A DNA stretch of 64,000 nucleotides from Enterococcus sp. DIV1094. GTDB lineage: Bacteria > Bacillota > Bacilli > Lactobacillales > Enterococcaceae. The first letter of the stretch is position 1; every line of letters begins with the position of its first letter. The position numbers and the translations under genes are program-made. The notes beneath the pieces are model-generated. The model worked only from the letters and a program-made list of their open reading frames with translations. It had not been told where the DNA came from and ran no database searches. Below, one piece after another: positions 1 to 64,000 of this stretch. The stretch spans positions 62,001 through 126,000 of the forward strand of contig NZ_CP147250.1 in the NCBI RefSeq assembly GCF_017316305.2. Direction: 5' to 3'.

Positions 1-1227
1 TTCATAAAACTCATAAAATCGCATCAGCACATTGATGATCGAACTTTTCCCACTTCCAGTATGACCGACTAATGCGACTGTTTCTCCTGGATTTGCAACA
101 AATGAGATATTGTTCAATACATTGTTTTTTCCATCATAAGAAAAGCTGACATTACGAAACTCGATCTTCCCAGCAGTGATTGTACGATCCGCTGTTTCGT
201 TTTGCTGTGGGGCATATTCTTCCGTATCCATGATCTTCAAGATACGACTACCCGCGACCGTTCCGTCTGTAAAGACACTCAAGAAGTCCATCATTTGTGA
301 CATCGGGTTAAAAAATCCTTGCACATACGTCGTGAAGGCAAAGATCAAACCGACTTCAACTGGTGAATTCAATGCATCAAGTCCGAATAAGGTCAATGTC
401 AAAGCAATCGCTAAGGCATATAGAAAACTGATGATCGGACTCAAAAGAATCGAGTTTGTCTTGATCATGGCATAGCGTGTCGCAAGATATTCTTCATTGA
501 CTTCCTCAAATTCCTTTGCCAAACGTGATTCTTGACGGAATTGTTGGATGATACGCATCCCAGAGATCGATTCATTCAATTTTGTATTCAATTGACTCAA
601 ACGTTCACGCATATTGCGATAGATCCTTGAACTGAATTTTTGATAATACCAAATCACTACACCAAGTATCGGCAAGAAGATCAAGCACCATAACGCGATT
701 TTTTCATTGATCTGAAACATTGCGATAAATGAGGAGACGACCGCAAAAATACCTGTTAAAACCATTAGAAAGACATACCAAAATTCAAAAAGTGTCTCAG
801 TATCATTCGTCACACGAGATACAGTGGAACCTGCGGGTGTTTGATCGAAGTAACGCATACCTAACGTATGAAGTTTCTCAAATAACTTCACACGGATATG
901 CTGATACGTCTTCAATGAAGCCATCGAATATAAATACCATTGGAAAAACCAAATGATACTTTTGACAATGACCCCAAAAAGATATAACCCAGCAAAGAAA
1001 AGAATGACTTGAGTTGTCGCTGACTGCTTGGCTAAATGCTCATCCATGAATGTTTGGATGATCCTCGGCAAAAGAACATTGATGACTGACAGTGCGAAAG
1101 CAAATAAAATTGCAATGATGAATGTCGAGCGAAAAGGTTTCGCAAAGTGCATCAAACGTTTGATGATCGAGGCTTGTTCTTTGAAGGTCATGGATTTTGA
1201 CCATTCTGACTGATATTGATCTTCCAT
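1..1227 (-). CDS. Heterodimeric ABC exporter subunit, C-terminal part beyond window (LmrD/BmrD-like)
   Basis: Second subunit of a heterodimeric ABC multidrug exporter in the membrane. The 409 visible residues start MEDQYQSEWSK and contain a six-helix ABC transmembrane domain followed by the start of the nucleotide-binding domain, with Walker A GHTGSGKSS near residues 385-395. Signature and Walker B lie beyond the left edge. Its ATG overlaps the stop of the upstream subunit (TAATG), so the two are translationally coupled. Exporters of this architecture (LmrCD, BmrCD, EfrCD) pair one subunit carrying a degenerate ATPase site with one carrying the canonical catalytic glutamate. By elimination this should be the canonical one, but that residue is not visible. 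Substrate cannot be read from sequence. Confidence 0.9.
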   Translation of the reverse strand, partial: MEDQYQSEWSKSMTFKEQASIIKRLMHFAKPFRSTFIIAILFAFALSVINVLLPRIIQTFMDEHLAKQSATTQVILFFAGLYLFGVIVKSIIWFFQWYLYSMASLKTYQHIRVKLFEKLHTLGMRYFDQTPAGSTVSRVTNDTETLFEFWYVFLMVLTGIFAVVSSFIAMFQINEKIALWCLIFLPILGVVIWYYQKFSSRIYRNMRERLSQLNTKLNESISGMRIIQQFRQESRLAKEFEEVNEEYLATRYAMIKTNSILLSPIISFLYALAIALTLTLFGLDALNSPVEVGLIFAFTTYVQGFFNPMSQMMDFLSVFTDGTVAGSRILKIMDTEEYAPQQNETADRTITAGKIEFRNVSFSYDGKNNVLNNISFVANPGETVALVGHTGSGKSSIINVLMRFYEFYE

Positions 1228-2978
1228 TATTCACCGCCTCCTTCAATTTTTGCTTCTAATTGTTGCTTCTGCCACATTTGTTCGTACCAACCACCAAGAG
1301 CTAGTAATTCTTGATGTGTCCCACGTTCAACGATCCGTCCGTGATCGATAACGATGATTTCATTGGCGTGCATGACACTACTTAAACGATGCGCGGCAAT
1401 GATCGTTGTTTTGTTTTTCCGTTCTGCTTTAAGGTTACGCAAAATCGCTTCTTCTGTTTTTGCATCGACAGCAGATAGTGCGTCATCCAAAATCAATAAT
1501 TCTGGACTTTGGATCAATGCACGAGCGATCGACAAACGTTGCTTTTGTCCACCAGACAGAGAAACGCCACGTTCACCGACCATGGTTTGATAACCTTCTG
1601 GTAAACCTTTGATCTCTTTATTGATATACGCCAATTCCGCTGCTTCTTCCACTTCTTCTGGTGATTTTTGTGGATTGGAGAATCGGACATTATCTAAGAT
1701 CGTCATCGAAAACAAGAAATGATCTTGTGGTACATAACCGATCGAGCGTAATAACGCATCCAAGGAGTAGTCTTTGATTGTTCGTCCGCCAAACTTGATT
1801 TCTCCTTGATAATGGTCATATTCGCGCATCAATAATTTGATGATCGTAGTCTTGCCGGCTCCTGTTTTACCAACGATCCCTAACGTGTCTCCTTCATTGA
1901 TCGCAAATTTGATGTGTTCTAACGCTGGTTGTTTATCGTCAGGGTAAGTAAATTGCGTGATTGCAACATTCAACTCCCCTTTAGCGGGTGTGCTTTCTGC
2001 CCCAGTTTTTTCGACGATATGTGTTTTTTCATGCAATAACTCATTGACACGATCATAGGAAGCATTCCCACGTTCTAACACGTTGAATAAACGTCCGATG
2101 GCAAACATTGGCCAAACAAGCATCCCGATATAACTGATAAAAGAAACCATCTGCCCAATTGAAATCGTACCATTCAGTACATAACGTCCACCTAAAATGA
2201 TCGTCGCCACATAAGACAAGCCAATGATCAATGTGATGAATGGATCAAAAAGCGCATCTAAAAAGTTTACACGCTTATTTTTCTTGATGGCATCATCGAT
2301 TTTTTCTTGGAAGTCTTCCAAGTCCTGTTTTTCTTGTCCAAACGTTTTGATCACTTTGATACCTGTGATACTTTCTTGCGTTTTATCATTGATACTTGAA
2401 AATGCTTCTTGTGAATCACGAAAAGCATCATGTAATTTTGAACCTAAGATCCTTGAAGTGACCGCCAGTAAAGGCAATGGGATCAAGGCAATCAGTGTCA
2501 AACGCCAATCAACGAATAGAACCATCGCAATGATCGTCGTCCCGCCAGTGATCACTGAATCTGCAAATGTTAAAATCCCAGCACCTGCCACATTTTGGAT
2601 GGCGTTCAAGTCATTTGTCGCATGGGCCATCAAGTCGCCTGTTCTGTATTTTTGATAGAACAAACTATCCATTCGAGTAAAATGGGCAAATAGGCGTTGA
2701 CGTAATTCTTTTTCAAGTCTTGCTGCACTTCCCCAAATGTTCATTCGCCAAATATAGCGGAATAAATATTGTAAAAAAGCAGCTACGATCAGTACCCCGA
2801 TCCACAATGAAATGATTTGCATCGAGATGTTTTGATCGGCGATCTCATCGATGATGATCCCAATGACTTTAGGTGGGATCAATTGCACTAATGCGACCGC
2901 GAACAAAGAAAATACGCCAATCAAATAGTGCTTTTTCTCTTGTTTAAAAAACCAACCCAATTTTCTGAAAATCGACAT
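1227..2978 (-). CDS. Heterodimeric ABC exporter subunit with degenerate ATP site (LmrC/BmrC-like)
   Basis: A 583-residue half-transporter: an ABC transmembrane domain in the first 320 residues, then a nucleotide-binding domain with Walker A GKTGAGKTT (about residue 371), signature LSGGQKQR and Walker B LLILDDALSAVD (about 496). The residue after the Walker B aspartate is Asp, where a catalytic Glu is usual; this is the hallmark of the non-catalytic half of heterodimeric exporters such as LmrCD and BmrCD. I chose the ATG at 2978 (MSIFRKLGWFF) because AGGAGG sits just upstream; a longer in-frame start at 3011 has no ribosome binding site. It is the first gene of the pair. Likely drug or lipid efflux, substrate unknown. 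Confidence 0.9.
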   Translation of the reverse strand: MSIFRKLGWFFKQEKKHYLIGVFSLFAVALVQLIPPKVIGIIIDEIADQNISMQIISLWIGVLIVAAFLQYLFRYIWRMNIWGSAARLEKELRQRLFAHFTRMDSLFYQKYRTGDLMAHATNDLNAIQNVAGAGILTFADSVITGGTTIIAMVLFVDWRLTLIALIPLPLLAVTSRILGSKLHDAFRDSQEAFSSINDKTQESITGIKVIKTFGQEKQDLEDFQEKIDDAIKKNKRVNFLDALFDPFITLIIGLSYVATIILGGRYVLNGTISIGQMVSFISYIGMLVWPMFAIGRLFNVLERGNASYDRVNELLHEKTHIVEKTGAESTPAKGELNVAITQFTYPDDKQPALEHIKFAINEGDTLGIVGKTGAGKTTIIKLLMREYDHYQGEIKFGGRTIKDYSLDALLRSIGYVPQDHFLFSMTILDNVRFSNPQKSPEEVEEAAELAYINKEIKGLPEGYQTMVGERGVSLSGGQKQRLSIARALIQSPELLILDDALSAVDAKTEEAILRNLKAERKNKTTIIAAHRLSSVMHANEIIVIDHGRIVERGTHQELLALGGWYEQMWQKQQLEAKIEGGGE

Positions 2979-3138
2979 ATATTTCCTCCTTCTAACTCCT
3001 AAAAATTTCATTTTACTTCAGAGGTCGAATTGCGTCCTCTGATATCGTTGATCACAATCGAAAAAATCTGATCATCATACTTTTATAAAATAATTGCTTA
3101 ACGGCGTAAATGAATGCGCTTTTCTCATTTTGAGAAAA

Positions 3139-3175
3139 AGAAAAAAGCGAGCTGAAATCAATCAGCCCGCTTTTT
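3139..3175 (-). terminator. Rho-independent terminator after yneF
   Basis: A 14-bp stem (arms 3142-3155 and 3162-3175, one G-T pair) with a six-base loop. Read on the minus strand it ends in a run of Ts, just downstream of the yneF stop codon. Confidence 0.8.
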
Positions 3176-3194
3176 GATGTTGTCGGTCAAGAAC

Positions 3195-3419
3195 CTACTT
3201 CTTCCCTTGGTTCTTCATCTGTTGCATCATCTGACGAATTTTCTTTTCAGATGGTTTTTGCCCCATAGACATCATCATTGATCTTAACATTTCCTCATTA
3301 ACGGGAGGATTTTTTTCTAAGTAATCTTTCATATATTTACGCGCAAGAAAGAATCCACCGACTGCGCCGATTAATAATGCAATAACTGCAATAAGTACAA
3401 CGATTCCTGTTGATACCAT
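3195..3419 (-). CDS. yneF: YneF-family small membrane protein (UPF0154)
   Basis: A 74-residue protein: one N-terminal membrane helix (residues 4-24, rich in V, I, A and G), then a charged cytoplasmic tail with the family-typical pattern [20 protein letters not shown] and a Met/Lys/Gln-rich end. The length and layout match the UPF0154/YneF family of Firmicutes, whose function is unknown. The ATG at 3419 has the site GGAAAGGAG upstream; an in-frame longer start does not. Monocistronic, with its own terminator. Confidence 0.88.
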
Positions 3420-3580
3420 GTAAATCTCTCCTTTCCTTTTCCTAATTGCTCTCAATGATACATTCTACTAAAACTTACAAAAAAAAGAAAGGCGTTTTCT
3501 TAATAATATGTAAAAAAAGTCATTTTTATTTCATGATTATCCAAAAAGACCTGATTTAGAAAGTAAGCCACATTTAATTT

Positions 3581-3594
3581 TTAGGTTAACCGAA
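3581..3594. promoter_or_regulatory. Candidate Mn-responsive (MntR/EfaR-type) operator
   Basis: TTAGGTTAACCGAA is a 14-bp palindrome with a single mismatched pair, lying 32 bp upstream of the mntH -10 element. It resembles the TTAGG-type palindromes bound by DtxR-family manganese regulators of Gram-positive bacteria (EfaR, ScaR, SloR). The assignment is inferred from sequence resemblance and the downstream Nramp gene. Confidence 0.55.
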
Positions 3595-3603
3595 TTTTTT
3601 TCT

Positions 3604-3631
3604 TTTATTTTTTTGTTTCTGGGTGTAGAAT
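3604..3631 (+). promoter_or_regulatory. mntH promoter (extended -10)
   Basis: TAGAAT at 3626-3631 is preceded by TG (3624-3625), an extended -10. The -35 region is T-rich and poor in consensus. It lies about 35 bp before the TTG start of mntH. Confidence 0.5.
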
Positions 3632-3664
3632 GAATTCGAAAAGAAATAGAAAGGTGGTTTTCCT

Positions 3665-5227
3665 TTGAAGAATCACGAAAAGAATCATAAATGGATCGAA
3701 CATACTAATGGGTTATCCCTTTCAGAAGTAAACGGCACAGTCAAAGTGCCAAAAGGAAAAAGTTTCTTTCGGACTTTGCTTGCTTATTCCGGCCCCGGCG
3801 CACTCGTCGCAGTCGGTTATATGGACCCCGGCAATTGGTCAACCTCGATCACCGGCGGACAAAATTTTCAATACTTATTGATGTCAGTCATCCTGATGTC
3901 CAGTTTGATTGCCATGTTGCTACAATATATGGCTGCCAAACTTGGGATCGTTAGCCAAATGGATTTGGCACAAGCGATACGCGCTCGGACAAGCAAAACA
4001 TTAGGCGTCATTCTCTGGATTTTAACAGAGTTAGCGATCATGGCTACAGATATCGCCGAAGTCATCGGTGCCGCAATCGCTCTTTATTTATTGTTTGATA
4101 TTCCTTTGGCAATCGCTGTCTTTATTACTGTTTTGGATGTCTTTGTCTTGCTCCTTTTGACAAAGATCGGTTTTCGGAAAATCGAAGCATTAGTCGTTTG
4201 TTTGATTTTCGTTATCCTGTTTGTCTTTGTCTATCAAGTCGCTCTTTCAAATCCTGATTGGGCTAGTTTGTTCAAAGGATTTATTCCTAACAGCCAAACA
4301 TTTGCGGAAGAACCAAAAATCGGCGGAGAAACACCCTTGACAGGCGCTTTAGGGATCATCGGTGCGACAGTGATGCCCCACAATCTTTATTTACATTCTG
4401 CTGTTTCTCAAACACGAGAGATCGATCGAAAAGATCCAGAAGATATTGCAAGAGCCGTCCGTTTCTCCACTTGGGATTCAAATATTCAATTGACAATGGC
4501 TTTCGTTGTCAATGCTTTACTGTTGATCATGGGGGTTGCGGTCTTTAAAACTGGCGCCGTACAAGACCCATCATTCTTCGGCTTGTATGAAGCACTCTCT
4601 GATCCTTCTGCCATGAGTAACGGTGTCTTGATCGCCGTAGCAAAATCCGGGATTTTATCGACCTTATTCGCAGTGGCACTGCTTGCTTCCGGTCAAAATT
4701 CAACGATTACCGGTACCTTGACTGGACAAGTCATCATGGAAGGCTTTATCCATATGCGTATGCCGATTTGGTTGCGTCGCTTAGTGACTCGACTATTATC
4801 CGTCATCCCAGTACTTCTTTGTGTCTTGTTCACCAGCTCAAAAGGTACGATCGAAGAACATACAGCATTGAACAATCTAATGAATGAATCTCAAGTTTTC
4901 TTAGCCTTTGCTTTACCTTTTTCAATGATTCCTTTATTGATGATGACTAACAGCCAAGCAGAAATGGGCAATCGTTTCAAAAATTCACTCATCGTCAAAA
5001 TACTCGGCTGGTTTTCCGTTATCAGTTTGACGTACCTAAACTTACGTGGTCTCCCTGGACAAATCGAAGCCTTTTTCGGCGATCAAGCTTCCAGTGCGTC
5101 TATCGCCCTTGCTGATCGGATCGCTTACATCATCATCGTGGCTGTTCTCGCTTTACTCGCTTGGACGATCGTGGATCTTTATAAGGGAAATAAACGCTAT
5201 GCCGAACGATTACAAGAGTTGTCTTGA
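3665..5227 (+). CDS. mntH: Nramp-family divalent metal (Mn/Fe) transporter
   Basis: Proton-coupled importer of Mn2+ (and Fe2+) in the cytoplasmic membrane. The 520 residues have about eleven hydrophobic segments. The two metal-binding signatures of the Nramp family are visible: MDPGNW in the first helix and MPHNLYLHS in the sixth. Translation appears to begin at a TTG codon, with AGGTGG eight bases upstream; there is no ATG in this part of the frame, and the polar N-terminal extension is usual for Gram-positive homologues. A DtxR-type palindrome and an extended -10 promoter lie upstream, so control by manganese is likely. Single gene with a strong terminator behind it. Confidence 0.93.
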   Translation: MKNHEKNHKWIEHTNGLSLSEVNGTVKVPKGKSFFRTLLAYSGPGALVAVGYMDPGNWSTSITGGQNFQYLLMSVILMSSLIAMLLQYMAAKLGIVSQMDLAQAIRARTSKTLGVILWILTELAIMATDIAEVIGAAIALYLLFDIPLAIAVFITVLDVFVLLLLTKIGFRKIEALVVCLIFVILFVFVYQVALSNPDWASLFKGFIPNSQTFAEEPKIGGETPLTGALGIIGATVMPHNLYLHSAVSQTREIDRKDPEDIARAVRFSTWDSNIQLTMAFVVNALLLIMGVAVFKTGAVQDPSFFGLYEALSDPSAMSNGVLIAVAKSGILSTLFAVALLASGQNSTITGTLTGQVIMEGFIHMRMPIWLRRLVTRLLSVIPVLLCVLFTSSKGTIEEHTALNNLMNESQVFLAFALPFSMIPLLMMTNSQAEMGNRFKNSLIVKILGWFSVISLTYLNLRGLPGQIEAFFGDQASSASIALADRIAYIIIVAVLALLAWTIVDLYKGNKRYAERLQELS

Positions 5228-5250
5228 TCAGCTGTTTTTAAACTAAATAA

Positions 5251-5307
5251 AAAAAGCTTAGATAGCCAAAAATATGTTTAGACATTTTTGGTTACCTAGG
5301 CTTTTTT
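5251..5307. terminator. Bidirectional terminator between mntH and nfo
   Basis: A long imperfect stem (about 20 bp; arms from 5251 to 5274 and 5283 to 5307), A-rich on the left and ending in CTTTTTT on the right, serving the two convergent genes. Confidence 0.85.
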
Positions 5308-5351
5308 CTTTGTCTGAACTTTTTCCAGTAAGATTACACTTTACTGACTGA

Positions 5352-6251
5352 TCAGGCTTCTACATCTGCTAATAATTCTGGGAATACTTCCGGATCAAAG
5401 CTTTCAGCTTTGAACATTGCGATTTCTTTGCCATAAGGCGCATAGGCTAATTTTTTATCTTTACCCACATATGGTGTTTCAAGGATCTTTGAAACATCTT
5501 TGAACATCGGCTCATGGACGATTTTATTCAAGGCGTCAAAGCCGATCGTACCAAATCCAATATTGGCATGGCGATCTTTATGTGAACCTTGTGGATTTTT
5601 TGAATCATTGATGTGTAAGACTTTTAAACGATCTAAGCCGATTACTTTATCGAACGTTTCCATTACGCCATAAAAATCGTTTGCCACATCATAACCGGCA
5701 TCGTTGGTATGGCATGTATCAAAGGTCACTGACAGTTTTTCATTCAATGTCACGCCATCAATGATCTGTGCCAATTCTTCAAATGTACGGCCGATCTCTG
5801 TACCTTTTCCCGCCATCGTCTCCAAAGCGATCTGAGCGGTCTGTTCTTTCGTCAAGACTTCGTTTAGGCCTTCAATGATCCTTGCGATCCCTGCCTCTGC
5901 ACCAGCACCGACATGGGCACCTGGATGTAAAGTGATCTGAGTAGCACCTAATGCTTCCGCTCGAACGATCTCTTCTCTTAAAAACTGGACAGCAAAAGGA
6001 AACATCTCTGGTTTGGTTGTATTTCCTAAATTGATGATATACGGTGCATGGACTACTATATTTGTCAGACCATTTTCTTCCATATATTTTGTTCCAGCTT
6101 CAATATTCATTTCTTCAATTGATTTTCTTCGGGTATTTTGTGGTGCCCCCGTATAGATCATAAATGTAGAAGCCCCATAACTCGCTGCTTCTTCTGCTGC
6201 ACCTAATAACATCTTTTTACCGCTCATGCTGACATGTGAACCTAATAACAT
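5352..6251 (-). CDS. nfo: Deoxyribonuclease IV (endonuclease IV)
   Basis: AP endonuclease of base excision repair, cutting 5' of abasic sites; a TIM-barrel enzyme with three metal ions. The 299 residues match the family length. Recognisable motifs are the start [10 protein letters not shown], the metal-ligand segment around [21 protein letters not shown], and [14 protein letters not shown] with [20 protein letters not shown] near the C-terminus. AGGAGG is seven bases before the ATG. Single gene, convergent with mntH. Confidence 0.95.
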
Positions 6252-6450
6252 CGTGTTACCTCCTATAAAGCCCTCTCGGCTGGTCGCTCAGTGAATGGAT
6301 TTTCTCACTCTACTTTTATCTTAACTGAAACTGATTTGAAAGAAAAGTTTGAAAACTGTCCATTGCTCGGAGCATAAGTAAAATAACCATGGTATTCATT
6401 AATATTTTCTCAAAATCAGTATTCGAAAATAGCAGAAAAAAAGCCATGTC

Positions 6451-6479
6451 TGTTTTTTTGTTCTATTATTTGCTATAAT
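6451..6479 (+). promoter_or_regulatory. Promoter of the class A PBP gene
   Basis: TATAAT at 6474-6479 preceded by TGC (extended -10); a weak -35, TGTTTT, at 6451-6456 with 17-bp spacing. The start codon follows 34 bases downstream. The rest of the nfo-pbp interval shows nothing else clear. Confidence 0.6.
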
Positions 6480-6513
6480 TAGCGAAATAAAACCATTAGT
6501 TGAGGTGAAACCT

Positions 6514-8859
6514 TTGCCACGTAATAATACACGAAGAAAACAAGCACGACGAACAAAAGAAAAGTGGTTTGTTCCTAAGGTCATTTTTCGCGTTTTTCAA
6601 TCATTAACCGTTTTTATCATGGTTCTTATCATTCTATTCGCTGCATTAGGTGTGGGAGTTGGCGCCGGCTATTTTGCGTATCTAGTTGAAGATACAAAGC
6701 TTCCTTCCAAATCTGAGTTACAATCTGAGCTAGGCAATATAACCGAAACATCAAAACTTGTCTATGCTGACAATACAGAGATTTCGACGATCCAAACTGA
6801 TTTGATGCGTACAACTGTGCCTTCAGATCAAATGTCTCCTTATTTAAAATCTGCGATCATCAGCACAGAAGATGAATATTTCGAAGAGCATAAAGGCTAT
6901 GTTCCTAAAGCAGTGATCCGAGCGCTCTTCTCTGAAGCAACTGGGATTGGTTCATCCGGTGGATCGACACTGACACAGCAGTTAGTGAAACAACAGATCT
7001 TGACTGATGAAACAACCTTCAAACGTAAAGCAAATGAGATTTTGTTAGCTGCTCAAGTCGAGAAGCACTTTACAAAAGATGAGATTATTTCAACTTATTT
7101 GAATGTCTCGCCTTTTGGAAGAAACAATAAAGGACAAAATATTGCCGGTGTCCAAGAAGCTGCACAAGGGATCTTCGGCGTCAATGCGAGTGATTTATCT
7201 TTACCGCAAGCCGCATTTATCGCAGGCTTACCACAAAGTCCGATCACTTACAGCCCGTACACAAATACAGGGGCATTGAAAGAAGACCTATCTGCTGGTT
7301 TAGAAAGAAAAGACATCGTGCTATTTAGCATGTACCGTGAACACCAAATCACGAAAGAAGAATATGAAGAAGCAAAAGCCTATGACTTAACCCAAGATTT
7401 CTTAGGTCAACAAGTGGCAGAACAAAGTGACCGCGACTTCTTATATTACACAGTGATGAATGCTGCGACAGATATCATTGCGAGACAATTAGGAGAAAAA
7501 GACGAAGCAGATCTTTCTGATGCAGATGTCTACAATGCATACTATCAACGCGCAGAACAAACGATCCAAAATCAAGGCTACACGATCCATTCAACGATCG
7601 ACAAAGACATCTATGAAGCGATGCAAGCAGGCGTTGCCAATTTTGGTTACTTACTTGATGACGGAAGAGGTACTCCTGTTGAGACTGGTAACGTTCTGAT
7701 GGACAATAAAACAGGCCGCGTGTATGGTTTTGTCGGTGGTCGTAATTATGCATTGAATCAAAATAATCATGCTTTTGATACTCAAAGACAAGCAGGTTCA
7801 TCGATCAAACCGATGCTCGTTTATGGTCCAGCGATCGATATGGGCTTAGTTGGTTCTGAATCACGTGTTTCTGATTATGAAACCACTTGGCAAGAAGGCG
7901 CGAATGCCGGTGAAGACATCGTTAATGCGACAAACAAAGGTTCAAATACCTTCCAAACAGTGCGTGAATCATTGGAATGGTCGAACAATATTCCTGCCTA
8001 CCACTTATATCAAGACGTTTTGAATAATGGTGGCTCAAAGCAATACGCATATGAAACATATTTATCAAAAATGAACTATCCAACAAATGCCAACTGGGGC
8101 GTTGAATCTGCACCACTTGGAACAGTTGATGTAACGACGCTTCAACAAACCAATGGCTTCCAAACATTAGCAAACAATGGTGAATTCCAGCAAGCATATA
8201 TCATTGATTCGATCACTGATAACGATGGAAATGTCATTTATCAGCACGAACACAAACCAGTACGTGTCTTTTCTGAAGCGGCTGCTTCGATCGTCAATGA
8301 CATGATGCGTAGCGTCATCGATGAAAAGATCACTACACCATTCAAAGATGATATCTCTAGCCTTAATGGAAGTTTAGGTCAAGCGGACTGGATCGGTAAG
8401 ACTGGATCAACGAATGAATTCCGTGATTCTTGGTTAGTTGTTTCCACACCGTCTATCACGATCAGTAGCTGGGCTGGACACGACGATAACACCGGAATGG
8501 ATTCTCAAGCGAGATTCCGTTCTTCAAAATATCTCGCAAACTTGATCAATCAAGTGTATCAAGTCAACCCGTCGATTTTCGGTACTGATCAGAAATTCTC
8601 ACTCGCTTCTGATGTGAAGAAAGAAGATGTCGCTGCCTTTACAGGACAATTACCTGGAAAAGTAACAGTTGACCGCAGATCCATCAATACACCGAGCAAA
8701 ACTGTCGAATCACTTTGGGCAAAAGACGGTCCTGAGAAAAGCACCTTCAAATTTGGTGTAGGTGGAACGGATGAGAACTATAAAGATTACTGGAACACTG
8801 TCGGCACATTTGAACGTGAAAATCCACAGAACAAAGATGACGACAAAGACGACGATTAA
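6514..8859 (+). CDS. pbpF: Class A penicillin-binding protein (glycosyltransferase/transpeptidase)
   Basis: Bifunctional peptidoglycan synthase anchored by one N-terminal helix (about residues 28-52). The glycosyltransferase (GT51) domain has EDEYFEEHKG, GGSTLTQQLVKQ and KANEILLAAQVEKHFTKDEI. The transpeptidase domain carries the serine motif SSIK (residues 429-432), WSNN as the SxN-type motif and KTGS (near 629). The C-terminus is a highly acidic Asp/Lys tail. I place the start at TTG 6514 because GAGGTG sits just in front; an in-frame GTG at 6505 is part of that ribosome binding site. The name pbpF rests on my recollection that this gene neighbours ccpA in enterococci, so it is less certain than the function. 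Confidence 0.9.
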   Translation: MPRNNTRRKQARRTKEKWFVPKVIFRVFQSLTVFIMVLIILFAALGVGVGAGYFAYLVEDTKLPSKSELQSELGNITETSKLVYADNTEISTIQTDLMRTTVPSDQMSPYLKSAIISTEDEYFEEHKGYVPKAVIRALFSEATGIGSSGGSTLTQQLVKQQILTDETTFKRKANEILLAAQVEKHFTKDEIISTYLNVSPFGRNNKGQNIAGVQEAAQGIFGVNASDLSLPQAAFIAGLPQSPITYSPYTNTGALKEDLSAGLERKDIVLFSMYREHQITKEEYEEAKAYDLTQDFLGQQVAEQSDRDFLYYTVMNAATDIIARQLGEKDEADLSDADVYNAYYQRAEQTIQNQGYTIHSTIDKDIYEAMQAGVANFGYLLDDGRGTPVETGNVLMDNKTGRVYGFVGGRNYALNQNNHAFDTQRQAGSSIKPMLVYGPAIDMGLVGSESRVSDYETTWQEGANAGEDIVNATNKGSNTFQTVRESLEWSNNIPAYHLYQDVLNNGGSKQYAYETYLSKMNYPTNANWGVESAPLGTVDVTTLQQTNGFQTLANNGEFQQAYIIDSITDNDGNVIYQHEHKPVRVFSEAAASIVNDMMRSVIDEKITTPFKDDISSLNGSLGQADWIGKTGSTNEFRDSWLVVSTPSITISSWAGHDDNTGMDSQARFRSSKYLANLINQVYQVNPSIFGTDQKFSLASDVKKEDVAAFTGQLPGKVTVDRRSINTPSKTVESLWAKDGPEKSTFKFGVGGTDENYKDYWNTVGTFERENPQNKDDDKDDD

Positions 8860-8892
8860 AAAAGTCTAAGGTAACTACTCTTTCTCAAAATA

Positions 8893-8941
8893 AAATGAGT
8901 CTGATTTTGATCAAACACGTCAAAATCAGACTCATTTTTTT
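8893..8941 (+). terminator. Terminator after pbpF
   Basis: A perfect 19-bp stem (arms 8893-8911 and 8920-8938 approximately) with a short loop, followed by a run of seven Ts on the plus strand. Confidence 0.9.
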
Positions 8942-8986
8942 GTTTTTCTTTATGGAAACAGCAGAAACCCACTTCTATTTTCACAC

Positions 8987-9029
8987 AAAAAAGTGGCTGA
9001 AATGAACTTTTTGTCATTTCAGCCACTTT
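8987..9029 (-). terminator. Terminator after ccpA
   Basis: A perfect 16-bp stem (8990-9005 with 9014-9029). The T-run follows on the minus strand, so it ends ccpA transcription. Confidence 0.88.
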
Positions 9030-9077
9030 GATCATCGTTTTTAAGAAATAAATCTTTTGAACGCTAACTCAACCGTC

Positions 9078-10079
9078 TTATTTTGTAGAACCTTTTTCTT
9101 CGATTCCATATGGTAAGATGATCGTTTTTTCTTCCACTTCTTCTTTGTTCATCATTTTTGTCAATAGACGCATCGATACTGCACCTAAGTCATACAATGG
9201 TTGAGTAATACTTGTCAAACGTGGACGAGCAACTTCTGTTAATAATGAGTTGTTGCTTGTGATGATCTCAAATTCTTCTGGCACTTTCACACCGCGGTCG
9301 ATCAAGCCATCTAAAATACCGATTGCTAATTCATCATCAGTAACATAAACAGCAGTTGCCCCACTGTTGTAGATGCGATTGACTAATGACAAGCCATCTC
9401 TGAAATTATAGCTTGATTCAAAGATCAATCCTTCGCTGTAAGTCAGACCGTTTTCTTTTAATGCTTCTTTGTAGCCTTTCAAACGGTTTTGCCCGTTGAT
9501 TGGATCAATCAATGCACCACTGACAAAAGCAATTTTTTTGTTGCCATTTTTAGCTAATTTAGTCACTGCATCTTTTGTTGCTGAAGTATAGTCGATATTG
9601 ACACTACCTACTTGCTCGTCTGGATCGATCGAACCAGCTAAAACAACAGGAGTTTTTGAACGTGAGAACTCACCACGGATTTCATCTGTGATATGGTGAC
9701 CCATGAAGATCACGCCGTCCACTTGTTTTGCTAACAAGTTGTTTAATACGTTCACTTCTTTTTGATCATTTCCGTCTGAATTTGCCAAGATGATATTATA
9801 TTTGTACATTGTCGCAACATCATCGATCCCACGTGCTAATGAAGCAAAGAACATATTGCTGACATCTGGGATAATAACCCCAACAGTTGTTGTTTTTTTA
9901 CTTGCAAGTCCACGAGCGACAGCATTTGGACGATAATCTAAGCGATCAATAACTTCCAATACTTTTTTTCGTGTCGCAGGTTTTACATTTGGGTTCCCAT
10001 TGACAACACGTGAAACAGTAGCCATCGAAACATTTGCCTCTCTCGCTACGTCATAAATAGTGATAGTTTGTTTTTCCAT
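9078..10079 (-). CDS. ccpA: Catabolite control protein A
   Basis: LacI-family master regulator of carbon catabolite control. With HPr phosphorylated on Ser46 as corepressor, it binds cre sites. The 333 residues comprise an N-terminal helix-turn-helix and hinge (TIYDVAREANVSMATVSRVV, then YRPNAVARGLASKKT) and a periplasmic-binding-protein-like core. Length and sequence are typical of CcpA rather than a sugar-specific LacI member. Divergent from pepQ, as in other lactic acid bacteria; a cre-like site sits between the two genes. hprK, which makes the corepressor form of HPr, is about 7 kb away in this window. Confidence 0.95.
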   Translation of the reverse strand: MEKQTITIYDVAREANVSMATVSRVVNGNPNVKPATRKKVLEVIDRLDYRPNAVARGLASKKTTTVGVIIPDVSNMFFASLARGIDDVATMYKYNIILANSDGNDQKEVNVLNNLLAKQVDGVIFMGHHITDEIRGEFSRSKTPVVLAGSIDPDEQVGSVNIDYTSATKDAVTKLAKNGNKKIAFVSGALIDPINGQNRLKGYKEALKENGLTYSEGLIFESSYNFRDGLSLVNRIYNSGATAVYVTDDELAIGILDGLIDRGVKVPEEFEIITSNNSLLTEVARPRLTSITQPLYDLGAVSMRLLTKMMNKEEVEEKTIILPYGIEEKGSTK

Positions 10080-10139
10080 CGTTGTTCTCCTATTCTGTTT
10101 TTATATCTTTTCTGAAAATACGATTTACATTTCTAAAAC

Positions 10140-10168
10140 AGGATATCAAAGATTGACAGAAATTGCAA
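10140..10168 (-). promoter_or_regulatory. Candidate ccpA promoter
   Basis: On the minus strand TTGCAA (10163-10168) and TATCCT (10140-10145) are separated by 17 bp. The spacing is good and the -10 moderate. Confidence 0.45.
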
Positions 10169-10174
10169 CCGTTT

Positions 10175-10188
10175 TACTAGCGTTTTCA
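10175..10188. promoter_or_regulatory. cre-like site between ccpA and pepQ
   Basis: On the minus strand TGAAAACGCTAGTA matches the catabolite-responsive element pattern TGWNANCGNTNWCA at all but two fixed positions. It lies immediately upstream of the proposed ccpA -35 and about 33 bp upstream of the pepQ -35, consistent with autoregulation known for ccpA in related bacteria. Confidence 0.45.
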
Positions 10189-10220
10189 TGAAAAAAAACA
10201 CCTTTTTCACTTTTAGTCAA

Positions 10221-10249
10221 TTGGTCTTTTTTTATAAGAGTGGTACAAT
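10221..10249 (+). promoter_or_regulatory. pepQ promoter
   Basis: TTGGTC at 10221-10226 and TACAAT at 10244-10249, spacing 17 bp, with TGG before the -10. Confidence 0.65.
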
Positions 10250-10292
10250 GAATTATCGAAACATGTCATAAATGTGAAAGAAGGATGTCTAA

Positions 10293-11396
10293 ATGAATCT
10301 TGAAAAAATCAACGAATTACGCCAATGGATGGCCCAAAAACAAATCGACCTTGCTTATATCAGTGATCCAGGTCATATCGCCTATTTTTCCGGCTATGAA
10401 AGTGAGCCACATGAGCGTGTCCTCGCGCTGTTCCTGCCACTTGAGCAAGATCCTTTCTTATTCACGCCAGCTTTAGAAGTAGAAGATGCGCAAAATAGCA
10501 GTTGGTCTTATGATGTACGTGGTTACCTTGATAGTGAAGATCCTTGGGTCTTGATCGGTCAGGAGATCCGCACACGTTATCCACAACTTAAAACAATCGG
10601 GATCGAAAAAAATGCGTTGACGGTTGACCGCTTTGATGCGTTATCACAACAAATGACAGGTACTGTTCAGTATGCTGATCTGACTCCTGCTATCCAACGA
10701 TTACAATTGATCAAAACAACAAAAGAAAAAGATCAATTGATTGCCGCAGGAAAATGGGCAGATGTTGCTTTTGAGATTGGTTTTCGTTCGATTAAAGAAG
10801 GTGTCACAGAACAAGCAATCATCGCTGAAATCGAATATCAATTAAAAAAACAAGGTGTTTCTCAAATGTCTTTTGATACATTGGTCTTAGCTGGGACAAA
10901 TGCCGCAAGCCCTCATGGAACTCCTGGCAGCACGACGATCCAACCCAATGAACTGGTCCTATTTGATCTAGGCGTCGTATGGGATGGCTATTGCAGTGAT
11001 GCCACCCGAACTGTTGCCTACCACAAGCCAACGGAATTTCAAGAGAAAATCTATCAGATCACACTTGAAGCACAATTAGCAGCACAAGAAGCAGTTCGTC
11101 CCGGGATAACAGCCGCTGAACTCGATCAAATCGCTCGAAACGTGATTGAAAGCTATGGCTACGACGAATATTTCAATCATCGTTTAGGACACGGAATCGG
11201 CACGACTGTCCATGAATATCCATCCCTTGTAGCTGGCAATGATCTAGTGATTGAAGAAGGCATGTGTTTTTCATTGGAACCTGGTATTTACATCCCAGAT
11301 CAAGTCGGCGTAAGAATCGAAGATTGCGTCTATGTCACAAGCAACGGCTGCGTGCCATTTACAACAACACCAAAAGAATTATTAGTAGTGGAGTAA
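10293..11396 (+). CDS. pepQ: Xaa-Pro dipeptidase (prolidase, M24 family)
   Basis: Cytoplasmic metallopeptidase that cleaves X-Pro dipeptides, the last step in using proline-rich peptides. The 367 residues have an N-terminal creatinase-like domain (1-130) and a C-terminal pita-bread domain. Metal-ligand segments are visible: LFDLGVVWDGYCSDATRT, HRLGHGIGTTVHEYP, MCFSLEPGIY and VRIEDCVYVT. AAGGA lies before the ATG. Divergent from ccpA. The stop codon is followed with no gap at all by a long-hairpin repeat (11397). Confidence 0.93.
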   Translation: MNLEKINELRQWMAQKQIDLAYISDPGHIAYFSGYESEPHERVLALFLPLEQDPFLFTPALEVEDAQNSSWSYDVRGYLDSEDPWVLIGQEIRTRYPQLKTIGIEKNALTVDRFDALSQQMTGTVQYADLTPAIQRLQLIKTTKEKDQLIAAGKWADVAFEIGFRSIKEGVTEQAIIAEIEYQLKKQGVSQMSFDTLVLAGTNAASPHGTPGSTTIQPNELVLFDLGVVWDGYCSDATRTVAYHKPTEFQEKIYQITLEAQLAAQEAVRPGITAAELDQIARNVIESYGYDEYFNHRLGHGIGTTVHEYPSLVAGNDLVIEEGMCFSLEPGIYIPDQVGVRIEDCVYVTSNGCVPFTTTPKELLVVE

Positions 11397-11514
11397 GGTT
11401 GTGAGAAAGCCGTTCAGCTCCGAATAGTAAGGCGGAACGTGGGAAAATAGCTTTCCATATTTTTTCACGTTTCGACTTACTATTGAAGGGGCTGGCTTTC
11501 GAACACCGTTTATC
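11397..11514 (+). repeat. Long-hairpin repeat element, full unit (array A, unit 1)
   Basis: A 118-bp unit starting GGTTGTGAGAAAGCC and ending CGAACACCGTTTATC. It folds into one imperfect stem of about 43 bp: the left arm runs from 11404 to about 11448 and the right from about 11459 to 11501, with AATAGTAAG pairing to CTTACTATT. The first base follows the pepQ stop codon directly. The same ends and folding plan recur at 21687-21922 and, diverged and inverted, at 32141-32252. Confidence 0.88.
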
Positions 11515-11516
11515 TA

Positions 11517-11580
11517 GGTTGTGAGAAAGCCGTTCAGCTCCGAGTATTAAGGTAGAACTTGAGAAAATAGTTTCTCCTAA
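11517..11580 (+). repeat. Long-hairpin repeat element, left half only (array A, unit 2)
   Basis: Two bases after unit 1, the sequence GGTTGTGAGAAAGCCGTTCA recurs exactly and the next 40 bases remain similar (CTCCGAGTATTAAGG). The right arm is missing; the pepQ/GNAT terminator stands in its place. This looks like a truncated unit. Confidence 0.82.
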
Positions 11581-11637
11581 AAAAAGCGATGATCCCAAAA
11601 AATAGGAAACTATTTTCGGGGATCATCGCTTTTTTTC
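11578..11637. terminator. Bidirectional terminator between pepQ and the GNAT gene
   Basis: A perfect 16-17-bp outer stem (A-run, GCGATGATCCC and its complement, T-run) with an inner hairpin in the loop, ATAG-GAAA-CTAT. A closely similar inner loop is present in the terminator at 22078-22124. Confidence 0.88.
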
Positions 11638-11675
11638 AATGAGAAATATCTGATTCATCACGTACTCGGTTTTTG

Positions 11676-12104
11676 CTATTGACTTGATAATTGTTTCTTC
11701 AAGTAAAATTTTGTCGTCCCCACAAAAGGCATATCTTCGACCGAAGCAAATACGTCAAAACCGTATTTTTCATAGAATCTTCGTGCCTGATAATCTTGGG
11801 TATTGACCGTCATATACAGGCATTGATTTTCCATGGCTTCTTGTTGAACGGCTTCGATCAATCGTGAGCCGATGCTTTCATGACGGTGCGATTGTTCTAC
11901 ACCGAGCAATGAGAGGTGCAAGGTATTCCCAAATAAAGATGCCACTGCTCCTCCGAGCCATTTTTCATCCTTGATGGCACTGATCGAAATTGTCTTCGCT
12001 GTTAAGGGTTCATTTCCAGTAAAAGATTGCGTATATTGCTCGTTCAATACTGCAATGATTTTCTTTTCGTTTTTTTCAATATCGCTTTTCTTGATTTCAA
12101 ACAT
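11676..12104 (-). CDS. GNAT-family N-acetyltransferase
   Basis: A 142-residue acetyltransferase of the GCN5 fold. The acetyl-CoA binding loop is seen as VEQSHRHESIGSRLIEAV (an R/QxxGxG/A variant, with S for the usual middle residue), followed by the C-terminal ARRFYEKYGFDVF motif typical of the family. Substrate unknown. Two adjacent ATG codons follow AAGGAGT; I take the second (12104) for the better spacing. Single gene between two terminators. Confidence 0.82.
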   Translation of the reverse strand: MFEIKKSDIEKNEKKIIAVLNEQYTQSFTGNEPLTAKTISISAIKDEKWLGGAVASLFGNTLHLSLLGVEQSHRHESIGSRLIEAVQQEAMENQCLYMTVNTQDYQARRFYEKYGFDVFASVEDMPFVGTTKFYLKKQLSSQ

Positions 12105-12140
12105 CATCAAACTCCTTCCTTAACTTCATGATAGAAGAGT

Positions 12141-12177
12141 AAAAAAAAGCACGAAACAGATGGCTATCTGATCGCGC
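12141..12177 (-). terminator. Terminator after the YtxH-domain gene
   Basis: An imperfect stem (12149-12161 with 12166-12177, containing ATCTG/CAGAT) followed on the minus strand by eight Ts. Confidence 0.75.
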
Positions 12178-12204
12178 CTTTTTGCTTTTACTGGTTACTC
12201 TCGC

Positions 12205-12768
12205 TTATTTAAACGTATCTTTTAAGTCTTCTTTTGCACTCGCTGCATCTTCTTTTGCCATCTCAGACAAGATTTTTGCATCTTCGGCAACTGGTTTCGC
12301 TTCTTCGATACCTTCTTTGATCGTGCTACCCGCTTGGTCTGCTGTATCTTTGACATCGATCAAGATATCGTCTTTAGCAGATGCCGCAGTGTCGCCTAAG
12401 TCAGCAGCAGATTTTTTGAAGCGATCAGATAGATCAGCTGATTGTTCTTTCAATGTAACTAAAATATCTTCAGATTCATCTCCTGCATCTGCTGTAGCGT
12501 CTGAAACTGTTTGTTTTACATTGCCAGCTAAGTCGCCAGCTTGTTGTGAAAGATCGTGTGCTTTTTCTTTTGCAATGCTTGTAAATTCAGTTGATTTTTC
12601 TTTTGCCATATCTGTATAATCAGAAGCCATATCTAGAAAATCATCTGCTTGTGCTGCTAATTCATCACGTAATTCTTTACCTGATTTTGGTGCAAGTAAT
12701 AAAGCTGCCACCGCTGCTGCTGTCCCACCAATCACTGCACCTAGTAAAAATCCACCTTTTTTTGCCAT
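12205..12768 (-). CDS. YtxH-domain protein, membrane-anchored stress type
   Basis: A 187-residue protein. It starts with a Gly/Ala-rich membrane helix GGFLLGAVIGGTAAAVAALL followed at once by APKSGKELRDEL, the YtxH domain signature. The remainder is a long amphipathic helical region rich in Ala, Lys, Asp and Ser, with repeated heptad-like units similar to LEA-type proteins. Members of the family are linked to general stress in Firmicutes; no enzymatic function is known. It follows the DUF948 gene by two bases with a good site (AGGAGG), so the pair is one operon. Confidence 0.85.
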   Translation of the reverse strand: MAKKGGFLLGAVIGGTAAAVAALLLAPKSGKELRDELAAQADDFLDMASDYTDMAKEKSTEFTSIAKEKAHDLSQQAGDLAGNVKQTVSDATADAGDESEDILVTLKEQSADLSDRFKKSAADLGDTAASAKDDILIDVKDTADQAGSTIKEGIEEAKPVAEDAKILSEMAKEDAASAKEDLKDTFK

Positions 12769-12770
12769 GA

Positions 12771-13214
12771 TTATTTTCCTCCTGTCGTGTCTGTTGTTGT
12801 TTTTTTATGTTTGAAGAATTTCATTGCAGTACCACCGACTTTTCCGGCAACAGTTGCTTTTGCTGTTGTTTTCCCGATGCCACCGACTTTCGTTACGATG
12901 TTTCTACTTGAAGAATTCAATTCTGACACGCTCTCGCTCAAATCAGCGACAGCTGTAAATAAAGGATCGATCGTTGCTACTTTTCCATTGATATCATTCA
13001 ACAATTCGTTACTTTTTACTAACAAGCCCTCGACTTGCCTCGATAAAAGATCAACATCCTTTGTAACGACTTCGATCGTTGTGTTTGCTTCATTTACGGT
13101 TTGTTCCGCTTTTTCAATCGTTTTTGCTAATCGAATCAATACGCGTACTAGAAAGACCACGAGTATCGCAAAAGCAATTGCTGCAATCAAGCCAGCAATT
13201 TCTCCAACTGTCAT
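12771..13214 (-). CDS. DUF948-family membrane protein
   Basis: A 147-residue protein with one N-terminal membrane helix (VGEIAGLIAAIAFAILVVFL) followed by a predicted coiled coil rich in Glu, Val and Asn (KTIEKAEQTVNEANTTIEVV) and a Gly/Lys/Thr tail. This matches the DUF948 family, found next to YtxH genes in many Firmicutes. Start at ATG 13214 has AAGGGGG upstream; a longer in-frame ORF to 13298 has no initiation signal. Operon with the YtxH gene; function unknown, probably envelope stress. Confidence 0.83.
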   Translation of the reverse strand: MTVGEIAGLIAAIAFAILVVFLVRVLIRLAKTIEKAEQTVNEANTTIEVVTKDVDLLSRQVEGLLVKSNELLNDINGKVATIDPLFTAVADLSESVSELNSSSRNIVTKVGGIGKTTAKATVAGKVGGTAMKFFKHKKTTTDTTGGK

Positions 13215-13291
13215 AATCAAGCCCCCTTCTCCTCTTCTTGCTATAAGGATAGCATTTTCGTATTTTTTAAACAAATATAAAATAGCAAAAC

Positions 13292-13327
13292 GCTTCAACT
13301 ACCTACAGTTTGATCAGCAGCTGAAGC
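13292..13327 (-). terminator. Weak terminator-like hairpin after galU
   Basis: GCTTCA/TGAAGC stem (13292-13297 with 13322-13327), extended imperfectly inside. The minus strand continues into GTTTTGC. Marginal. Confidence 0.35.
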
Positions 13328-13338
13328 ATCTCGCTTGT

Positions 13339-14271
13339 TTATTTTTTGTCGGTTGCTTGAGAAGTTTCTGTTGGTTTATTTAAAGATGTAGGAGCCTCTG
13401 CTGCTAAAGACTTACCTAATGACATGATATATTCTTTTAATGGTCCACCCACTTCTGGATGCGTCAATCCATATTCGATGCTCGTTTTCATAAAGCCAAA
13501 TTTATCGCCCACATCATAACGTTTTCCAGTAAACTTACGAGCGAAAACGCGTTGTGTTTTATTCAATGTATCGATTGCATCTGTCAATTGGATCTCGTTA
13601 CCTGCACCTGGTTTTTGTTCTGCTAACACATCAAAAATCTCTGGTGTCAATAAATAGCGTCCAATAATTGCTAAATCACTTGGTGCTTTACTTGGTTCAG
13701 GTTTTTCAACAAAATCTTTTACATTGAATAAACCGTCTTCTAATTCTTCTCCTGGATTGATGATCCCATATTTAGACGTATCTTTATGTGGTACTTGCAT
13801 AACGGCGATCGTTGATGCATGTGTACGCTCGTAGTCATCGATCAATTGTTGTGTCAATGGAATCTCATCTTCCATGATGTCATCGCCTAACATGACAACG
13901 AATGGTTCATTCCCGATGAATGCTCTTGCTTGTAAAACAGCATGTCCTAGCCCTTTAGGATGCGATTGACGAATGAAATGAAGATTGACGTCAGTTGTTT
14001 CTTCAACTAATTTCAATAATTCAGTTTTTCCTTTTTCGCCTAAGTTCGTTTCCAATTCAATATTTGAGTCAAAATGATCTTCGATTGGACGTTTTGCTTT
14101 TCCAGTGACGATCAAGATATCTTCAATTCCTGATTTCAACGCTTCTTCTACGATAAACTGAATCGTTGGTTTATCAACGATCGGTAACATTTCTTTTGCC
14201 ATCGCTTTTGTTGCAGGTAAAAATCTTGTTCCTAAACCTGCTGCTGGAATAACTGCTTTTTTTACTTTCAT
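13339..14271 (-). CDS. galU: UTP-glucose-1-phosphate uridylyltransferase
   Basis: Makes UDP-glucose from UTP and glucose 1-phosphate, for glycolipids, teichoic acid decoration and capsule. The 310 residues have the nucleotidyltransferase signature [19 protein letters not shown] at residues 8-26, LGDDIMEDE for metal binding and VEKPEPS. The ATG at 14271 has AAGGGAGA upstream; the longer frame to 14352 overlaps gpsA and lacks support. Last gene of hprK-lgt-gpsA-galU. Confidence 0.95.
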
Positions 14272-14293
14272 TTTTTTCTCTCCCTTAAAAATG

Positions 14294-15307
14294 TTAGTGA
14301 AATTCATTCTCTTGTTTGCCATCGCGCAACATGATTTCTGTTGCTGCTTCATTTATGTTTTTGTGCTCATACAGCACTTCATAAATCGTTTGAGTGATCG
14401 GCATCTCGATCCCCATGGTCTCAGCTAATTCTTTAGCTGCTCGTGTGGTCTGCACACCTTCCACGACCATGCCCATATTGTCCAAGACTTCGTTTAACTC
14501 ATGGCCTTGTCCAAGGAGATTACCAGCACGCCAATTTCTTGAGTGGATACTTGTACAGGTGACGATCAAATCTCCGACACCGCTTAGTCCTATGAAAGTC
14601 AGAGGATCCGCGCCCATTGCGACACCTAAGCGGCTGATTTCAGCTAATCCCCTTGTCATGATAGCCGCTTTGGCATTATCACCAAAACCTAGTCCATGGA
14701 TTGCACCCGCTCCAATAGCAATGATGTTTTTCAAAGCGGCACCCATTTCAACCCCAATAACATCAGGATTCGTATAGATGCGGAAATAATGATTCAAAAA
14801 CAATGTTTGAACAAATTGAGCAGCTGTTGCTTCTGTACTTGCTGCCGTGATCGTCGTGATATCCCGACGAGCCACTTCTTCAGCGTGACTTGGACCAGAT
14901 AAGACAGCAATCGCTTGTCTTTTTTCTGCTGGGATCTCTTCTGCTAATATTTCAGAGATCCGCTTGTGTGTGCCTTGTTCCAAGCCTTTACTTGCATGGA
15001 TGATCACTGGTTTTGTCTGCAATACTTGGACAAGGTCCTGACTGACAGAACGAATCGCTTTGGTTGGTACTACGAACAACACAGCGTCTACATCAGAAAC
15101 TGCCTCAGCCATGTCTGTATAAGCAATGATCGATTCGGGCAATTGGTGATTTGGCAAATAACGCTCATTGGTATGCTTTTGATTGATTTCAGTGATCTGT
15201 GAGGCACGATGCCCCCAGAGTCGAACGTCATGACCATTTTCAGCTAGCACTTGTGCTAATGCTGTTCCCCACGAGCCAGCACCTAAAACCGCTACCCTAT
15301 ATCTCAT
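14294..15307 (-). CDS. gpsA: NAD(P)-dependent glycerol-3-phosphate dehydrogenase
   Basis: Reduces dihydroxyacetone phosphate to sn-glycerol 3-phosphate, the backbone of membrane phospholipids. The 337 residues show the Rossmann motif [14 protein letters not shown] at the N-terminus, [10 protein letters not shown], the catalytic [13 protein letters not shown] and the C-terminal substrate region [20 protein letters not shown] precedes the ATG. Spaced 43 bp from lgt and 22 bp from galU in one operon. Confidence 0.95.
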
Positions 15308-15350
15308 TTTACCACTCCTGCAAATTTTTTCATTTTTTTCGACTTGGACC

Positions 15351-16181
15351 TTAGATAATCAATTGATTTTTCCCTAAAGATCGGTCGTAATCCGGTACAT
15401 TTCCTTTTTTTCGACGTAAAATGAATAGCACGATCGCTCCGATGAAAAGTACAGCGGATAGAAGCTGCGATACTCGAATCACATCAAAGAGGTAAAGACT
15501 ATCCGTTCTCAGACCTTCGATGAAGAAACGACCAAAACTATACCACATCAAATAAACAAGTGCGACTTCTCCTTTTTTCAAAAGATGGGTTTTCTTTCGT
15601 AACAGCAAGAGAATGATCACGCCAACAAGACTCCACAACGATTCATAAAGAAACGTTGGCTGGCGGTAAATGCCATCGATATACATATTGTCGATGATAA
15701 AATTTGGCAAGTATAAGCTTTCTAAAAAACTTCTCGTTGTATCTGGGCCGAATGCTTCATGATTCATGAAATTCCCCCAACGTCCGATTGCTTGTGCTAA
15801 CAAAACACTTGGTGCCGCAACATCTAAGAATGTCCAAATATCAATAAAGTGATATTTGGTATAAAAATATAACGTGATTCCACCAGCGATCAAACCGCCA
15901 TAAATCGCTAAGCCACCTGAGCGAATATTGAATATCTGGATGGGATTTTCGATATATTGTGGCAAGTCGAATAATATATAATACAAACGCGCTCCGATGA
16001 TCGAAAGGGGTAATCCCCATAACATAAAGTCAGTGACATCTTCGGCTTTCATTCCAACTCTTACTGCTTCACGGCTGCTTAACCACATGGCAATGATGAT
16101 GCCTGAAACAATGATCAACGCGTACCAGTAAATAGGGATTCCTAAAAGGTCAAAGGCGACCCGATTGATTTGTGCAACCAT
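15351..16181 (-). CDS. lgt: Prolipoprotein diacylglyceryl transferase
   Basis: Transfers diacylglycerol from phosphatidylglycerol to the lipobox cysteine of prolipoproteins, at the membrane. The 276 residues have about seven hydrophobic segments and the Lgt signature [13 protein letters not shown] (about residues 143-155), plus [19 protein letters not shown] precedes the ATG. It sits 17 bp after hprK, the usual order in Firmicutes. A client is in this window: PstS has a lipobox. Confidence 0.95.
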
Positions 16182-16198
16182 GCTTTCACTCCTTGGTA

Positions 16199-17137
16199 TT
16201 ATTGTCCGCCTGAATTTTCTTCGATCAAACGGCTCAATCTTTCTTCAAATGTTTTCGTTGCATCGAATCCCATTGTTTTTGCACGGAAATTCATCGCAGC
16301 AACTTCAATAATGATTGCGACATTTCGTCCGGTTTTCACAGGGATCTTGATTTGTGGAATCCCAACTTCTGCAATTTCAACAGAGGTATCTTCAGAACCT
16401 AAACGATCATATTTTTTATCTTTCGCCCAAGCTTCCAAGTAGACAGCTAATTGGACTTGCATCGAACCTCTGACTGCACTAGCTCCAAAAAGATTCATTA
16501 CATCAATGATCCCGATGCCACGGATCTCAATCAAATGTTCAAGGATCTTTGGTGGTTCACCAATAACGGTCAGTTCATCTTGTTGATAGACATCTACTCG
16601 ATCATCTGCAATCAAACGATGGCCTCTTTTGATCAACTCTAATGCCGTTTCACTTTTCCCGATGCCACTATCTCCTTGGATCAAGACACCCAACCCATAG
16701 ACATCGACTAATACACCGTGAACACTTGTCCTAGGTGCTAATCGTCCATCTAAATAACTTGATAGCTCACCTAGCAACCGTGAAGTTGAAATTGGCGAGC
16801 GCAAGACTGCCATCCCGTGTTCATTTGCTGCTTGGATCATTTCTTCTGGCGCAGCTAATCCTCTAGAGATGATAAATGCTGGCATATCTTCACTACATAA
16901 GCGACGCATGATCATTAAACGCTCTTCTGGCATCATACGTTCTGCGAAGCTGATTTCTTTACTCCCAAATAACTGTAGTCGATCATGAGAATAATAATTA
17001 AAATAACCGGTCAATTCCAAACCAGGTCTGGAGATATCACCAGTTACGATGACACGATTTAAACTTTGCTCGTCACCAGTGACGATTTCTAATGATAGTT
17101 TTTCTACTAATTGGCTAACTTTTACCATTTCTGCCAT
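16199..17137 (-). CDS. hprK: HPr kinase/phosphorylase
   Basis: Phosphorylates HPr at Ser46 when glycolytic intermediates are abundant and removes the phosphate when they are not; HPr-Ser-P is the corepressor for CcpA. The 312 residues show an N-terminal domain (1-130), the P-loop [11 protein letters not shown] (about residues 155-165) followed by LIADDRVDV, and the HPrK signature [20 protein letters not shown] lies six bases before the ATG. First gene of the operon with lgt, gpsA and galU. Confidence 0.96.
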
Positions 17138-17298
17138 TCGTGTACCCTCATTTCTATTAAACTGTTCTCTTTTATTTTATCATTCTATCGAAAAAAGTAC
17201 TACCAATAAAAAGAACAAAGGATATCCTTTTCATTACACTCGTTTTTTCTATCAGTCGTTAAAGAAGAAAGCGCTATTAAAACTCCACTAAATAATAA

Positions 17299-17324
17299 GA
17301 GGAAGCGACATTTGCCACTTCCTC
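17299..17324 (-). terminator. Probable terminator after liaZ
   Basis: A 7-bp perfect stem GAGGAAG/CTTCCTC, with two further possible pairs inside. The T-rich tract on the minus strand is interrupted (TTATTATTT). Confidence 0.55.
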
Positions 17325-17368
17325 ATTTGTCTTATTCTATGATGATACAATGTTCTTTGCATTGTTTT

Positions 17369-17725
17369 CTAATGGTTCTTGTCGAAATTCCGTTTACTCA
17401 CCACGATATTTACGAATGACATGATCACTGCAATCACCAACGCTGAGCCAAATGACGAAAAGCTGAAATTAGCTGCTCCGACAAAGAAGGAGGTCATTTG
17501 TAAAATCAGTGCGTTGATAACAAAAGTGAACAAGCCGAAAGTCAATAAAGTAATCGGGATGGAAAAAAACATGATAAACGGTCTGATCAATAGATTCAAT
17601 ACAGAAAGAACAAAACTAGCCACGACTGCCGTCCAAATACTATTTACAAAAATCATATTTGGAAAGATGACTGCCAGAGAGATAAACGTCAGCGTACTAA
17701 CAACAATACGTTGAAGATAAGACAT
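17369..17725 (-). CDS. liaZ: Phage-holin-IV family membrane protein (LiaZ/YvlD type)
   Basis: A 118-residue protein with four hydrophobic segments and the family motif NLLIRPFIMFFSIPITLLTF, matching the holin-superfamily IV/YvlD proteins. Its ATG lies within the end of liaY (TAATG-type coupling) and the three genes liaX-liaY-liaZ run in order. In Enterococcus faecalis this cluster belongs to the LiaR regulon, linked to the membrane response to daptomycin and antimicrobial peptides. Assignment is by family and gene order. Confidence 0.85.
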   Translation of the reverse strand: MSYLQRIVVSTLTFISLAVIFPNMIFVNSIWTAVVASFVLSVLNLLIRPFIMFFSIPITLLTFGLFTFVINALILQMTSFFVGAANFSFSSFGSALVIAVIMSFVNIVVSKRNFDKNH

Positions 17726-18030
17726 TAAAAGTCACTCCATTCGTCATCGTTGATTTTCTCTGCCTCTTTTCGTTTATTGGTTTGTTCTCTGTAGTTATTT
17801 TTTTGATAATAATCGTTGTCATGTCCATAACGTCGTGAATCTCTTTTTCCTGACGGCACAAGTAAAGCCAACAGAATATATAAAATAATCGGGCTTCCAA
17901 ATGCAACTAAACTTAAAAATACGTAGATTACACGTACTACTGTTGGGTCAATACCGATATATTCAGCGATCCCTGCTAAAGTACCAGTCAATACGATATT
18001 TTTATTTGATTTTGTCAACTTTTTTCTCAT
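17725..18030 (-). CDS. liaY: PspC-domain membrane protein (LiaY type)
   Basis: A 101-residue protein. Residues 1-60 are a PspC domain: a short basic helix, then the signature GTLAGIAEYIGIDPTVVRVIYV and a membrane helix FGSPIILYILLALLVPSGK. The tail is polar and charged (RRYGHDNDYYQKNNYR). PspC proteins act in envelope stress. In enterococci LiaY is one of two small proteins encoded after liaX and needed for membrane remodelling. GAGGTG precedes the ATG. Confidence 0.87.
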   Translation of the reverse strand: MRKKLTKSNKNIVLTGTLAGIAEYIGIDPTVVRVIYVFLSLVAFGSPIILYILLALLVPSGKRDSRRYGHDNDYYQKNNYREQTNKRKEAEKINDDEWSDF

Positions 18031-18136
18031 TATCTTTCACCTCTGTTCTACTATTTTAATGGAAGAAAACTGGTCTGACAATCTTACTTCAAAAGATTTA
18101 TTGAATCGTAAATCTTTTTGATTCATATAAGTACGA

Positions 18137-18178
18137 TTTTCGCTTCGAGCTTCCCCTTTTCAGAAAGTCGAAGCGAAA
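18137..18178. other. Intercistronic hairpin between liaX and liaY
   Basis: A perfect 11-bp stem (arms 18138-18148 and 18168-18178: TTTCGCTTCGA with its complement) starting four bases after the liaX stop. There is no T-run on the minus strand, so it is not a standard terminator. It may protect the liaX end or set the liaX:liaYZ ratio. Confidence 0.7.
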
Positions 18179-18182
18179 GAAA

Positions 18183-19754
18183 TTATTTATCTGTGTCTTT
18201 TAGATAGATGCTACCTGTTGTCGTAGACAATTGGATATTCGCCATTTCATTTTCAGAAAGACGACGGAATTCTAACATTTGATTCGTGCGCTCTTTCTTT
18301 TCACGGATCACTTCATAGTCAGAAAGACGACTATTGATACTACCTAGGCTAGTTTTTGCATGTCCGTCCATGCCGATAGTCGTTGGCAATGCAACTTTTA
18401 CGTTCCCGTTGACTGAGCTTGCTTCGATTTTTTTCAAACGATCTTCTCTTACAGTCAAGCGAACATCGCCATTGACTAATGAAATCGCTAAGTTTTCAGG
18501 TGTTGCCCCAAAAGTAACTGTGCCATTGACAGTTTCAATGATGGAATCTAAGATATCGCCATTACGTACGTCAATATTCCCATTTACTCCACCAATCTCA
18601 AGCATCGTTGCGGCCATTTGATCAACCACGATATTCCCATTCGTTGATTTCATGTAAATATCTTTGACATCTAAATCTTCAACTTGGATATTACCATTTA
18701 GCAATTTGATTGCTGTGTGGTCGTATGTGCGTTTTGGTAAGTAGAAAACTAGATCAGCACGCACGCGTTTGTTCGGGATTTGGAACGAAATGTGTTCATC
18801 GTTGACTTCGATCTGGCTACGTTCAGCAAATGCTTCATAAGGCTCAGCACCCATTTTTCCATAAAGCTTGATTTTCGCTTCCACTTTTACGTCTTCGCTA
18901 TCCCAAGTCTTCACAGTCACGTTTCCGTTTGCTGCTTTGATGTCGATGATACTTGCTTGTGGTGCGCTGTAGTAAAATTCATGCTCGAATTTAGTCGTAG
19001 CGATTCCAGGTACACGTAAGCTGACATCTTTCCATTCCATATTGTCATTGACTGTTACAGATACAGTTTGGAAGGTTTTCTTTAAGAATTTACCTAACTG
19101 CGTTCCAGCTTCAGTCATTTTCTCGCCAACTTGGTTCAACGTATCGTTGGCTTGTTCTTTCCAATCTTCTGGTAAGTCAAATTTTTCAGAAAACGTATCT
19201 TTTTTCTCGTTCCACTGATTTTTACGGATATCTTTCAACTCAGCTTCAAGCTTGATGCGTTCTTCTGATAAAAGATCGCCAGCTTCTTCTAGTTCTTTGA
19301 TTTCTTGTTCAAGTTGTTGGCGTTGTGCTAACTCTTCTTCAGACAATTGATCTAACTCTTCTTTTGTATTCAATTGCATCAATGTTTCCTGTTTTTCATT
19401 GCGTGCAATTTTATTTTCAAAAAGTTTTGCGTTGACTTCATCCAAGTGAGCAGAAGCTTTGTTTGCTTCAGTTGCCAACTCATCTAAGATTTTTTCTAGA
19501 TTTTCTTGATCTTCTTGTTCTTTTTGTTTTGGATCTGCTTCTACCGTTTCACGTTCAGCTCTGCCATTTTCAAGTTCATCGATCAAGCGACTCGCTTCAT
19601 CTGTTTCTTTATGATTAGCATGTACACGATCTGCCTCTTTTGCGATTTGCTTTTCGTCTTTTTCAGTTGCCATACTCTCCAATAGGTCTAAGCCTTCTTC
19701 TGTTGAAAGGATGCCCTTTTTAACTAGTTCTAAAATACGTTCTCTTTCTTTCAT
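18183..19754 (-). CDS. liaX: LiaX-type DUF4097 daptomycin/peptide-response protein
   Basis: A 523-residue protein with two parts. The N-terminal half (1-245) begins with a short helical domain KERERILELVKKGILSTEEG and continues as a long Glu/Lys/Leu coiled coil. The C-terminal half (about 260-523) is a beta-helix of DUF4097 repeats, seen as recurring short motifs: AANGNVTV, LNGNIQV, TNGNIVV, VNGNIDV, VNGTVTF, VNGDVRL, VNGNVKV. This layout is that of enterococcal LiaX, reported in E. faecalis as a released/surface protein that senses daptomycin and cationic peptides and whose C-terminal domain inhibits the Lia response. AAGGAGG precedes the ATG. No liaFSR genes are in the window. Confidence 0.9.
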   Translation of the reverse strand: MKERERILELVKKGILSTEEGLDLLESMATEKDEKQIAKEADRVHANHKETDEASRLIDELENGRAERETVEADPKQKEQEDQENLEKILDELATEANKASAHLDEVNAKLFENKIARNEKQETLMQLNTKEELDQLSEEELAQRQQLEQEIKELEEAGDLLSEERIKLEAELKDIRKNQWNEKKDTFSEKFDLPEDWKEQANDTLNQVGEKMTEAGTQLGKFLKKTFQTVSVTVNDNMEWKDVSLRVPGIATTKFEHEFYYSAPQASIIDIKAANGNVTVKTWDSEDVKVEAKIKLYGKMGAEPYEAFAERSQIEVNDEHISFQIPNKRVRADLVFYLPKRTYDHTAIKLLNGNIQVEDLDVKDIYMKSTNGNIVVDQMAATMLEIGGVNGNIDVRNGDILDSIIETVNGTVTFGATPENLAISLVNGDVRLTVREDRLKKIEASSVNGNVKVALPTTIGMDGHAKTSLGSINSRLSDYEVIREKKERTNQMLEFRRLSENEMANIQLSTTTGSIYLKDTDK

Positions 19755-19829
19755 GGAAATTGCCTCCTTATAGCAAAAATTGTTTGCAAGCTTTTCCTTA
19801 CATACATATTATGCAATGGTTTGAAGAAA

Positions 19830-19843
19830 AAGTCATAGGACTT
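19830..19843. promoter_or_regulatory. Candidate regulator site upstream of liaX
   Basis: AAGTCATAGGACTT: a 14-bp inverted repeat with perfect AAGTC/GACTT arms, 76 bp before the liaX start and overlapping a possible -35. It resembles the AGTC/GACT-type motifs of LiaR/VraR/CesR regulators, but I could not test it against a LiaR consensus. Confidence 0.4.
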
Positions 19844-19865
19844 AAGTTGTAACTTTCTCTCATTC

Positions 19866-20624
19866 TTAGGATGATTTTTCTTGCCGAGTGAAAAAAAATG
19901 AAGAAATGACTGATGTTATCGGTAAAACAAGGATTGCTGCACTTGTCGTGATCATTACTGTTACATATTCTAAAACGAACGTTTTTTCGTTGATCAATTG
20001 TCCAAAAGATAATTCTAGATCGATAAACCATAAAATCAGCGCTAAACAATTTCCCATAAAAGCAAAGACCAATGTCGTCACTGTGGTCGCTAAGATTTTT
20101 CTGCCGATCCGCAGACTTGATCTTACTAACTCACGATAGGTTTGTACTGGATTTGCAAGGTATACCTCATAGGTCGCACTGGCGATCGATACACTTGCAT
20201 CTAAGACTGCCCCGCTCACACTGATCAATAAAATCGCCCGGGTCAATGCGAGAAAATCCAATGACACATGTAAATCAAAACCTGTCAGCTCATCTAATTC
20301 GATTCTTGTAAAACCTTGTATCGCCAATTCAGATAAAAGTGGCGTCACGAATAAAAAGACAACTAGAAAGAATACTACACTAACAAATGCTGCTTTCATC
20401 TTTAAGTTATAGCCGTTAACAAAAAACAACGTCACACAAGTGATCAATAAAAAGATACCTACAGCACTTGGCAATACTGGCAAACGAAAATGGTAAAGAA
20501 GCAATAAGAGAAAAAACAAAAGTACATTGGCAAACAATCCTAAAATCGTATACAGACCATTTTTGCCTCCCACTAAAAAAATCAAAAGCACTAAAAGAAG
20601 TGTCAATAATAATAGTACATTCAT
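19866..20624 (-). CDS. YibE/F-like multipass membrane protein (second of pair)
   Basis: A 252-residue protein with about seven hydrophobic segments starting MNVLLLLTLLLVLLIF. The YibE/F family signature is visible as SVSGAVLDASVSIASATYEV (compare TGGVLDTVVTVTTTLDEL in its partner). Its ATG overlaps the stop of the upstream gene (ATGA), with GGAGGG in front, so the two are coupled. Family function is unknown; the paired arrangement is common in lactic acid bacteria and suggests a heteromeric membrane complex. Confidence 0.83.
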   Translation of the reverse strand: MNVLLLLTLLLVLLIFLVGGKNGLYTILGLFANVLLFFLLLLLYHFRLPVLPSAVGIFLLITCVTLFFVNGYNLKMKAAFVSVVFFLVVFLFVTPLLSELAIQGFTRIELDELTGFDLHVSLDFLALTRAILLISVSGAVLDASVSIASATYEVYLANPVQTYRELVRSSLRIGRKILATTVTTLVFAFMGNCLALILWFIDLELSFGQLINEKTFVLEYVTVMITTSAAILVLPITSVISSFFFTRQEKSS

Positions 20625-21670
20625 CGACTCGCCCTCCGATAGTTCAAATGACCTAAGTAACACAAGAGGGAGATCGGAATCGAAAGGACGATTCCCAGAC
20701 TCCCGCTGATCACCCGTAACAATTCCAACGAAAGATGCAATTCAATTGCATCTCTCAAAGGCCAACCGTTACTAAAGTAAACAAGTAACATGGGGATCGT
20801 GCCGCTAATATAAACGAATAGTAAAATATTGGTCATCGAGCCGATCACATCTTGCCCGACCATTTGACCGGACTGCCACAATCGTTTCATGGTTAGGTTT
20901 GGCTGTTTGCTCACCAATTCATCCAAAGTCGTCGTGACAGTTACGACCGTATCCAACACACCACCGGTCATTCCGACTAATAAACTAGCCAAAAAAACGG
21001 AACGATAAGGTCGAGTCAAGTAGCTCATTTCCTCATAACGCAAGCCATTATCATTTAAGTATTCCATTACCAATAAACAAATTAGAAATGCGATACCTAC
21101 ACTACTAATAGTCGCTACGATTTTTACCAGTCCGCTTTTTTGCCAACCATCTAACGCAAAAACACCGATGATCGTCCCTAAAAAGACAAAAAGCATACTC
21201 GTCATAACTAATGATATTCCTTGTGTCTGTGTGAAGCCTTGCAGAAGGAATATCAGTAAAAAGAGATTGAGACCCACGCTGACCAAAGTGAACACCCCTG
21301 CTTTGCCGCCGATGAATAGTAACGCACATATAAATAAACTTGTAAAAAGAAACATCCAACCATCATTCTTTTTGCTCATTATTTGCCATTCATCCCCGAT
21401 TTTTCTTACGAGATAAAGTTGATCAGGTTGGACTTTCGCGTGTTCGATTTGATTTTCTTGATACGGAACAGCCAGAGTAAGAATCGTTCCTTTCGCTTCT
21501 GTATTCATTAATTCCCCTTTGATCACTTGTTGTTCCTCTTCTATCGAAGCTTGCTGGACTTGCATGATTGGTTCTTCATACCAAAATGTCGTGTTTTGGA
21601 TTGCCCATGCGGCGAGGAAACAACTACAAAGGATCAAACATTTGATCAATAATCGAATTTTATTCTGCAT
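20621..21670 (-). CDS. YibE/F-like multipass membrane protein (first of pair)
   Basis: A 349-residue protein: one N-terminal helix, an extracellular domain of about 90 residues (EEEQQVIKGELMNTEAKGTI), then about seven membrane segments with the family signature GMTGGVLDTVVTVTTTLDEL. The ATG at 21670 (MQNKIRLL) has GGAAGG seven bases upstream; a longer frame to 21685 is weaker. The long-hairpin repeat array begins 16 bp upstream, so the promoter must lie within or beyond the array. Confidence 0.83.
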   Translation of the reverse strand: MQNKIRLLIKCLILCSCFLAAWAIQNTTFWYEEPIMQVQQASIEEEQQVIKGELMNTEAKGTILTLAVPYQENQIEHAKVQPDQLYLVRKIGDEWQIMSKKNDGWMFLFTSLFICALLFIGGKAGVFTLVSVGLNLFLLIFLLQGFTQTQGISLVMTSMLFVFLGTIIGVFALDGWQKSGLVKIVATISSVGIAFLICLLVMEYLNDNGLRYEEMSYLTRPYRSVFLASLLVGMTGGVLDTVVTVTTTLDELVSKQPNLTMKRLWQSGQMVGQDVIGSMTNILLFVYISGTIPMLLVYFSNGWPLRDAIELHLSLELLRVISGSLGIVLSIPISLLCYLGHLNYRRASR

Positions 21671-21686
21671 ACGCCTTCCTTTCATA

Positions 21687-21804
21687 GGTTGTGAAAGAAG
21701 TGGTCAGCTCCGAGAAATAAGCGGGAAGAACCGAAAATTGTTCTTCAAATTTTTGGGGCTTCCCGCTTATTTCTGAAGGAGCTACTTCTTGAACACCGTT
21801 TATC
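21687..21804 (+). repeat. Long-hairpin repeat element, full unit (array B, unit 1)
   Basis: 118 bp, GGTTGTGAAAGAAG to GAACACCGTTTATC. It folds into one stem of about 43 bp in which AGAAATAAGCGGGAAG pairs perfectly with CTTCCCGCTTATTTCT. The length and outer ends match the unit after pepQ, but the stem sequence differs and both arms differ together. It lies 16 bp upstream of the yibE-like start codon. Confidence 0.9.
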
Positions 21805-21806
21805 TG

Positions 21807-21922
21807 GGTTGTGAAAGAAGCGTTTAGCACTAAGGCATAAGGCAAGAAAATTGAAAATGGCTTTTTCATTTTTGATTTTTTTGCCTTATGTCCGAAGTGT
21901 TGCTTCTTGAACACCGTTTATC
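21807..21922 (+). repeat. Long-hairpin repeat element, full unit (array B, unit 2)
   Basis: 116 bp, GGTTGTGAAAGAAG to GAACACCGTTTATC, two bases after unit 1. The stem again has its own sequence: CATAAGGCAAGAAAA pairs with TTTTTTGCCTTATG. Confidence 0.9.
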
Positions 21923-21925
21923 ATA

Positions 21926-21960
21926 GGTTGTAAAAGAAGTAGTCAGCTTCTTGCACACCA
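21926..21960 (+). repeat. Long-hairpin repeat element, internally deleted remnant (array B, unit 3)
   Basis: GGTTGTAAAAGAAGTAGTCAG is joined directly to CTTCTTGCACACC, that is, the two outer ends of the element with the central stem removed (35 bp left). Confidence 0.75.
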
Positions 21961-22077
21961 TTTTTTCAGTTTTAAGGGCACAAGACACTTATGTCCAAGA
22001 TTCATGAAATTTATAAAATGGTCAACAATGAGCATCAGTCATCACCAAATTACAAATAATCATTCCCTACTTAATGT

Positions 22078-22124
22078 AAAAGCCAACCTCCAAAAATAGG
22101 ACTCTATTTTCGGAGGTTGGCTTT
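22078..22124. terminator. Terminator after phoU
   Basis: A perfect 14-bp outer stem (AAAAGCCAACCTCC with its complement) around an inner hairpin, AAAATAG-GACT-CTATTTT. T-runs are present on both strands. The stretch from 21961 to 22077 shows no gene or clear signal. Confidence 0.85.
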
Positions 22125-22174
22125 TATCTCTCAGAAATCCTGCTCAGCATTTGATAAAAATCAATTGATGCTTT

Positions 22175-22861
22175 TTATCGTTGATTAGACTCTTCGTTAT
22201 GGTTTGTGTTCAACTCAGTGATTTTACCTGTGGCTAGATACACGATCCATTCACAGATGTTTGTTACGTAGTCACCGATACGTTCTAAATAACTTGCCAC
22301 GTTCACATAGTCTGTTCCACTGATCACTGTTTCCGGATTGGATTGCATGTTTTTGATCGTTGCATTGTAGATGCGATTGAACGATTCGTTGACACGATGG
22401 TCCATGTTTGCAATCGTACGTGCGTCTTTCTCATCTGTTTTGACATATGCGACTAAGACGTTATCTACCATTTTTTTGACATAATCTGACATATCAGAGA
22501 TTTCTTTTTCGATTTCAGGAATTCGTGTTTCTCCTTTAAGACGAATCGTTGATTTGGCGATCGATACAGCATGGTCAGCCATACGCTCTAGATCTGAACT
22601 TGCTTTCATCACTGTGATGATCGTCCGTAGATCGGTCGTCACTGGTTGTTGTAAAGCAATCATTTCAAAGCTTTTTTTCTCTAAGCGTGTTTCCATATCA
22701 TTGATCAAAATGTCATTTTCAATCACTTCTTTTGCAAGAACCTTGTCGTGTTTTGTGTAAGAGCGCACTGATTTATGCACGGCATTACTGACCATCATTC
22801 CCATTTCGTAAAATTGATTATGAAGGTTCAATAATTCTTCTTCAAATTGTGTTCGTAACAT
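22175..22861 (-). CDS. phoU: Phosphate transport accessory/regulatory protein PhoU
   Basis: Links the PstSCAB transporter to the phosphate two-component kinase and restrains phosphate uptake. The 228 residues form two PhoU three-helix repeats, with RTIITVMKASSDLERMADHAV in the first and VNVASYLERIGDYVTNICEW in the second carrying the ExxxD metal-binding pattern. AAGGAGG precedes the ATG. Last gene of the pst operon, 12 bp after pstB. Confidence 0.95.
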   Translation of the reverse strand: MLRTQFEEELLNLHNQFYEMGMMVSNAVHKSVRSYTKHDKVLAKEVIENDILINDMETRLEKKSFEMIALQQPVTTDLRTIITVMKASSDLERMADHAVSIAKSTIRLKGETRIPEIEKEISDMSDYVKKMVDNVLVAYVKTDEKDARTIANMDHRVNESFNRIYNATIKNMQSNPETVISGTDYVNVASYLERIGDYVTNICEWIVYLATGKITELNTNHNEESNQR

Positions 22862-22873
22862 CCTCTTTCCTCC

Positions 22874-23632
22874 TTATCCGAATCGTCCTGAGATGTAATC
22901 TTCGGTTTCTTTTTTCTCTGGATTCATAAATATTTTTTTCGTATTGTTGAATTCAATCAAATTGCCATCTAAAAAGAAGGCTGTTTTATCTGAGATACGT
23001 GATGCTTGTGACATATTATGTGTCACGATGATCATTGTGTAGCGTTCTCTTAACTCTAACAACATACTTTCTATTTTACCAGTAGAAACCGGATCTAGGG
23101 CACTTGTTGGCTCATCTAGCAAAATAATGTCGGGATTGACTGCCAACACACGGGCGATACAAACACGTTGTTGTTGTCCGCCGGATAAAGACAACGCACT
23201 TTTATGCAGTTTATCTTTAACATCTTCCCACACAGATGCTGCTTTCAAACTTTCTTCGACTACTTGGTCTAAAACTTTTTTGTCTTTTTCCCCTTTGATC
23301 TTCAATCCATAGATGACATTTTCATAGATGGAAAAAGGGAAAGGATTTGGTTGTTGGAACACCATGCCGATTTCTTTACGTAGGCCAACGATATCCGTTT
23401 TAGGACTGTAGATATCTTTGCCTTTATAAACCACACTACCAGTGATCGTCACACCTGGGATCAAATCGTTCATACGGTTCAATGAACGTAAATAAGTTGA
23501 TTTCCCACAACCAGATGGCCCGATCATCGCCGTGATCTCGCCTTTATTGAAACTTAGATCAATGCCTTTCAAGGCTTCTTTTTCCCCATAATACAGATGA
23601 AGATCTTTTGATGAGATAATTTCTTTTGTCAT
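22874..23632 (-). CDS. pstB: Phosphate ABC transporter ATPase (PstB, copy 1)
   Basis: ATP-hydrolysing subunit of the high-affinity phosphate importer. The 252 residues have Walker [10 protein letters not shown], the Q-loop VFQQPNPFP typical of PstB, signature LSGGQQQR, Walker [12 protein letters not shown] and the H-loop IVTHNM. GGAGG precedes the ATG. It is the second of two tandem pstB genes, an arrangement common in streptococci, enterococci and lactobacilli. Confidence 0.94.
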
Positions 23633-23647
23633 AGCAAGTCCTCCGTC

Positions 23648-24454
23648 TTAACCAAAATGACCGGACACATAGTCTTCGGTTGCCTGAATCTTTGGTCTAG
23701 TAAATATCTTGTTCGTCTTGTCATACTCGATCACATTTCCAAGATAGAAGAAAGCAGTATAATCACTGATACGGGCAGCTTGTTGCATATTGTGCGTTAC
23801 AATGATGATCGTATAATCTTCTTTTAAATTGACTAATGTTTCTTCTACCGTCCCTGTTGAGATCGGATCTAAGGCACTCGCTGGTTCATCAAGCAACAAG
23901 ATGTCAGGTTTCATTGCGATCGCACGAGCGATACATAGACGTTGTTGTTGTCCACCTGAAAGTGCCAAGGCACTTTTGTGTAAACTGTCTTTTACTTGAT
24001 CCCATAACGCTGCTTGCTTCAAACTCGTTTCAACGATTTCATCTAATTTTTGTTTATTTTTCTCACCGTGTTGTTTCAGTGCAAACGTGATATTGTCATA
24101 GATCGATTTACTAAATGGGTTCGGACGTTGGAACACCATACCGATTCTTTTACGCATTTCGTAAACGTCGATTTGCGGTGCATTGACATCAACTTCTTTG
24201 TACATGATTTTTCCGGTGATCTTCGTATTAGCGATTCCATCATTCATCCGGTTCAACGAACGAAGGTACGTAGATTTCCCACATCCTGATGGTCCGATCA
24301 AAGCCGTGATCTTGTTTTTTTCAAATTCAAGATCTACCCCTTTGATGGCTTCGTTATCGCCATACCATACATGCAAATCATCTGTATATAGAGCGACTTC
24401 TTTTTCAGTGCCCATTTTGATGATGTTGGTTTCATTCATATTATATTCTTTCAT
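23648..24454 (-). CDS. pstB: Phosphate ABC transporter ATPase (PstB, copy 2)
   Basis: A second PstB of 268 residues, with the same motifs ([39 protein letters not shown]) and an N-terminal extension of about 15 residues. Both copies have intact ATPase motifs, so either homodimers or a mixed dimer are possible. AAGGAG precedes the ATG, 14 bp after pstA. Confidence 0.94.
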
Positions 24455-24468
24455 TCTGCTTCTTCTCC

Positions 24469-25353
24469 TTAAGCTGAAGTCATTTTACGGTGCAGACGTT
24501 TTCCGATTGCTCGAGCACCAAAGTTGAATAGTAACACTGCAATGATCAATACCGCAGAAGCTCCTGCTGAAACGGAAACACCATCTGGCATCGTTCCTTC
24601 TGTATTGATTTTCCAAATGTGGACAGCTAGTGTTTCAGCTTGTCGGAAGATACCGATCGGGCTGGAAATGCTTAATGGATTCCAGTTGGTAAAATCTAAG
24701 GCTGGTGCACTTTGACCAGCTGTATAAATCAAAGCTGCGGCTTCTCCGAAAATACGACCAGAACTTAGGATGACTCCTGTTAGAATCCCTGGTGTCGCCT
24801 CAGGAACGACCACACGAAGCACTGTTTCCCAACGAGACAAGCCTAAAGCTAAACCGGCTTCACGTTGTGTGTAATGGACAGCTTGTAATGATTCTTCGAC
24901 TGTCCGAGTCAACAAAGGTAAGTTGAAGACTGTCAAGGCTAAGGCACCTGAAATAATCGAGAATCCATATTGGAATTGGATAACGAAAACCAAGAAACCG
25001 AATAAACCGACAACGACAGAAGGTAATGAGCTAAGGATCTCGATCGATGTGCGGATCACATCTGTCAACCAGTTCTTCCCTGCATATTCAGACAAGTAGA
25101 TCCCTGCACCAAGTGAGATTGGAAAACTGATGATCATTGTGATGATCAGTAAGTAGATAGAGTTGAATAATTGGATCCCGATCCCGCCGCCCTCTTGATA
25201 CGCTTTTGACGGTTCAGTCAAGAATGACCATGAGATATGTGGAATACCGCGAACTAAAATATAAAGAAGCAACGCAGCGAGGATCAGGACAATGATGCCT
25301 GAAATCACATATAAAACACCTGTTGCTATTTTATCAGAACGTTTTGCATTCAT
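24469..25353 (-). CDS. pstA: Phosphate ABC transporter permease PstA
   Basis: Membrane subunit of the phosphate importer: 294 residues, six membrane segments, and the ABC-permease EAA loop seen as [20 protein letters not shown] with [12 protein letters not shown] before it. The ATG shares a base with the pstC stop (TAATG). Confidence 0.94.
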
Positions 25354-26273
25354 TATTTCAATTCTCCCTTCTTACCAATCAAGCGGATAACGATATTAAA
25401 GAATAATGACATCAAGAGTAAGATCAGAGCCAATGACCAAAGAACATTATTTTCAACAGTTCCCATGATCGTATTCCCGATACCCATTGTCAAGATCGAT
25501 GTCAGCGTCGCAGCTGGTGTTGTAAAGCCTGTTGGCATCAATGCAGCATTACCGATAACCATTTGGATCGCCAAGGCTTCACCGAAGGCACGAGCCATCC
25601 CGAAAACGATCGCTGTCAAGATTCCTGGAACTGCCGCACGTAAAACTACTTTATACGTTGTTTGCCATCTTGTCGCTCCCAATGCAAGCGAAGCTTCACG
25701 ATAATGTCTTGGAACAGCTTTTAATGCATCGACAGTCATTGTCGTAACTGTCGGTAAGATCATGACGAACAAGACAAATGTTCCGGCTAAAATACCAAAA
25801 CCAGTTCCACCGAAAATGCCACGGATAAATGGAACGATGACTGATAGACCGATAAAACCATAAACAACTGAAGGAATCCCTACAAGTAGCTCAATGACCG
25901 GTTGTAAAATCTTTGTTCCGTTTTTGGGTGAAATTTCCGTCATAAAAACGGCTGCACCGATCGCAAACGGTGTTGCAATGATAGCAGATAAAAAAGTGAC
26001 GATAAACGAGCCCGCGATCATCGGTAGGGCTCCAACCATTGGTTTGCCATCCGGCCCTAACGCACTCGGATTCCAATTTGTTCCAAACAAGAAATCAAAG
26101 ATATTGATTTTATCAACAAAAAAGGTCGCTAACCCTTTGCTGGCAACAAAATAAAATATTGCTAAAACAACCACTACGATCAACGCAATACATAAAAAGC
26201 TGATAAACTTTCCACGTTGTTCCATTTTCGAGCGCTTGGATTTAGTTACTAGTGCTTTTTTTACATCTTCCAC
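25353..26273 (-). CDS. pstC: Phosphate ABC transporter permease PstC
   Basis: Partner permease of PstA: 306 residues, six membrane segments, EAA loop YREASLALGATRWQTTYKVV and the PstC-typical GIPSVVYGFIGL. It starts with GTG at 26273, eight bases after AAGGAGG. A 115-bp gap to pstS holds TTTACA repeats that look like PhoP boxes. Confidence 0.94.
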   Translation of the reverse strand: MEDVKKALVTKSKRSKMEQRGKFISFLCIALIVVVVLAIFYFVASKGLATFFVDKINIFDFLFGTNWNPSALGPDGKPMVGALPMIAGSFIVTFLSAIIATPFAIGAAVFMTEISPKNGTKILQPVIELLVGIPSVVYGFIGLSVIVPFIRGIFGGTGFGILAGTFVLFVMILPTVTTMTVDALKAVPRHYREASLALGATRWQTTYKVVLRAAVPGILTAIVFGMARAFGEALAIQMVIGNAALMPTGFTTPAATLTSILTMGIGNTIMGTVENNVLWSLALILLLMSLFFNIVIRLIGKKGELK

Positions 26274-26346
26274 AGATGATTCCTCCTTGGTCCTTTAACA
26301 TACCTATACAGTCTACTAAGCGAATATCAATTTGATTTTAATAACA

Positions 26347-26383
26347 TGTAAATTTTTTGCTAACTTTGTAAATTTTGTGTAAA
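26347..26383 (-). promoter_or_regulatory. PhoP-box-like TTTACA repeats between pstS and pstC
   Basis: On the minus strand TTTACA occurs three times in direct orientation (26378-26383, 26367-26372, 26347-26352). The first two have the 11-bp period characteristic of PhoP boxes; the third is 20 bp further on. They lie between the pstS stop and the pstC start and could drive or boost pstCAB-phoU. The background is AT-rich, so confidence is modest. Confidence 0.35.
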
Positions 26384-26388
26384 GATGG

Positions 26389-27243
26389 TTAATTCACCAC
26401 ATTACCTTCCCAATCGCGTTCAACTTCCATTCTCGAAACCGGAATATAGCCTAGATCACCGACAATATTGTTTTGTACTTCATCAGACAAGATGTAAGCT
26501 AAGAAGTCTTTCGTCAATTGACTTGTTTCTTTTCGTGTATACATATGTTCATATGCCCAGATCGTCCAATCATTTGTCGTTACATTCTCTTCAGTTGGTT
26601 CCACACCGTCGATTTTCAATGTATCTACATCTTTTGATACATAAGAAAAGGCCACGTAGCTGATTGCTCCTGGTGTATCAGCAACGATTTGACGAACCAT
26701 TCCACTAGAATCTTGTTCTTGTGAACGAATCGCTGTCTCGCCGTCTAAGACCCATTTTTCAAAAGTAGCTCTAGTTCCACTGCCTGCTGCGCGGTTCAAG
26801 ATGACGATGGGCTGATCTTTCCCACCTAATTGTTTCCAGTTCGTTAGTTCACCAGTAAAAACTTTTCTCAAATCTTCCATTGAAATGTTTTCGATACCGA
26901 CTTCTTTATTGACGATCGGTGTGATACCGACAACTGCCACTCGATGGTCGATCAATGCAGCTGCATCGATTCCTGATTTCTCTTCTGCAAACAAATCAGA
27001 ATTCCCGATCTCCACAGCTCCTGATTGGACTTGAGATAAACCAGTCCCGCTTCCTCCACCTTGTACATTGATAAATTTACCAGGATTTTCTGACTGGTAA
27101 GTTTCAGCAACCGTCTCCACTAAAGGCTGTAAAGCGGATGATCCGACCGCTGTGATTGATTCTCCTTGATCGACTAGGTTTGAACACCCAGACATTGTTA
27201 TGGCTAGTACAATCATTGGTAATAATAAACGTAATTTTTTCAT
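26389..27243 (-). CDS. pstS: Phosphate-binding lipoprotein PstS
   Basis: Extracytoplasmic phosphate receptor of the Pst importer. The 284 residues start with a lipoprotein signal peptide ending in the lipobox MSGC (Cys20), to be modified by Lgt. The phosphate-binding signatures are AVGSSALQPLV, GGGSGTGLSQVQSG and NRAAGSGTRATFEKW. AAGGAG precedes the ATG. First gene of the pst operon. Confidence 0.94.
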   Translation of the reverse strand: MKKLRLLLPMIVLAITMSGCSNLVDQGESITAVGSSALQPLVETVAETYQSENPGKFINVQGGGSGTGLSQVQSGAVEIGNSDLFAEEKSGIDAAALIDHRVAVVGITPIVNKEVGIENISMEDLRKVFTGELTNWKQLGGKDQPIVILNRAAGSGTRATFEKWVLDGETAIRSQEQDSSGMVRQIVADTPGAISYVAFSYVSKDVDTLKIDGVEPTEENVTTNDWTIWAYEHMYTRKETSQLTKDFLAYILSDEVQNNIVGDLGYIPVSRMEVERDWEGNVVN

Positions 27244-27274
27244 TAGAAATCTCCTTCAATCCTAAAGTAAATCC

Positions 27275-27315
27275 ATTTTAACATTTTCATTATTACTTGA
27301 AAATCAATTGATTTT
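27275..27315 (-). promoter_or_regulatory. pstS promoter with overlapping palindrome
   Basis: On the minus strand TTTTCA (27298-27303) and TAAAAT (27275-27280, preceded by TGT, an extended -10) are 17 bp apart. A perfect 16-bp palindrome, AAAATCAATTGATTTT (27300-27315), overlaps the -35 and could be an operator. Confidence 0.5.
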
Positions 27316-27377
27316 ATTAAATAACAAATAATTTAATATAATTGAAAAAAATACTATCTCAATAAATTTTTCTATGC

Positions 27378-27383
27378 TATACT
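27378..27383 (+). promoter_or_regulatory. Extended -10 promoter of a candidate small RNA
   Basis: TGCTATACT: an extended -10 with five of six consensus bases, oriented away from pstS. No good -35 at 17 bp. The predicted start is near 27389. Confidence 0.55.
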
Positions 27384-27388
27384 GGCAT

Positions 27389-27580
27389 TGAAATGTGTCT
27401 CTGTACCAAGCAAGCATTAACTTATTTCTTGCTTTCCCCAAAAAACAAGAAATACCCCAAAAGTTAATTCCCGCTCTTGCGAGACGCTTTCTCCATTTCT
27501 TGTAATGAACTACAGAAATGGCCCCGATAGAAAAGGACATGAAAATCTACTCTAACGAGTCTATTTCATGTCCTTTTTTG
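27389..27580 (+). ncRNA. Candidate structured small RNA with C-rich loops
   Basis: About 190 nt on the plus strand from an extended -10 to a strong terminator. Visible folding: a closing stem of 27395-27401 with 27481-27487; a 16-bp hairpin (27416-27431 with 27446-27453 and 27461-27468) with loop CUUUCCCCAAAAAA and a bulge ACCCCAA; a second hairpin 27494-27504 with 27511-27520; then the terminator. Unpaired C-runs appear four times (CCCC at 27436 and 27455, CCC at 27470, CCCC at 27522), as in regulatory RNAs that pair with Shine-Dalgarno sequences. No credible ORF. The only overlapping long frame is an antisense shadow without a start signal. It is inferred from sequence alone and matches no family I can name. 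Confidence 0.5.
27532..27578. terminator. Bidirectional terminator (cls and candidate small RNA)
   Basis: A perfect 14-bp stem AAAAGGACATGAAA with its complement (27532-27545 and 27563-27576), a 17-base loop, TTTTTT on the plus strand and TTTTCT on the minus strand. Confidence 0.85.
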
Positions 27581-27589
27581 TTCACTTTT

Positions 27590-29038
27590 TTACAAGAGTG
27601 GGGAGACAAGACGAGCCAAGCCCTCTTTTAGCTTGATCACCAAACCTCGTGCCTCATAGCGTTCTTTTGTCAGGCGCTCAGAAACTTTCGCATCCTCAAA
27701 AAAAGCACCGCGAACTTGCGTGGAGAGTCGTTCATCATAGATCAATGTATTCACTTCAAAGTCTAGACGGAAAGAACGCACGTCGATATTTGCAGATCCT
27801 ACGGAAACGATGCCGCTATCGATGATCATTGTTTTCGCATGGATAAAACCATTTTCATAGGTTTCGATGATTGCACCATATTCAATCAGTTCTGCAGCAA
27901 AAGAATATGTTGCCCAATAGACTAATGGATGATCTGGTTTGTTAGGAATCTGTAAATGGACTTTCACGCCCGACAATAAAGCCAATTTCAAGGCTTCATG
28001 AATCGATTCATCTGGAATATAATACGGTGTTTGGATCAAAATCTCTCGTTTAGCAAGTGAGATCATTTTAAGGTACGTCATTTTGATCTGTTCATGTTCT
28101 GAGTCTGGACCACTGGTTACGACTTGTAAAGCAATCTCCCCGCCTGAAGCAATGCTTGGGAAATAGCGTGCCGCATAGTTTACTTCTTTTGTATGTTGGG
28201 AATTCCAGTCCATCAAGAAACGGTTTTGTAACGCATAGACTCCTTCACCATAGATCCGTAGGTGATTATCTCGCCAATAACCAAATTTTTGTACGAGTCC
28301 CAAATACTCATTTCCGACGTTGAATCCACCGGTATAACCAATCTGTCCATCGATCACTACGATTTTTCGGTGATTGCGATAATTGATCCGCGGGTTCAAA
28401 TAAGGAACAAAAAGCGGGAAAAAGAAAGCCACTTCTCCGCCAGCTTCCTTTAACTCATGGAAGAACTTAGATGAAACTTCTGTTGATCCCCACGCATCTA
28501 ACAAGACCCTCACTTGGACGCCTCTTTTTGCAGCCGCAGTCAATGCTTGGCATACTTCAACGCCTAAGCTATCACTACGATAGATATAATACTGTAAATG
28601 GATGTGATCGGTCGCTTGATCGATATCCTCGATCAGACGGTCAAATTTCTCACGACCATCGGTAAATAATGTGACATCATTACTTGTGGTGTACAAGGTG
28701 CTTTCACCAACAGTCAACATGTAGATCAACTGTTTTACATCAACTTGTCCAGTAGGCGGGTGCGGGTAAAGCCCGCGCATCAATGCCTGCCGATCCTCTT
28801 CGATCTCTAAGTTCTTCCCGATCTTTCCTTGGATCTTCAAATCAAAAATCTTATCTTTTGAAATGCCTCGCCCAAAGAATATGTAAAGGAAAAAACCAAG
28901 GATCGGGATAAAAGTCAACACCAGCAACCATGCCCACGTCTGAGCAGTCTCTTTTCTTTCTGTAAATACGATTACTAGAGATAATAGTGTATTCGTAAGT
29001 AGCAAGATCGTTGAAAAATTATCAAAAATAATATCCAT
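27590..29038 (-). CDS. cls: Cardiolipin synthase
   Basis: Condenses two phosphatidylglycerols into cardiolipin at the membrane. The 482 residues have two N-terminal membrane helices (residues 8-65) and two phospholipase D domains, with HKD motifs NHRKIVVIDGQIGYTGG (about 220-236) and HAKTMIIDSGIVSVGSAN (about 398-415), both with intact His, Lys and Asp. GAGGTG precedes the ATG. Cardiolipin content and mutations in cls are linked to daptomycin resistance in enterococci, which fits with liaXYZ in the same window. Confidence 0.94.
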   Translation of the reverse strand: MDIIFDNFSTILLLTNTLLSLVIVFTERKETAQTWAWLLVLTFIPILGFFLYIFFGRGISKDKIFDLKIQGKIGKNLEIEEDRQALMRGLYPHPPTGQVDVKQLIYMLTVGESTLYTTSNDVTLFTDGREKFDRLIEDIDQATDHIHLQYYIYRSDSLGVEVCQALTAAAKRGVQVRVLLDAWGSTEVSSKFFHELKEAGGEVAFFFPLFVPYLNPRINYRNHRKIVVIDGQIGYTGGFNVGNEYLGLVQKFGYWRDNHLRIYGEGVYALQNRFLMDWNSQHTKEVNYAARYFPSIASGGEIALQVVTSGPDSEHEQIKMTYLKMISLAKREILIQTPYYIPDESIHEALKLALLSGVKVHLQIPNKPDHPLVYWATYSFAAELIEYGAIIETYENGFIHAKTMIIDSGIVSVGSANIDVRSFRLDFEVNTLIYDERLSTQVRGAFFEDAKVSERLTKERYEARGLVIKLKEGLARLVSPLL

Positions 29039-29193
29039 TGTTTCACCTCTTGTCTGGCTATCTTCTCTAGGATAGCGAAGTTGTTTTGTTAAGTAAAGAA
29101 AAAGTATCGATTTACCTGTTATATGCTTTGGTCAGAGCGTTTTTTAACTTAGACAAACAACTTTCCTAATAAAATAAGAAAAATTTTGCGTAC

Positions 29194-29223
29194 AAAAAAA
29201 CCAGCAGGATCGCTCCCACTGGT
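29194..29223 (-). terminator. Terminator after ftsX
   Basis: ACCAG/CTGGT outer stem continuing into GGA/TCC around a GCGA loop, followed on the minus strand by seven Ts. Confidence 0.85.
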
Positions 29224-29240
29224 CTGTTTCATATCGTAAA

Positions 29241-30134
29241 TTAAAATTTCAAAAATCTTCTCATTGAAATAATCGAACCTAATGAACCAATGATGACACC
29301 AATACCGGCCATCAATACGTCGATTTTCCAAACGATCTCCTGTGGCTGTATCAACGAGTAATTTGAGCGCAACAAGGTTGGATTGAGTAAACCATAGATT
29401 TGTTGATACCCAAATGTAATGATCAATACAGGAAGAATCGCACCGATCAAACCGATCCAACCACCTTCCAAGAAGAACGGCCAGCGGATATAGCCATTTT
29501 TGGCACCAACTAAGCGCATGATCTGGATTTCTCTTTGGCGGGAAATGATCGTAATACGAATCGTATTTGAGATCAAGAACATCGCAACGAACAATAGTAA
29601 TGCAGCAGCTGCTAAGCCCCACGTACGAACAGCAGCGGCGATATCAAAGATACGGTCAGATGAAGTTCCGCCGTAATCCGAACGGAAAACATTTTTCAAC
29701 TTCGCTGCTTCTTCAGAAACTTCTTTTGTATGTGAAGGTTCTGTCGTTGTTACTACGTACACATCATACAACGGATTGCCGTCCCCTTCAAACAAACTCC
29801 ATGAATCACCCATTTGATCTTGGATTTTCTTTAATTCCTGATCTTTACTTGAAAAATCAACGTTCTTGACATGATCAAGCTCTTTCAACTCTTTTTCGAG
29901 TGTTTCCATGTCTTTTTCACTTGTTCCGATATCAACGAATACTGAGACATCTACGTTGCCTTCAATATCTTCAGCTAATTTAGTCGCATTCATGATGATC
30001 GCCATAAATACACCGACTAGTGTCAATGTGATCGTTACTGCACTGATCGAGGCGATCGTCATCCAACCGTTTCGTTTTAAACTTTTGATACTTTCTAATA
30101 AATGGCGGAAAAAGGTTCTAATCATCGTATCCAT
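29241..30134 (-). CDS. ftsX: Cell division protein FtsX
   Basis: Membrane partner of FtsE that controls peptidoglycan hydrolases (PcsB/SagA-type) at the septum. The 297 residues have four membrane segments: one near the N-terminus, an extracellular domain of about 130 residues, then three (about 180-285), which is the FtsX layout. The start at 30134 (MDTMIRTF) has GGAAGGGG upstream and overlaps the end of ftsE by 17 bp; a longer frame to 30176 lies inside ftsE. Confidence 0.93.
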   Translation of the reverse strand: MDTMIRTFFRHLLESIKSLKRNGWMTIASISAVTITLTLVGVFMAIIMNATKLAEDIEGNVDVSVFVDIGTSEKDMETLEKELKELDHVKNVDFSSKDQELKKIQDQMGDSWSLFEGDGNPLYDVYVVTTTEPSHTKEVSEEAAKLKNVFRSDYGGTSSDRIFDIAAAVRTWGLAAAALLLFVAMFLISNTIRITIISRQREIQIMRLVGAKNGYIRWPFFLEGGWIGLIGAILPVLIITFGYQQIYGLLNPTLLRSNYSLIQPQEIVWKIDVLMAGIGVIIGSLGSIISMRRFLKF

Positions 30135-30804
30135 ATTCCCCTTCCGCTTGGTCACGAATAATCCGGCCATTCTCAATAGCGATTACTCGGTGACGAATTG
30201 TATTAACGATCGTACTATTATGTGTCGCCATAACGACAGTCGTTCCTTGTGCATTGATTCGATCCAATAACTTCATGATCTCCCATGAGTTTTCCGGATC
30301 CAAGTTTCCTGTCGGTTCATCTGCAATCAGTACTTTCGGTGTATTCACGATCGCTCGTGCAATCGACACACGTTGTTGTTCCCCACCTGATAGTTCACTT
30401 GGGAAAACACGTACTTTATGCTTCAAGCCAACGAGGTCTAACACTTCCATTACCCGTTTTTTAATGTCGCGAGGCTTTCTGCCGATTACTTGCATCGCAT
30501 AAGCGACATTTTCGTATACCGTTTTTCGAGGTAATAATTTATAGTCTTGGAACACTACTCCAATTTCTCTACGTAAATAAGGTACTTCACGATCCTTGAT
30601 TTCCATTAGATCATGGCCAGCAACGTTCAACGTGCCTTTCGTTGCTTTTTCTTCTCGGTACATCAACTTGATGAATGTAGATTTACCAGCACCAGATGGT
30701 CCTACTACATAGACAAACTCTCCTTGGTCAATGACGATCGAGAGATTTCGGATAGCCGTGGTACCATTTGAGTACTTCTTCATTACATCCTTCATTTCAA
30801 TCAT
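30118..30804 (-). CDS. ftsE: Cell division ATP-binding protein FtsE
   Basis: Cytoplasmic ATPase of the FtsEX complex. The 228 residues have Walker A GPSGAGKST, Q-loop VVFQDYKLLP, signature LSGGEQQR, Walker B VLIADEPTGNLD and ATHN. GGAGAG precedes the ATG. It follows prfB by 111 bp, the standard Firmicute order prfB-ftsE-ftsX. Confidence 0.95.
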   Translation of the reverse strand: MIEMKDVMKKYSNGTTAIRNLSIVIDQGEFVYVVGPSGAGKSTFIKLMYREEKATKGTLNVAGHDLMEIKDREVPYLRREIGVVFQDYKLLPRKTVYENVAYAMQVIGRKPRDIKKRVMEVLDLVGLKHKVRVFPSELSGGEQQRVSIARAIVNTPKVLIADEPTGNLDPENSWEIMKLLDRINAQGTTVVMATHNSTIVNTIRHRVIAIENGRIIRDQAEGEYGYDD

Positions 30805-30915
30805 GGCGTTCTCTCCATATCTTTTCAGTCTTTAGTCATTATAGCATGGGAATGTTTCAGCTTGCTTGCGAAATCTTACAATTTTATTTCAATTTACTGC
30901 CAAGACGATCATCTC

Positions 30916-32014
30916 TTAAATGTGCATTTTTAAGTAACCATCGATGAACGGGTCTAATTCACCATCCATCACCGCTTGAACATTACCTGTTTCTACATTT
31001 GTTCGGTGATCTTTGACCATTGAATAAGGATGGAAAACGTAAGAACGGATCTGTGAACCCCATCCGATTTCCATTTGTTCGCCACGCAACGCAGCTGCTT
31101 CTTGCTCTTTCTTTTCCACTTCTAATTGATAAAGTTTGGCTTTCAGCATCCCCATCGCTTGTTCGCGGTTTTTTAATTGTGAGCGTTGTGCCTGACTGGC
31201 AACGACAGTACCTGTTGGCAAATGAGTGATTCGAACCGCAGATTCAGTTTTATTGATGTGCTGTCCACCAGCTCCACTTGCGCGATAAGTGTCGATCTTC
31301 AAATCATCAGGGTTGATCTCGATATCGATCATGTCGTCTAGTTCCGGCATCACGTCCACCGAACAAAAGGATGTATGTCGGCGTTTCGCAGAATCAAACG
31401 GTGAGATCCGGACTAAGCGATGCACCCCTTTTTCCGATTTCAAATAACCATAAGCATTATGCCCTTTGATCAACAATGTCACACTTTTGATACCCGCTTC
31501 ATCACCTGCTTGATAGTCTAACATCTCTACTTGGTAACTGTGTTGCTCTGCCCAACGTGTGTACATGCGCAACAACATACTTCCCCAGTCTTGAGACTCT
31601 GTTCCACCAGCACCTGGATGAAGCTCAACGATCGCATTGTTGCGGTCATAAGGTCCATCTAATAACATCGCTAATTCATAAGTCGTCATCTTTTCTGCTA
31701 AAAGGCTGATTCGTTCTTGCGCCTCTTCTTGCATTTGCGCATCTGGCTCTTCTTGTAACATTTCCACCATCAACTCTAATTCTTCTAACTCTTGAGCAAG
31801 TTCATTGAACTGGTCATAGGTTTCTTTGTTTGTGTTGTTTTCATTGATTACTTTTTGTGCTGCTTCACTATCATCCCAAAAACCTGGTTCAGCCATTTTT
31901 GCTTCTGCTTCAGCAATATCTTCTTCCAGCTGATCTAAGTCAAAGAGACCCCCTAAAACTTGTGACTTTCTCTTGCATTTCGGTTAGGAGGTTTCGAATC
32001 TCAGAAATTTCCAT
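30916..32014 (-). CDS. prfB: Peptide chain release factor 2, with programmed +1 frameshift
   Basis: Terminates translation at UGA and UAA. The reading frame opens at ATG 32014 (AAGGAAA upstream), gives 24 codons ending RGSL, and reaches an in-frame TGA at 31942-31940. The site AGGGGGTCTCTTTGAC has the Shine-Dalgarno-like AGGGGG, the slippery CTT and the TGA exactly as in other prfB genes; shifting by +1 continues as [20 protein letters not shown]. The full product is about 365 residues. The GGQ motif for peptidyl-tRNA hydrolysis is seen as [16 protein letters not shown], and the RF2 stop-recognition tripeptide SPF as [10 protein letters not shown]. Release factor level thus controls its own synthesis. 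Confidence 0.96.
31940..31954 (-). promoter_or_regulatory. prfB programmed frameshift site
   Basis: Minus-strand AGGGGG, three-base spacer, CTT, TGA, C: internal Shine-Dalgarno plus slippery codon plus poor-context stop, the classic autoregulatory +1 shift. Confidence 0.95.
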
Positions 32015-32140
32015 TTCGATTTCCTTCTTTCTGTCTAATCTTCATTGTTTAGTCTACCAGAATCTTGTGCGAACAGAAAGAATAAGATGCGACTGCACGT
32101 GCTTCTTCCTCTCACCCAGTTCTTATAAATAGTAGAGATT

Positions 32141-32252
32141 TGTGTGTGCCAAAAGCAACCTCTTCGGAAATAAGGTGAAATCCACAAAAATTCAACGAAC
32201 AATTTTTGCGGATTCCACCTTATTATTAGAGGCTGAATATTTCTTGACCTCA
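32141..32252 (-). repeat. Long-hairpin repeat element, diverged copy (inverted)
   Basis: About 112 bp. On the minus strand it reads GAGGTCAAGAAATATTCAGCC... and ends ...GAGGTTGCTTTTGGCACAC, corresponding to the outer ends of the elements at 21687. The stem is near-perfect (AATAAGGTGGAATCC with its complement, then CAAAAATT with AATTTTTG). Its centre shares AAAATTGTTC with array B. The next bases (32100-32135) look like the degraded beginning of a second unit (CTGGGTGAGAGGAAGAAGC). The remaining gap 32015-32410 holds only this and the hairpin at 32320. Confidence 0.72.
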
Positions 32253-32319
32253 GGGTATCCATACCAATCGAAAATTGGATTTTAGGAATCCCCTAACTAT
32301 TTTTGTTTGTAAAGAGAAT

Positions 32320-32339
32320 CGCTCAGAAAGGTGTGAGCG
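32320..32339. terminator. Weak terminator-like hairpin downstream of secA
   Basis: A CGCTCA/TGAGCG stem with an eight-base loop. On the plus strand the T-run is close (AAGTTTTTT); on the minus strand only TTCTCTTT follows, so its role for secA is uncertain. Confidence 0.4.
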
Positions 32340-32410
32340 AAGTTTTTTCTTCTATATTTTTCAAGTAGCGCTAATCAATCTCAATGATTTATTTTTCTGA
32401 TCACTAAAGG

Positions 32411-34945
32411 TTAATTAGCATTTTTACCATGACAGTTTTTGAATTTCTTGCCACTGCCACATGGACATGGGTCGTTACGTCCCACTTTGTTGACGTTGAC
32501 AGGTTGTGATTTCACATTCAAGCGACTGTTTTCTTTCGCGTCACCTTCCGTTGGTTGAACAGGTTGTCCTTGAGACACTTGTTCACGTTGAACGTTTTGA
32601 CGGATCTCAGCTTTCATAAAGATACGTGTCACTTCATATTCGATCGCACCGATCATGTCTTCAAACATTTTATATCCTTCTGTTTGATATTCAACAAGCG
32701 GATTGTTTTGTCCGTAGGCACGTAATCCAATCGATTGACGCAATTGATCCATCGCATCGATATGGTCTGTCCACTTAGAATCGACGACACGTAAGATCAC
32801 AACTTTTTCAAACTCAAGCAATTGCTCAGGGCCATTTAGTTGTGCTGCTTTCGTGTTAAAGATTTCTTGCGCTTTTTCATTTAAGAAATCTTTGATTTGT
32901 TGTGGTGTCTTGCCTTCTAGATCAGCCATTGAAATGCTGTCTTCATGGACAAGTGTACTACCGGCAAAGTCAACGATCCCTTCAAGATTCCAGTTTTCTT
33001 TTTCAAGTTGTGTATGTGCATCCACCACTCGACTGATCGTGCGTTTGACCATATTCATCAATGGTTCAGATAAACTTGTTTCTTCCATGATCACGTCTTG
33101 GCGTTGTTTATAGATGACTTCACGTTGTTCACGCATCACGTCATCGTATTGAAGAACGTTTTTACGTGTATCGTAGTTGTTTCCTTCGACACGTTTTTGC
33201 GCAGATTCAACTTGTTTCGTCAACATCTTGCTTTGGATCACCGCATCTTCTTCACCGATCTTCATGCGTTCTAAGAATGCTTTGATTCGTTCTGAACCAA
33301 ATCGTTTCATCAAATCATCTTCAAGAGACAAGTAGAATTGTGACATCCCTGGATCTCCTTGACGACCTGCACGTCCACGTAACTGGTTATCGATACGTCT
33401 TGATTCATGACGCTCTGTACCAATAACAGCTAAACCGCCTAACTCACGGACTCCTAAACCTAACTTGATATCCGTTCCCCGACCGGCCATGTTCGTCGCG
33501 ATCGTCACTGCTCCTTTTTGACCAGCATTCATGATGATCTCGGCTTCTTTAAAGTGGTTTTTCGCATTTAAGACTTCATGAGGGACGCGTTCTCGGTTCA
33601 ATAGATCAGAAAGCAATTCAGATGTTTCAACTGCAACCGTACCTACAAGAACGGGTTGACCTTTACGGTAACGATCTTTGATGTCTTGAACAACTGCATT
33701 GAACTTGCTAGTTAATGTCGGATAAAGTAAATCTGGACGATCATCACGAATGACCGGACGATTTGTAGGGATTTGGATTACTTGGATGTTATAGATTTCT
33801 CTAAACTCTTCTTCTTCTGTTTTCGCTGTCCCTGTCATACCAGACAATTTTTTGTACATACGGAAATAGTTTTGGAAGGTGATCGAAGCCATTGTTTTGG
33901 TTTCATCTTCGATCTCCACGCCTTCTTTTGCTTCGATTGCTTGGTGCAACCCGTCAGAATAACGACGTCCATCCATGATACGACCAGTAAATTGGTCAAC
34001 GATCATTACTTTACCGTCTTGAACCACATAATCGATATCTAAGATCATAATATAGTTCGCACGTAATGATTGATCGATATGATGCGTCAAGGCAGAATTT
34101 TCGATATCGTATAAGTTATCCAAACCGAAAGTTTCTTCTGCTTTTTCGATCCCTGATTCAGTCAAACTGATCGTTTTTGATTGTACGTCGATCTTATAAT
34201 CTTCTTCTTCTTTCAAGCGTTTGACAAAATTATCTGCACGAGTATATAAAGCAGTTGATTTTTCTGCTTGTCCAGAAATAATCAATGGTGTTCTAGCTTC
34301 ATCGATCAAGATCGAATCGACCTCATCGACGATTGCATAGTTCAATGGACGTTGTACCATTTGATGACGGTATACGACCATGTTATCTCTCAAATAGTCA
34401 AATCCTAGTTCATTGTTCGTGCTATACGTAATGTCACAATTGTAAGCTTCACGTTTTTCGTCTGCTGATTTTGAATTGATATTCAAACCAACTGTCAAAC
34501 CTAAGAAGTTATATAATTCACCCATTTCATTGGAGTCACGAGTGGATAGGTATTCATTGACTGTGACAACGTGAACGCCTTCTCCTGTCAAAGCATTTAA
34601 ATAAACAGGCATCGTAGCAGTCAAGGTTTTCCCTTCACCGGTACGCATCTCTGGAATATTCCCATCATGAAGGACGATCCCCCCCATCAACTGGACAGGA
34701 TAAGGGTACAAACCTAATACGCGCTTCGCTGCTTCACGAACCACTGCGAAAGCTTCTGGTAAAAGTTGATCTAATGTTTCCCCTTTTTTATATCTTTCTT
34801 TGAATTCTGTTGTTTTTGCTTGTAATTGTTCATCTGTTAATGCTGCCATTTCATCAGCATGAGCTTCGATTTTTTTTACAATACTTTCTAAACGTTTTAG
34901 TTCTTTCTTATCATTTTCGATAATCGAACGAATAAAATTGGCCAT
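32411..34945 (-). CDS. secA: Preprotein translocase ATPase SecA
   Basis: Motor that drives secreted proteins through SecYEG. The 844 residues have the helicase-type motor (Walker [11 protein letters not shown] near residue 105, Walker [14 protein letters not shown] near 210), the preprotein cross-linking domain, the second motor domain ([23 protein letters not shown]) and the C-terminal zinc motif [14 protein letters not shown] used for SecB/lipid contact. GGAG lies about 12 bases before the ATG. secG is also in the window. Upstream of prfB-ftsEX, as usual. Confidence 0.96.
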
Positions 34946-35092
34946 GCGTTGTGTAATCTCCTTTTATATAATATCCAAACTATGTAGACTCTTTTCCTAT
35001 TTTATCATTAGTTGTGGATAAATGAAATAACTTACGTCAATTAAAGTAATATCTTCATAATTATTTCATATTCTTTTTCATATGCTCAAGCG

Positions 35093-35138
35093 AAAAAAAA
35101 GCTTGCAGTAGCCATCATAGGCCACTGCAAGTTTTTTT
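35093..35138. terminator. Bidirectional-type terminator after hpf
   Basis: A 12-bp stem with one mismatch, CTTGCAGTAGCC and its partner (35102-35113 and 35120-35131), with A- and T-runs on its flanks. Confidence 0.88.
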
Positions 35139-35160
35139 CATGTTATTATTTCGTTATTTA

Positions 35161-35712
35161 TCAATCAGTTTCGATCAATCCATATTTGCCATCTTTACGA
35201 CGGTAAACAATGCTTGTACCATTCGTTTCAGCATCTTCAAAGATGAAAAAGTTATGGCCTAACATATTCATTTGTAAGACTGCTTCTTCGCTGTCCATTG
35301 GTTTCAATGACAAACGTTTTGTGCGAACGATATCTAATTCAGATTCGTTTTCTTCTTCGTCTTCATTGTTGAACATAACCGCAGCGTTCGCTGTGTTCAA
35401 GCCAGTTTCACGAGATTTACGATTGATTTTTGTTTTGAATTTGCGGATTTGACGTTCCAATTTATCAACAACCAAATCAATACTTGCATATAGATCTGGT
35501 GAAGTTTCTTCGGCACGTAATACGAGATAAGGTAATGGAATCGTAACTTCCACTTTTGCTGTTTTTTCAGTATAAACTTTTAAATTCACATGCGCCGTAG
35601 CATCGGGAGCATCGCTGAAATAACGTTCTAATTTCCCTACTTTTTTCTCAACGTAGTCACGAATCGCTTCAGTTACTTCGATATTTTCGCCGCGTACATT
35701 ATATCTAAACAT
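35161..35712 (-). CDS. hpf: Ribosome hibernation promoting factor, long form
   Basis: Binds 30S subunits and dimerises ribosomes to inactive 100S particles in stationary phase. The 183 residues have the N-terminal HPF/RaiA domain (1-105: MFRYNVRGENIEVTEAIRDYVEKK start) and the C-terminal dimerisation domain of the long form (about 125-183: VRTKRLSLKPMDSEEAVLQM, HNFFIFEDAETN). Start at 35712 has AAGGGG upstream. A promoter with TTGCAA and TATAAT precedes it. Confidence 0.95.
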   Translation of the reverse strand: MFRYNVRGENIEVTEAIRDYVEKKVGKLERYFSDAPDATAHVNLKVYTEKTAKVEVTIPLPYLVLRAEETSPDLYASIDLVVDKLERQIRKFKTKINRKSRETGLNTANAAVMFNNEDEEENESELDIVRTKRLSLKPMDSEEAVLQMNMLGHNFFIFEDAETNGTSIVYRRKDGKYGLIETD

Positions 35713-35780
35713 AAAAACTACCCCTTTCATCTACCACAATCAAGAAGGAGAAGGACCACTCTTTCCCTCTTCTTATATCC

Positions 35781-35808
35781 ATTATATCGAACTCCTAGGC
35801 TTTTGCAA
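35781..35808 (-). promoter_or_regulatory. hpf promoter
   Basis: Minus strand: TTGCAA (35803-35808) and TATAAT (35781-35786), 16-bp spacing, about 70 bp before the start codon. Confidence 0.7.
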
Positions 35809-35848
35809 ACTAAATCGCTGTCATTTTACGATGGTTTCTATAAAAAGC

Positions 35849-36550
35849 TTATCTAGCAAGTGAGAACGTCTGTACTTTATTCGGTGACTGCGGAAAGAGG
35901 CATGAGGCTGCATGAAACATTGTTTGACCAGTCGTATAAACATCGTCGATCAACAAGATATTTTTTCCTTCGATTTTATTTTTATCTTCTTGATATACAA
36001 ACGGCTGTGGCGTAGCAAGACGTTGTTCCCTTGTCTTCTTTGCTTGTGGTGTCTGGTGTTTTTCTCTCAGCAATAATTCTTGAAAAGGAAGTCCCGCAGC
36101 TTTTAACATTTCGCTGACTTGATTGAACCCTCTTTCTTTGATTCTTTCCTCAGACAATGGAATTGGACAAAAAATAAACGACTTGTAGCGTTTTCTCAAT
36201 TCTTGCAATTCTACGATAAATGTCTGTGCCAACTGGATGTCTCCCATAAACTTATATTGTTTGAGCCAAGCTTGGAACGCTTTATCATAATGGAAAAAAG
36301 CTCGATGGCAAAATGCATAGTTAGGGTAACGCGCAATCCAAGTCAAACAGTCTTGACAATACCTGCTCTGAGCAATATCAAGGTTACTCACTCCTTTTTG
36401 ACATCCCTGGCAGTGACGGTTGTCTTCTTGTTGGATACGTTGGAATAAGGAATGACAGGCAGCGCAACATCTAGGGATTTTTGCCAGCCCAAGCAATTCA
36501 CTTAATTGCAAATTTCTGATGGATGGTTTCTTACAATAGACGCATTTCAT
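35849..36550 (-). CDS. comFC: ComFC-like phosphoribosyltransferase-domain protein
   Basis: Late-competence protein that works with ComFA and DprA in taking up single-stranded DNA. About 233 residues: an N-terminal zinc-finger-like cysteine region (CVYCKK, CCAACH, CQGCQK, CQDCL) and a C-terminal PRTase fold with the PRPP motif ILLIDDVYTTGQTM. Its start overlaps the end of comFA by 20 bp. No frameshift, so the competence operon comFA-comFC appears intact. Confidence 0.9.
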   Translation of the reverse strand: MKCVYCKKPSIRNLQLSELLGLAKIPRCCAACHSLFQRIQQEDNRHCQGCQKGVSNLDIAQSRYCQDCLTWIARYPNYAFCHRAFFHYDKAFQAWLKQYKFMGDIQLAQTFIVELQELRKRYKSFIFCPIPLSEERIKERGFNQVSEMLKAAGLPFQELLLREKHQTPQAKKTREQRLATPQPFVYQEDKNKIEGKNILLIDDVYTTGQTMFHAASCLFPQSPNKVQTFSLAR

Positions 36551-37856
36551 CACGTTGCGCTTTTCCTTTTCTGTTCATTTGCTTGATTTCTTTACATGCT
36601 TTTGCAATCGCCAGTGTTTTTTCTTCATACAAGAAATAGACTTGGCTATTCGTAAATCCTCCCTTTCGATCCGCCCGCCCTGCGATTTGGACTAGGGACG
36701 ATTTGCTGAATACAGGGTGGTCAGCACCTAAAACGATGACTGAGATTCGCTCAAAGGTCACACCACGCTCTAAGATCATCGTAGTCAAAAAAAGATCGTA
36801 TTGCTGTTCTCTCATGCTCTGGACTTTTTGGCTACGCCTCTCATCTTTTGAAGAGGCAGATACAATGCGACATGAAAGTTGGTTTTTCAACTGATTTTCC
36901 AGTTGTTCCATTAATTGGATACTTGGGCAAAACAACAAGACGTGATTCTCTTTGATCAGTTCATGGATCAAACGGCGCAACGGTCGATTTTTTCTTGGGT
37001 GCAGACAGCGACTCGCCCACTTGTTCCAAAAAAGCAAGCTAGGTTCCGGCAATAACCGTTGATGAAAGCGCAAAGCCAGCTGGTGGATAGCCATCGTGGT
37101 TCGACTTTTTTTCAATAATCGGTCGTCTGGTGTCGCGCTTAAATAGATCAGTTTTCCGCTTGGTTGCAAAGCTGTTCTCACTGCGTAGTTCAAGCCTAGA
37201 TCACCAACAAATGGAAAAGCATCGACTTCATCGACTACTAATAAGGCAAATGCCTGATAAAAACGGTACAACTGATGCGTTGTGCAGATCACTACGGAAC
37301 TGTATCGATAAGGTTCTTTTGCTTTTCCATGAAGCAAACCAATCGTTTCTTCAGGAAACACATTCACTAGTCGGAGGTATAGTTCCTGACAGACATCGAT
37401 CCTTGGTGAGGCAATAGCGACTCTATTGCCTTTTTCTAATGTCTTGCGGATACTCTCGTAAAGCATTTCAGTTTTACCTGATCCTGTGACTGCCCATACC
37501 AAATGCTGACCAGACTGCTCACTGAGTTCACTCGAAATCCGTTGTTGCAACACTGTCAGTTGTCCTTCCCAGCAGTATTTTACACGGCGTTCCTGCCCCT
37601 TTGGTTGTTCGAATAAGTAGAGTTGTTGCAAGTTATCGCAACGCCCTAAAAGTAGACAATGGGGACAGTAATAACAAGATTCGTTGATCTTTGCTTCTTG
37701 TAATGGCGTTCTTTGGCTGCAACGATTGCAGTAAACTTGCTTTCTTTTTAGTGTGACTGCATCGACCACTTTATACTTTGATTCCGTAAAATAATGTTCA
37801 TTCCCGTCGACTTCTCTCGACAATAAACGGCGCCCATGAAAATCCTCCACTTGCAT
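36531..37856 (-). CDS. comFA: ComFA, DNA-uptake ATPase/helicase
   Basis: ATP-dependent motor for import of transforming DNA through ComEC. The 441 residues have a four-cysteine zinc motif (CNRCSQR...CYYCPHC, about residues 42-70), Walker A AVTGSGKTEM, a DEVDAF box (DEAD type), LSATP (motif III) and ILERGVTFERISV with QIAGRADRKG (motifs V-VI). The start at 37856 has AAGGAGAG upstream; a frame to 37913 lacks a site. Just upstream of the ribosome binding site is a small hairpin (37871-37891). Confidence 0.93.
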   Translation of the reverse strand: MQVEDFHGRRLLSREVDGNEHYFTESKYKVVDAVTLKRKQVYCNRCSQRTPLQEAKINESCYYCPHCLLLGRCDNLQQLYLFEQPKGQERRVKYCWEGQLTVLQQRISSELSEQSGQHLVWAVTGSGKTEMLYESIRKTLEKGNRVAIASPRIDVCQELYLRLVNVFPEETIGLLHGKAKEPYRYSSVVICTTHQLYRFYQAFALLVVDEVDAFPFVGDLGLNYAVRTALQPSGKLIYLSATPDDRLLKKSRTTMAIHQLALRFHQRLLPEPSLLFWNKWASRCLHPRKNRPLRRLIHELIKENHVLLFCPSIQLMEQLENQLKNQLSCRIVSASSKDERRSQKVQSMREQQYDLFLTTMILERGVTFERISVIVLGADHPVFSKSSLVQIAGRADRKGGFTNSQVYFLYEEKTLAIAKACKEIKQMNRKGKAQRDEMRLL

Positions 37857-37984
37857 GTTCAATTCTCTCCTTTCGTAAAATAAATACGAAAAAAAAAAGA
37901 TTCTCACGTGCAAAGGAGATACAAAAAAAGTATGAAACTGGAGTCTGAGAAAAAAGTAAAATTTACTTTTGCTGTATACCTAAA

Positions 37985-38022
37985 AAACGAATAAACGGCG
38001 GGAGCAGAAGTAACCTCTCACA
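37985..38022 (-). repeat. Possible degraded end of a long-hairpin repeat
   Basis: Minus strand GTGAGAGGTTACTTCTGCTC followed by CCGCCGTTTATTCG resembles the right end of the elements at 21687 (AGCTACTTCTTGAACACCGTTTATCTG). No left arm is seen. The rest of the 37914-38099 gap has a small TAGTCC/GGACTA hairpin at 38042-38061 and no gene. Confidence 0.35.
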
Positions 38023-38099
38023 TCATACTGATATATGTAGCTAGTCCCTGGAACTGGACTAAAAGCAAGTGCTTGGATCTTCATCCAGTCGAAGAATGG

Positions 38100-38390
38100 T
38101 TATTCGTCAAACAACCAGCTGGATTTGACTAATTGGTTAAATACGATAAATTCTTTTTCTAGATTGATCACAACGACTTCATATCCTGCATTGATCCAAC
38201 CATAGGCTCCTTTTTCAGGATGTTTGTAATCATTTGCCCACCAATCCGTACTTTCTCGCGCAGAACGGGGCAAGGCACTGCTTGGAAAAAGCAATTCATC
38301 GATTTGAGTGAAAGTCAACGTGATCTGAGAACCACCATTCGTTTTTAAATAATGAGTGATTGCATCATATTTTTTGACTCGTTCTTTCAT
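38100..38390 (-). CDS. Small DUF7662-like protein
   Basis: A 96-residue protein starting MKERVKKYDAITHYLK. It contains the pattern LPRSARESTDWWAND with KGAYGWINAGYEV, recurrent in a small uncharacterised domain (I recall it as DUF7662) found across bacteria, often near nucleic-acid-related genes. The ATG at 38390 has GAGAGGGGG upstream; a frame to 38507 lacks a start signal and would run into the opposite promoter. Function unknown. Confidence 0.7.
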   Translation of the reverse strand: MKERVKKYDAITHYLKTNGGSQITLTFTQIDELLFPSSALPRSARESTDWWANDYKHPEKGAYGWINAGYEVVVINLEKEFIVFNQLVKSSWLFDE

Positions 38391-38455
38391 TTTTACGCCC
38401 CCTCTCTTTTCTTCATTATCCCATATTCCTTTCGTTAAGCAACTATTAACATAAT

Positions 38456-38484
38456 TGAAATGAAGAAAAAAATTCTCTATACTT
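38456..38484 (+). promoter_or_regulatory. Promoter of the yigZ-like gene
   Basis: TTGAAA at 38456-38461 and TATACT at 38479-38484, spacing 17 bp; a start is expected near 38491. Confidence 0.75.
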
Positions 38485-38524
38485 GAAAAGAGAGAAGAAC
38501 AAACCAATGAAAGTAGTGAGACAG

Positions 38525-39169
38525 ATGTTAGAACGTTATTATACGATCAAAGAAAATGGTCAAAGTGAACTCGAAATAAAAAAATCACGTTTTATCTGTT
38601 CACTGAAACGTGTCGAAACGGAAGAAGAAGCCAAACAATTTATCCAAGAAACAAAAAAAGAACATTGGAAAGCCAACCATAATTGCAGCGCCTTCGTCAT
38701 CGGCGAAAAAAATGAGATCCAACGAAGTAGTGACGACGGAGAACCGAGCGGTACTGCCGGTGTACCGATGTTAGAGGTCATCAAAAAAAATGAATTGATC
38801 AACGTCGCGGCTGTCGTGACTCGTTATTTTGGCGGAATCAAACTAGGCGCTGGAGGTTTGATCCGAGCTTATGCGCACTCGGTTTCCCACGCATTGCAGG
38901 AAATCGGAATCGTTGAAGGGACATTACAGCAAGAGTTGTCGATTCATCTTGCCTATCCACAGTTAGGAAAAATAGAGAATTTTTTAGAGCTCCAGCAGGT
39001 CAATGTCAAAGAGATCCTTTATACGGATAAAGTGATCGTTGTTTGTATGGTCAACGAAAAAGAAATCACTGCATTTCAAGAGTCGATCATTGAGCTATTG
39101 AGTGGTCAAGTGAACTTTACTGAGGGAGCTGTCTCCTATTATGAACAGCTCGTTCAACCAAAAGATTGA
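38525..39169 (+). CDS. yigZ: YigZ/IMPACT family protein
   Basis: A 214-residue member of the UPF0029/IMPACT family: N-terminal IMPACT domain with HNCSAFVIGE, SSDDGEPSGTAGVPMLEVI and VVTRYFGGIKLGAGGLIRAY, then a C-terminal DUF1949 ferredoxin-like domain. Bacterial members are implicated in translation control or nucleotide binding; activity is not established. I take ATG 38525 (MLERYYTIKENG), the usual family start. ATG 38507 has slightly better upstream purines and would add six residues. A good promoter precedes both. Confidence 0.88.
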   Translation: MLERYYTIKENGQSELEIKKSRFICSLKRVETEEEAKQFIQETKKEHWKANHNCSAFVIGEKNEIQRSSDDGEPSGTAGVPMLEVIKKNELINVAAVVTRYFGGIKLGAGGLIRAYAHSVSHALQEIGIVEGTLQQELSIHLAYPQLGKIENFLELQQVNVKEILYTDKVIVVCMVNEKEITAFQESIIELLSGQVNFTEGAVSYYEQLVQPKD

Positions 39170-39187
39170 TTTAAGCACTGTATAACA

Positions 39188-39238
39188 AAAACCAGAGAGT
39201 AGGCAATGGCATCGCAGCCTCCTATCCTCTGGTTTTTT
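39188..39238 (+). terminator. Terminator after yigZ
   Basis: Stem AAACCAGAG...TAGG with CCTA...CTCTGGTT and TTTTTT on the plus strand; it also lies at the end of the convergent gntR gene. Confidence 0.85.
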
Positions 39239-39250
39239 GTTCACGTACGA

Positions 39251-39958
39251 TCATCTTTCTAAATAAAATTCAAAACGATCGCCCACGTATTGCGTACGTA
39301 CGTATTCAAAAGGTGTACCATCTTCGAAATAAGAGATTTGTCTTAATCGTAAGACCGCATCTCCTCGTTTGACATCCAAATATTCAGCAATTTTTTCTGA
39401 AGCTAGAACTGCTGAAATCGTTTGTTTGGCCGCACCGATTTTATTCCCTCTTTTTTCTTCAAGGGTTCGATAAAGCGACTCTGTAATCTCCGCTTTGCTG
39501 TACCCATCGATGATTTTTTGAGGAATACTGGCAATCTCAAAACAAATCGGGATATCATCAGCAAAACGAATACGTTCCATTCGTAAGATCGTATCCTCTT
39601 TATTTAGTTGCAATTTTTCCATCTCACTTGAACTTGGTGAAGTCAGAAAATAAGAAATCGTTCGACTGGATGGCACACGATTTTGTGACTCCATGATTTC
39701 GGTAAAACTTGTTGCGCCAGACATTTTTTCTTGAACCTTTTCTCGTGCAACGTAAGTTCCCGAACCGATTTTTCTTTCAAGAATCCCTTCGTCTGCTAAG
39801 TTTTGGATGGCTTGTCTTAAAGTCATTCGACTGACATTGAACTTAATGGCTAATTCTCTTTCTGAAGGAAGACGATCCCCGATCTTCCAAACGCCTTGCT
39901 CGATTTCACTTTTGATTTGATCATGGATTTGTATATATACCGGTAATTGATTCGACAT
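39251..39958 (-). CDS. GntR/HutC-family transcriptional regulator (UTRA domain)
   Basis: A 235-residue repressor. The N-terminal winged helix (1-70) has the GntR signature LPSERELAIKFNVSRMTLRQ and GTYV. The C-terminal UTRA domain (about 85-235) binds a small ligand, often a phosphosugar, and ends in FEYVRTQYVGDRFEFYLER. The start at 39958 follows AAGGGCGGG. Its promoter carries a HutC-type palindrome in the -10/-35 spacer, so it probably represses itself. No sugar operon adjoins it, so the ligand cannot be inferred. Confidence 0.88.
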   Translation of the reverse strand: MSNQLPVYIQIHDQIKSEIEQGVWKIGDRLPSERELAIKFNVSRMTLRQAIQNLADEGILERKIGSGTYVAREKVQEKMSGATSFTEIMESQNRVPSSRTISYFLTSPSSSEMEKLQLNKEDTILRMERIRFADDIPICFEIASIPQKIIDGYSKAEITESLYRTLEEKRGNKIGAAKQTISAVLASEKIAEYLDVKRGDAVLRLRQISYFEDGTPFEYVRTQYVGDRFEFYLER

Positions 39959-39986
39959 AACATCTACCCGCCCTTTCATTTCTTTT

Positions 39987-40015
39987 ATTATAACTGGTAT
40001 ATACCTAATTCACAA
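39987..40015 (-). promoter_or_regulatory. gntR promoter with GGTATATACC operator in the spacer
   Basis: Minus strand TTGTGA (40010-40015) and TATAAT (39987-39992), spacing 17 bp. The spacer contains the perfect 10-bp palindrome GGTATATACC (39996-40005), which fits the HutC-subfamily operator pattern GTMTAKAC. Confidence 0.7.
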
Positions 40016-40186
40016 CCAAAAAGAGTAAACGGATACTGTTCGCTAAAGTTCCAACAAACTGACGTACCAGCCTTTATCTAAGTTTCTTTGATTATCAACT
40101 CTACTAAAGTATCGGTTTAAAGTAACACGCGCACTTGATTATTACTCAGTAAATAGGCGATTCATCCACGGAAGTCATCCTACAAG

Positions 40187-43100
40187 CTATTGATTCAAGG
40201 CTTTCGTTGCAGTCGCCATCATCAAACGAATACGATTCAGTTGATTGACTACCGAAGCTCCTGGATCATAATCGATTGCTGTGATATTAGCTTTAGGATA
40301 ACGATAACGCAATTCTTTGAATACCCCTTTTCCTACCACATGATTCGGTAGACAGCCAAATGGTTGCATACAAACGATATTCGCGACATCGTTTTCCAAC
40401 AATTCAATCATTTCTCCTGTCAAGAACCACCCTTCACCCGTCTGATTACCGATGGATAGAATCTGACTTGCTTCCTCTGCTAATTGACTGATCGGCGTTA
40501 TCCCATCGAAACGTTGCGATTGTCTTAACGCTTTATCCATTGGTTTGACCACTTGTTCAATCAATCGAATAAGAAATTGAGCGACCCATTTACTTTTTTT
40601 CGCATGACCTAAATGTTCATATTTCCAAACTTGGTTGTATAACGAGTAATTCATAAAACCCATGATGTCAGGTACAACGACTTCAGCTCCTTCTTCTTCT
40701 AATAGACGAACGATATTATTATTGGCTGTCGATGAGTATTTGACGAGTATTTCTCCAACGATTCCTACTTTTGGTTTCGTTTGATTGGTTAGCGGGATCG
40801 TATCAAAATCACGAATGATTTTTTCCATATTACGGTTGAATCGTATCAGAGAACCATTTTTCACATTGCTTTTTACTTGTTCCAGCCAGTCACGGTGTAA
40901 CTTATCGACCACCCCTTTTTCGATCTCATAAGGTCTCGTGCGGTAAACGACCCGCTCAAAAAGATCGCCATATAAAAATGCGACAGCTAAACGTTTCAAT
41001 AAAGGCAAAGTGAACGTAAAGCCTGGAGATGACTCGACTCCTTGATTGCCGAAAGAAACAGAAACGACTGGAATTTGCGGAAATCCCGCTTCATCAAGCG
41101 CTTTTCGCAGAAGTGGAATATAATTGGTCGCTCGACACCCACCGCCTGTCTGTGTCATCATCACACTCGTATGTGCTAAATCATATGCTCCGCTTTCTAA
41201 TGCTTCTACTATTTGTCCAATTGAAATAATCGCTGGATAGCACGCATCATTGTTGACATATTTCAATCCCACATCAATGGCATTTCCACTTTCTTCTGGC
41301 AAACAAACGACTTGATACCCAGAAGCATTCAATGCGACATCGACTAAGCCAGATTGATGGATGTGGCTTAACATTGGTAACAATAACGTATGCTTTTTCT
41401 TCATTTCTTTGGTAAACGTGATTTTATTCGGTTCCGCAAATTGTTTCGTCGGATAGAACTGTTGTTTTGTTCGTTCATTGACCGCCGCTTTTAATGAACG
41501 CAAGCGTATCCTGATTGCGCCTAAATTTGCGCCTTCATCGATTTTCAATACCGTGTACAACTTGCCATATTGCGCCATTATTTCTTCGACTTGATCCGTT
41601 GTCACCGCATCGATGCCACAACCGAAGGAGTTTAATTGCACGAGTTCTAACTCGTTGGACTTGGCAACGACACGTGCCGCGGCATACAGTCGTGATTGAT
41701 AGACCCATTGATTGACTACACGTAACTGACCGACATCTCCTAGATGGGCAATACTGTCTTCTGTCAGGACATGAAAACCTTCTTGTGTGATCAACTCTGC
41801 GATCCCATGATTGATTTCTGGATCGAGATGGTACGGACGCCCTGCAAGGACGATACCCCGTTCATTGTTTTCGTGAAGCATCCTCAATGTTTCTTCGCCC
41901 TTCTTTTGAAGATCTTTTTTAAACATTGCTAATGCTTCGTATCCTTGATGTAAGGCTTCTGCTATTTGTTCTTTTGAAAAACCGTAGTCAGCAAATGTTT
42001 GATGTAACGTTTTTGCGACAGATGCTTCGTTTGCTAGATTCAGAAATGGATGACGATAATCGATTCGCCCTTCACGAATCGCATCGATATTGTTTTTAAT
42101 GACATCTGGATAGCTTTGGACGATGGGACAATTAAAATGATTGTCCGCTTGGCGATTCTCATTTTGCTCAAAAATCACACCAGGATAAAAGATACAAGAA
42201 ACACCAGCATCGATCAATGATTGGATATGACCATGGGCGAGCTTCGCTGGATAGCAGACGGTATCACTAGGAATCGTGCCGATCCCTTGTTCATAGATTT
42301 CCTTACTCGAACGAGGCGACAAGACCACTCGAAAGCCTAACGACCGAAAGAACGTCTGCCATAACGGAAAGTTTTCATACATATTCAACACTCTTGGAAG
42401 ACCGATCTCGCCATTGACAGCTTCCGTTTTTCGCAATGGCCGGTAACGAAATAACTGTCGGGATTTTTCAGCCACTAAATTGATTTTCTTATCCGCTTTT
42501 TTGATTTTGATCTGTGCACCTCGTTCACAACGATTCCCAGAAATCAACTTTCTGCCATCTGAAAATAAAGTGACAGTCAATAAGCAATTGTTCTCACATA
42601 ACCCACAGTGCGTCAATTCTTTTTCTGTCGTCAATTGCGACAATTCTTCTAATGAGAGTAGTTCACTCTTTTCGCCTTTTTGGTAGGCTTCTAATGCAAT
42701 CAAAGAAGCACCATATGCGCCCATCAATCCTGAGATCGACGGGCGAACGACCTCACGCCCACTGATTTTTTCAAAAGCTCGTAAGACTGCATCATTGTAA
42801 AACGTTCCGCCTTGGCAAACGATTTTACTGCCCAAATCTTCTGGTTTTCTGATTTTGATCACTTTGTACACCGCATTCTTGATCACAGAATAAGAGAGTC
42901 CAGCTGAAATATCTCCAACCGAAGCCCCTTCTTTTTGTACCTGCTTCACTTTCGAATTCATGAAGACCGTACATCTTGAACCTAAGTCTACTGGATGTTT
43001 GGCAGTGATCGCCGCTTTAGCAAAATCTTGGATCTCGTATCCCAATGATTTGGCAAATGTTTCAATAAATGAACCACAGCCCGAAGAGCACGCTTCATTC

Positions 43101-44416
43101 AACTGGATCGAGGATAACGCGCCGTCCTTGATCGTCATCGCCTTCATATCTTGTCCGCCGATATCTAAAATAAAATCAACACCTGGTTGAAAAAAATTCG
43201 CTGCTTTGTAATGCGCCATCGTCTCGACTTCGCCGATATCGATCTTCAAGGCACTCTTGATCAATGCTTCGCCATAGCCAGTCACTACTGCTTTTCCGAT
43301 AAAGCAGCCTGTAGGCATTTGTTGGTACATGTTTTTCAATACACTGATCGTTGTTTCTAAGGGCTGACCTTCATTGTTTCCATAAAACGAGAACAATAGA
43401 TCTCCTGATTCATTGATCAAGGTGACTTTCGTCGTGGTCGAACCCGCATCGATGCCTAAAAATGCCACCCCATGATGAGTAGCGAGGGGACGTTCTTTCA
43501 CTGTTGCTTTTTCATGCCTAAGGTGAAACTCATTTAACTCTTGTTCTGTCTGAAAAAGAGGCGCTAAAGAACGAGAACTATCAAGCGACTCTTTGTTTTG
43601 GCTTTTCAACTTCTGGATCAATTGACTCAATATCTCTTCCTCAGAAGCTTTTGCGTGATACGCTGCACCTAGCGCAACGAATAGTTGAGGATTTTCTGGA
43701 AAAATCACATCTTCTGATGAAAGATCAAGCGTTTCAATAAAGCGTTGACGCAATTCAGACATAAAATAAAGTGGTCCACCTAAAAAGGCGACCTTCCCTT
43801 TGATTTTTCTCCCTGCTGCTAAGCCGGCAATCGTTTGATTGACGACAGCTTGGAAAATACTTGCGGCGATATCCGCTTTAGCTGCTCCTTCATTGATCAA
43901 AGGCTGTACATCTGTTTTAGCAAATACACCACAACGAGAAGCAATCGGATATAGCTGTTGATAGTTTTTGGCTAAGTCATTCAGGCCATTCGCATCTGTT
44001 TTTAAGAGTGCAGCCATCTGATCGATAAATGCCCCTGTCCCACCTGCACAGCTACCATTCATCCGTTGTTCTAAAGAAGAACCAAAAAAGGTGATTTTTG
44101 CATCTTCTCCACCTAATTCGATGGCCACTTCTGTTTCAGGGATTCTTTCTTCAATCGTTTTTGTACAAGCAATCACTTCTTGGATAAATGGCAATTGCAA
44201 CTGTTCCGCTAAGCCCATACCACCAGAACCTGTGATCGCAAAAGCAATCGCCTGATCTTGGAGCTTGGCTTGGGCCTCTTCTAATATATTGATGGTTGCT
44301 TTTCTAATATCTGCATAATGTCGTTCATATTTAGTAAAAAGAGCTTTTCCGTCTTTATCCAGGATCACTAATTTTACTGTCGTAGATCCAACATCGATAC
44401 CTCCGTACATTTTCAT
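40187..44416 (-). CDS. plsA: 2-hydroxyacyl-CoA dehydratase/activator fusion, plasmalogen-synthase type (PlsA-like)
   Basis: A 1409-residue radical-type reductase. Two BadF/BadG/HgdC ATPase modules lie in tandem (about 1-270 and 315-580), each with the ASKHA start GIDVGSTTVKL or GIDAGSTTTKV and a cysteine pair in identical spacing (C123/C162 and C443/C482, 39 apart), as in the [4Fe-4S] of HgdC. Next is a four-cysteine cluster, C604, C607, C611, C630. The C-terminal half resembles DUF2229 and the dehydratase D component (SDTVCYPAKLAHGH, NNDACYPAIISIGQ, CMQPFGCLPNH). In Clostridium perfringens the homologous plsA/plsR genes make plasmalogens, reducing an ester to a vinyl ether without oxygen; here both parts are one chain. 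AAGGTGG precedes the ATG. Family function is known; the activity here is inferred. Confidence 0.85.
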   Translation of the reverse strand: MKMYGGIDVGSTTVKLVILDKDGKALFTKYERHYADIRKATINILEEAQAKLQDQAIAFAITGSGGMGLAEQLQLPFIQEVIACTKTIEERIPETEVAIELGGEDAKITFFGSSLEQRMNGSCAGGTGAFIDQMAALLKTDANGLNDLAKNYQQLYPIASRCGVFAKTDVQPLINEGAAKADIAASIFQAVVNQTIAGLAAGRKIKGKVAFLGGPLYFMSELRQRFIETLDLSSEDVIFPENPQLFVALGAAYHAKASEEEILSQLIQKLKSQNKESLDSSRSLAPLFQTEQELNEFHLRHEKATVKERPLATHHGVAFLGIDAGSTTTKVTLINESGDLLFSFYGNNEGQPLETTISVLKNMYQQMPTGCFIGKAVVTGYGEALIKSALKIDIGEVETMAHYKAANFFQPGVDFILDIGGQDMKAMTIKDGALSSIQLNEACSSGCGSFIETFAKSLGYEIQDFAKAAITAKHPVDLGSRCTVFMNSKVKQVQKEGASVGDISAGLSYSVIKNAVYKVIKIRKPEDLGSKIVCQGGTFYNDAVLRAFEKISGREVVRPSISGLMGAYGASLIALEAYQKGEKSELLSLEELSQLTTEKELTHCGLCENNCLLTVTLFSDGRKLISGNRCERGAQIKIKKADKKINLVAEKSRQLFRYRPLRKTEAVNGEIGLPRVLNMYENFPLWQTFFRSLGFRVVLSPRSSKEIYEQGIGTIPSDTVCYPAKLAHGHIQSLIDAGVSCIFYPGVIFEQNENRQADNHFNCPIVQSYPDVIKNNIDAIREGRIDYRHPFLNLANEASVAKTLHQTFADYGFSKEQIAEALHQGYEALAMFKKDLQKKGEETLRMLHENNERGIVLAGRPYHLDPEINHGIAELITQEGFHVLTEDSIAHLGDVGQLRVVNQWVYQSRLYAAARVVAKSNELELVQLNSFGCGIDAVTTDQVEEIMAQYGKLYTVLKIDEGANLGAIRIRLRSLKAAVNERTKQQFYPTKQFAEPNKITFTKEMKKKHTLLLPMLSHIHQSGLVDVALNASGYQVVCLPEESGNAIDVGLKYVNNDACYPAIISIGQIVEALESGAYDLAHTSVMMTQTGGGCRATNYIPLLRKALDEAGFPQIPVVSVSFGNQGVESSPGFTFTLPLLKRLAVAFLYGDLFERVVYRTRPYEIEKGVVDKLHRDWLEQVKSNVKNGSLIRFNRNMEKIIRDFDTIPLTNQTKPKVGIVGEILVKYSSTANNNIVRLLEEEGAEVVVPDIMGFMNYSLYNQVWKYEHLGHAKKSKWVAQFLIRLIEQVVKPMDKALRQSQRFDGITPISQLAEEASQILSIGNQTGEGWFLTGEMIELLENDVANIVCMQPFGCLPNHVVGKGVFKELRYRYPKANITAIDYDPGASVVNQLNRIRLMMATATKALNQ

Positions 44417-44444
44417 CGACTCGCCACCTTCTTAAAAAAGACAC

Positions 44445-44464
44445 TTTGTTGAATATTGAACAAA
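44445..44464. promoter_or_regulatory. Candidate TetR operator
   Basis: TTTGTTGAATATTGAACAAA: a 20-bp palindrome with one mismatched pair, overlapping the -35 of the tetR promoter in the 174-bp interval between the divergent genes. Confidence 0.5.
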
Positions 44465-44478
44465 CCGTCTGTTATACT
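44449..44478 (+). promoter_or_regulatory. tetR promoter
   Basis: TTGAAT (44449-44454) and TATACT (44473-44478), spacing 18 bp, with TGT before the -10. Confidence 0.6.
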
Positions 44479-44590
44479 ACATATATCTATTTTAAAACCT
44501 TTTTTATCGATTACAATAAGCAATAACCGTCCGTTTGTGAGATAAACAACAATTGTGAACGATTTGTCGACCAAAAGTGAGGAGATTTTG

Positions 44591-45199
44591 ATGATGAAGA
44601 AAAATGATCTTCGAGTGAAGCGTACCAACAAAATGATTATTGAAGCGTTCTTACGTTTACTAGAAACAAAAAGCATGGAACAGATCACGATCCAAGAGAT
44701 TGCAGATGAAGCAATGATCAATCGGGCAACTTTTTATGCCCATTTCAAAGATAAACAAGATCTTTATGAACATTTATTCCACATCGCTATCCAGACCTTT
44801 ACTTCGATCTTAGACTTGGAGCCATTGATGGAAGGGAATAAACTGAAGTTGAAACGGGTCAATCGAGCATTGACCCAAATTTATCAATTGATTGCTGAAA
44901 ACAAAGCGATATTTATAACGACGTTAGATGGCACGTCGATCGAGTTTTTCAGAAAGAAGTTAAAAATTTTTTTGTCGGATAAATACGCCACCATTTTTGA
45001 CCATTTGAGAATCACCGAAAACGAATTAGAGGTACCCATTGACTTTATTACGGAGTACATGACTGCCATTTTCACTGGCACTTTACACTGGTGGGTCACA
45101 AGTGATACGGACATGACACCAAAACAATTGGCCGCTTTAGTCATCAAATTAGTTGGTAATGGTCACTTGACCGTCTTAGGTATTGAGATTGAAAAATAA
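44591..45199 (+). CDS. TetR/AcrR-family regulator
   Basis: About 202 residues with an N-terminal TetR helix-turn-helix (IQEIADEAMINRATFYAHFKD) and an all-alpha ligand-binding C-terminal domain. The start at ATG 44591 has GAGGAG seven bases upstream; an in-frame GTG at 44555 would add 12 residues without such a site. Divergent from the plasmalogen-type gene, with a palindrome between them, so it may control that gene and itself. Ligand unknown; a lipid or acyl-CoA would be a reasonable guess given the neighbour. Confidence 0.88.
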   Translation: MMKKNDLRVKRTNKMIIEAFLRLLETKSMEQITIQEIADEAMINRATFYAHFKDKQDLYEHLFHIAIQTFTSILDLEPLMEGNKLKLKRVNRALTQIYQLIAENKAIFITTLDGTSIEFFRKKLKIFLSDKYATIFDHLRITENELEVPIDFITEYMTAIFTGTLHWWVTSDTDMTPKQLAALVIKLVGNGHLTVLGIEIEK

Positions 45200-45200
45200 C

Positions 45201-45245
45201 AAAAACTCTGAAGAACACAAGATTATGTGAACTTCAGAGCTTTTG
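45201..45245. terminator. Bidirectional terminator after tetR
   Basis: CTCTGAAG/CTTCAGAG stem (45206-45213 and 45232-45239) with an inner CACA/TGTG pairing; A-run on the left, T-run on the right. Confidence 0.8.
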
Positions 45246-45251
45246 TTATTC

Positions 45252-45422
45252 TTAACGATTTTTAGACAACCATTTCTTCGTATGATTCGTCGGACGTTTT
45301 GCTTTGATTTGGACAAACTTTTCTGATTTCTTCGGTACTTGGATCTCTACATTGTACTTTTCTGATTTGATCAGGTCGTAAATTTTTTCTGCTGTTTCAT
45401 CTACTTTTTGTTTCCATTTCAT
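45252..45422 (-). CDS. Small basic protein, 56 residues
   Basis: An ORF beginning MKWKQKVDETAEKIYDLIKS and ending KKWLSKNR, with AGGAGG ahead of the ATG and a shared terminator behind it. The middle reads YNVEIQVPKKSEKFVQIKAK. It is strongly basic, with no membrane segment or recognisable domain. The perfect Shine-Dalgarno and proper terminator make it likely to be a real gene. Function unknown. Confidence 0.75.
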   Translation of the reverse strand: MKWKQKVDETAEKIYDLIKSEKYNVEIQVPKKSEKFVQIKAKRPTNHTKKWLSKNR

Positions 45423-45501
45423 TTGTGCCGCCTCCTTTTTTCTTCTTATATCTACTCTAGCCTATAATAGAAAAATCAGCAAGAAACAAGGTGTTTTACA
45501 C

Positions 45502-45533
45502 AAAAAAAAGAGTGATCTTCGACGGATCACTCT
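45502..45533 (-). terminator. Terminator after the tRNA genes
   Basis: A perfect 9-bp stem AGAGTGATC/GATCACTCT with a seven-base loop and eight Ts on the minus strand, six bases beyond tRNA-Gln. Confidence 0.9.
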
Positions 45534-45538
45534 AGAAA

Positions 45539-45610
45539 CTGGGGTAGCTGGATTCGAACCAACGCATGAGGGAGTCAAAGTCCCTTGCCTTACCGCTTGG
45601 CTATACCCCA
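45539..45610 (-). tRNA. tRNA-Gln (UUG)
   Basis: A 72-nt cloverleaf. Acceptor stem TGGGGTA/TACCCCA, anticodon loop CTTTGAC (anticodon TTG), T-loop GGTTCGAATCC. CCA is not encoded. Confidence 0.96.
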
Positions 45611-45616
45611 ATGAAA

Positions 45617-45697
45617 TGGAGGAGAGTGGATTCGAACCACTGAACCCTAAGGAACGGATTTACAGTCCGTCGCGTTTAGCCACTTCGCTACTCCTCC
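45617..45697 (-). tRNA. tRNA-Tyr (GUA)
   Basis: An 81-nt class II tRNA. Acceptor GGAGGAG/CTCCTCC, anticodon loop CTGTAAA (anticodon GTA), a long variable arm and TGGTTCGAATCCA. It is transcribed ahead of tRNA-Gln, six bases apart, in one unit. Confidence 0.96.
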
Positions 45698-45784
45698 GAA
45701 AGGTTTGTATCAACCTGACTTAGTTATAATACCTAATTTTCCAAGTGATTGCAACCCTTTATTGAAAATTTTTTTGATATTTTT

Positions 45785-46021
45785 TTATTCGTGTAGATTC
45801 CAATGACGAATCACTGTTTCTATCGCATTTTCAAGACTTTTTTCTTTACCGAAATCTTCTTCGCCCAAGAAAATCTCAAATTCTTTGGGCCCATAAGCTA
45901 AAATTTCACCAATCATTTTTTTACCAATAAATAACTGTGTTACATCATATGTGTTCCCTTTGATCGTTTTTTTGATCTCTTCGGTACGCACTTCAATATC
46001 TTTATTCTTTTTTGACATCAT
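45785..46021 (-). CDS. DUF2969-family protein
   Basis: A 78-residue protein with the DUF2969 pattern: IEVRTEEIKKTIKGNTYDVT, QLFIGKKMIGEI and, at the end, LENAIETVIRHWNLHE. The family is restricted to lactic acid bacteria and uncharacterised. Start at ATG 46021 follows AGGAGG by six bases; ATG 46018 is adjacent. It ends 88 bp before the tRNA-Tyr gene. Confidence 0.82.
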   Translation of the reverse strand: MMSKKNKDIEVRTEEIKKTIKGNTYDVTQLFIGKKMIGEILAYGPKEFEIFLGEEDFGKEKSLENAIETVIRHWNLHE

Positions 46022-46092
46022 TCTCCACCTCCTCAATAGTTTATCACATTTGACGGCAGAAAACATTCACTGTGTGTTTTCTAACTGATAAT

Positions 46093-46977
46093 TTATTTCA
46101 TAGATTCTTGTTGTGCTAAATAATTAGCTGCTGCTCCTATTAAATTCGCATCATTGCGATATTCACATAAAGAAATCAACGGATCAAAATCATTTAACCC
46201 AAAATGAGATGTCAATTTTTTCATGCGTTGATTGATTTCTGACAATAACCCTTCTTTCGCTGAGATGCCGCCACCTAATACGATTATTTCAGGATCAAAT
46301 GAAAATTGGATACTAAATAATCCTTTAGTTAAATAATCATAAAAAGATTCAACTTCTTCCTGTGCGATTGGATCACCTTTTTCAGCTAATTCAAACACTT
46401 CTTTTCCACTAAAGGTATGTTTATCTAAGCCTTTGCGCTCACAGTATCGCCACGCCATTTGGACGGCTGTCCCTAACGTACTGAAGGTATGCTCACCATT
46501 CAGAAACATCAAGCCAAATTCACCGCCATATAGATGGGCACCTTTATTCAACTCGCCATTGGTGAACATTGCACCCCCTACTCCTGTACCGATCACAACG
46601 AAAGCAACATTTTGATAGTCACGAGCAGCACCTTCATAAAATTCAGCCATACCCGCGCAATTCGCATCATTTTCCATAGCAACTGGTAGGCCAAATAATT
46701 CTTGCAATTCAGTATAAATATCGAAGCCATGGATATAAGGGATCGCGCTGATGCCTTCAATCACTTGTCGCTCACTATTAACTACACCAGGTGCGCTAAA
46801 AGCAACCCCGCTGATTGCTACTTCTTGTGACAATCGTTGGAATACCGATAATAATTGCGCTTTCATTTCTTCCCATGTAGCCGGTGTCGTGAATTGATCT
46901 TTGTGCGTAAGTGTTTCTTGTTCCCAATAACCATACTTGACAGCTGAACCGCCAAAGTCGAATGCTAAAATACCCAT
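46093..46977 (-). CDS. ROK-family sugar kinase or related protein
   Basis: A 294-residue ROK protein: ATP-binding start ILAFDFGGSAVKYG, sugar-binding region SAPGVVNSERQVIEG with MENDANCAGMAEF (catalytic Asp in NDAN), and GTGVGGAMFTNGEL. The Cys-rich zinc motif of glucokinases and NagC repressors is absent (GGEFGLMFLNGEHTF in its place), as in beta-glucoside kinase-type members. There is no DNA-binding domain, so it is an enzyme rather than a repressor. AGGAGG precedes the ATG. Sugar substrate unknown. Confidence 0.87.
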   Translation of the reverse strand: MGILAFDFGGSAVKYGYWEQETLTHKDQFTTPATWEEMKAQLLSVFQRLSQEVAISGVAFSAPGVVNSERQVIEGISAIPYIHGFDIYTELQELFGLPVAMENDANCAGMAEFYEGAARDYQNVAFVVIGTGVGGAMFTNGELNKGAHLYGGEFGLMFLNGEHTFSTLGTAVQMAWRYCERKGLDKHTFSGKEVFELAEKGDPIAQEEVESFYDYLTKGLFSIQFSFDPEIIVLGGGISAKEGLLSEINQRMKKLTSHFGLNDFDPLISLCEYRNDANLIGAAANYLAQQESMK

Positions 46978-47037
46978 TTTTACTTCTTCCTCCTCAGTAC
47001 TTGATTTCCCTTATTATGAAACGCTTTCTTTTTTGAG

Positions 47038-47487
47038 TTACAGTTTTTTGGCTAAGGTTACTTGATCTCTGAGAAGGATCCCTTCTTCATAGATTGGTTC
47101 TGGATAGTTATTGATAAAGTAATCCTTTTCCCTTGATACTTCTTCAAATCCTTTTTTCTGATAAAGATGTAACGCTGGATTGGTGATACTTCCTGTACGG
47201 ATCAAGATTTTTGTTTGTTGCCCACTTTCTTTGCTCAAGCGTTCGATGGCATGATCAAGCAGCTTACCTCCGATGCCTTTCCCTTGATGCGCATCAGCAA
47301 CAGAAACATTCATGATCTCAAATTCTGTGTCTCTAATTTCATAAACAAGTACACCGATCACTTCATCTTGCTCTTTCCAGATAAAACCATCGCCATTTGT
47401 GACGTACGCCATCACTTTATCTTTGTCAGGATCTGCTTCTAATAGCAACGCCCATGGCAAATCATTTTTGTTCAATTGTTCAAACAT
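47038..47487 (-). CDS. GNAT-family N-acetyltransferase
   Basis: 149 residues with the acetyl-CoA loop VADAHQGKGIGGKLLDHAIE (Q/RxxGxG/A intact) and the C-terminal ALHLYQKKGFEEVSREKDYF. Substrate unknown. AGGAGAA precedes the ATG. It is followed on the same strand by the ROK gene after 60 bp. Confidence 0.86.
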   Translation of the reverse strand: MFEQLNKNDLPWALLLEADPDKDKVMAYVTNGDGFIWKEQDEVIGVLVYEIRDTEFEIMNVSVADAHQGKGIGGKLLDHAIERLSKESGQQTKILIRTGSITNPALHLYQKKGFEEVSREKDYFINNYPEPIYEEGILLRDQVTLAKKL

Positions 47488-47509
47488 CTTATTCTCCTAT
47501 CTTGAAAAA

Positions 47510-47794
47510 TCAGTGCCTTTTTTTCGTGTATTTTTTGTATTCTGGCATTTCTTTATCTTCTTTATTACGAGTCAAGCGAAAGTTCCGAGGAACATAATCG
47601 ATTCCGCCTTTCACAAATGGATGGCAACGAAAGATCCGTGCTGTACCCATCAGTGTTCCTTTAAGCGCGCCATGCACTTGGATCGCTTGGATCATGTAAT
47701 TAGAACAAGTTGGATAGTATCGGCAACTTGGCGGAAAAGCAGGCGAAATAAACCGCTGATACCCTCGGACTAAATAAATCAAAACTTTTTTCAT
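47510..47794 (-). CDS. yidD: YidD, membrane protein insertion efficiency factor
   Basis: A 94-residue member of UPF0161/YidD, which aids YidC-type membrane insertion. The family signature is complete: [20 protein letters not shown], then [20 protein letters not shown]. The tail is Lys-rich. The ATG at 47794 has GGAGATG upstream. It lies near secA and secG functionally but not in the same operon. Confidence 0.93.
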
Positions 47795-47875
47795 ATTTTC
47801 ATCTCCATAAAAAAGAGGCAAGACAGTAGCTGCCAGCCTCTTTATTTTATCTTATCTACTTCTTAGTGTACATAC

Positions 47876-48052
47876 TTAACTAAAGAAATCGAAGATATGC
47901 AACCATAAGCTCGGTTGAAAGACCTTAAATGGACTTCCACCGCCAATCAAACCATATCCGATAATTGTCCCAATGATGAACAGCAGGAGTACAAGTAATA
48001 TGACAGCTAAAATTTTTACCATACTTATTAAAATATAGCGTGAATTCGTCAT
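47876..48052 (-). CDS. EpuA-like small membrane protein (RNA polymerase beta-subunit-labelled family)
   Basis: A 58-residue protein beginning MTNSRYILISMVKILAVILL: one membrane helix (about 10-33), then GLIGGGSPFKVFQPSLWLHIFDFF. This matches the EpuA family often found right after murA in lactic acid bacteria; databases label it DNA-directed RNA polymerase subunit beta, without evidence for such a role. The start is 15 bp after the murA stop. The spacing and the conserved neighbour support a real gene. Confidence 0.8.
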   Translation of the reverse strand: MTNSRYILISMVKILAVILLVLLLFIIGTIIGYGLIGGGSPFKVFQPSLWLHIFDFFS

Positions 48053-48066
48053 CTCTCGTCACATCC

Positions 48067-49368
48067 TTAAGCGATTGTTTGTGGTGTTTTTTCGATTGGT
48101 GTTTCTTCTACGTTTACTCGTTCCACATCTGCACCTAATTGTTGCAATTTAATATGGAAATTATAATAGCCACGATCTAAATATTTAAGATTACGAACGC
48201 GTGTGATGCCATTTGCTTTCAGACCGGCTAAGACAAGTGCTGCTGCTGCTCTTAGATCTGTTGCATAAACTTCAGCACCTTGTAATTCATGATTGCCATC
48301 CATGATCGCAATATTGCCATCGATTTTCACATGTGCATTCATTCGGCGCATTTCTTCTAGATGTTGGAAACGGTTCTCAAAGACTGTTTCAGTCACAACG
48401 CTCGTTCCTTCTGCAACCAATTGGATAGCAGTCATTTGTGCTTGCATATCCGTTGGAAACCCTGGATGAGGCATTGTCTTAACATCTGTCGGTAAAATGT
48501 GTTTTGGACCGATGACACGAACGCCACCAGCTTCTTCTGTGATCGTTGCGCCCATTTCGATCAATTTAGAGATCAATGGACGATTATGCTCAGAAATGGC
48601 ATCAGCGATCAATAAGTCGCCTTCAGTCATTGCTGCTGCTACCATAAAGGTTCCAGCTTCAATACGGTCTTGGACGATCGAATGATTGACTGCATGCAAA
48701 TGATCCACGCCTTCAATACGCATCGTTTCTGTACCAGCGCCATAAATGTTTGCACCCATTTTATTTAAGATATTCGCTAAATCGACGATCTCAGGTTCAC
48801 GTGCAACGTTTTCGATGATCGTTGTGCCTTTTGCTTTGACAGCAGCCATCATGATATTTTGTGTCGCACCAACACTTGGGAAATCAAGGTAAATCGTATT
48901 TCCAATCAGTTGTTCCGCGATTGCTTCGATATAACCATTTTTTTGAATGATTTTTGCTCCCAATGCTTGGAAGCCTTTCAAGTGTAGATCGATCGGACGT
49001 TTTCCAATCGCGCATCCACCAGGCATCGCAACTTTTGCATGACCATTTCTAGCTAGTAATGGTCCCATTACTACGATTGAGGCACGCATTTGGCTTACGT
49101 ATTCATAAGGTGCTTCAATTTCTAATTCTCTCGATGCATCAAGTGTCACACGATTATTTTCTTCATCAAACGCTACATCTACGTTCAAATGACGGATCAC
49201 TTGATTCATAGTGAACACGTCAGAAAGAATTGGCACATTATCTAAAACGGTTGTTCCTTCTTCAGCCAATAAACTTGCGGCTAAAATCGGTAAAACCGCG
49301 TTCTTTGCTCCTTCAATCTTTACTGTTCCTTTTAATTGATTGCCACCTTTTACGATGATCTCTTCCAT
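48067..49368 (-). CDS. murA: UDP-N-acetylglucosamine 1-carboxyvinyltransferase
   Basis: First committed step of peptidoglycan synthesis, adding enolpyruvyl from PEP to UDP-GlcNAc; target of fosfomycin. The 433 residues contain the active-site cysteine in [16 protein letters not shown] (about residue 118) and [21 protein letters not shown] at the start. The ATG at 49368 follows GGGGGG. Downstream of the atp operon and ywzB, the place of the murAA paralogue in Bacillus. Confidence 0.95.
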
Positions 49369-49464
49369 GTTGTTCCCCCCAAAAAAAATCCGTTGAGTAT
49401 ACATTCGCTCAAAATCTTTTTTATTATATCACTTCTTGTTTTAAAATAGTACCTTTTTTTAAAA

Positions 49465-49698
49465 TTATAGGCTGACGAAAAGATTTCGACATAGCGCAAT
49501 GATCTCTAAGAAAAAACTGCTCGCTGTATACCCTAAAAAAATTGAAAAAAGGACAATTGCCATTCTAATTTGTGTCGTATGCATTGACCGAAAAAAAGCG
49601 TCAACGCGTAAAGAACGCAAAGACCAAAAGGCTAAGTAAATAAATGCCAAGTGACTAACGATCCGAATGATTGCATCAATACCATATACTTGCATCAT
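49465..49698 (-). CDS. ywzB: DUF1146/YwzB-family membrane protein
   Basis: 77 residues with two membrane helices (about 15-30 and 45-68) and a basic segment SLRSLRVDAFFR between them; fits DUF1146 (YwzB). The gene order atpC-ywzB-murA is conserved in Bacillus and lactic acid bacteria. AAGGGCG precedes two adjacent ATG codons. Function unknown. Confidence 0.82.
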   Translation of the reverse strand: MMQVYGIDAIIRIVSHLAFIYLAFWSLRSLRVDAFFRSMHTTQIRMAIVLFSIFLGYTASSFFLEIIALCRNLFVSL

Positions 49699-50079
49699 TA
49701 CGCCCTTTCTAACAAATGTTTTTTGATAACTAACACACTGATGATACCATAAATTTTATAAAAGTAGAAATTATTGGTTGCAAAAATGATAAATATCTGT
49801 AATTTTCTTGACAAACTCTGAAAAATGAATGAAAAAAACATTCATTTACATCATATATATAATAAATTTCAATTCATTTATTATTAAGGACTAGCGATGA
49901 TGAGTTATAGCAACGAAATTAACTTAGAGTTTTTTAATATGGTGTACTGCAAGCAATCAGCACTGTGTAAAAAAAAGAAGAGAACGAGACACTCATGGAA
50001 GCTGATGCATCCAAAGGTATCTCGTTCTCTTCTTTTGGAGTTGTTCACTCCATTCAATTACTACTTAGTTGATCAGTAA
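49699..50079. other. Intergenic region between ywzB and atpC
   Basis: 381 bp. It holds a minus-strand extended -10 (TGGTATCAT, 49741-49749) likely for ywzB-murA, an AT-rich hairpin AAATGAATG/CATTCATTT (49823-49847), and the atp terminator. A plus-strand ORF of 60 codons from 49897 has AAGGA upstream but runs through the terminator and ends exactly at the atpC stop; I do not call it a gene. Confidence 0.6.
49969..50036 (-). terminator. Terminator of the atp operon
   Basis: A perfect 15-bp stem AAGAAGAGAACGAGA with its complement (49975-49989 and 50020-50034), a 30-base loop and a minus-strand run of eight Ts. Confidence 0.85.
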
Positions 50080-50502
50080 TTACTTATGCTTCGATACATT
50101 GATTCGGTTCACTGCTCGGTGTAAAGCAACAGTTGCCCGTTTCAATTCGTTCTTATCTTCTTTTTGTTTGGCTTCTTCGATTTGACGTTCAGCACGTTGT
50201 TTTGCACGCTCTGCTCGAGATACATCGATATCTCGTTCACGTTCCGCACTATCTGCGACGATTGAAACTAAGTTATCACGCACTTCCATGATGCCGCCAT
50301 TGACAGCGATCCAGTCAACGTGTGTATCTGAATCTGTCCGTTTGACACGCACTTCATCGATCGTTAATGGCACGATGATGGGCGCATGTTGCGGTAAAAT
50401 ACCTAGTTCGCCGGCAGTAGTTCGTGCAACAACGATTGCCGCATGGTGATCATAAACTAAACCATCGGGAGTAACCACATTAACAGTTAAATATTGATCC
50501 AT
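50080..50502 (-). CDS. atpC: F1 ATP synthase epsilon subunit
   Basis: 140 residues: N-terminal beta-sandwich ([24 protein letters not shown]) and C-terminal two-helix domain ([20 protein letters not shown]) that inhibits ATP hydrolysis. Last gene of the operon, 13 bp after atpD. Confidence 0.95.
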
Positions 50503-50515
50503 GGGGCACCCCTTT

Positions 50516-52847
<2,332 letters not shown>

Positions 52848-52860
52848 TCATCTCACCTCA

Positions 52861-54426
<1,566 letters not shown>

Positions 54427-54439
54427 CTACCTCTTTGTA

Positions 54440-54982
54440 CTATCTATTTAATTGATTACGCAATTTTTCCAACTGCGTCCGAATGCTTCCGTCGATCACT
54501 TGATGATCTGCTTCTACAATTGCCCCACCAATGATCGTAGAGTCGACTAGTTGCTTCAACTCAACCGTTTGGTAGTTCATTGTTTTAGCGACATTTGCTT
54601 CAAGTCTGCTCAATTGTTCCTCTGAAAGTGGGACTGCGGTAGTCACACTTCCTAGTAACAAGCCATTGTTTTCATTGTAACGATGTTCATACTCGTCGAT
54701 CATCAAAGGTAGATCGTTCATACGATTGTACATGAACACGACTTCTAAAAAGTTTTTAACCATTCCTTGATAGCCACTGACTAATTTATCCATGACCAAT
54801 CGCTTTTCATGAGGTTCTAAACGAACATCACTAAGGATACTCCCTAACTCAGGGACATCGGAATAGATTTTACGTAGACTAAGAAGTTCTTGATACACTT
54901 CTTCCGTATTATTTGAATCGATCGCCAGTTCAAATAATGCTTTTCCGTAACGTCTACCTACTGTATATTTATCTAGTTTCAT
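54440..54982 (-). CDS. atpH: F1Fo ATP synthase delta subunit
   Basis: Peripheral-stalk subunit joining F1 to subunit b, 180 residues, with the C-terminal signature VDSTIIGGAIVEADHQVIDG. It overlaps the end of atpF by 14 bp. Confidence 0.95.
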   Translation of the reverse strand: MKLDKYTVGRRYGKALFELAIDSNNTEEVYQELLSLRKIYSDVPELGSILSDVRLEPHEKRLVMDKLVSGYQGMVKNFLEVVFMYNRMNDLPLMIDEYEHRYNENNGLLLGSVTTAVPLSEEQLSRLEANVAKTMNYQTVELKQLVDSTIIGGAIVEADHQVIDGSIRTQLEKLRNQLNR

Positions 54983-55493
54983 TTGACGAACCTAGACCTT
55001 CGATATATTGATTGATTAAAGATTCATGCATTTCTGGAGATAATTCTTTATTCAAGATTTTTTCCGCGATTTGAAGAGAAAGATCGGCTACATCGTCTTT
55101 GACTGAGTTCAAGGCAGTATCACGTTCCATCGTGATATCCGCTTGCGCTTTATTTTTCAGACGTGCAACTTCTTCTTGTGTTTCCTTCAAAATATTTTGG
55201 CGGCTTAATTCTCCACTTTCTTTCGCATTTTTGATGATATCCGCAGCATCAGAGCGAGAAGCCAACAATTGTTGTTCACGTTCTTGTTCTAATTTTGCTG
55301 ATTTGATGCGAGATTGTTCTGCAGAATCTAAATCATTGGCGATCTTATCTTCACGTTTTTTCAAAATATCGCTGATCGGTCCCCACGCAAAGTGTTTTAA
55401 TAGGACCATTAATATCAAAAATGAGCCGCTGACAACGATGATATTACCTAACATCGGATTGCCAACTTCTGCAATTGCCAATTGATTCAGCAT
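54969..55493 (-). CDS. atpF: Fo ATP synthase subunit b
   Basis: Peripheral stalk, 174 residues: one N-terminal membrane helix (about 15-35), then KHFAWGPISDILKKREDKI and a long charged right-handed coiled coil. AAGGAAGG precedes the ATG. It is separated from atpE by 102 bp that contain a two-tier hairpin. Confidence 0.95.
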   Translation of the reverse strand: MLNQLAIAEVGNPMLGNIIVVSGSFLILMVLLKHFAWGPISDILKKREDKIANDLDSAEQSRIKSAKLEQEREQQLLASRSDAADIIKNAKESGELSRQNILKETQEEVARLKNKAQADITMERDTALNSVKDDVADLSLQIAEKILNKELSPEMHESLINQYIEGLGSSNETR

Positions 55494-55530
55494 AGGTTAG
55501 CCTTCCTTTCTCTGAGAATCCAGTTTTCTT

Positions 55531-55584
55531 AGGTTGCGTAACTACTGATAAAGATTCGATCGTTTTTTGTCGATCACGCAACCT
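55531..55584 (-). other. Two-tier hairpin between atpE and atpF
   Basis: Outer 9-bp stem AGGTTGCGT/ACGCAACCT (55531-55539 and 55576-55584) and an inner 5-bp stem (55558-55562 and 55571-55575). No T-run on the minus strand, so a standard terminator is unlikely. It lies 12 bp after the atpE stop and may stabilise the atpE message or slow reading into atpF. Confidence 0.7.
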
Positions 55585-55595
55585 CAGCATTTTTA

Positions 55596-55814
<219 letters not shown>

Positions 55815-55856
55815 TTACTTCCTCCTAAAATAGTTTAAATAGTCATTAAATATTTT

Positions 55857-56579
55857 TTACTCTTCTACTTCGATTTTGTGACTCATATATACCATTGATA
55901 AAGTGACAAAGACAAATGCTTGGATGCTTCCGATAAATAATGAGAACGCGATCCAGACCATCTCTAACGGAATTGCTAATGGCAATGAGAACCAGCCTAA
56001 GCTTGTCATCATTTTTGCGATCAAAGTTAGCAATACTTCTCCCGCATAAATATTCCCATAAAGACGTAAAGCAAGTGTTAACAAGTTTGTGAACTCTTCG
56101 ATCACCTTCATTGGAAACATAAAACTATAGGGTTTTAGGAATGAGTTGACAAAATAACCTTTGAAACCGAGCTTCTTCACCCCGAATAGATGAGTAAGTG
56201 TGATCATAATAAATGCCAATGTTAAAGTTACAAACGGGTCTGCTGTCGGACTTTTCCAAAGTGTCGTTTCGCTACCAGGTAAGACGATTTTTGTAACTAA
56301 ACCGATATTGTTTGCCACAAAAACAAAGAGGAATAATGTAAATGCCAATAAGTGAAAATTATTCAATTCTTTTCTAGGCACATTATCTGTAACGATTCCT
56401 CGTGTAAAATCAATGACCCATTCAAGTGCATTTTGCTTTCCAGTTGGCTTCATTTTTAGATTTCTAGTAAAGAAGTAAACTAAAAAGAAAACGATCAAAC
56501 AAGTTAACAACACCATCAAACAAACAGTCCCATCAAACCAAACGGGTCCAATATGGAACGTTAGCGAGCGTTCATCCAA
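55857..56579 (-). CDS. atpB: Fo ATP synthase subunit a
   Basis: Stator half-channel, 240 residues with about five or six membrane helices. The essential arginine is in LTLALRLYGNIYAGE (about residues 168-182). Translation appears to start at TTG 56579 (GAGGTG seven bases upstream); an ATG at 56584 is out of frame. First gene of the operon; no atpI is present upstream. Confidence 0.94.
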   Translation of the reverse strand: MDERSLTFHIGPVWFDGTVCLMVLLTCLIVFFLVYFFTRNLKMKPTGKQNALEWVIDFTRGIVTDNVPRKELNNFHLLAFTLFLFVFVANNIGLVTKIVLPGSETTLWKSPTADPFVTLTLAFIMITLTHLFGVKKLGFKGYFVNSFLKPYSFMFPMKVIEEFTNLLTLALRLYGNIYAGEVLLTLIAKMMTSLGWFSLPLAIPLEMVWIAFSLFIGSIQAFVFVTLSMVYMSHKIEVEE

Positions 56580-56667
56580 TCCATTTCACCTCTTTTCCCC
56601 AAATTTCACATAAAATCAATTTCATGTGTGTATCTGGTTTTTCTTTATCGGTTTCTAACCAAACGGT

Positions 56668-56696
56668 ATCATACCACCATGAAACAGAAATTTCAA
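56668..56696 (-). promoter_or_regulatory. atp operon promoter
   Basis: Minus strand TTGAAA (56691-56696) and TATGAT (56668-56673), spacing 17 bp, about 89 bp before the atpB start. The rest of the 301-bp gap 56580-56880 shows no gene or other clear signal. Confidence 0.72.
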
Positions 56697-56880
56697 AGCA
56701 TTTTCATGAAAACTAGACATTTTTTTATTTCAGTCAAAAAATCATAAAAAACACGGATGATACAATGCCATGAAACCGAGGAAAAACCTTTGATAATCAT
56801 GTTTCATCAGATTAAATGCTAACAAATTTTATCACTAAGTAAATCTAAAAGCACCGAATATGCGAAAAAGGATAATGAAA

Positions 56881-57345
56881 TTATCTAGAGAAATTTTTTA
56901 ATGTTCGATCAATTTGACGATCGACATCTTTTCGCTTCAAATCTTCTCGCTTATCATACGATTTTTTCCCTTTAGCTAAACCGATCAAGACTTTCGCATA
57001 GCCATCTCGAATATAAACTTTTAAAGGAACGATCGTTATACCAGTGTTCTTAGTTTCACTTGATAAACGTGCGATTTGCTTTTTATGCAGTAACAACTTT
57101 CTAGTTCTCAGTGGATCATGATTAAAGATATTCCCTTGTTCATAAGGGCTGACATGGACATTATGCAAAAAAGCTTCGCCATTTCTAACACGAACAAATC
57201 CATCTTTTAGATTGATACGACTATTACGAATAGATTTGATCTCTGTACCTTGTAAAACCATTCCTGCTTCCATTGTGTCGATGATCGAATAATCATGGCG
57301 AGCTTTTTTATTTTGTGCAATCAATTTTCCCTCGCCTTTTGGCAT
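56881..57345 (-). CDS. smpB: SsrA-binding protein
   Basis: Binds tmRNA and delivers it to stalled ribosomes for trans-translation. 154 residues: [19 protein letters not shown] start, [19 protein letters not shown], and the basic C-terminal tail [20 protein letters not shown] that enters the mRNA channel. Start at 57345 follows GGGGGAA. 27 bp after rnr, a conserved pair. No tmRNA gene is in the window. Confidence 0.95.
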
Positions 57346-57372
57346 TCTACATTCCCCCAATTCATTTTTTGA

Positions 57373-59733
57373 TTATTTTTTCTTCTTTTTCTTGTTGATG
57401 CCTTTGTAAAAAGGTTTTTTCCCTTTTTTACCCTTTTCTTTTTTTGGACCATATTTACTATCGGCCTTTTTTGGACGTTTTTTCTTATCCATTTGCCGGT
57501 CACTTGTTTTTCTTGAAGGTCTGCCTTGTTCTTTTCTTCTTGCCTTCGGTGCTTCCAGCGGCGCCAATTCCTCCGCAGCGACTAATTCAAAATCAACTGC
57601 ACGCTCGGTAGGATCTGCTTTGACTACTTTGACACGTACTTTTTGACCGATCTTGAATGTCAATCCTGTCCGCTCACCAACTAAGGCTAGATGGTTTTCA
57701 ATATAGTGGAAATAATCTTGACGCAATTCATTGATGTGGATCAATCCTTCCACGGTATTAGGCAGCTCGATAAACAGCCCAAATTTCACCACAGAACTGA
57801 TGATACCATCAAATTCTTCGCCAACCTTATCCATCATGAATTCAGCTTTCTTCATTGAATCGACTTCACGTTCTGTTTCAACTGCACGACGTTCCATTTT
57901 CGAACTATGATCCGCAATGTCAGGCAGTGTTTGTTCCCAATACTCTTGATTGCTTTCACTTGGATCTTGACCATAGGAACGAATCAAACGGTGGACGATC
58001 AAATCTGGATAACGACGGATCGGTGACGTGAAATGCGTATAATATTCTGCTGCTAACCCGTAATGTCCAAAATTGTCCTCAGAATAGCGTGCTTGTTGCA
58101 TACTTCTCAACAACATGGTATTGATCACAGCTGATTCAGGTTTTTCCTCGACGTCTTCGATCACTTTTTGTAAGTCCTTAGGTGTGATCGTTCCCTTTGT
58201 TCCTTTGACCAAAATCCCTAAAGCAGAGGCAAAATCAAAGAAACGTTGCATTTTCTCTTCTTTTGGTTGCTCATGGATACGGTAAATAAAAGGGAACTTC
58301 CCACGAGAATAATGTTCTGCCACCGTTTCATTGGCCGCCAACATAAAGGATTCGATCAACCGTTCACCTACGCCACGACTCCGCAATTGGATATCTTGAG
58401 GGTGACCTTCTGGATCAACTAAAATCTTAGCTTCACGATCCTCGAATGAGATTGCGCCACGTCGGATACGCATCGTTTCTAAAATCTCATGCAACTCACC
58501 CATCGCTTGGAACATAGGGACCAAAGACTCATACCGGGTCATCGTTTCTTCATCTTGTTCCTCTAAGATTTGATTCACTGCGGTATACGTCATCCGCTCA
58601 GTCGTTTGGATCACACTTGGGAAAATTTCATGAGAAATAATGTTCCCAGTAGGATCGATCTCCATTTCGCAACTCATCGCTAACCGAGGTACCTTAGGAT
58701 TCAACGAACAAATACCGTTTGATAACCGCTGTGGAATCATTGGGATCACGCGATCTGTTAAATAGACACTCGTTCCACGTTCATACGCTTCACGGTCTAA
58801 TTGACTGCCTTCCGTTACATAATACGAAACATCTGCAATGTGAACGCCTAAAAAATAATTCCCATTCGCTAATTTTCTAACAGTGACCGCATCATCTAAA
58901 TCTTTGGCATCTTCCCCATCGATCGTCACGATCAATTGGTCACGTAAATCTCTGCGGCCAATCAAATCTTCTTCACTGATACTATCTGGTACGGCATCGG
59001 CTTCACTCAATACGTCATCAGGAAATTTAGTCGGGATTCCGTTAGCCACGACGATCGATAAAATATCCATTCCAGGATCATTTTTATGTCCGATGACTTG
59101 TTTGATGATGCCTTCTAAACTTGTCGCATAGCTTTTTTCTGGATAATGTGTCAATTCGATCAACACGATGCTTCCATCTACTGGGCGGACACCTTCTGCT
59201 GCGGCATACACTTTGAATTGATTCATTTTTTTATCTTTAGGGATGACTACCCCATAAAGATCTGTTTCTGCCATTTCGTCATCCGTATAAGCAATGAACT
59301 CTCCCGCGATTTGCGTAGTTGCTCGTTGACGAATTTCAACAACTTTCCCTTCCGCTCCACGATCTGTAAAAGCATCCGCCGTTTTGACGATATCGATCGC
59401 AACAGTGTCTCCATCCATCGCATATCCTGTTGCTTCCTTAGGGATATATACATCATCTTCTTCAGGGTCGATCGTCACAAAACCGAATCCTCGCTCGTTT
59501 GCGCGAAAGATCCCTTCGATCAAAATCGGCTGAAGCGGCAGTTTGACTTTACCTTTTTTCGTAAAGACGATACTTTGTTCTCGTTCCATCTGTGCGATGG
59601 TTTGTACTAATAATTTAAAATCTTCACTTTTTTGAAAGCCTAGCCCTTCGGCAATCTCTTCCATCGAAAAACTTTTCTTTCGACTACTTTCAATAAAGAA
59701 GAGGATTTTTTCTTTTAATGTTTCTTTTGTCAT
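57373..59733 (-). CDS. rnr: Ribonuclease R
   Basis: Processive 3'-to-5' exoribonuclease that degrades structured RNA, including with SmpB-tmRNA. The 786 residues have an N-terminal helix-turn-helix (about 1-65), cold-shock domains (about 65-230), the RNB catalytic domain with TIDGEDAKDLDDAV (three Asp metal ligands), an S1 domain (about 625-705) and a Lys/Arg-rich tail of about 70 residues ending in KKKKK. GAGGAG precedes the ATG. It follows the carboxylesterase gene by two bases. Confidence 0.96.
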   Translation of the reverse strand: MTKETLKEKILFFIESSRKKSFSMEEIAEGLGFQKSEDFKLLVQTIAQMEREQSIVFTKKGKVKLPLQPILIEGIFRANERGFGFVTIDPEEDDVYIPKEATGYAMDGDTVAIDIVKTADAFTDRGAEGKVVEIRQRATTQIAGEFIAYTDDEMAETDLYGVVIPKDKKMNQFKVYAAAEGVRPVDGSIVLIELTHYPEKSYATSLEGIIKQVIGHKNDPGMDILSIVVANGIPTKFPDDVLSEADAVPDSISEEDLIGRRDLRDQLIVTIDGEDAKDLDDAVTVRKLANGNYFLGVHIADVSYYVTEGSQLDREAYERGTSVYLTDRVIPMIPQRLSNGICSLNPKVPRLAMSCEMEIDPTGNIISHEIFPSVIQTTERMTYTAVNQILEEQDEETMTRYESLVPMFQAMGELHEILETMRIRRGAISFEDREAKILVDPEGHPQDIQLRSRGVGERLIESFMLAANETVAEHYSRGKFPFIYRIHEQPKEEKMQRFFDFASALGILVKGTKGTITPKDLQKVIEDVEEKPESAVINTMLLRSMQQARYSEDNFGHYGLAAEYYTHFTSPIRRYPDLIVHRLIRSYGQDPSESNQEYWEQTLPDIADHSSKMERRAVETEREVDSMKKAEFMMDKVGEEFDGIISSVVKFGLFIELPNTVEGLIHINELRQDYFHYIENHLALVGERTGLTFKIGQKVRVKVVKADPTERAVDFELVAAEELAPLEAPKARRKEQGRPSRKTSDRQMDKKKRPKKADSKYGPKKEKGKKGKKPFYKGINKKKKKK

Positions 59734-59735
59734 TT

Positions 59736-60482
59736 TTACTCCTCATTCCAAGGTAAGTTCTCTAGAAAATCCAACACATCTTTTTCAAAGGCTTTTCTTG
59801 CTACTCCTACTGTGATCACATGTTTGCTTTCAGGATACCAATGTAGGGAAATACCCGTATGTGCAAGTTTTTTGGCTGTATCATAGACACCATAAGGATC
59901 AATCATTTCATCTTGACCCGCTTGAGCCATGAAGACAGGCGTTTGGATATCTGACAACTTACTTTCTGTAATTGCTGCTTGTTCTTGAATGTCTCTTAAC
60001 TGTTGCTCTACACGTGGGCGGAAAGCGACGACTTTTTGTTCGATCGATGCTTCCGACTCCCCAGCAATTTTCAAGACATGACGTACATAGTTCTCAAAGT
60101 TTTCTGGCACATGGTTTTCTACTGGAGAAATCGGCGAACAGAAAAAGCCGCCGCCTACCAGAGAAATCTCTGATAATGCTCGAACTGCAAAAATGCCTCC
60201 CATCGATAATCCTAAAACGGCGATGTCAGAAAATCCTTCCTCATGCAGAAATTGAAGTGCTTGTTTCGTATCTTGCCACCAAGTTTCAGCATCTTGATCT
60301 AAAATCTCGTTTGGTGCAAGCGTCCCATGCCCAGTAAAAGTGGGCGCATAAATCGTATAGTTTGATTTTTCTAAAAAACGAGCTAACATTCGTACATCAT
60401 TCGGACTACCCGAATACGCATGTAATAAGAGAACTGCGCGCTTCCCATGTTTTTCATAAATAGGTTGTGGTAGACTTTTCAT
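59736..60482 (-). CDS. Carboxylesterase (Est30-like alpha/beta hydrolase)
   Basis: 248 residues with an alpha/beta-hydrolase fold. Nucleophile elbow GLSMGG (Ser about residue 94), acid in QAGQDEMID and His in ESKHVITV. The oxyanion region is LLLHAYSGSP. Matches the Est30/YvaK carboxylesterases that precede rnr-smpB in Bacillus and lactic acid bacteria. Physiological substrate unknown. GAGGTG precedes the ATG. Confidence 0.9.
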   Translation of the reverse strand: MKSLPQPIYEKHGKRAVLLLHAYSGSPNDVRMLARFLEKSNYTIYAPTFTGHGTLAPNEILDQDAETWWQDTKQALQFLHEEGFSDIAVLGLSMGGIFAVRALSEISLVGGGFFCSPISPVENHVPENFENYVRHVLKIAGESEASIEQKVVAFRPRVEQQLRDIQEQAAITESKLSDIQTPVFMAQAGQDEMIDPYGVYDTAKKLAHTGISLHWYPESKHVITVGVARKAFEKDVLDFLENLPWNEE

Positions 60483-60557
60483 TTAATTCACCTCATTAGC
60501 CTTATTTTACCATAGTTAACAAATACCTTCTTATATAACGGTCCCTTTTCTATTCAA

Positions 60558-60592
60558 CAAAAAAGGTCTGGGATAATTTCGTTTCCCAGACC
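60558..60592 (-). terminator. Terminator after secG
   Basis: A perfect 9-bp stem GGTCTGGGA/TCCCAGACC (60565-60573 and 60584-60592) with TTTTTT on the minus strand. It separates secG from the esterase-rnr-smpB unit. Confidence 0.9.
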
Positions 60593-60684
60593 CTCTATTT
60601 ATTTGAAAAATCGATGAACCTTCAATCTATCCTCTAAATCTGCTCTAAGCAAAGAACCACTTCTGCTCTTTGGTTTTAAACGAT

Positions 60685-60921
60685 TTACTTAGAAGATAAA
60701 AATGCAAGTACGAATAACAAAATCATCCATACAGCGCCCATAACAGCTGTCGAGCGTTGCATTACTGCTTCAAATCCACGTGCTTTTTGCTTTCCGAATA
60801 ATTGATCTGCTCCACCTGTAAATGCACTTGCTGCACTATTTTGTTTGCTTGGTTGCATCATGATCGCGATGACCATCATAATTGATATAACGATAACGAT
60901 CCCTAAAATAATATTATACAT
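60685..60921 (-). CDS. secG: Preprotein translocase subunit SecG
   Basis: 78 residues, two membrane helices flanking the conserved loop MMQPSKQNSAASAFTGGADQ and LFGKQKARGFEAVM. Partner of SecYE in the translocon. Start at 60921 (MYNIILG) has AAAGGAGG upstream; a longer frame to 60996 is unsupported. Monocistronic here. Confidence 0.95.
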   Translation of the reverse strand: MYNIILGIVIVISIMMVIAIMMQPSKQNSAASAFTGGADQLFGKQKARGFEAVMQRSTAVMGAVWMILLFVLAFLSSK

Positions 60922-61092
60922 CAAACAGCCTCCTTTCTCAAAATATCGTCCTTCTAACTTTATCACATAACACGCCTTGTGACAACAGTGTTTCATCAGA
61001 TGGTCGATGTTTTAAAGAACACGATTGGAGGGCTCGCTAGTTGATTCTCTAAGGAACTGCGATAGTCTTCAGTTTTCCGCATTCTTTGGTAT

Positions 61093-61368
61093 TTATTTAC
61101 GCCAAACATCCTGATATTCAGCTTTTCTTTCAAACTCTGCTTTCGCATACGGACATAGTGGGATCACTTTTTTACCCGTACGTCTAGCTACGTCCACTCC
61201 GGTCGCAACCAGTTTTTCTGCTAATTTCTGTCCTCTAAAAGCTGGATCAACAAATGTGTGGTCAATGATCATAATATCCGGACCGGCATCAGACCACGTC
61301 ATTTCACCAATTTCTGTTTGTTCATCATCGAACAGTACTAAACGATTCTTTTCTTCTTTGATTTCCAT
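61093..61368 (-). CDS. YjdJ-like small N-acetyltransferase
   Basis: 91 residues of the compact GNAT type (COG2388): IGEMTWSDAGPDIMIIDHTF, FVDPAFRGQKLAEKLVATGV as acetyl-CoA loop, and VIPLCPYAKAEFERKAEYQD at the end. Members are small CoA-dependent acetyltransferases of unknown substrate. GGAGCG precedes the ATG. Confidence 0.86.
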   Translation of the reverse strand: MEIKEEKNRLVLFDDEQTEIGEMTWSDAGPDIMIIDHTFVDPAFRGQKLAEKLVATGVDVARRTGKKVIPLCPYAKAEFERKAEYQDVWRK

Positions 61369-61458
61369 TTTTTCACGCTCCTTATTCTTAAATAACGAAC
61401 ACTATTTTTACACTCTCTGATTTTACCAGTCCTATTTTTTTCAGACAATCATTTGTAC

Positions 61459-62430
61459 TTATAATTGCACTCTTTGTTCAATGAATGAGAAAATCACTGT
61501 CCAGTAAGTATCTGGATCTTTGCTGACCGCTTCTAAATGCTCTGCTCCCGGCACTAGCAATAAGGCTTTATCTCCTGCCGTCGCATTTTGGATCGTGTAC
61601 GCTGCTTCCATTGGCACAAAATGATCATGTTCACCATGGATGATCAGCACTGGTAAATGGTTGCTTCCTAATTGTCTCGTAGCAGAAGCTTGTTTCAAAG
61701 AGTAGCCAGCATACTTTTGAGCATATCGATTGGCATATCTCATGATGATTTTTTTCGGAAACGCCGTTAACTTACTTAACATATAACGAAATTCTGAATA
61801 GACCGATACAAACCCACTATCAAGGATCAAGCCTTTCACCGCACTCGGCAGCTTTTCTCCGCTAGCCATCATGATTGTTGAAGCACCCATGGAGCCTCCA
61901 TGGAGTAGAATTGTAGCTTCTGGTTCTTTTTTTAAGATTTCATTGATCCAGAGAATCAAATCCAAGCGATCCAACCAGCCCATCCCAATGATTTCTCCTT
62001 CACTTTCCCCATGCGCACGTAAATCTGGAATCAAAACATTGAAACCTTTCTCTGCGTATTTCTTTCCAATGTAAGACATGTCTTTTTTGCCTGTACTACG
62101 ATAATCGTGAACACAGATCACCCATTTTCCTTTGTTTGCATAAGAAAAGAACATTCTGCCTTTTAGTTTCAATCCTTCATGGCTTTTAGTCGTCACACTT
62201 TCGCCCTTTTGCCAAAAGTCTTCCGCTAAGTCTTCTAACTTTTGCCGTTGTTCATCGACCGTCGTCAAAGAAGCTGGGTCCATCAATTGATGCCCTGTTT
62301 CTTCATACCAAGGATAGCCTCGTTGCAATCCTATTTTGATCAATTTTTTAGCATATAGATAAGCAACAAAATGATAACTAACGATCATTAATAACATAAT
62401 TAGTAAAATATAAAAAACAACCACTTGCAT
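61459..62430 (-). CDS. Membrane-anchored alpha/beta hydrolase
   Basis: 323 residues: an N-terminal membrane helix (about 3-25, VVVFYILLIMLLMIVSY), then an alpha/beta-hydrolase domain with HDYRSTGKKD, DLRAHGESEG, nucleophile GGSMGAS, acid HGEHDHFVP and His in GAEHLEA. These motifs are common in BEM46/FrsA-like hydrolases of lactic acid bacteria. The start is uncertain: ATG 62430 has only a weak site; an in-frame ATG at 62505 would add 25 hydrophobic residues. Substrate unknown. Confidence 0.82.
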   Translation of the reverse strand: MQVVVFYILLIMLLMIVSYHFVAYLYAKKLIKIGLQRGYPWYEETGHQLMDPASLTTVDEQRQKLEDLAEDFWQKGESVTTKSHEGLKLKGRMFFSYANKGKWVICVHDYRSTGKKDMSYIGKKYAEKGFNVLIPDLRAHGESEGEIIGMGWLDRLDLILWINEILKKEPEATILLHGGSMGASTIMMASGEKLPSAVKGLILDSGFVSVYSEFRYMLSKLTAFPKKIIMRYANRYAQKYAGYSLKQASATRQLGSNHLPVLIIHGEHDHFVPMEAAYTIQNATAGDKALLLVPGAEHLEAVSKDPDTYWTVIFSFIEQRVQL

Positions 62431-62770
62431 CCCACACTTTCTACTTGATAAGCCAAACAAAAAAACAAGTCTATAAAAAAGAAGCAATCGCAGGAATCCT
62501 GGCATTTGAATTTTATAGCCTTCCCCTTATTCTCAAATTGCTTACTTCATTTTTTTCGCTTAGTTCAAGTTTATCTAATACATGGCACTCTAAGGTTTGT
62601 ACCATATCCAATTCACGGTTCATTTCCATTGTACCATTTTCTATAAAAGAGGCAGACAACGAACTATTGATATGTTCTGTTTTTTTATATGTCGATCCAT
62701 TTGGAGAAGATTCTCTTCATTCTTCTCACATACAGATCTTCTGAAAAAAAGATTAATTATTTGCATAACA
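62431..62770. other. Intergenic region without a supported gene
   Basis: Between the divergent hydrolase and the preQ1-like leader. A direct repeat TTGTACCAT occurs at 62597-62605 and 62629-62637. A 38-codon minus-strand ORF (62629-62513) has no ribosome binding site. I see nothing else. Confidence 0.5.
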
Positions 62771-62799
62771 TTTACATTTGTCTTAAAAATAAGTATACT
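62771..62799 (+). promoter_or_regulatory. Promoter of the nucleoside hydrolase operon
   Basis: TTTACA (62771-62776) and TATACT (62794-62799), spacing 17 bp; a start near 62806 gives a leader of about 93 nt. Confidence 0.75.
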
Positions 62800-62835
62800 A
62801 ATGCCGTGCATTGGAATCAAGGGTGGACCCCTTGG

Positions 62836-62870
62836 ACTGGTTCGGAAACTTCCCAGGATAAAAAACTAAG
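62836..62870 (+). promoter_or_regulatory. Candidate preQ1-I riboswitch aptamer
   Basis: ACTGGTTCGGAAACTTCCCA followed by GG and ATAAAAAACTAAG. It has the size and layout of the preQ1-I aptamer: a 4-bp P1 (CTGG 62837-62840 with CCAG 62853-62856), a 12-base loop starting TTC and ending in C, and the A-rich tail identical over 12 bases to that of the Bacillus que leader. Against: the loop triplet that pairs with the tail in Bacillus (TAG with CTA) is absent; here CTT (62849-62851) could pair with AAG (62868-62870) instead. Just before it a hairpin CAAGG/CCTTG spans 62818-62834. The Shine-Dalgarno follows 13 bases later, so control could act on translation. Confidence 0.5.
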
Positions 62871-62898
62871 TGTCTCTATAGAAAGGAGATTGGAAATA

Positions 62899-63873
62899 AT
62901 GCGAAAGGTTATTATTGATTGCGATCCTGGTATCGATGATACATTAGCGCTCTTATTTGCATTAAAATCACCAGAAATCGAAGTTGTCGCAATCACCACC
63001 GTTTGTGGAAATGTTCCCGTTCATTTGGGAACAGAAAATGTGATCCGTTGTTTAGAACGCTGCGACCGACTAGACATCCCTGTCTACCAAGGTTCAGCAA
63101 CCCCTCTAAACACACCATTTATCAGCGCACAAGATACACACGGCATGGATGGTCTTGGGGAAACAAATTTCCCGTTAGTATCAGATAAACAAGCTGAAAC
63201 GATCCATGCCGTTGATTTTTTAGCGGATTATTTTGCTGAGAAACAAGATACTTCGTTGATTGCGTTAGGGCCACTCACAAATGTCGCCTCTGCTTTACAG
63301 AAGAACCCACGAATAGGAAACCAGATGGATCGGTTTGTTTCGATGGGCGGGACATACAAAAGCCACGGCAATTGTTCACCTGTAGCAGAATACAATTACT
63401 GGTGTGACCCTGATGCAGCTTCCTATGTCTTTGAACATCTAGGGCAAATCATCGAAATGGTTGGCTTAGATGTCACACGAGAAATCGTCTTTACGCCGAC
63501 GATCCTAGAATACTGTTGCCAACTTGCGCCACAAGAAGGAAACTATTTAAAAGCAATCACACGTTTTTATTACGACTTTCATTGGCAGCAAGAACGCATC
63601 CTCGGCTGTGTTATCAATGACCCTTTAGCAGTTGCTTATTTCATTGATGAACAACTATGCCAAGGTTTTACTAGTTATACCGCTGTGGAAACACAAGGCA
63701 TCAGTCGTGGTCAAACCTTAGTTGATCGTCACGATTTTTGGCAGAAAAAACCAAATAGTCTGATCATGACAGATGTTGACACCTCTCTTTTTTTCCGGAA
63801 GTTTTTAGCCGTTCTTTTAAATGCACAAGAAGAATTGATAAAAAAAGATCTGGAAAGATTAAAGATGGGATGA
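62899..63873 (+). CDS. Nucleoside hydrolase (IunH family), possibly a queuosine hydrolase
   Basis: 324 residues of the inosine-uridine nucleoside hydrolase fold. The calcium site is intact: DCDPGIDDTLALL (residues 7-19) and, later, the substrate loop EYNYWCDPDAASYVF; GPLTNVASAL is also typical. It would cleave the N-glycosidic bond of a ribonucleoside. The ATG at 62899 follows AAGGAGA; a frame extending back to 62689 crosses the promoter and leader. The likely preQ1-type leader and the following ECF S component suggest a role in queuosine salvage, as described for the IunH-like QueK of clostridia; an ordinary purine or pyrimidine nucleosidase is the alternative. Confidence 0.9.
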   Translation: MRKVIIDCDPGIDDTLALLFALKSPEIEVVAITTVCGNVPVHLGTENVIRCLERCDRLDIPVYQGSATPLNTPFISAQDTHGMDGLGETNFPLVSDKQAETIHAVDFLADYFAEKQDTSLIALGPLTNVASALQKNPRIGNQMDRFVSMGGTYKSHGNCSPVAEYNYWCDPDAASYVFEHLGQIIEMVGLDVTREIVFTPTILEYCCQLAPQEGNYLKAITRFYYDFHWQQERILGCVINDPLAVAYFIDEQLCQGFTSYTAVETQGISRGQTLVDRHDFWQKKPNSLIMTDVDTSLFFRKFLAVLLNAQEELIKKDLERLKMG

Positions 63874-63880
63874 AATGAAG

Positions 63881-64000
63881 ATGACACAAAAGAAAATCAC
63901 AACAAGAATGATCACAATCATGGCATTAAGTATCGGAATCAACTTTCTCGGCGGAACGATCGCTTTATGGCTCCGATTACCCATTTATCTTGATTCAATC
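63881..64000 (+). CDS. Putative ECF-transporter S component, cut by window end
   Basis: 40 residues are visible: a basic start TQKKITTRMITIMALSIG, a hydrophobic stretch and LRLPIYLDSI. The pattern L-P-I-Y/F-L-D-S/T-I is frequent in the first helices of vitamin-type ECF S components. It starts 7 bp after the hydrolase stop (an ATG at 63875 is also possible) and is translated in the same operon. The substrate is inferred only from context (queuine, preQ1 or a nucleoside). Confidence 0.6.
   Translation, partial: MTQKKITTRMITIMALSIGINFLGGTIALWLRLPIYLDSI

Follow-up and report, generated by a model that had tools for sequence, protein, structure and literature searches.

A conserved small RNA gene, about 190 nt long, almost certainly lies at positions 27389-27580 on the plus strand of the window (the whole 64,000-nt stretch of Enterococcus sp. 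DIV1094 DNA analyzed here). It sits between two genes which, following an earlier reading of the letters alone, we take to be pstS and a cardiolipin synthase-like gene, cls. That sequence-only reading had proposed a small RNA with clear secondary structure and four C-rich stretches left unpaired; covariation, a conserved promoter element and a terminator now uphold it. The RNA is probably a non-coding, trans-acting regulator of the C-rich kind that pairs with ribosome-binding sites, as judged from its anatomy and from analogy with characterized RNAs. The features of the locus, in window coordinates, are:

26389-27243, minus strand: pstS, the constant divergent neighbor of the small RNA
27275-27303, minus strand: likely promoter of pstS, TTTTCA-17-TAAAAT plus TG; many relatives have a similar one
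27353-27361, plus strand: ACTATCTCA block in the -35 region, kept in near relatives (alignments), not a TTGACA-type hexamer
27372-27383, plus strand: extended -10, CTATGCTATACT, which includes TGCTATACT at 27375-27383
27389-27580, plus strand: small RNA (fold, covariation, model-found relatives), its 5' end placed from the -10
27390-27401, plus strand: 5' strand of stem P1, GAAAUGUGUCUC (fold, covariation)
27416-27431, plus strand: 5' arm of stem P2, 16 nt (fold, RNAalifold, covariation)
27432-27445, plus strand: apical loop CUUUCCCCAAAAAA, the first C-rich segment; inner UUU-AAA pairs are possible
27446-27468, plus strand: 3' arm of P2, carrying the bulge ACCCCAA (27454-27460), the second C-rich segment
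27470-27472, plus strand: CCC linker, the third C-rich segment
27481-27491, plus strand: 3' strand of P1, GAGACGCUUUC (fold, covariation)
27493-27521, plus strand: hairpin P3, with a further UCCCCA in its loop in distant relatives
27522-27525, plus strand: CCCC linker ahead of the terminator, the fourth C-rich segment (alignment, pairing probabilities)
27531-27579, plus strand: intrinsic terminator hairpin and T-run (sequence, fold)
27590-29038, minus strand: cls, convergent with the small RNA

Fold and conservation of the RNA

The minimum free energy of 27389-27580 is -61.1 kcal/mol, whereas shuffled versions average -26.6 (z -8.3) and none of 200 was as good, in line with the claim of about 190 nt of clear secondary structure on the plus strand. 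The main hairpin, described as 16 bp long, does have 16 pairs, interrupted by the 7-nt bulge. The four C-runs at 27436-27439, 27455-27458, 27470-27472 and 27522-27525, said to lie in unpaired segments, have unpaired probabilities of 1.0, 1.0, 0.81 and 1.0, respectively, against a mean of 0.30. The strong terminator also claimed there consists of a stem and a T-run ending at about 27579, and a terminator-like hairpin with a T-run was found in all 22 members inspected. A stricter rule requiring a T-run of at least 6 letters gave a site in 17 of the 22, two of them wrong (L003, L005), and was replaced; in L002 the site first reported was internal and the real one is near 193.

The stems are supported by compensatory changes. 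When the window's own fold was counted on alignment A2 (17 sequences, aligned with MAFFT without structure), 12 of 34 base pairs showed double changes and 93.6% of the cells were paired, a result equaled by none of 500 shuffles. From the same 17 sequences RNAalifold predicted P2 and P3 (26 pairs, 11 with double changes) and did not predict P1. An alignment of 24 members found by covariance model R1 was fitted to the structure, which favors its count: 23 of 34 pairs with double changes (4 of 11 in P1), 92.2% of cells paired and again none of 500 shuffles as good; the best slid version of the structure reached 10 pairs. G-U cells outnumber A-C cells in this fitted alignment, 51 to 14, and therefore the plus strand is favored as the transcribed one.

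Conservation extends to the C-rich segments. In a 13-sequence alignment the first two C-runs are present in every row and the fourth in 11 (L005 and L007 differ), while the third, CCC at 27470, is not conserved. The sequence-only reading had named loss of the stems and C-runs in close relatives as a refutation; the comparison with relatives did not refute the proposal. UUCCCC stands in the P2 apical loop of all 24 aligned rows, and the CCCC bulge in P2 is present in many species; many also have a C-rich linker before the terminator, either GCCCCGA or AUCAUCCCUU. The P3 loop is plain in close species and becomes UCCCCA in most distant ones. Mean column conservation is 0.89 for 11 C-rich columns picked by hand, 0.58 for 53 other unpaired columns and 0.77 for 68 paired columns, over 17 rows thinned to below 90% identity. 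As a separate observation, (A)UCAUCCCUU replaces the GCCCCGA linker near the terminator in the distant members L015, L025, L052, L053, L063 and L304.

Promoters, neighbors and distribution

The claimed extended -10 is present as TGCTATACT. Nothing in this part of the element varies across 19 aligned sequences, the window among them, and the -10 block, complement AGTATAGCA, is likewise invariant in the gap alignment of 19 sequences; L052, L053 and L304 differ from TGCTATACT at one base. A -35 hexamer of the sigma-70 type is absent upstream, so a simple promoter scan lists no sigma-70 promoter pair on the plus strand. The ACTATCTCA block in its place is a possible activator site. Between the promoters of the small RNA and pstS there is a further block, GTTATTT...TTTTCAA (27297-27325, minus strand), which is kept in most relatives and could be the site of a shared regulator. 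It is plausible, from this arrangement, that one regulator serves both promoters.

A blastn search of 27340-27590 against 80 pstS loci located the small RNA between cls and pstS in close relatives. The PstS proteins of two E. mundtii records (L001, L045) share 96% identity with that of the window, which places the source of the window in E. mundtii or very close to this species. Model R1 matched in every one of the 15 genomes in the L001 genus group; 12 of these had contributed sequences to the model, as judged by contig and position, and three (G006, G007, G008) were new. With 150 candidates scored per genome, each of the 15 has one accepted copy; G005 gave another, weak match (L096), which has no promoter of this kind and was dropped. 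In 105 family genomes at E <= 0.05, R1 gave matches in 27 and R2 in 29; the match in G071 (L110) was rejected on inspection, leaving 28 accepted genomes. Inspection of the sequence ahead of pstS in 30 genomes, of which 29 had no model match and the other was G071, added six members: G049, G050, G052, G062, G066 and G067. The 28 accepted matches and these six place the small RNA in at least 34 of 105 family genomes, a lower bound, since 47 model-negative genomes lay outside the inspection. The small RNA is common to a large part of the enterococci and, within the limits of these searches, occurs once per genome.

Within 700 bases upstream and on the antisense strand, TCCCCA occurs together with an extended -10 (at most one base changed) at 21 of the 80 named pstS loci. 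It occurs alone at six (L031, L036, L041, L063, L068, L073), and the -10 never stands alone. Of these six, L063 (Vagococcus) shows similar loops in its hairpins and may be a member.

Every one of the 28 accepted genome-wide matches is divergent beside pstS; 25 have cls on the other side and three a hydrolase-like gene. The six members found by inspection were searched for beside pstS, so that position is true of them by construction; on their other side are cls in one, the hydrolase-like gene in three, and neither within the fetched stretch in two. Over all 34 members the neighbors are pstS (34), cls (26), the hydrolase (6) and neither (2). The steadier tie, judged by 28 matches against 25, is to pstS rather than cls, and the suggested link to the phosphate operon gains from it. 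More weakly, the fixed place beside pstS suggests that the RNA and the phosphate operon may answer to one regulator.

Several single loci deserve mention. The pstS gene adjoining the small RNA in L325 (G049) has one in-frame TAA, and its match is limited to residues 59-283. In G016, neither cls nor the small RNA lies beside pstS; an ftsX-like end is there instead, a call made by comparing its last residues by eye with the window's ftsX. Judged by its gene order, G016 may be E. faecalis. L007 is labeled E. faecalis 13-SD-W-01, yet its PstS is 80% identical to that of the window and it has both cls and the small RNA; set against G016, this label looks doubtful.

Proposed action, targets and alternatives

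Transcription would start at the extended -10, divergent from pstS, and end at the RNA's own terminator, both signals being present in the sequence. As fold and covariation show, the P1 closing stem and the two hairpins present from two to at least four C-rich segments in loops, bulges and linkers. These segments probably pair with the G-rich Shine-Dalgarno regions of several mRNAs, which would lower translation or stability of the target mRNAs, as with LhrC, RoxS and FsrA. In a bolder proposal the RNA does for phosphate what the iron-sparing C-rich RNAs do for iron, being co-controlled with the divergent pstS operon and silencing a set of enterococcal mRNAs under phosphate limitation, with the number of UCCCCA loops tuned by lineage; we consider this rather unlikely.

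Candidate targets were sought in 1.2 of the 2.77 Mb of an E. mundtii genome (G001), in which a simple script called 1201 genes. Potential sites abound, because GGGG occurs within 18 nt before the start of 122 of the 1201 called genes against 19 of 1201 further upstream. Duplex energies with the start regions of these genes, compared with 12 shuffles per segment, gave top-60 means of -15.7 for segment A (shuffled -15.4, sd 0.8; 0.4 sd), -12.3 for segment B (shuffled -10.7, sd 0.7; 2.2 sd) and -15.5 for segment C (shuffled -14.8, sd 0.5; 1.4 sd). Target enrichment above shuffles is at most weak. For seven window genes, including pstS and cls, predicted pairing with the small RNA ranges from -3.2 to -12.2 kcal/mol.

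The best candidate target, murA, was rejected. In 12 of the 15 genus genomes its ATG is preceded by 5-7 consecutive U and then GGGGGGAA; the leaders of the other three have GGAGGG. In 30 further genomes (nine with no start codon found by the script, their leaders read by eye), the GGGGGG form appears in none of 16 more distant genomes with the small RNA (G049, G050 and G052 included) and in one of 14 without it (G016), and so does not track the presence of the RNA; for two of these 14, G016 and G046, the region upstream of pstS was read as well, and the other 12 were assigned by model only. The murA leaders of the genus group (L171-L185, gene-strand positions 1455-1500; 621-666 in L177) keep the U-run and GG(G/A)GGGAACAAC ahead of the ATG, the bases upstream diverge, and the U-run with GGAGGG also occurs in many genomes without a small RNA match. 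A second candidate, pta, was set aside since its complementarity is not conserved.

The motif TTGGGGA before ATG was found once in the window (1.04 expected). In five genomes TTGGGGA-N4-11-ATG exceeded its reversed-pattern control in each, among the matches listed. Of the sites translated, most opened frames shorter than 60 codons, which makes a true start at the ATG improbable; L272, L247 and L265 are the few with real-looking starts. A site pair near the small RNA in G006 and G007 proved to be inside an lgt-like gene. At L272 (G006, near C1:511046), TTTTGGGGAGGACTAC precedes the ATG of what is presumably a PRPP synthetase-like gene and is complementary to the apical loop of the small RNA, making it a possible target.

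Hence the proposed mechanism rests on analogy and anatomy. For the idea of a Shine-Dalgarno-blocking RNA, as first put forward, the C-rich unpaired segments hold up; pairing at 0.4, 2.2 and 1.4 sd above shuffles and the failed murA comparison count against it.

This weak enrichment would also suit an RNA that binds or titrates a protein, the repeated UCCCCA loops being sites for an RNA-binding protein, for example one with KH domains such as KhpA/KhpB, and not for mRNA pairing. In several distant species one RNA contains two or three copies of UCCCCA, in loops or bulges of the predicted fold. We judge this reading unlikely, as the C-rich sites of Gram-positive RNAs are documented as RNA-pairing sites in PMC8079631 and PMC8216469. 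Pairing could instead be directed at another small RNA or other G-rich RNA, with the small RNA acting as a sponge rather than an mRNA regulator; in B. subtilis the G-rich RNA RosA is indeed a pairing partner of C-rich RNAs (PMC8216469), but nothing here speaks for a G-rich partner RNA, and a sponge is quite improbable.

It is also possible to see the element as cis-acting, either as an antisense or terminator structure for the 3' end of cls or as part of the pstS leader. The terminator hairpin does adjoin the cls stop at 27590 and may work in both directions. Such a role would not, however, account for conservation of the promoter and the 5' two thirds of the RNA; the G-U/A-C asymmetry favors the plus strand, 8 of the 34 members have no cls beside the small RNA, and the RNA points away from the likely promoter of pstS, all of which makes a cis-acting element very unlikely. 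Finally, a small mRNA for a peptide can hardly be right: an ATG frame exists (24 codons at 27393), but the predicted 5' end is just 4 nt away from its ATG, so that a ribosome site would not fit; the ATG is absent in L018 and L022, and the frame breaks and varies in length and sequence between close species. The small RNA is, on these sequence features, non-coding.

According to a 2020 dRNA-seq study that included E. faecalis, no global RNA chaperone is known in Enterococcus. In such a genus the small RNA is a practical starting point for work on RNA-based control, because it comes with at least 34 species-level genomes, clear covariation, a fixed neighbor and a fixed loop motif.

Relation to known RNAs

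No Rfam family reached its gathering score over the small RNA in a cmscan search. Seven sub-threshold matches were returned at E up to 5 over 27300-27640; to our knowledge none is a known C-rich sRNA family. No model of LhrC, RoxS/RsaE or FsrA, provided that Rfam has one, was among the cmscan matches at gathering score or at E up to 5. Elsewhere in the window the PreQ1 riboswitch scored 40.8 at 62831-62875 on the plus strand, just above its gathering score of 39.

In literature searched for enterococcal sRNAs, pstS, C-rich RNAs and phosphate, no title or opening of an abstract among the records listed concerned this RNA. The words pstS, cls and cardiolipin are absent from the main texts of PMC7724050 and PMC10117718; PMC5593968 lacks pstS and has cls three times, for daptomycin resistance. 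The latter (Sinel 2017) lists 61 E. faecium RNAs by coordinate. An attempt to map the small RNA onto that list through the RNase P, FMN and T-box positions in G006 failed as the distances disagree. The RNA may be among those of PMC5593968 or the supplements of PMC7724050 under a number. Judged from Rfam and from main texts and titles, we take it as a new family of the C-rich sRNA kind.

A weak likeness is to the streptococcal sRNA SpF43 (RF02436), with a match of 15.3 bits at 27517-27589, from the end of P3 to the terminator; it is far below the gathering score of 70 and the main C-rich part lies outside it. RoxS/RsaE of Bacillus and Staphylococcus share with the small RNA C-rich single-stranded regions, which in RoxS and FsrA pair with mRNAs (PMC8216469), and differ in that the small RNA matches no Rfam model. 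FsrA and IsrR are described as iron-linked C-rich RNAs acting on mRNAs, whereas the present RNA lies beside the phosphate operon. Control is by ResDE/SrrAB or Rex for RoxS/RsaE, by Fur for FsrA, whose targets encode iron proteins, and by LisRK for LhrC, which pairs with AG-rich Shine-Dalgarno regions. The LhrC family of Listeria monocytogenes resembles the small RNA in anatomy. In PMC8079631 the family comprises seven homologous RNAs of 105-121 nt (LhrC1-5, Rli22 and Rli33-1), whose C-rich motifs lie in a hairpin loop and in the single-stranded stretch before the terminator hairpin, as here, and do the pairing with Shine-Dalgarno sites. Unlike these two-hairpin RNAs, which have several copies per genome, the enterococcal RNA is about 190 nt long, has the closing stem P1, two internal hairpins and a terminator, and is present as one accepted copy in each of the 15 genus genomes. 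Its own C-motifs are the apical UUCCCC, the bulge ACCCC and the final linker GCCCC, together with a single UCCC linker (27469-27472) that is not conserved.
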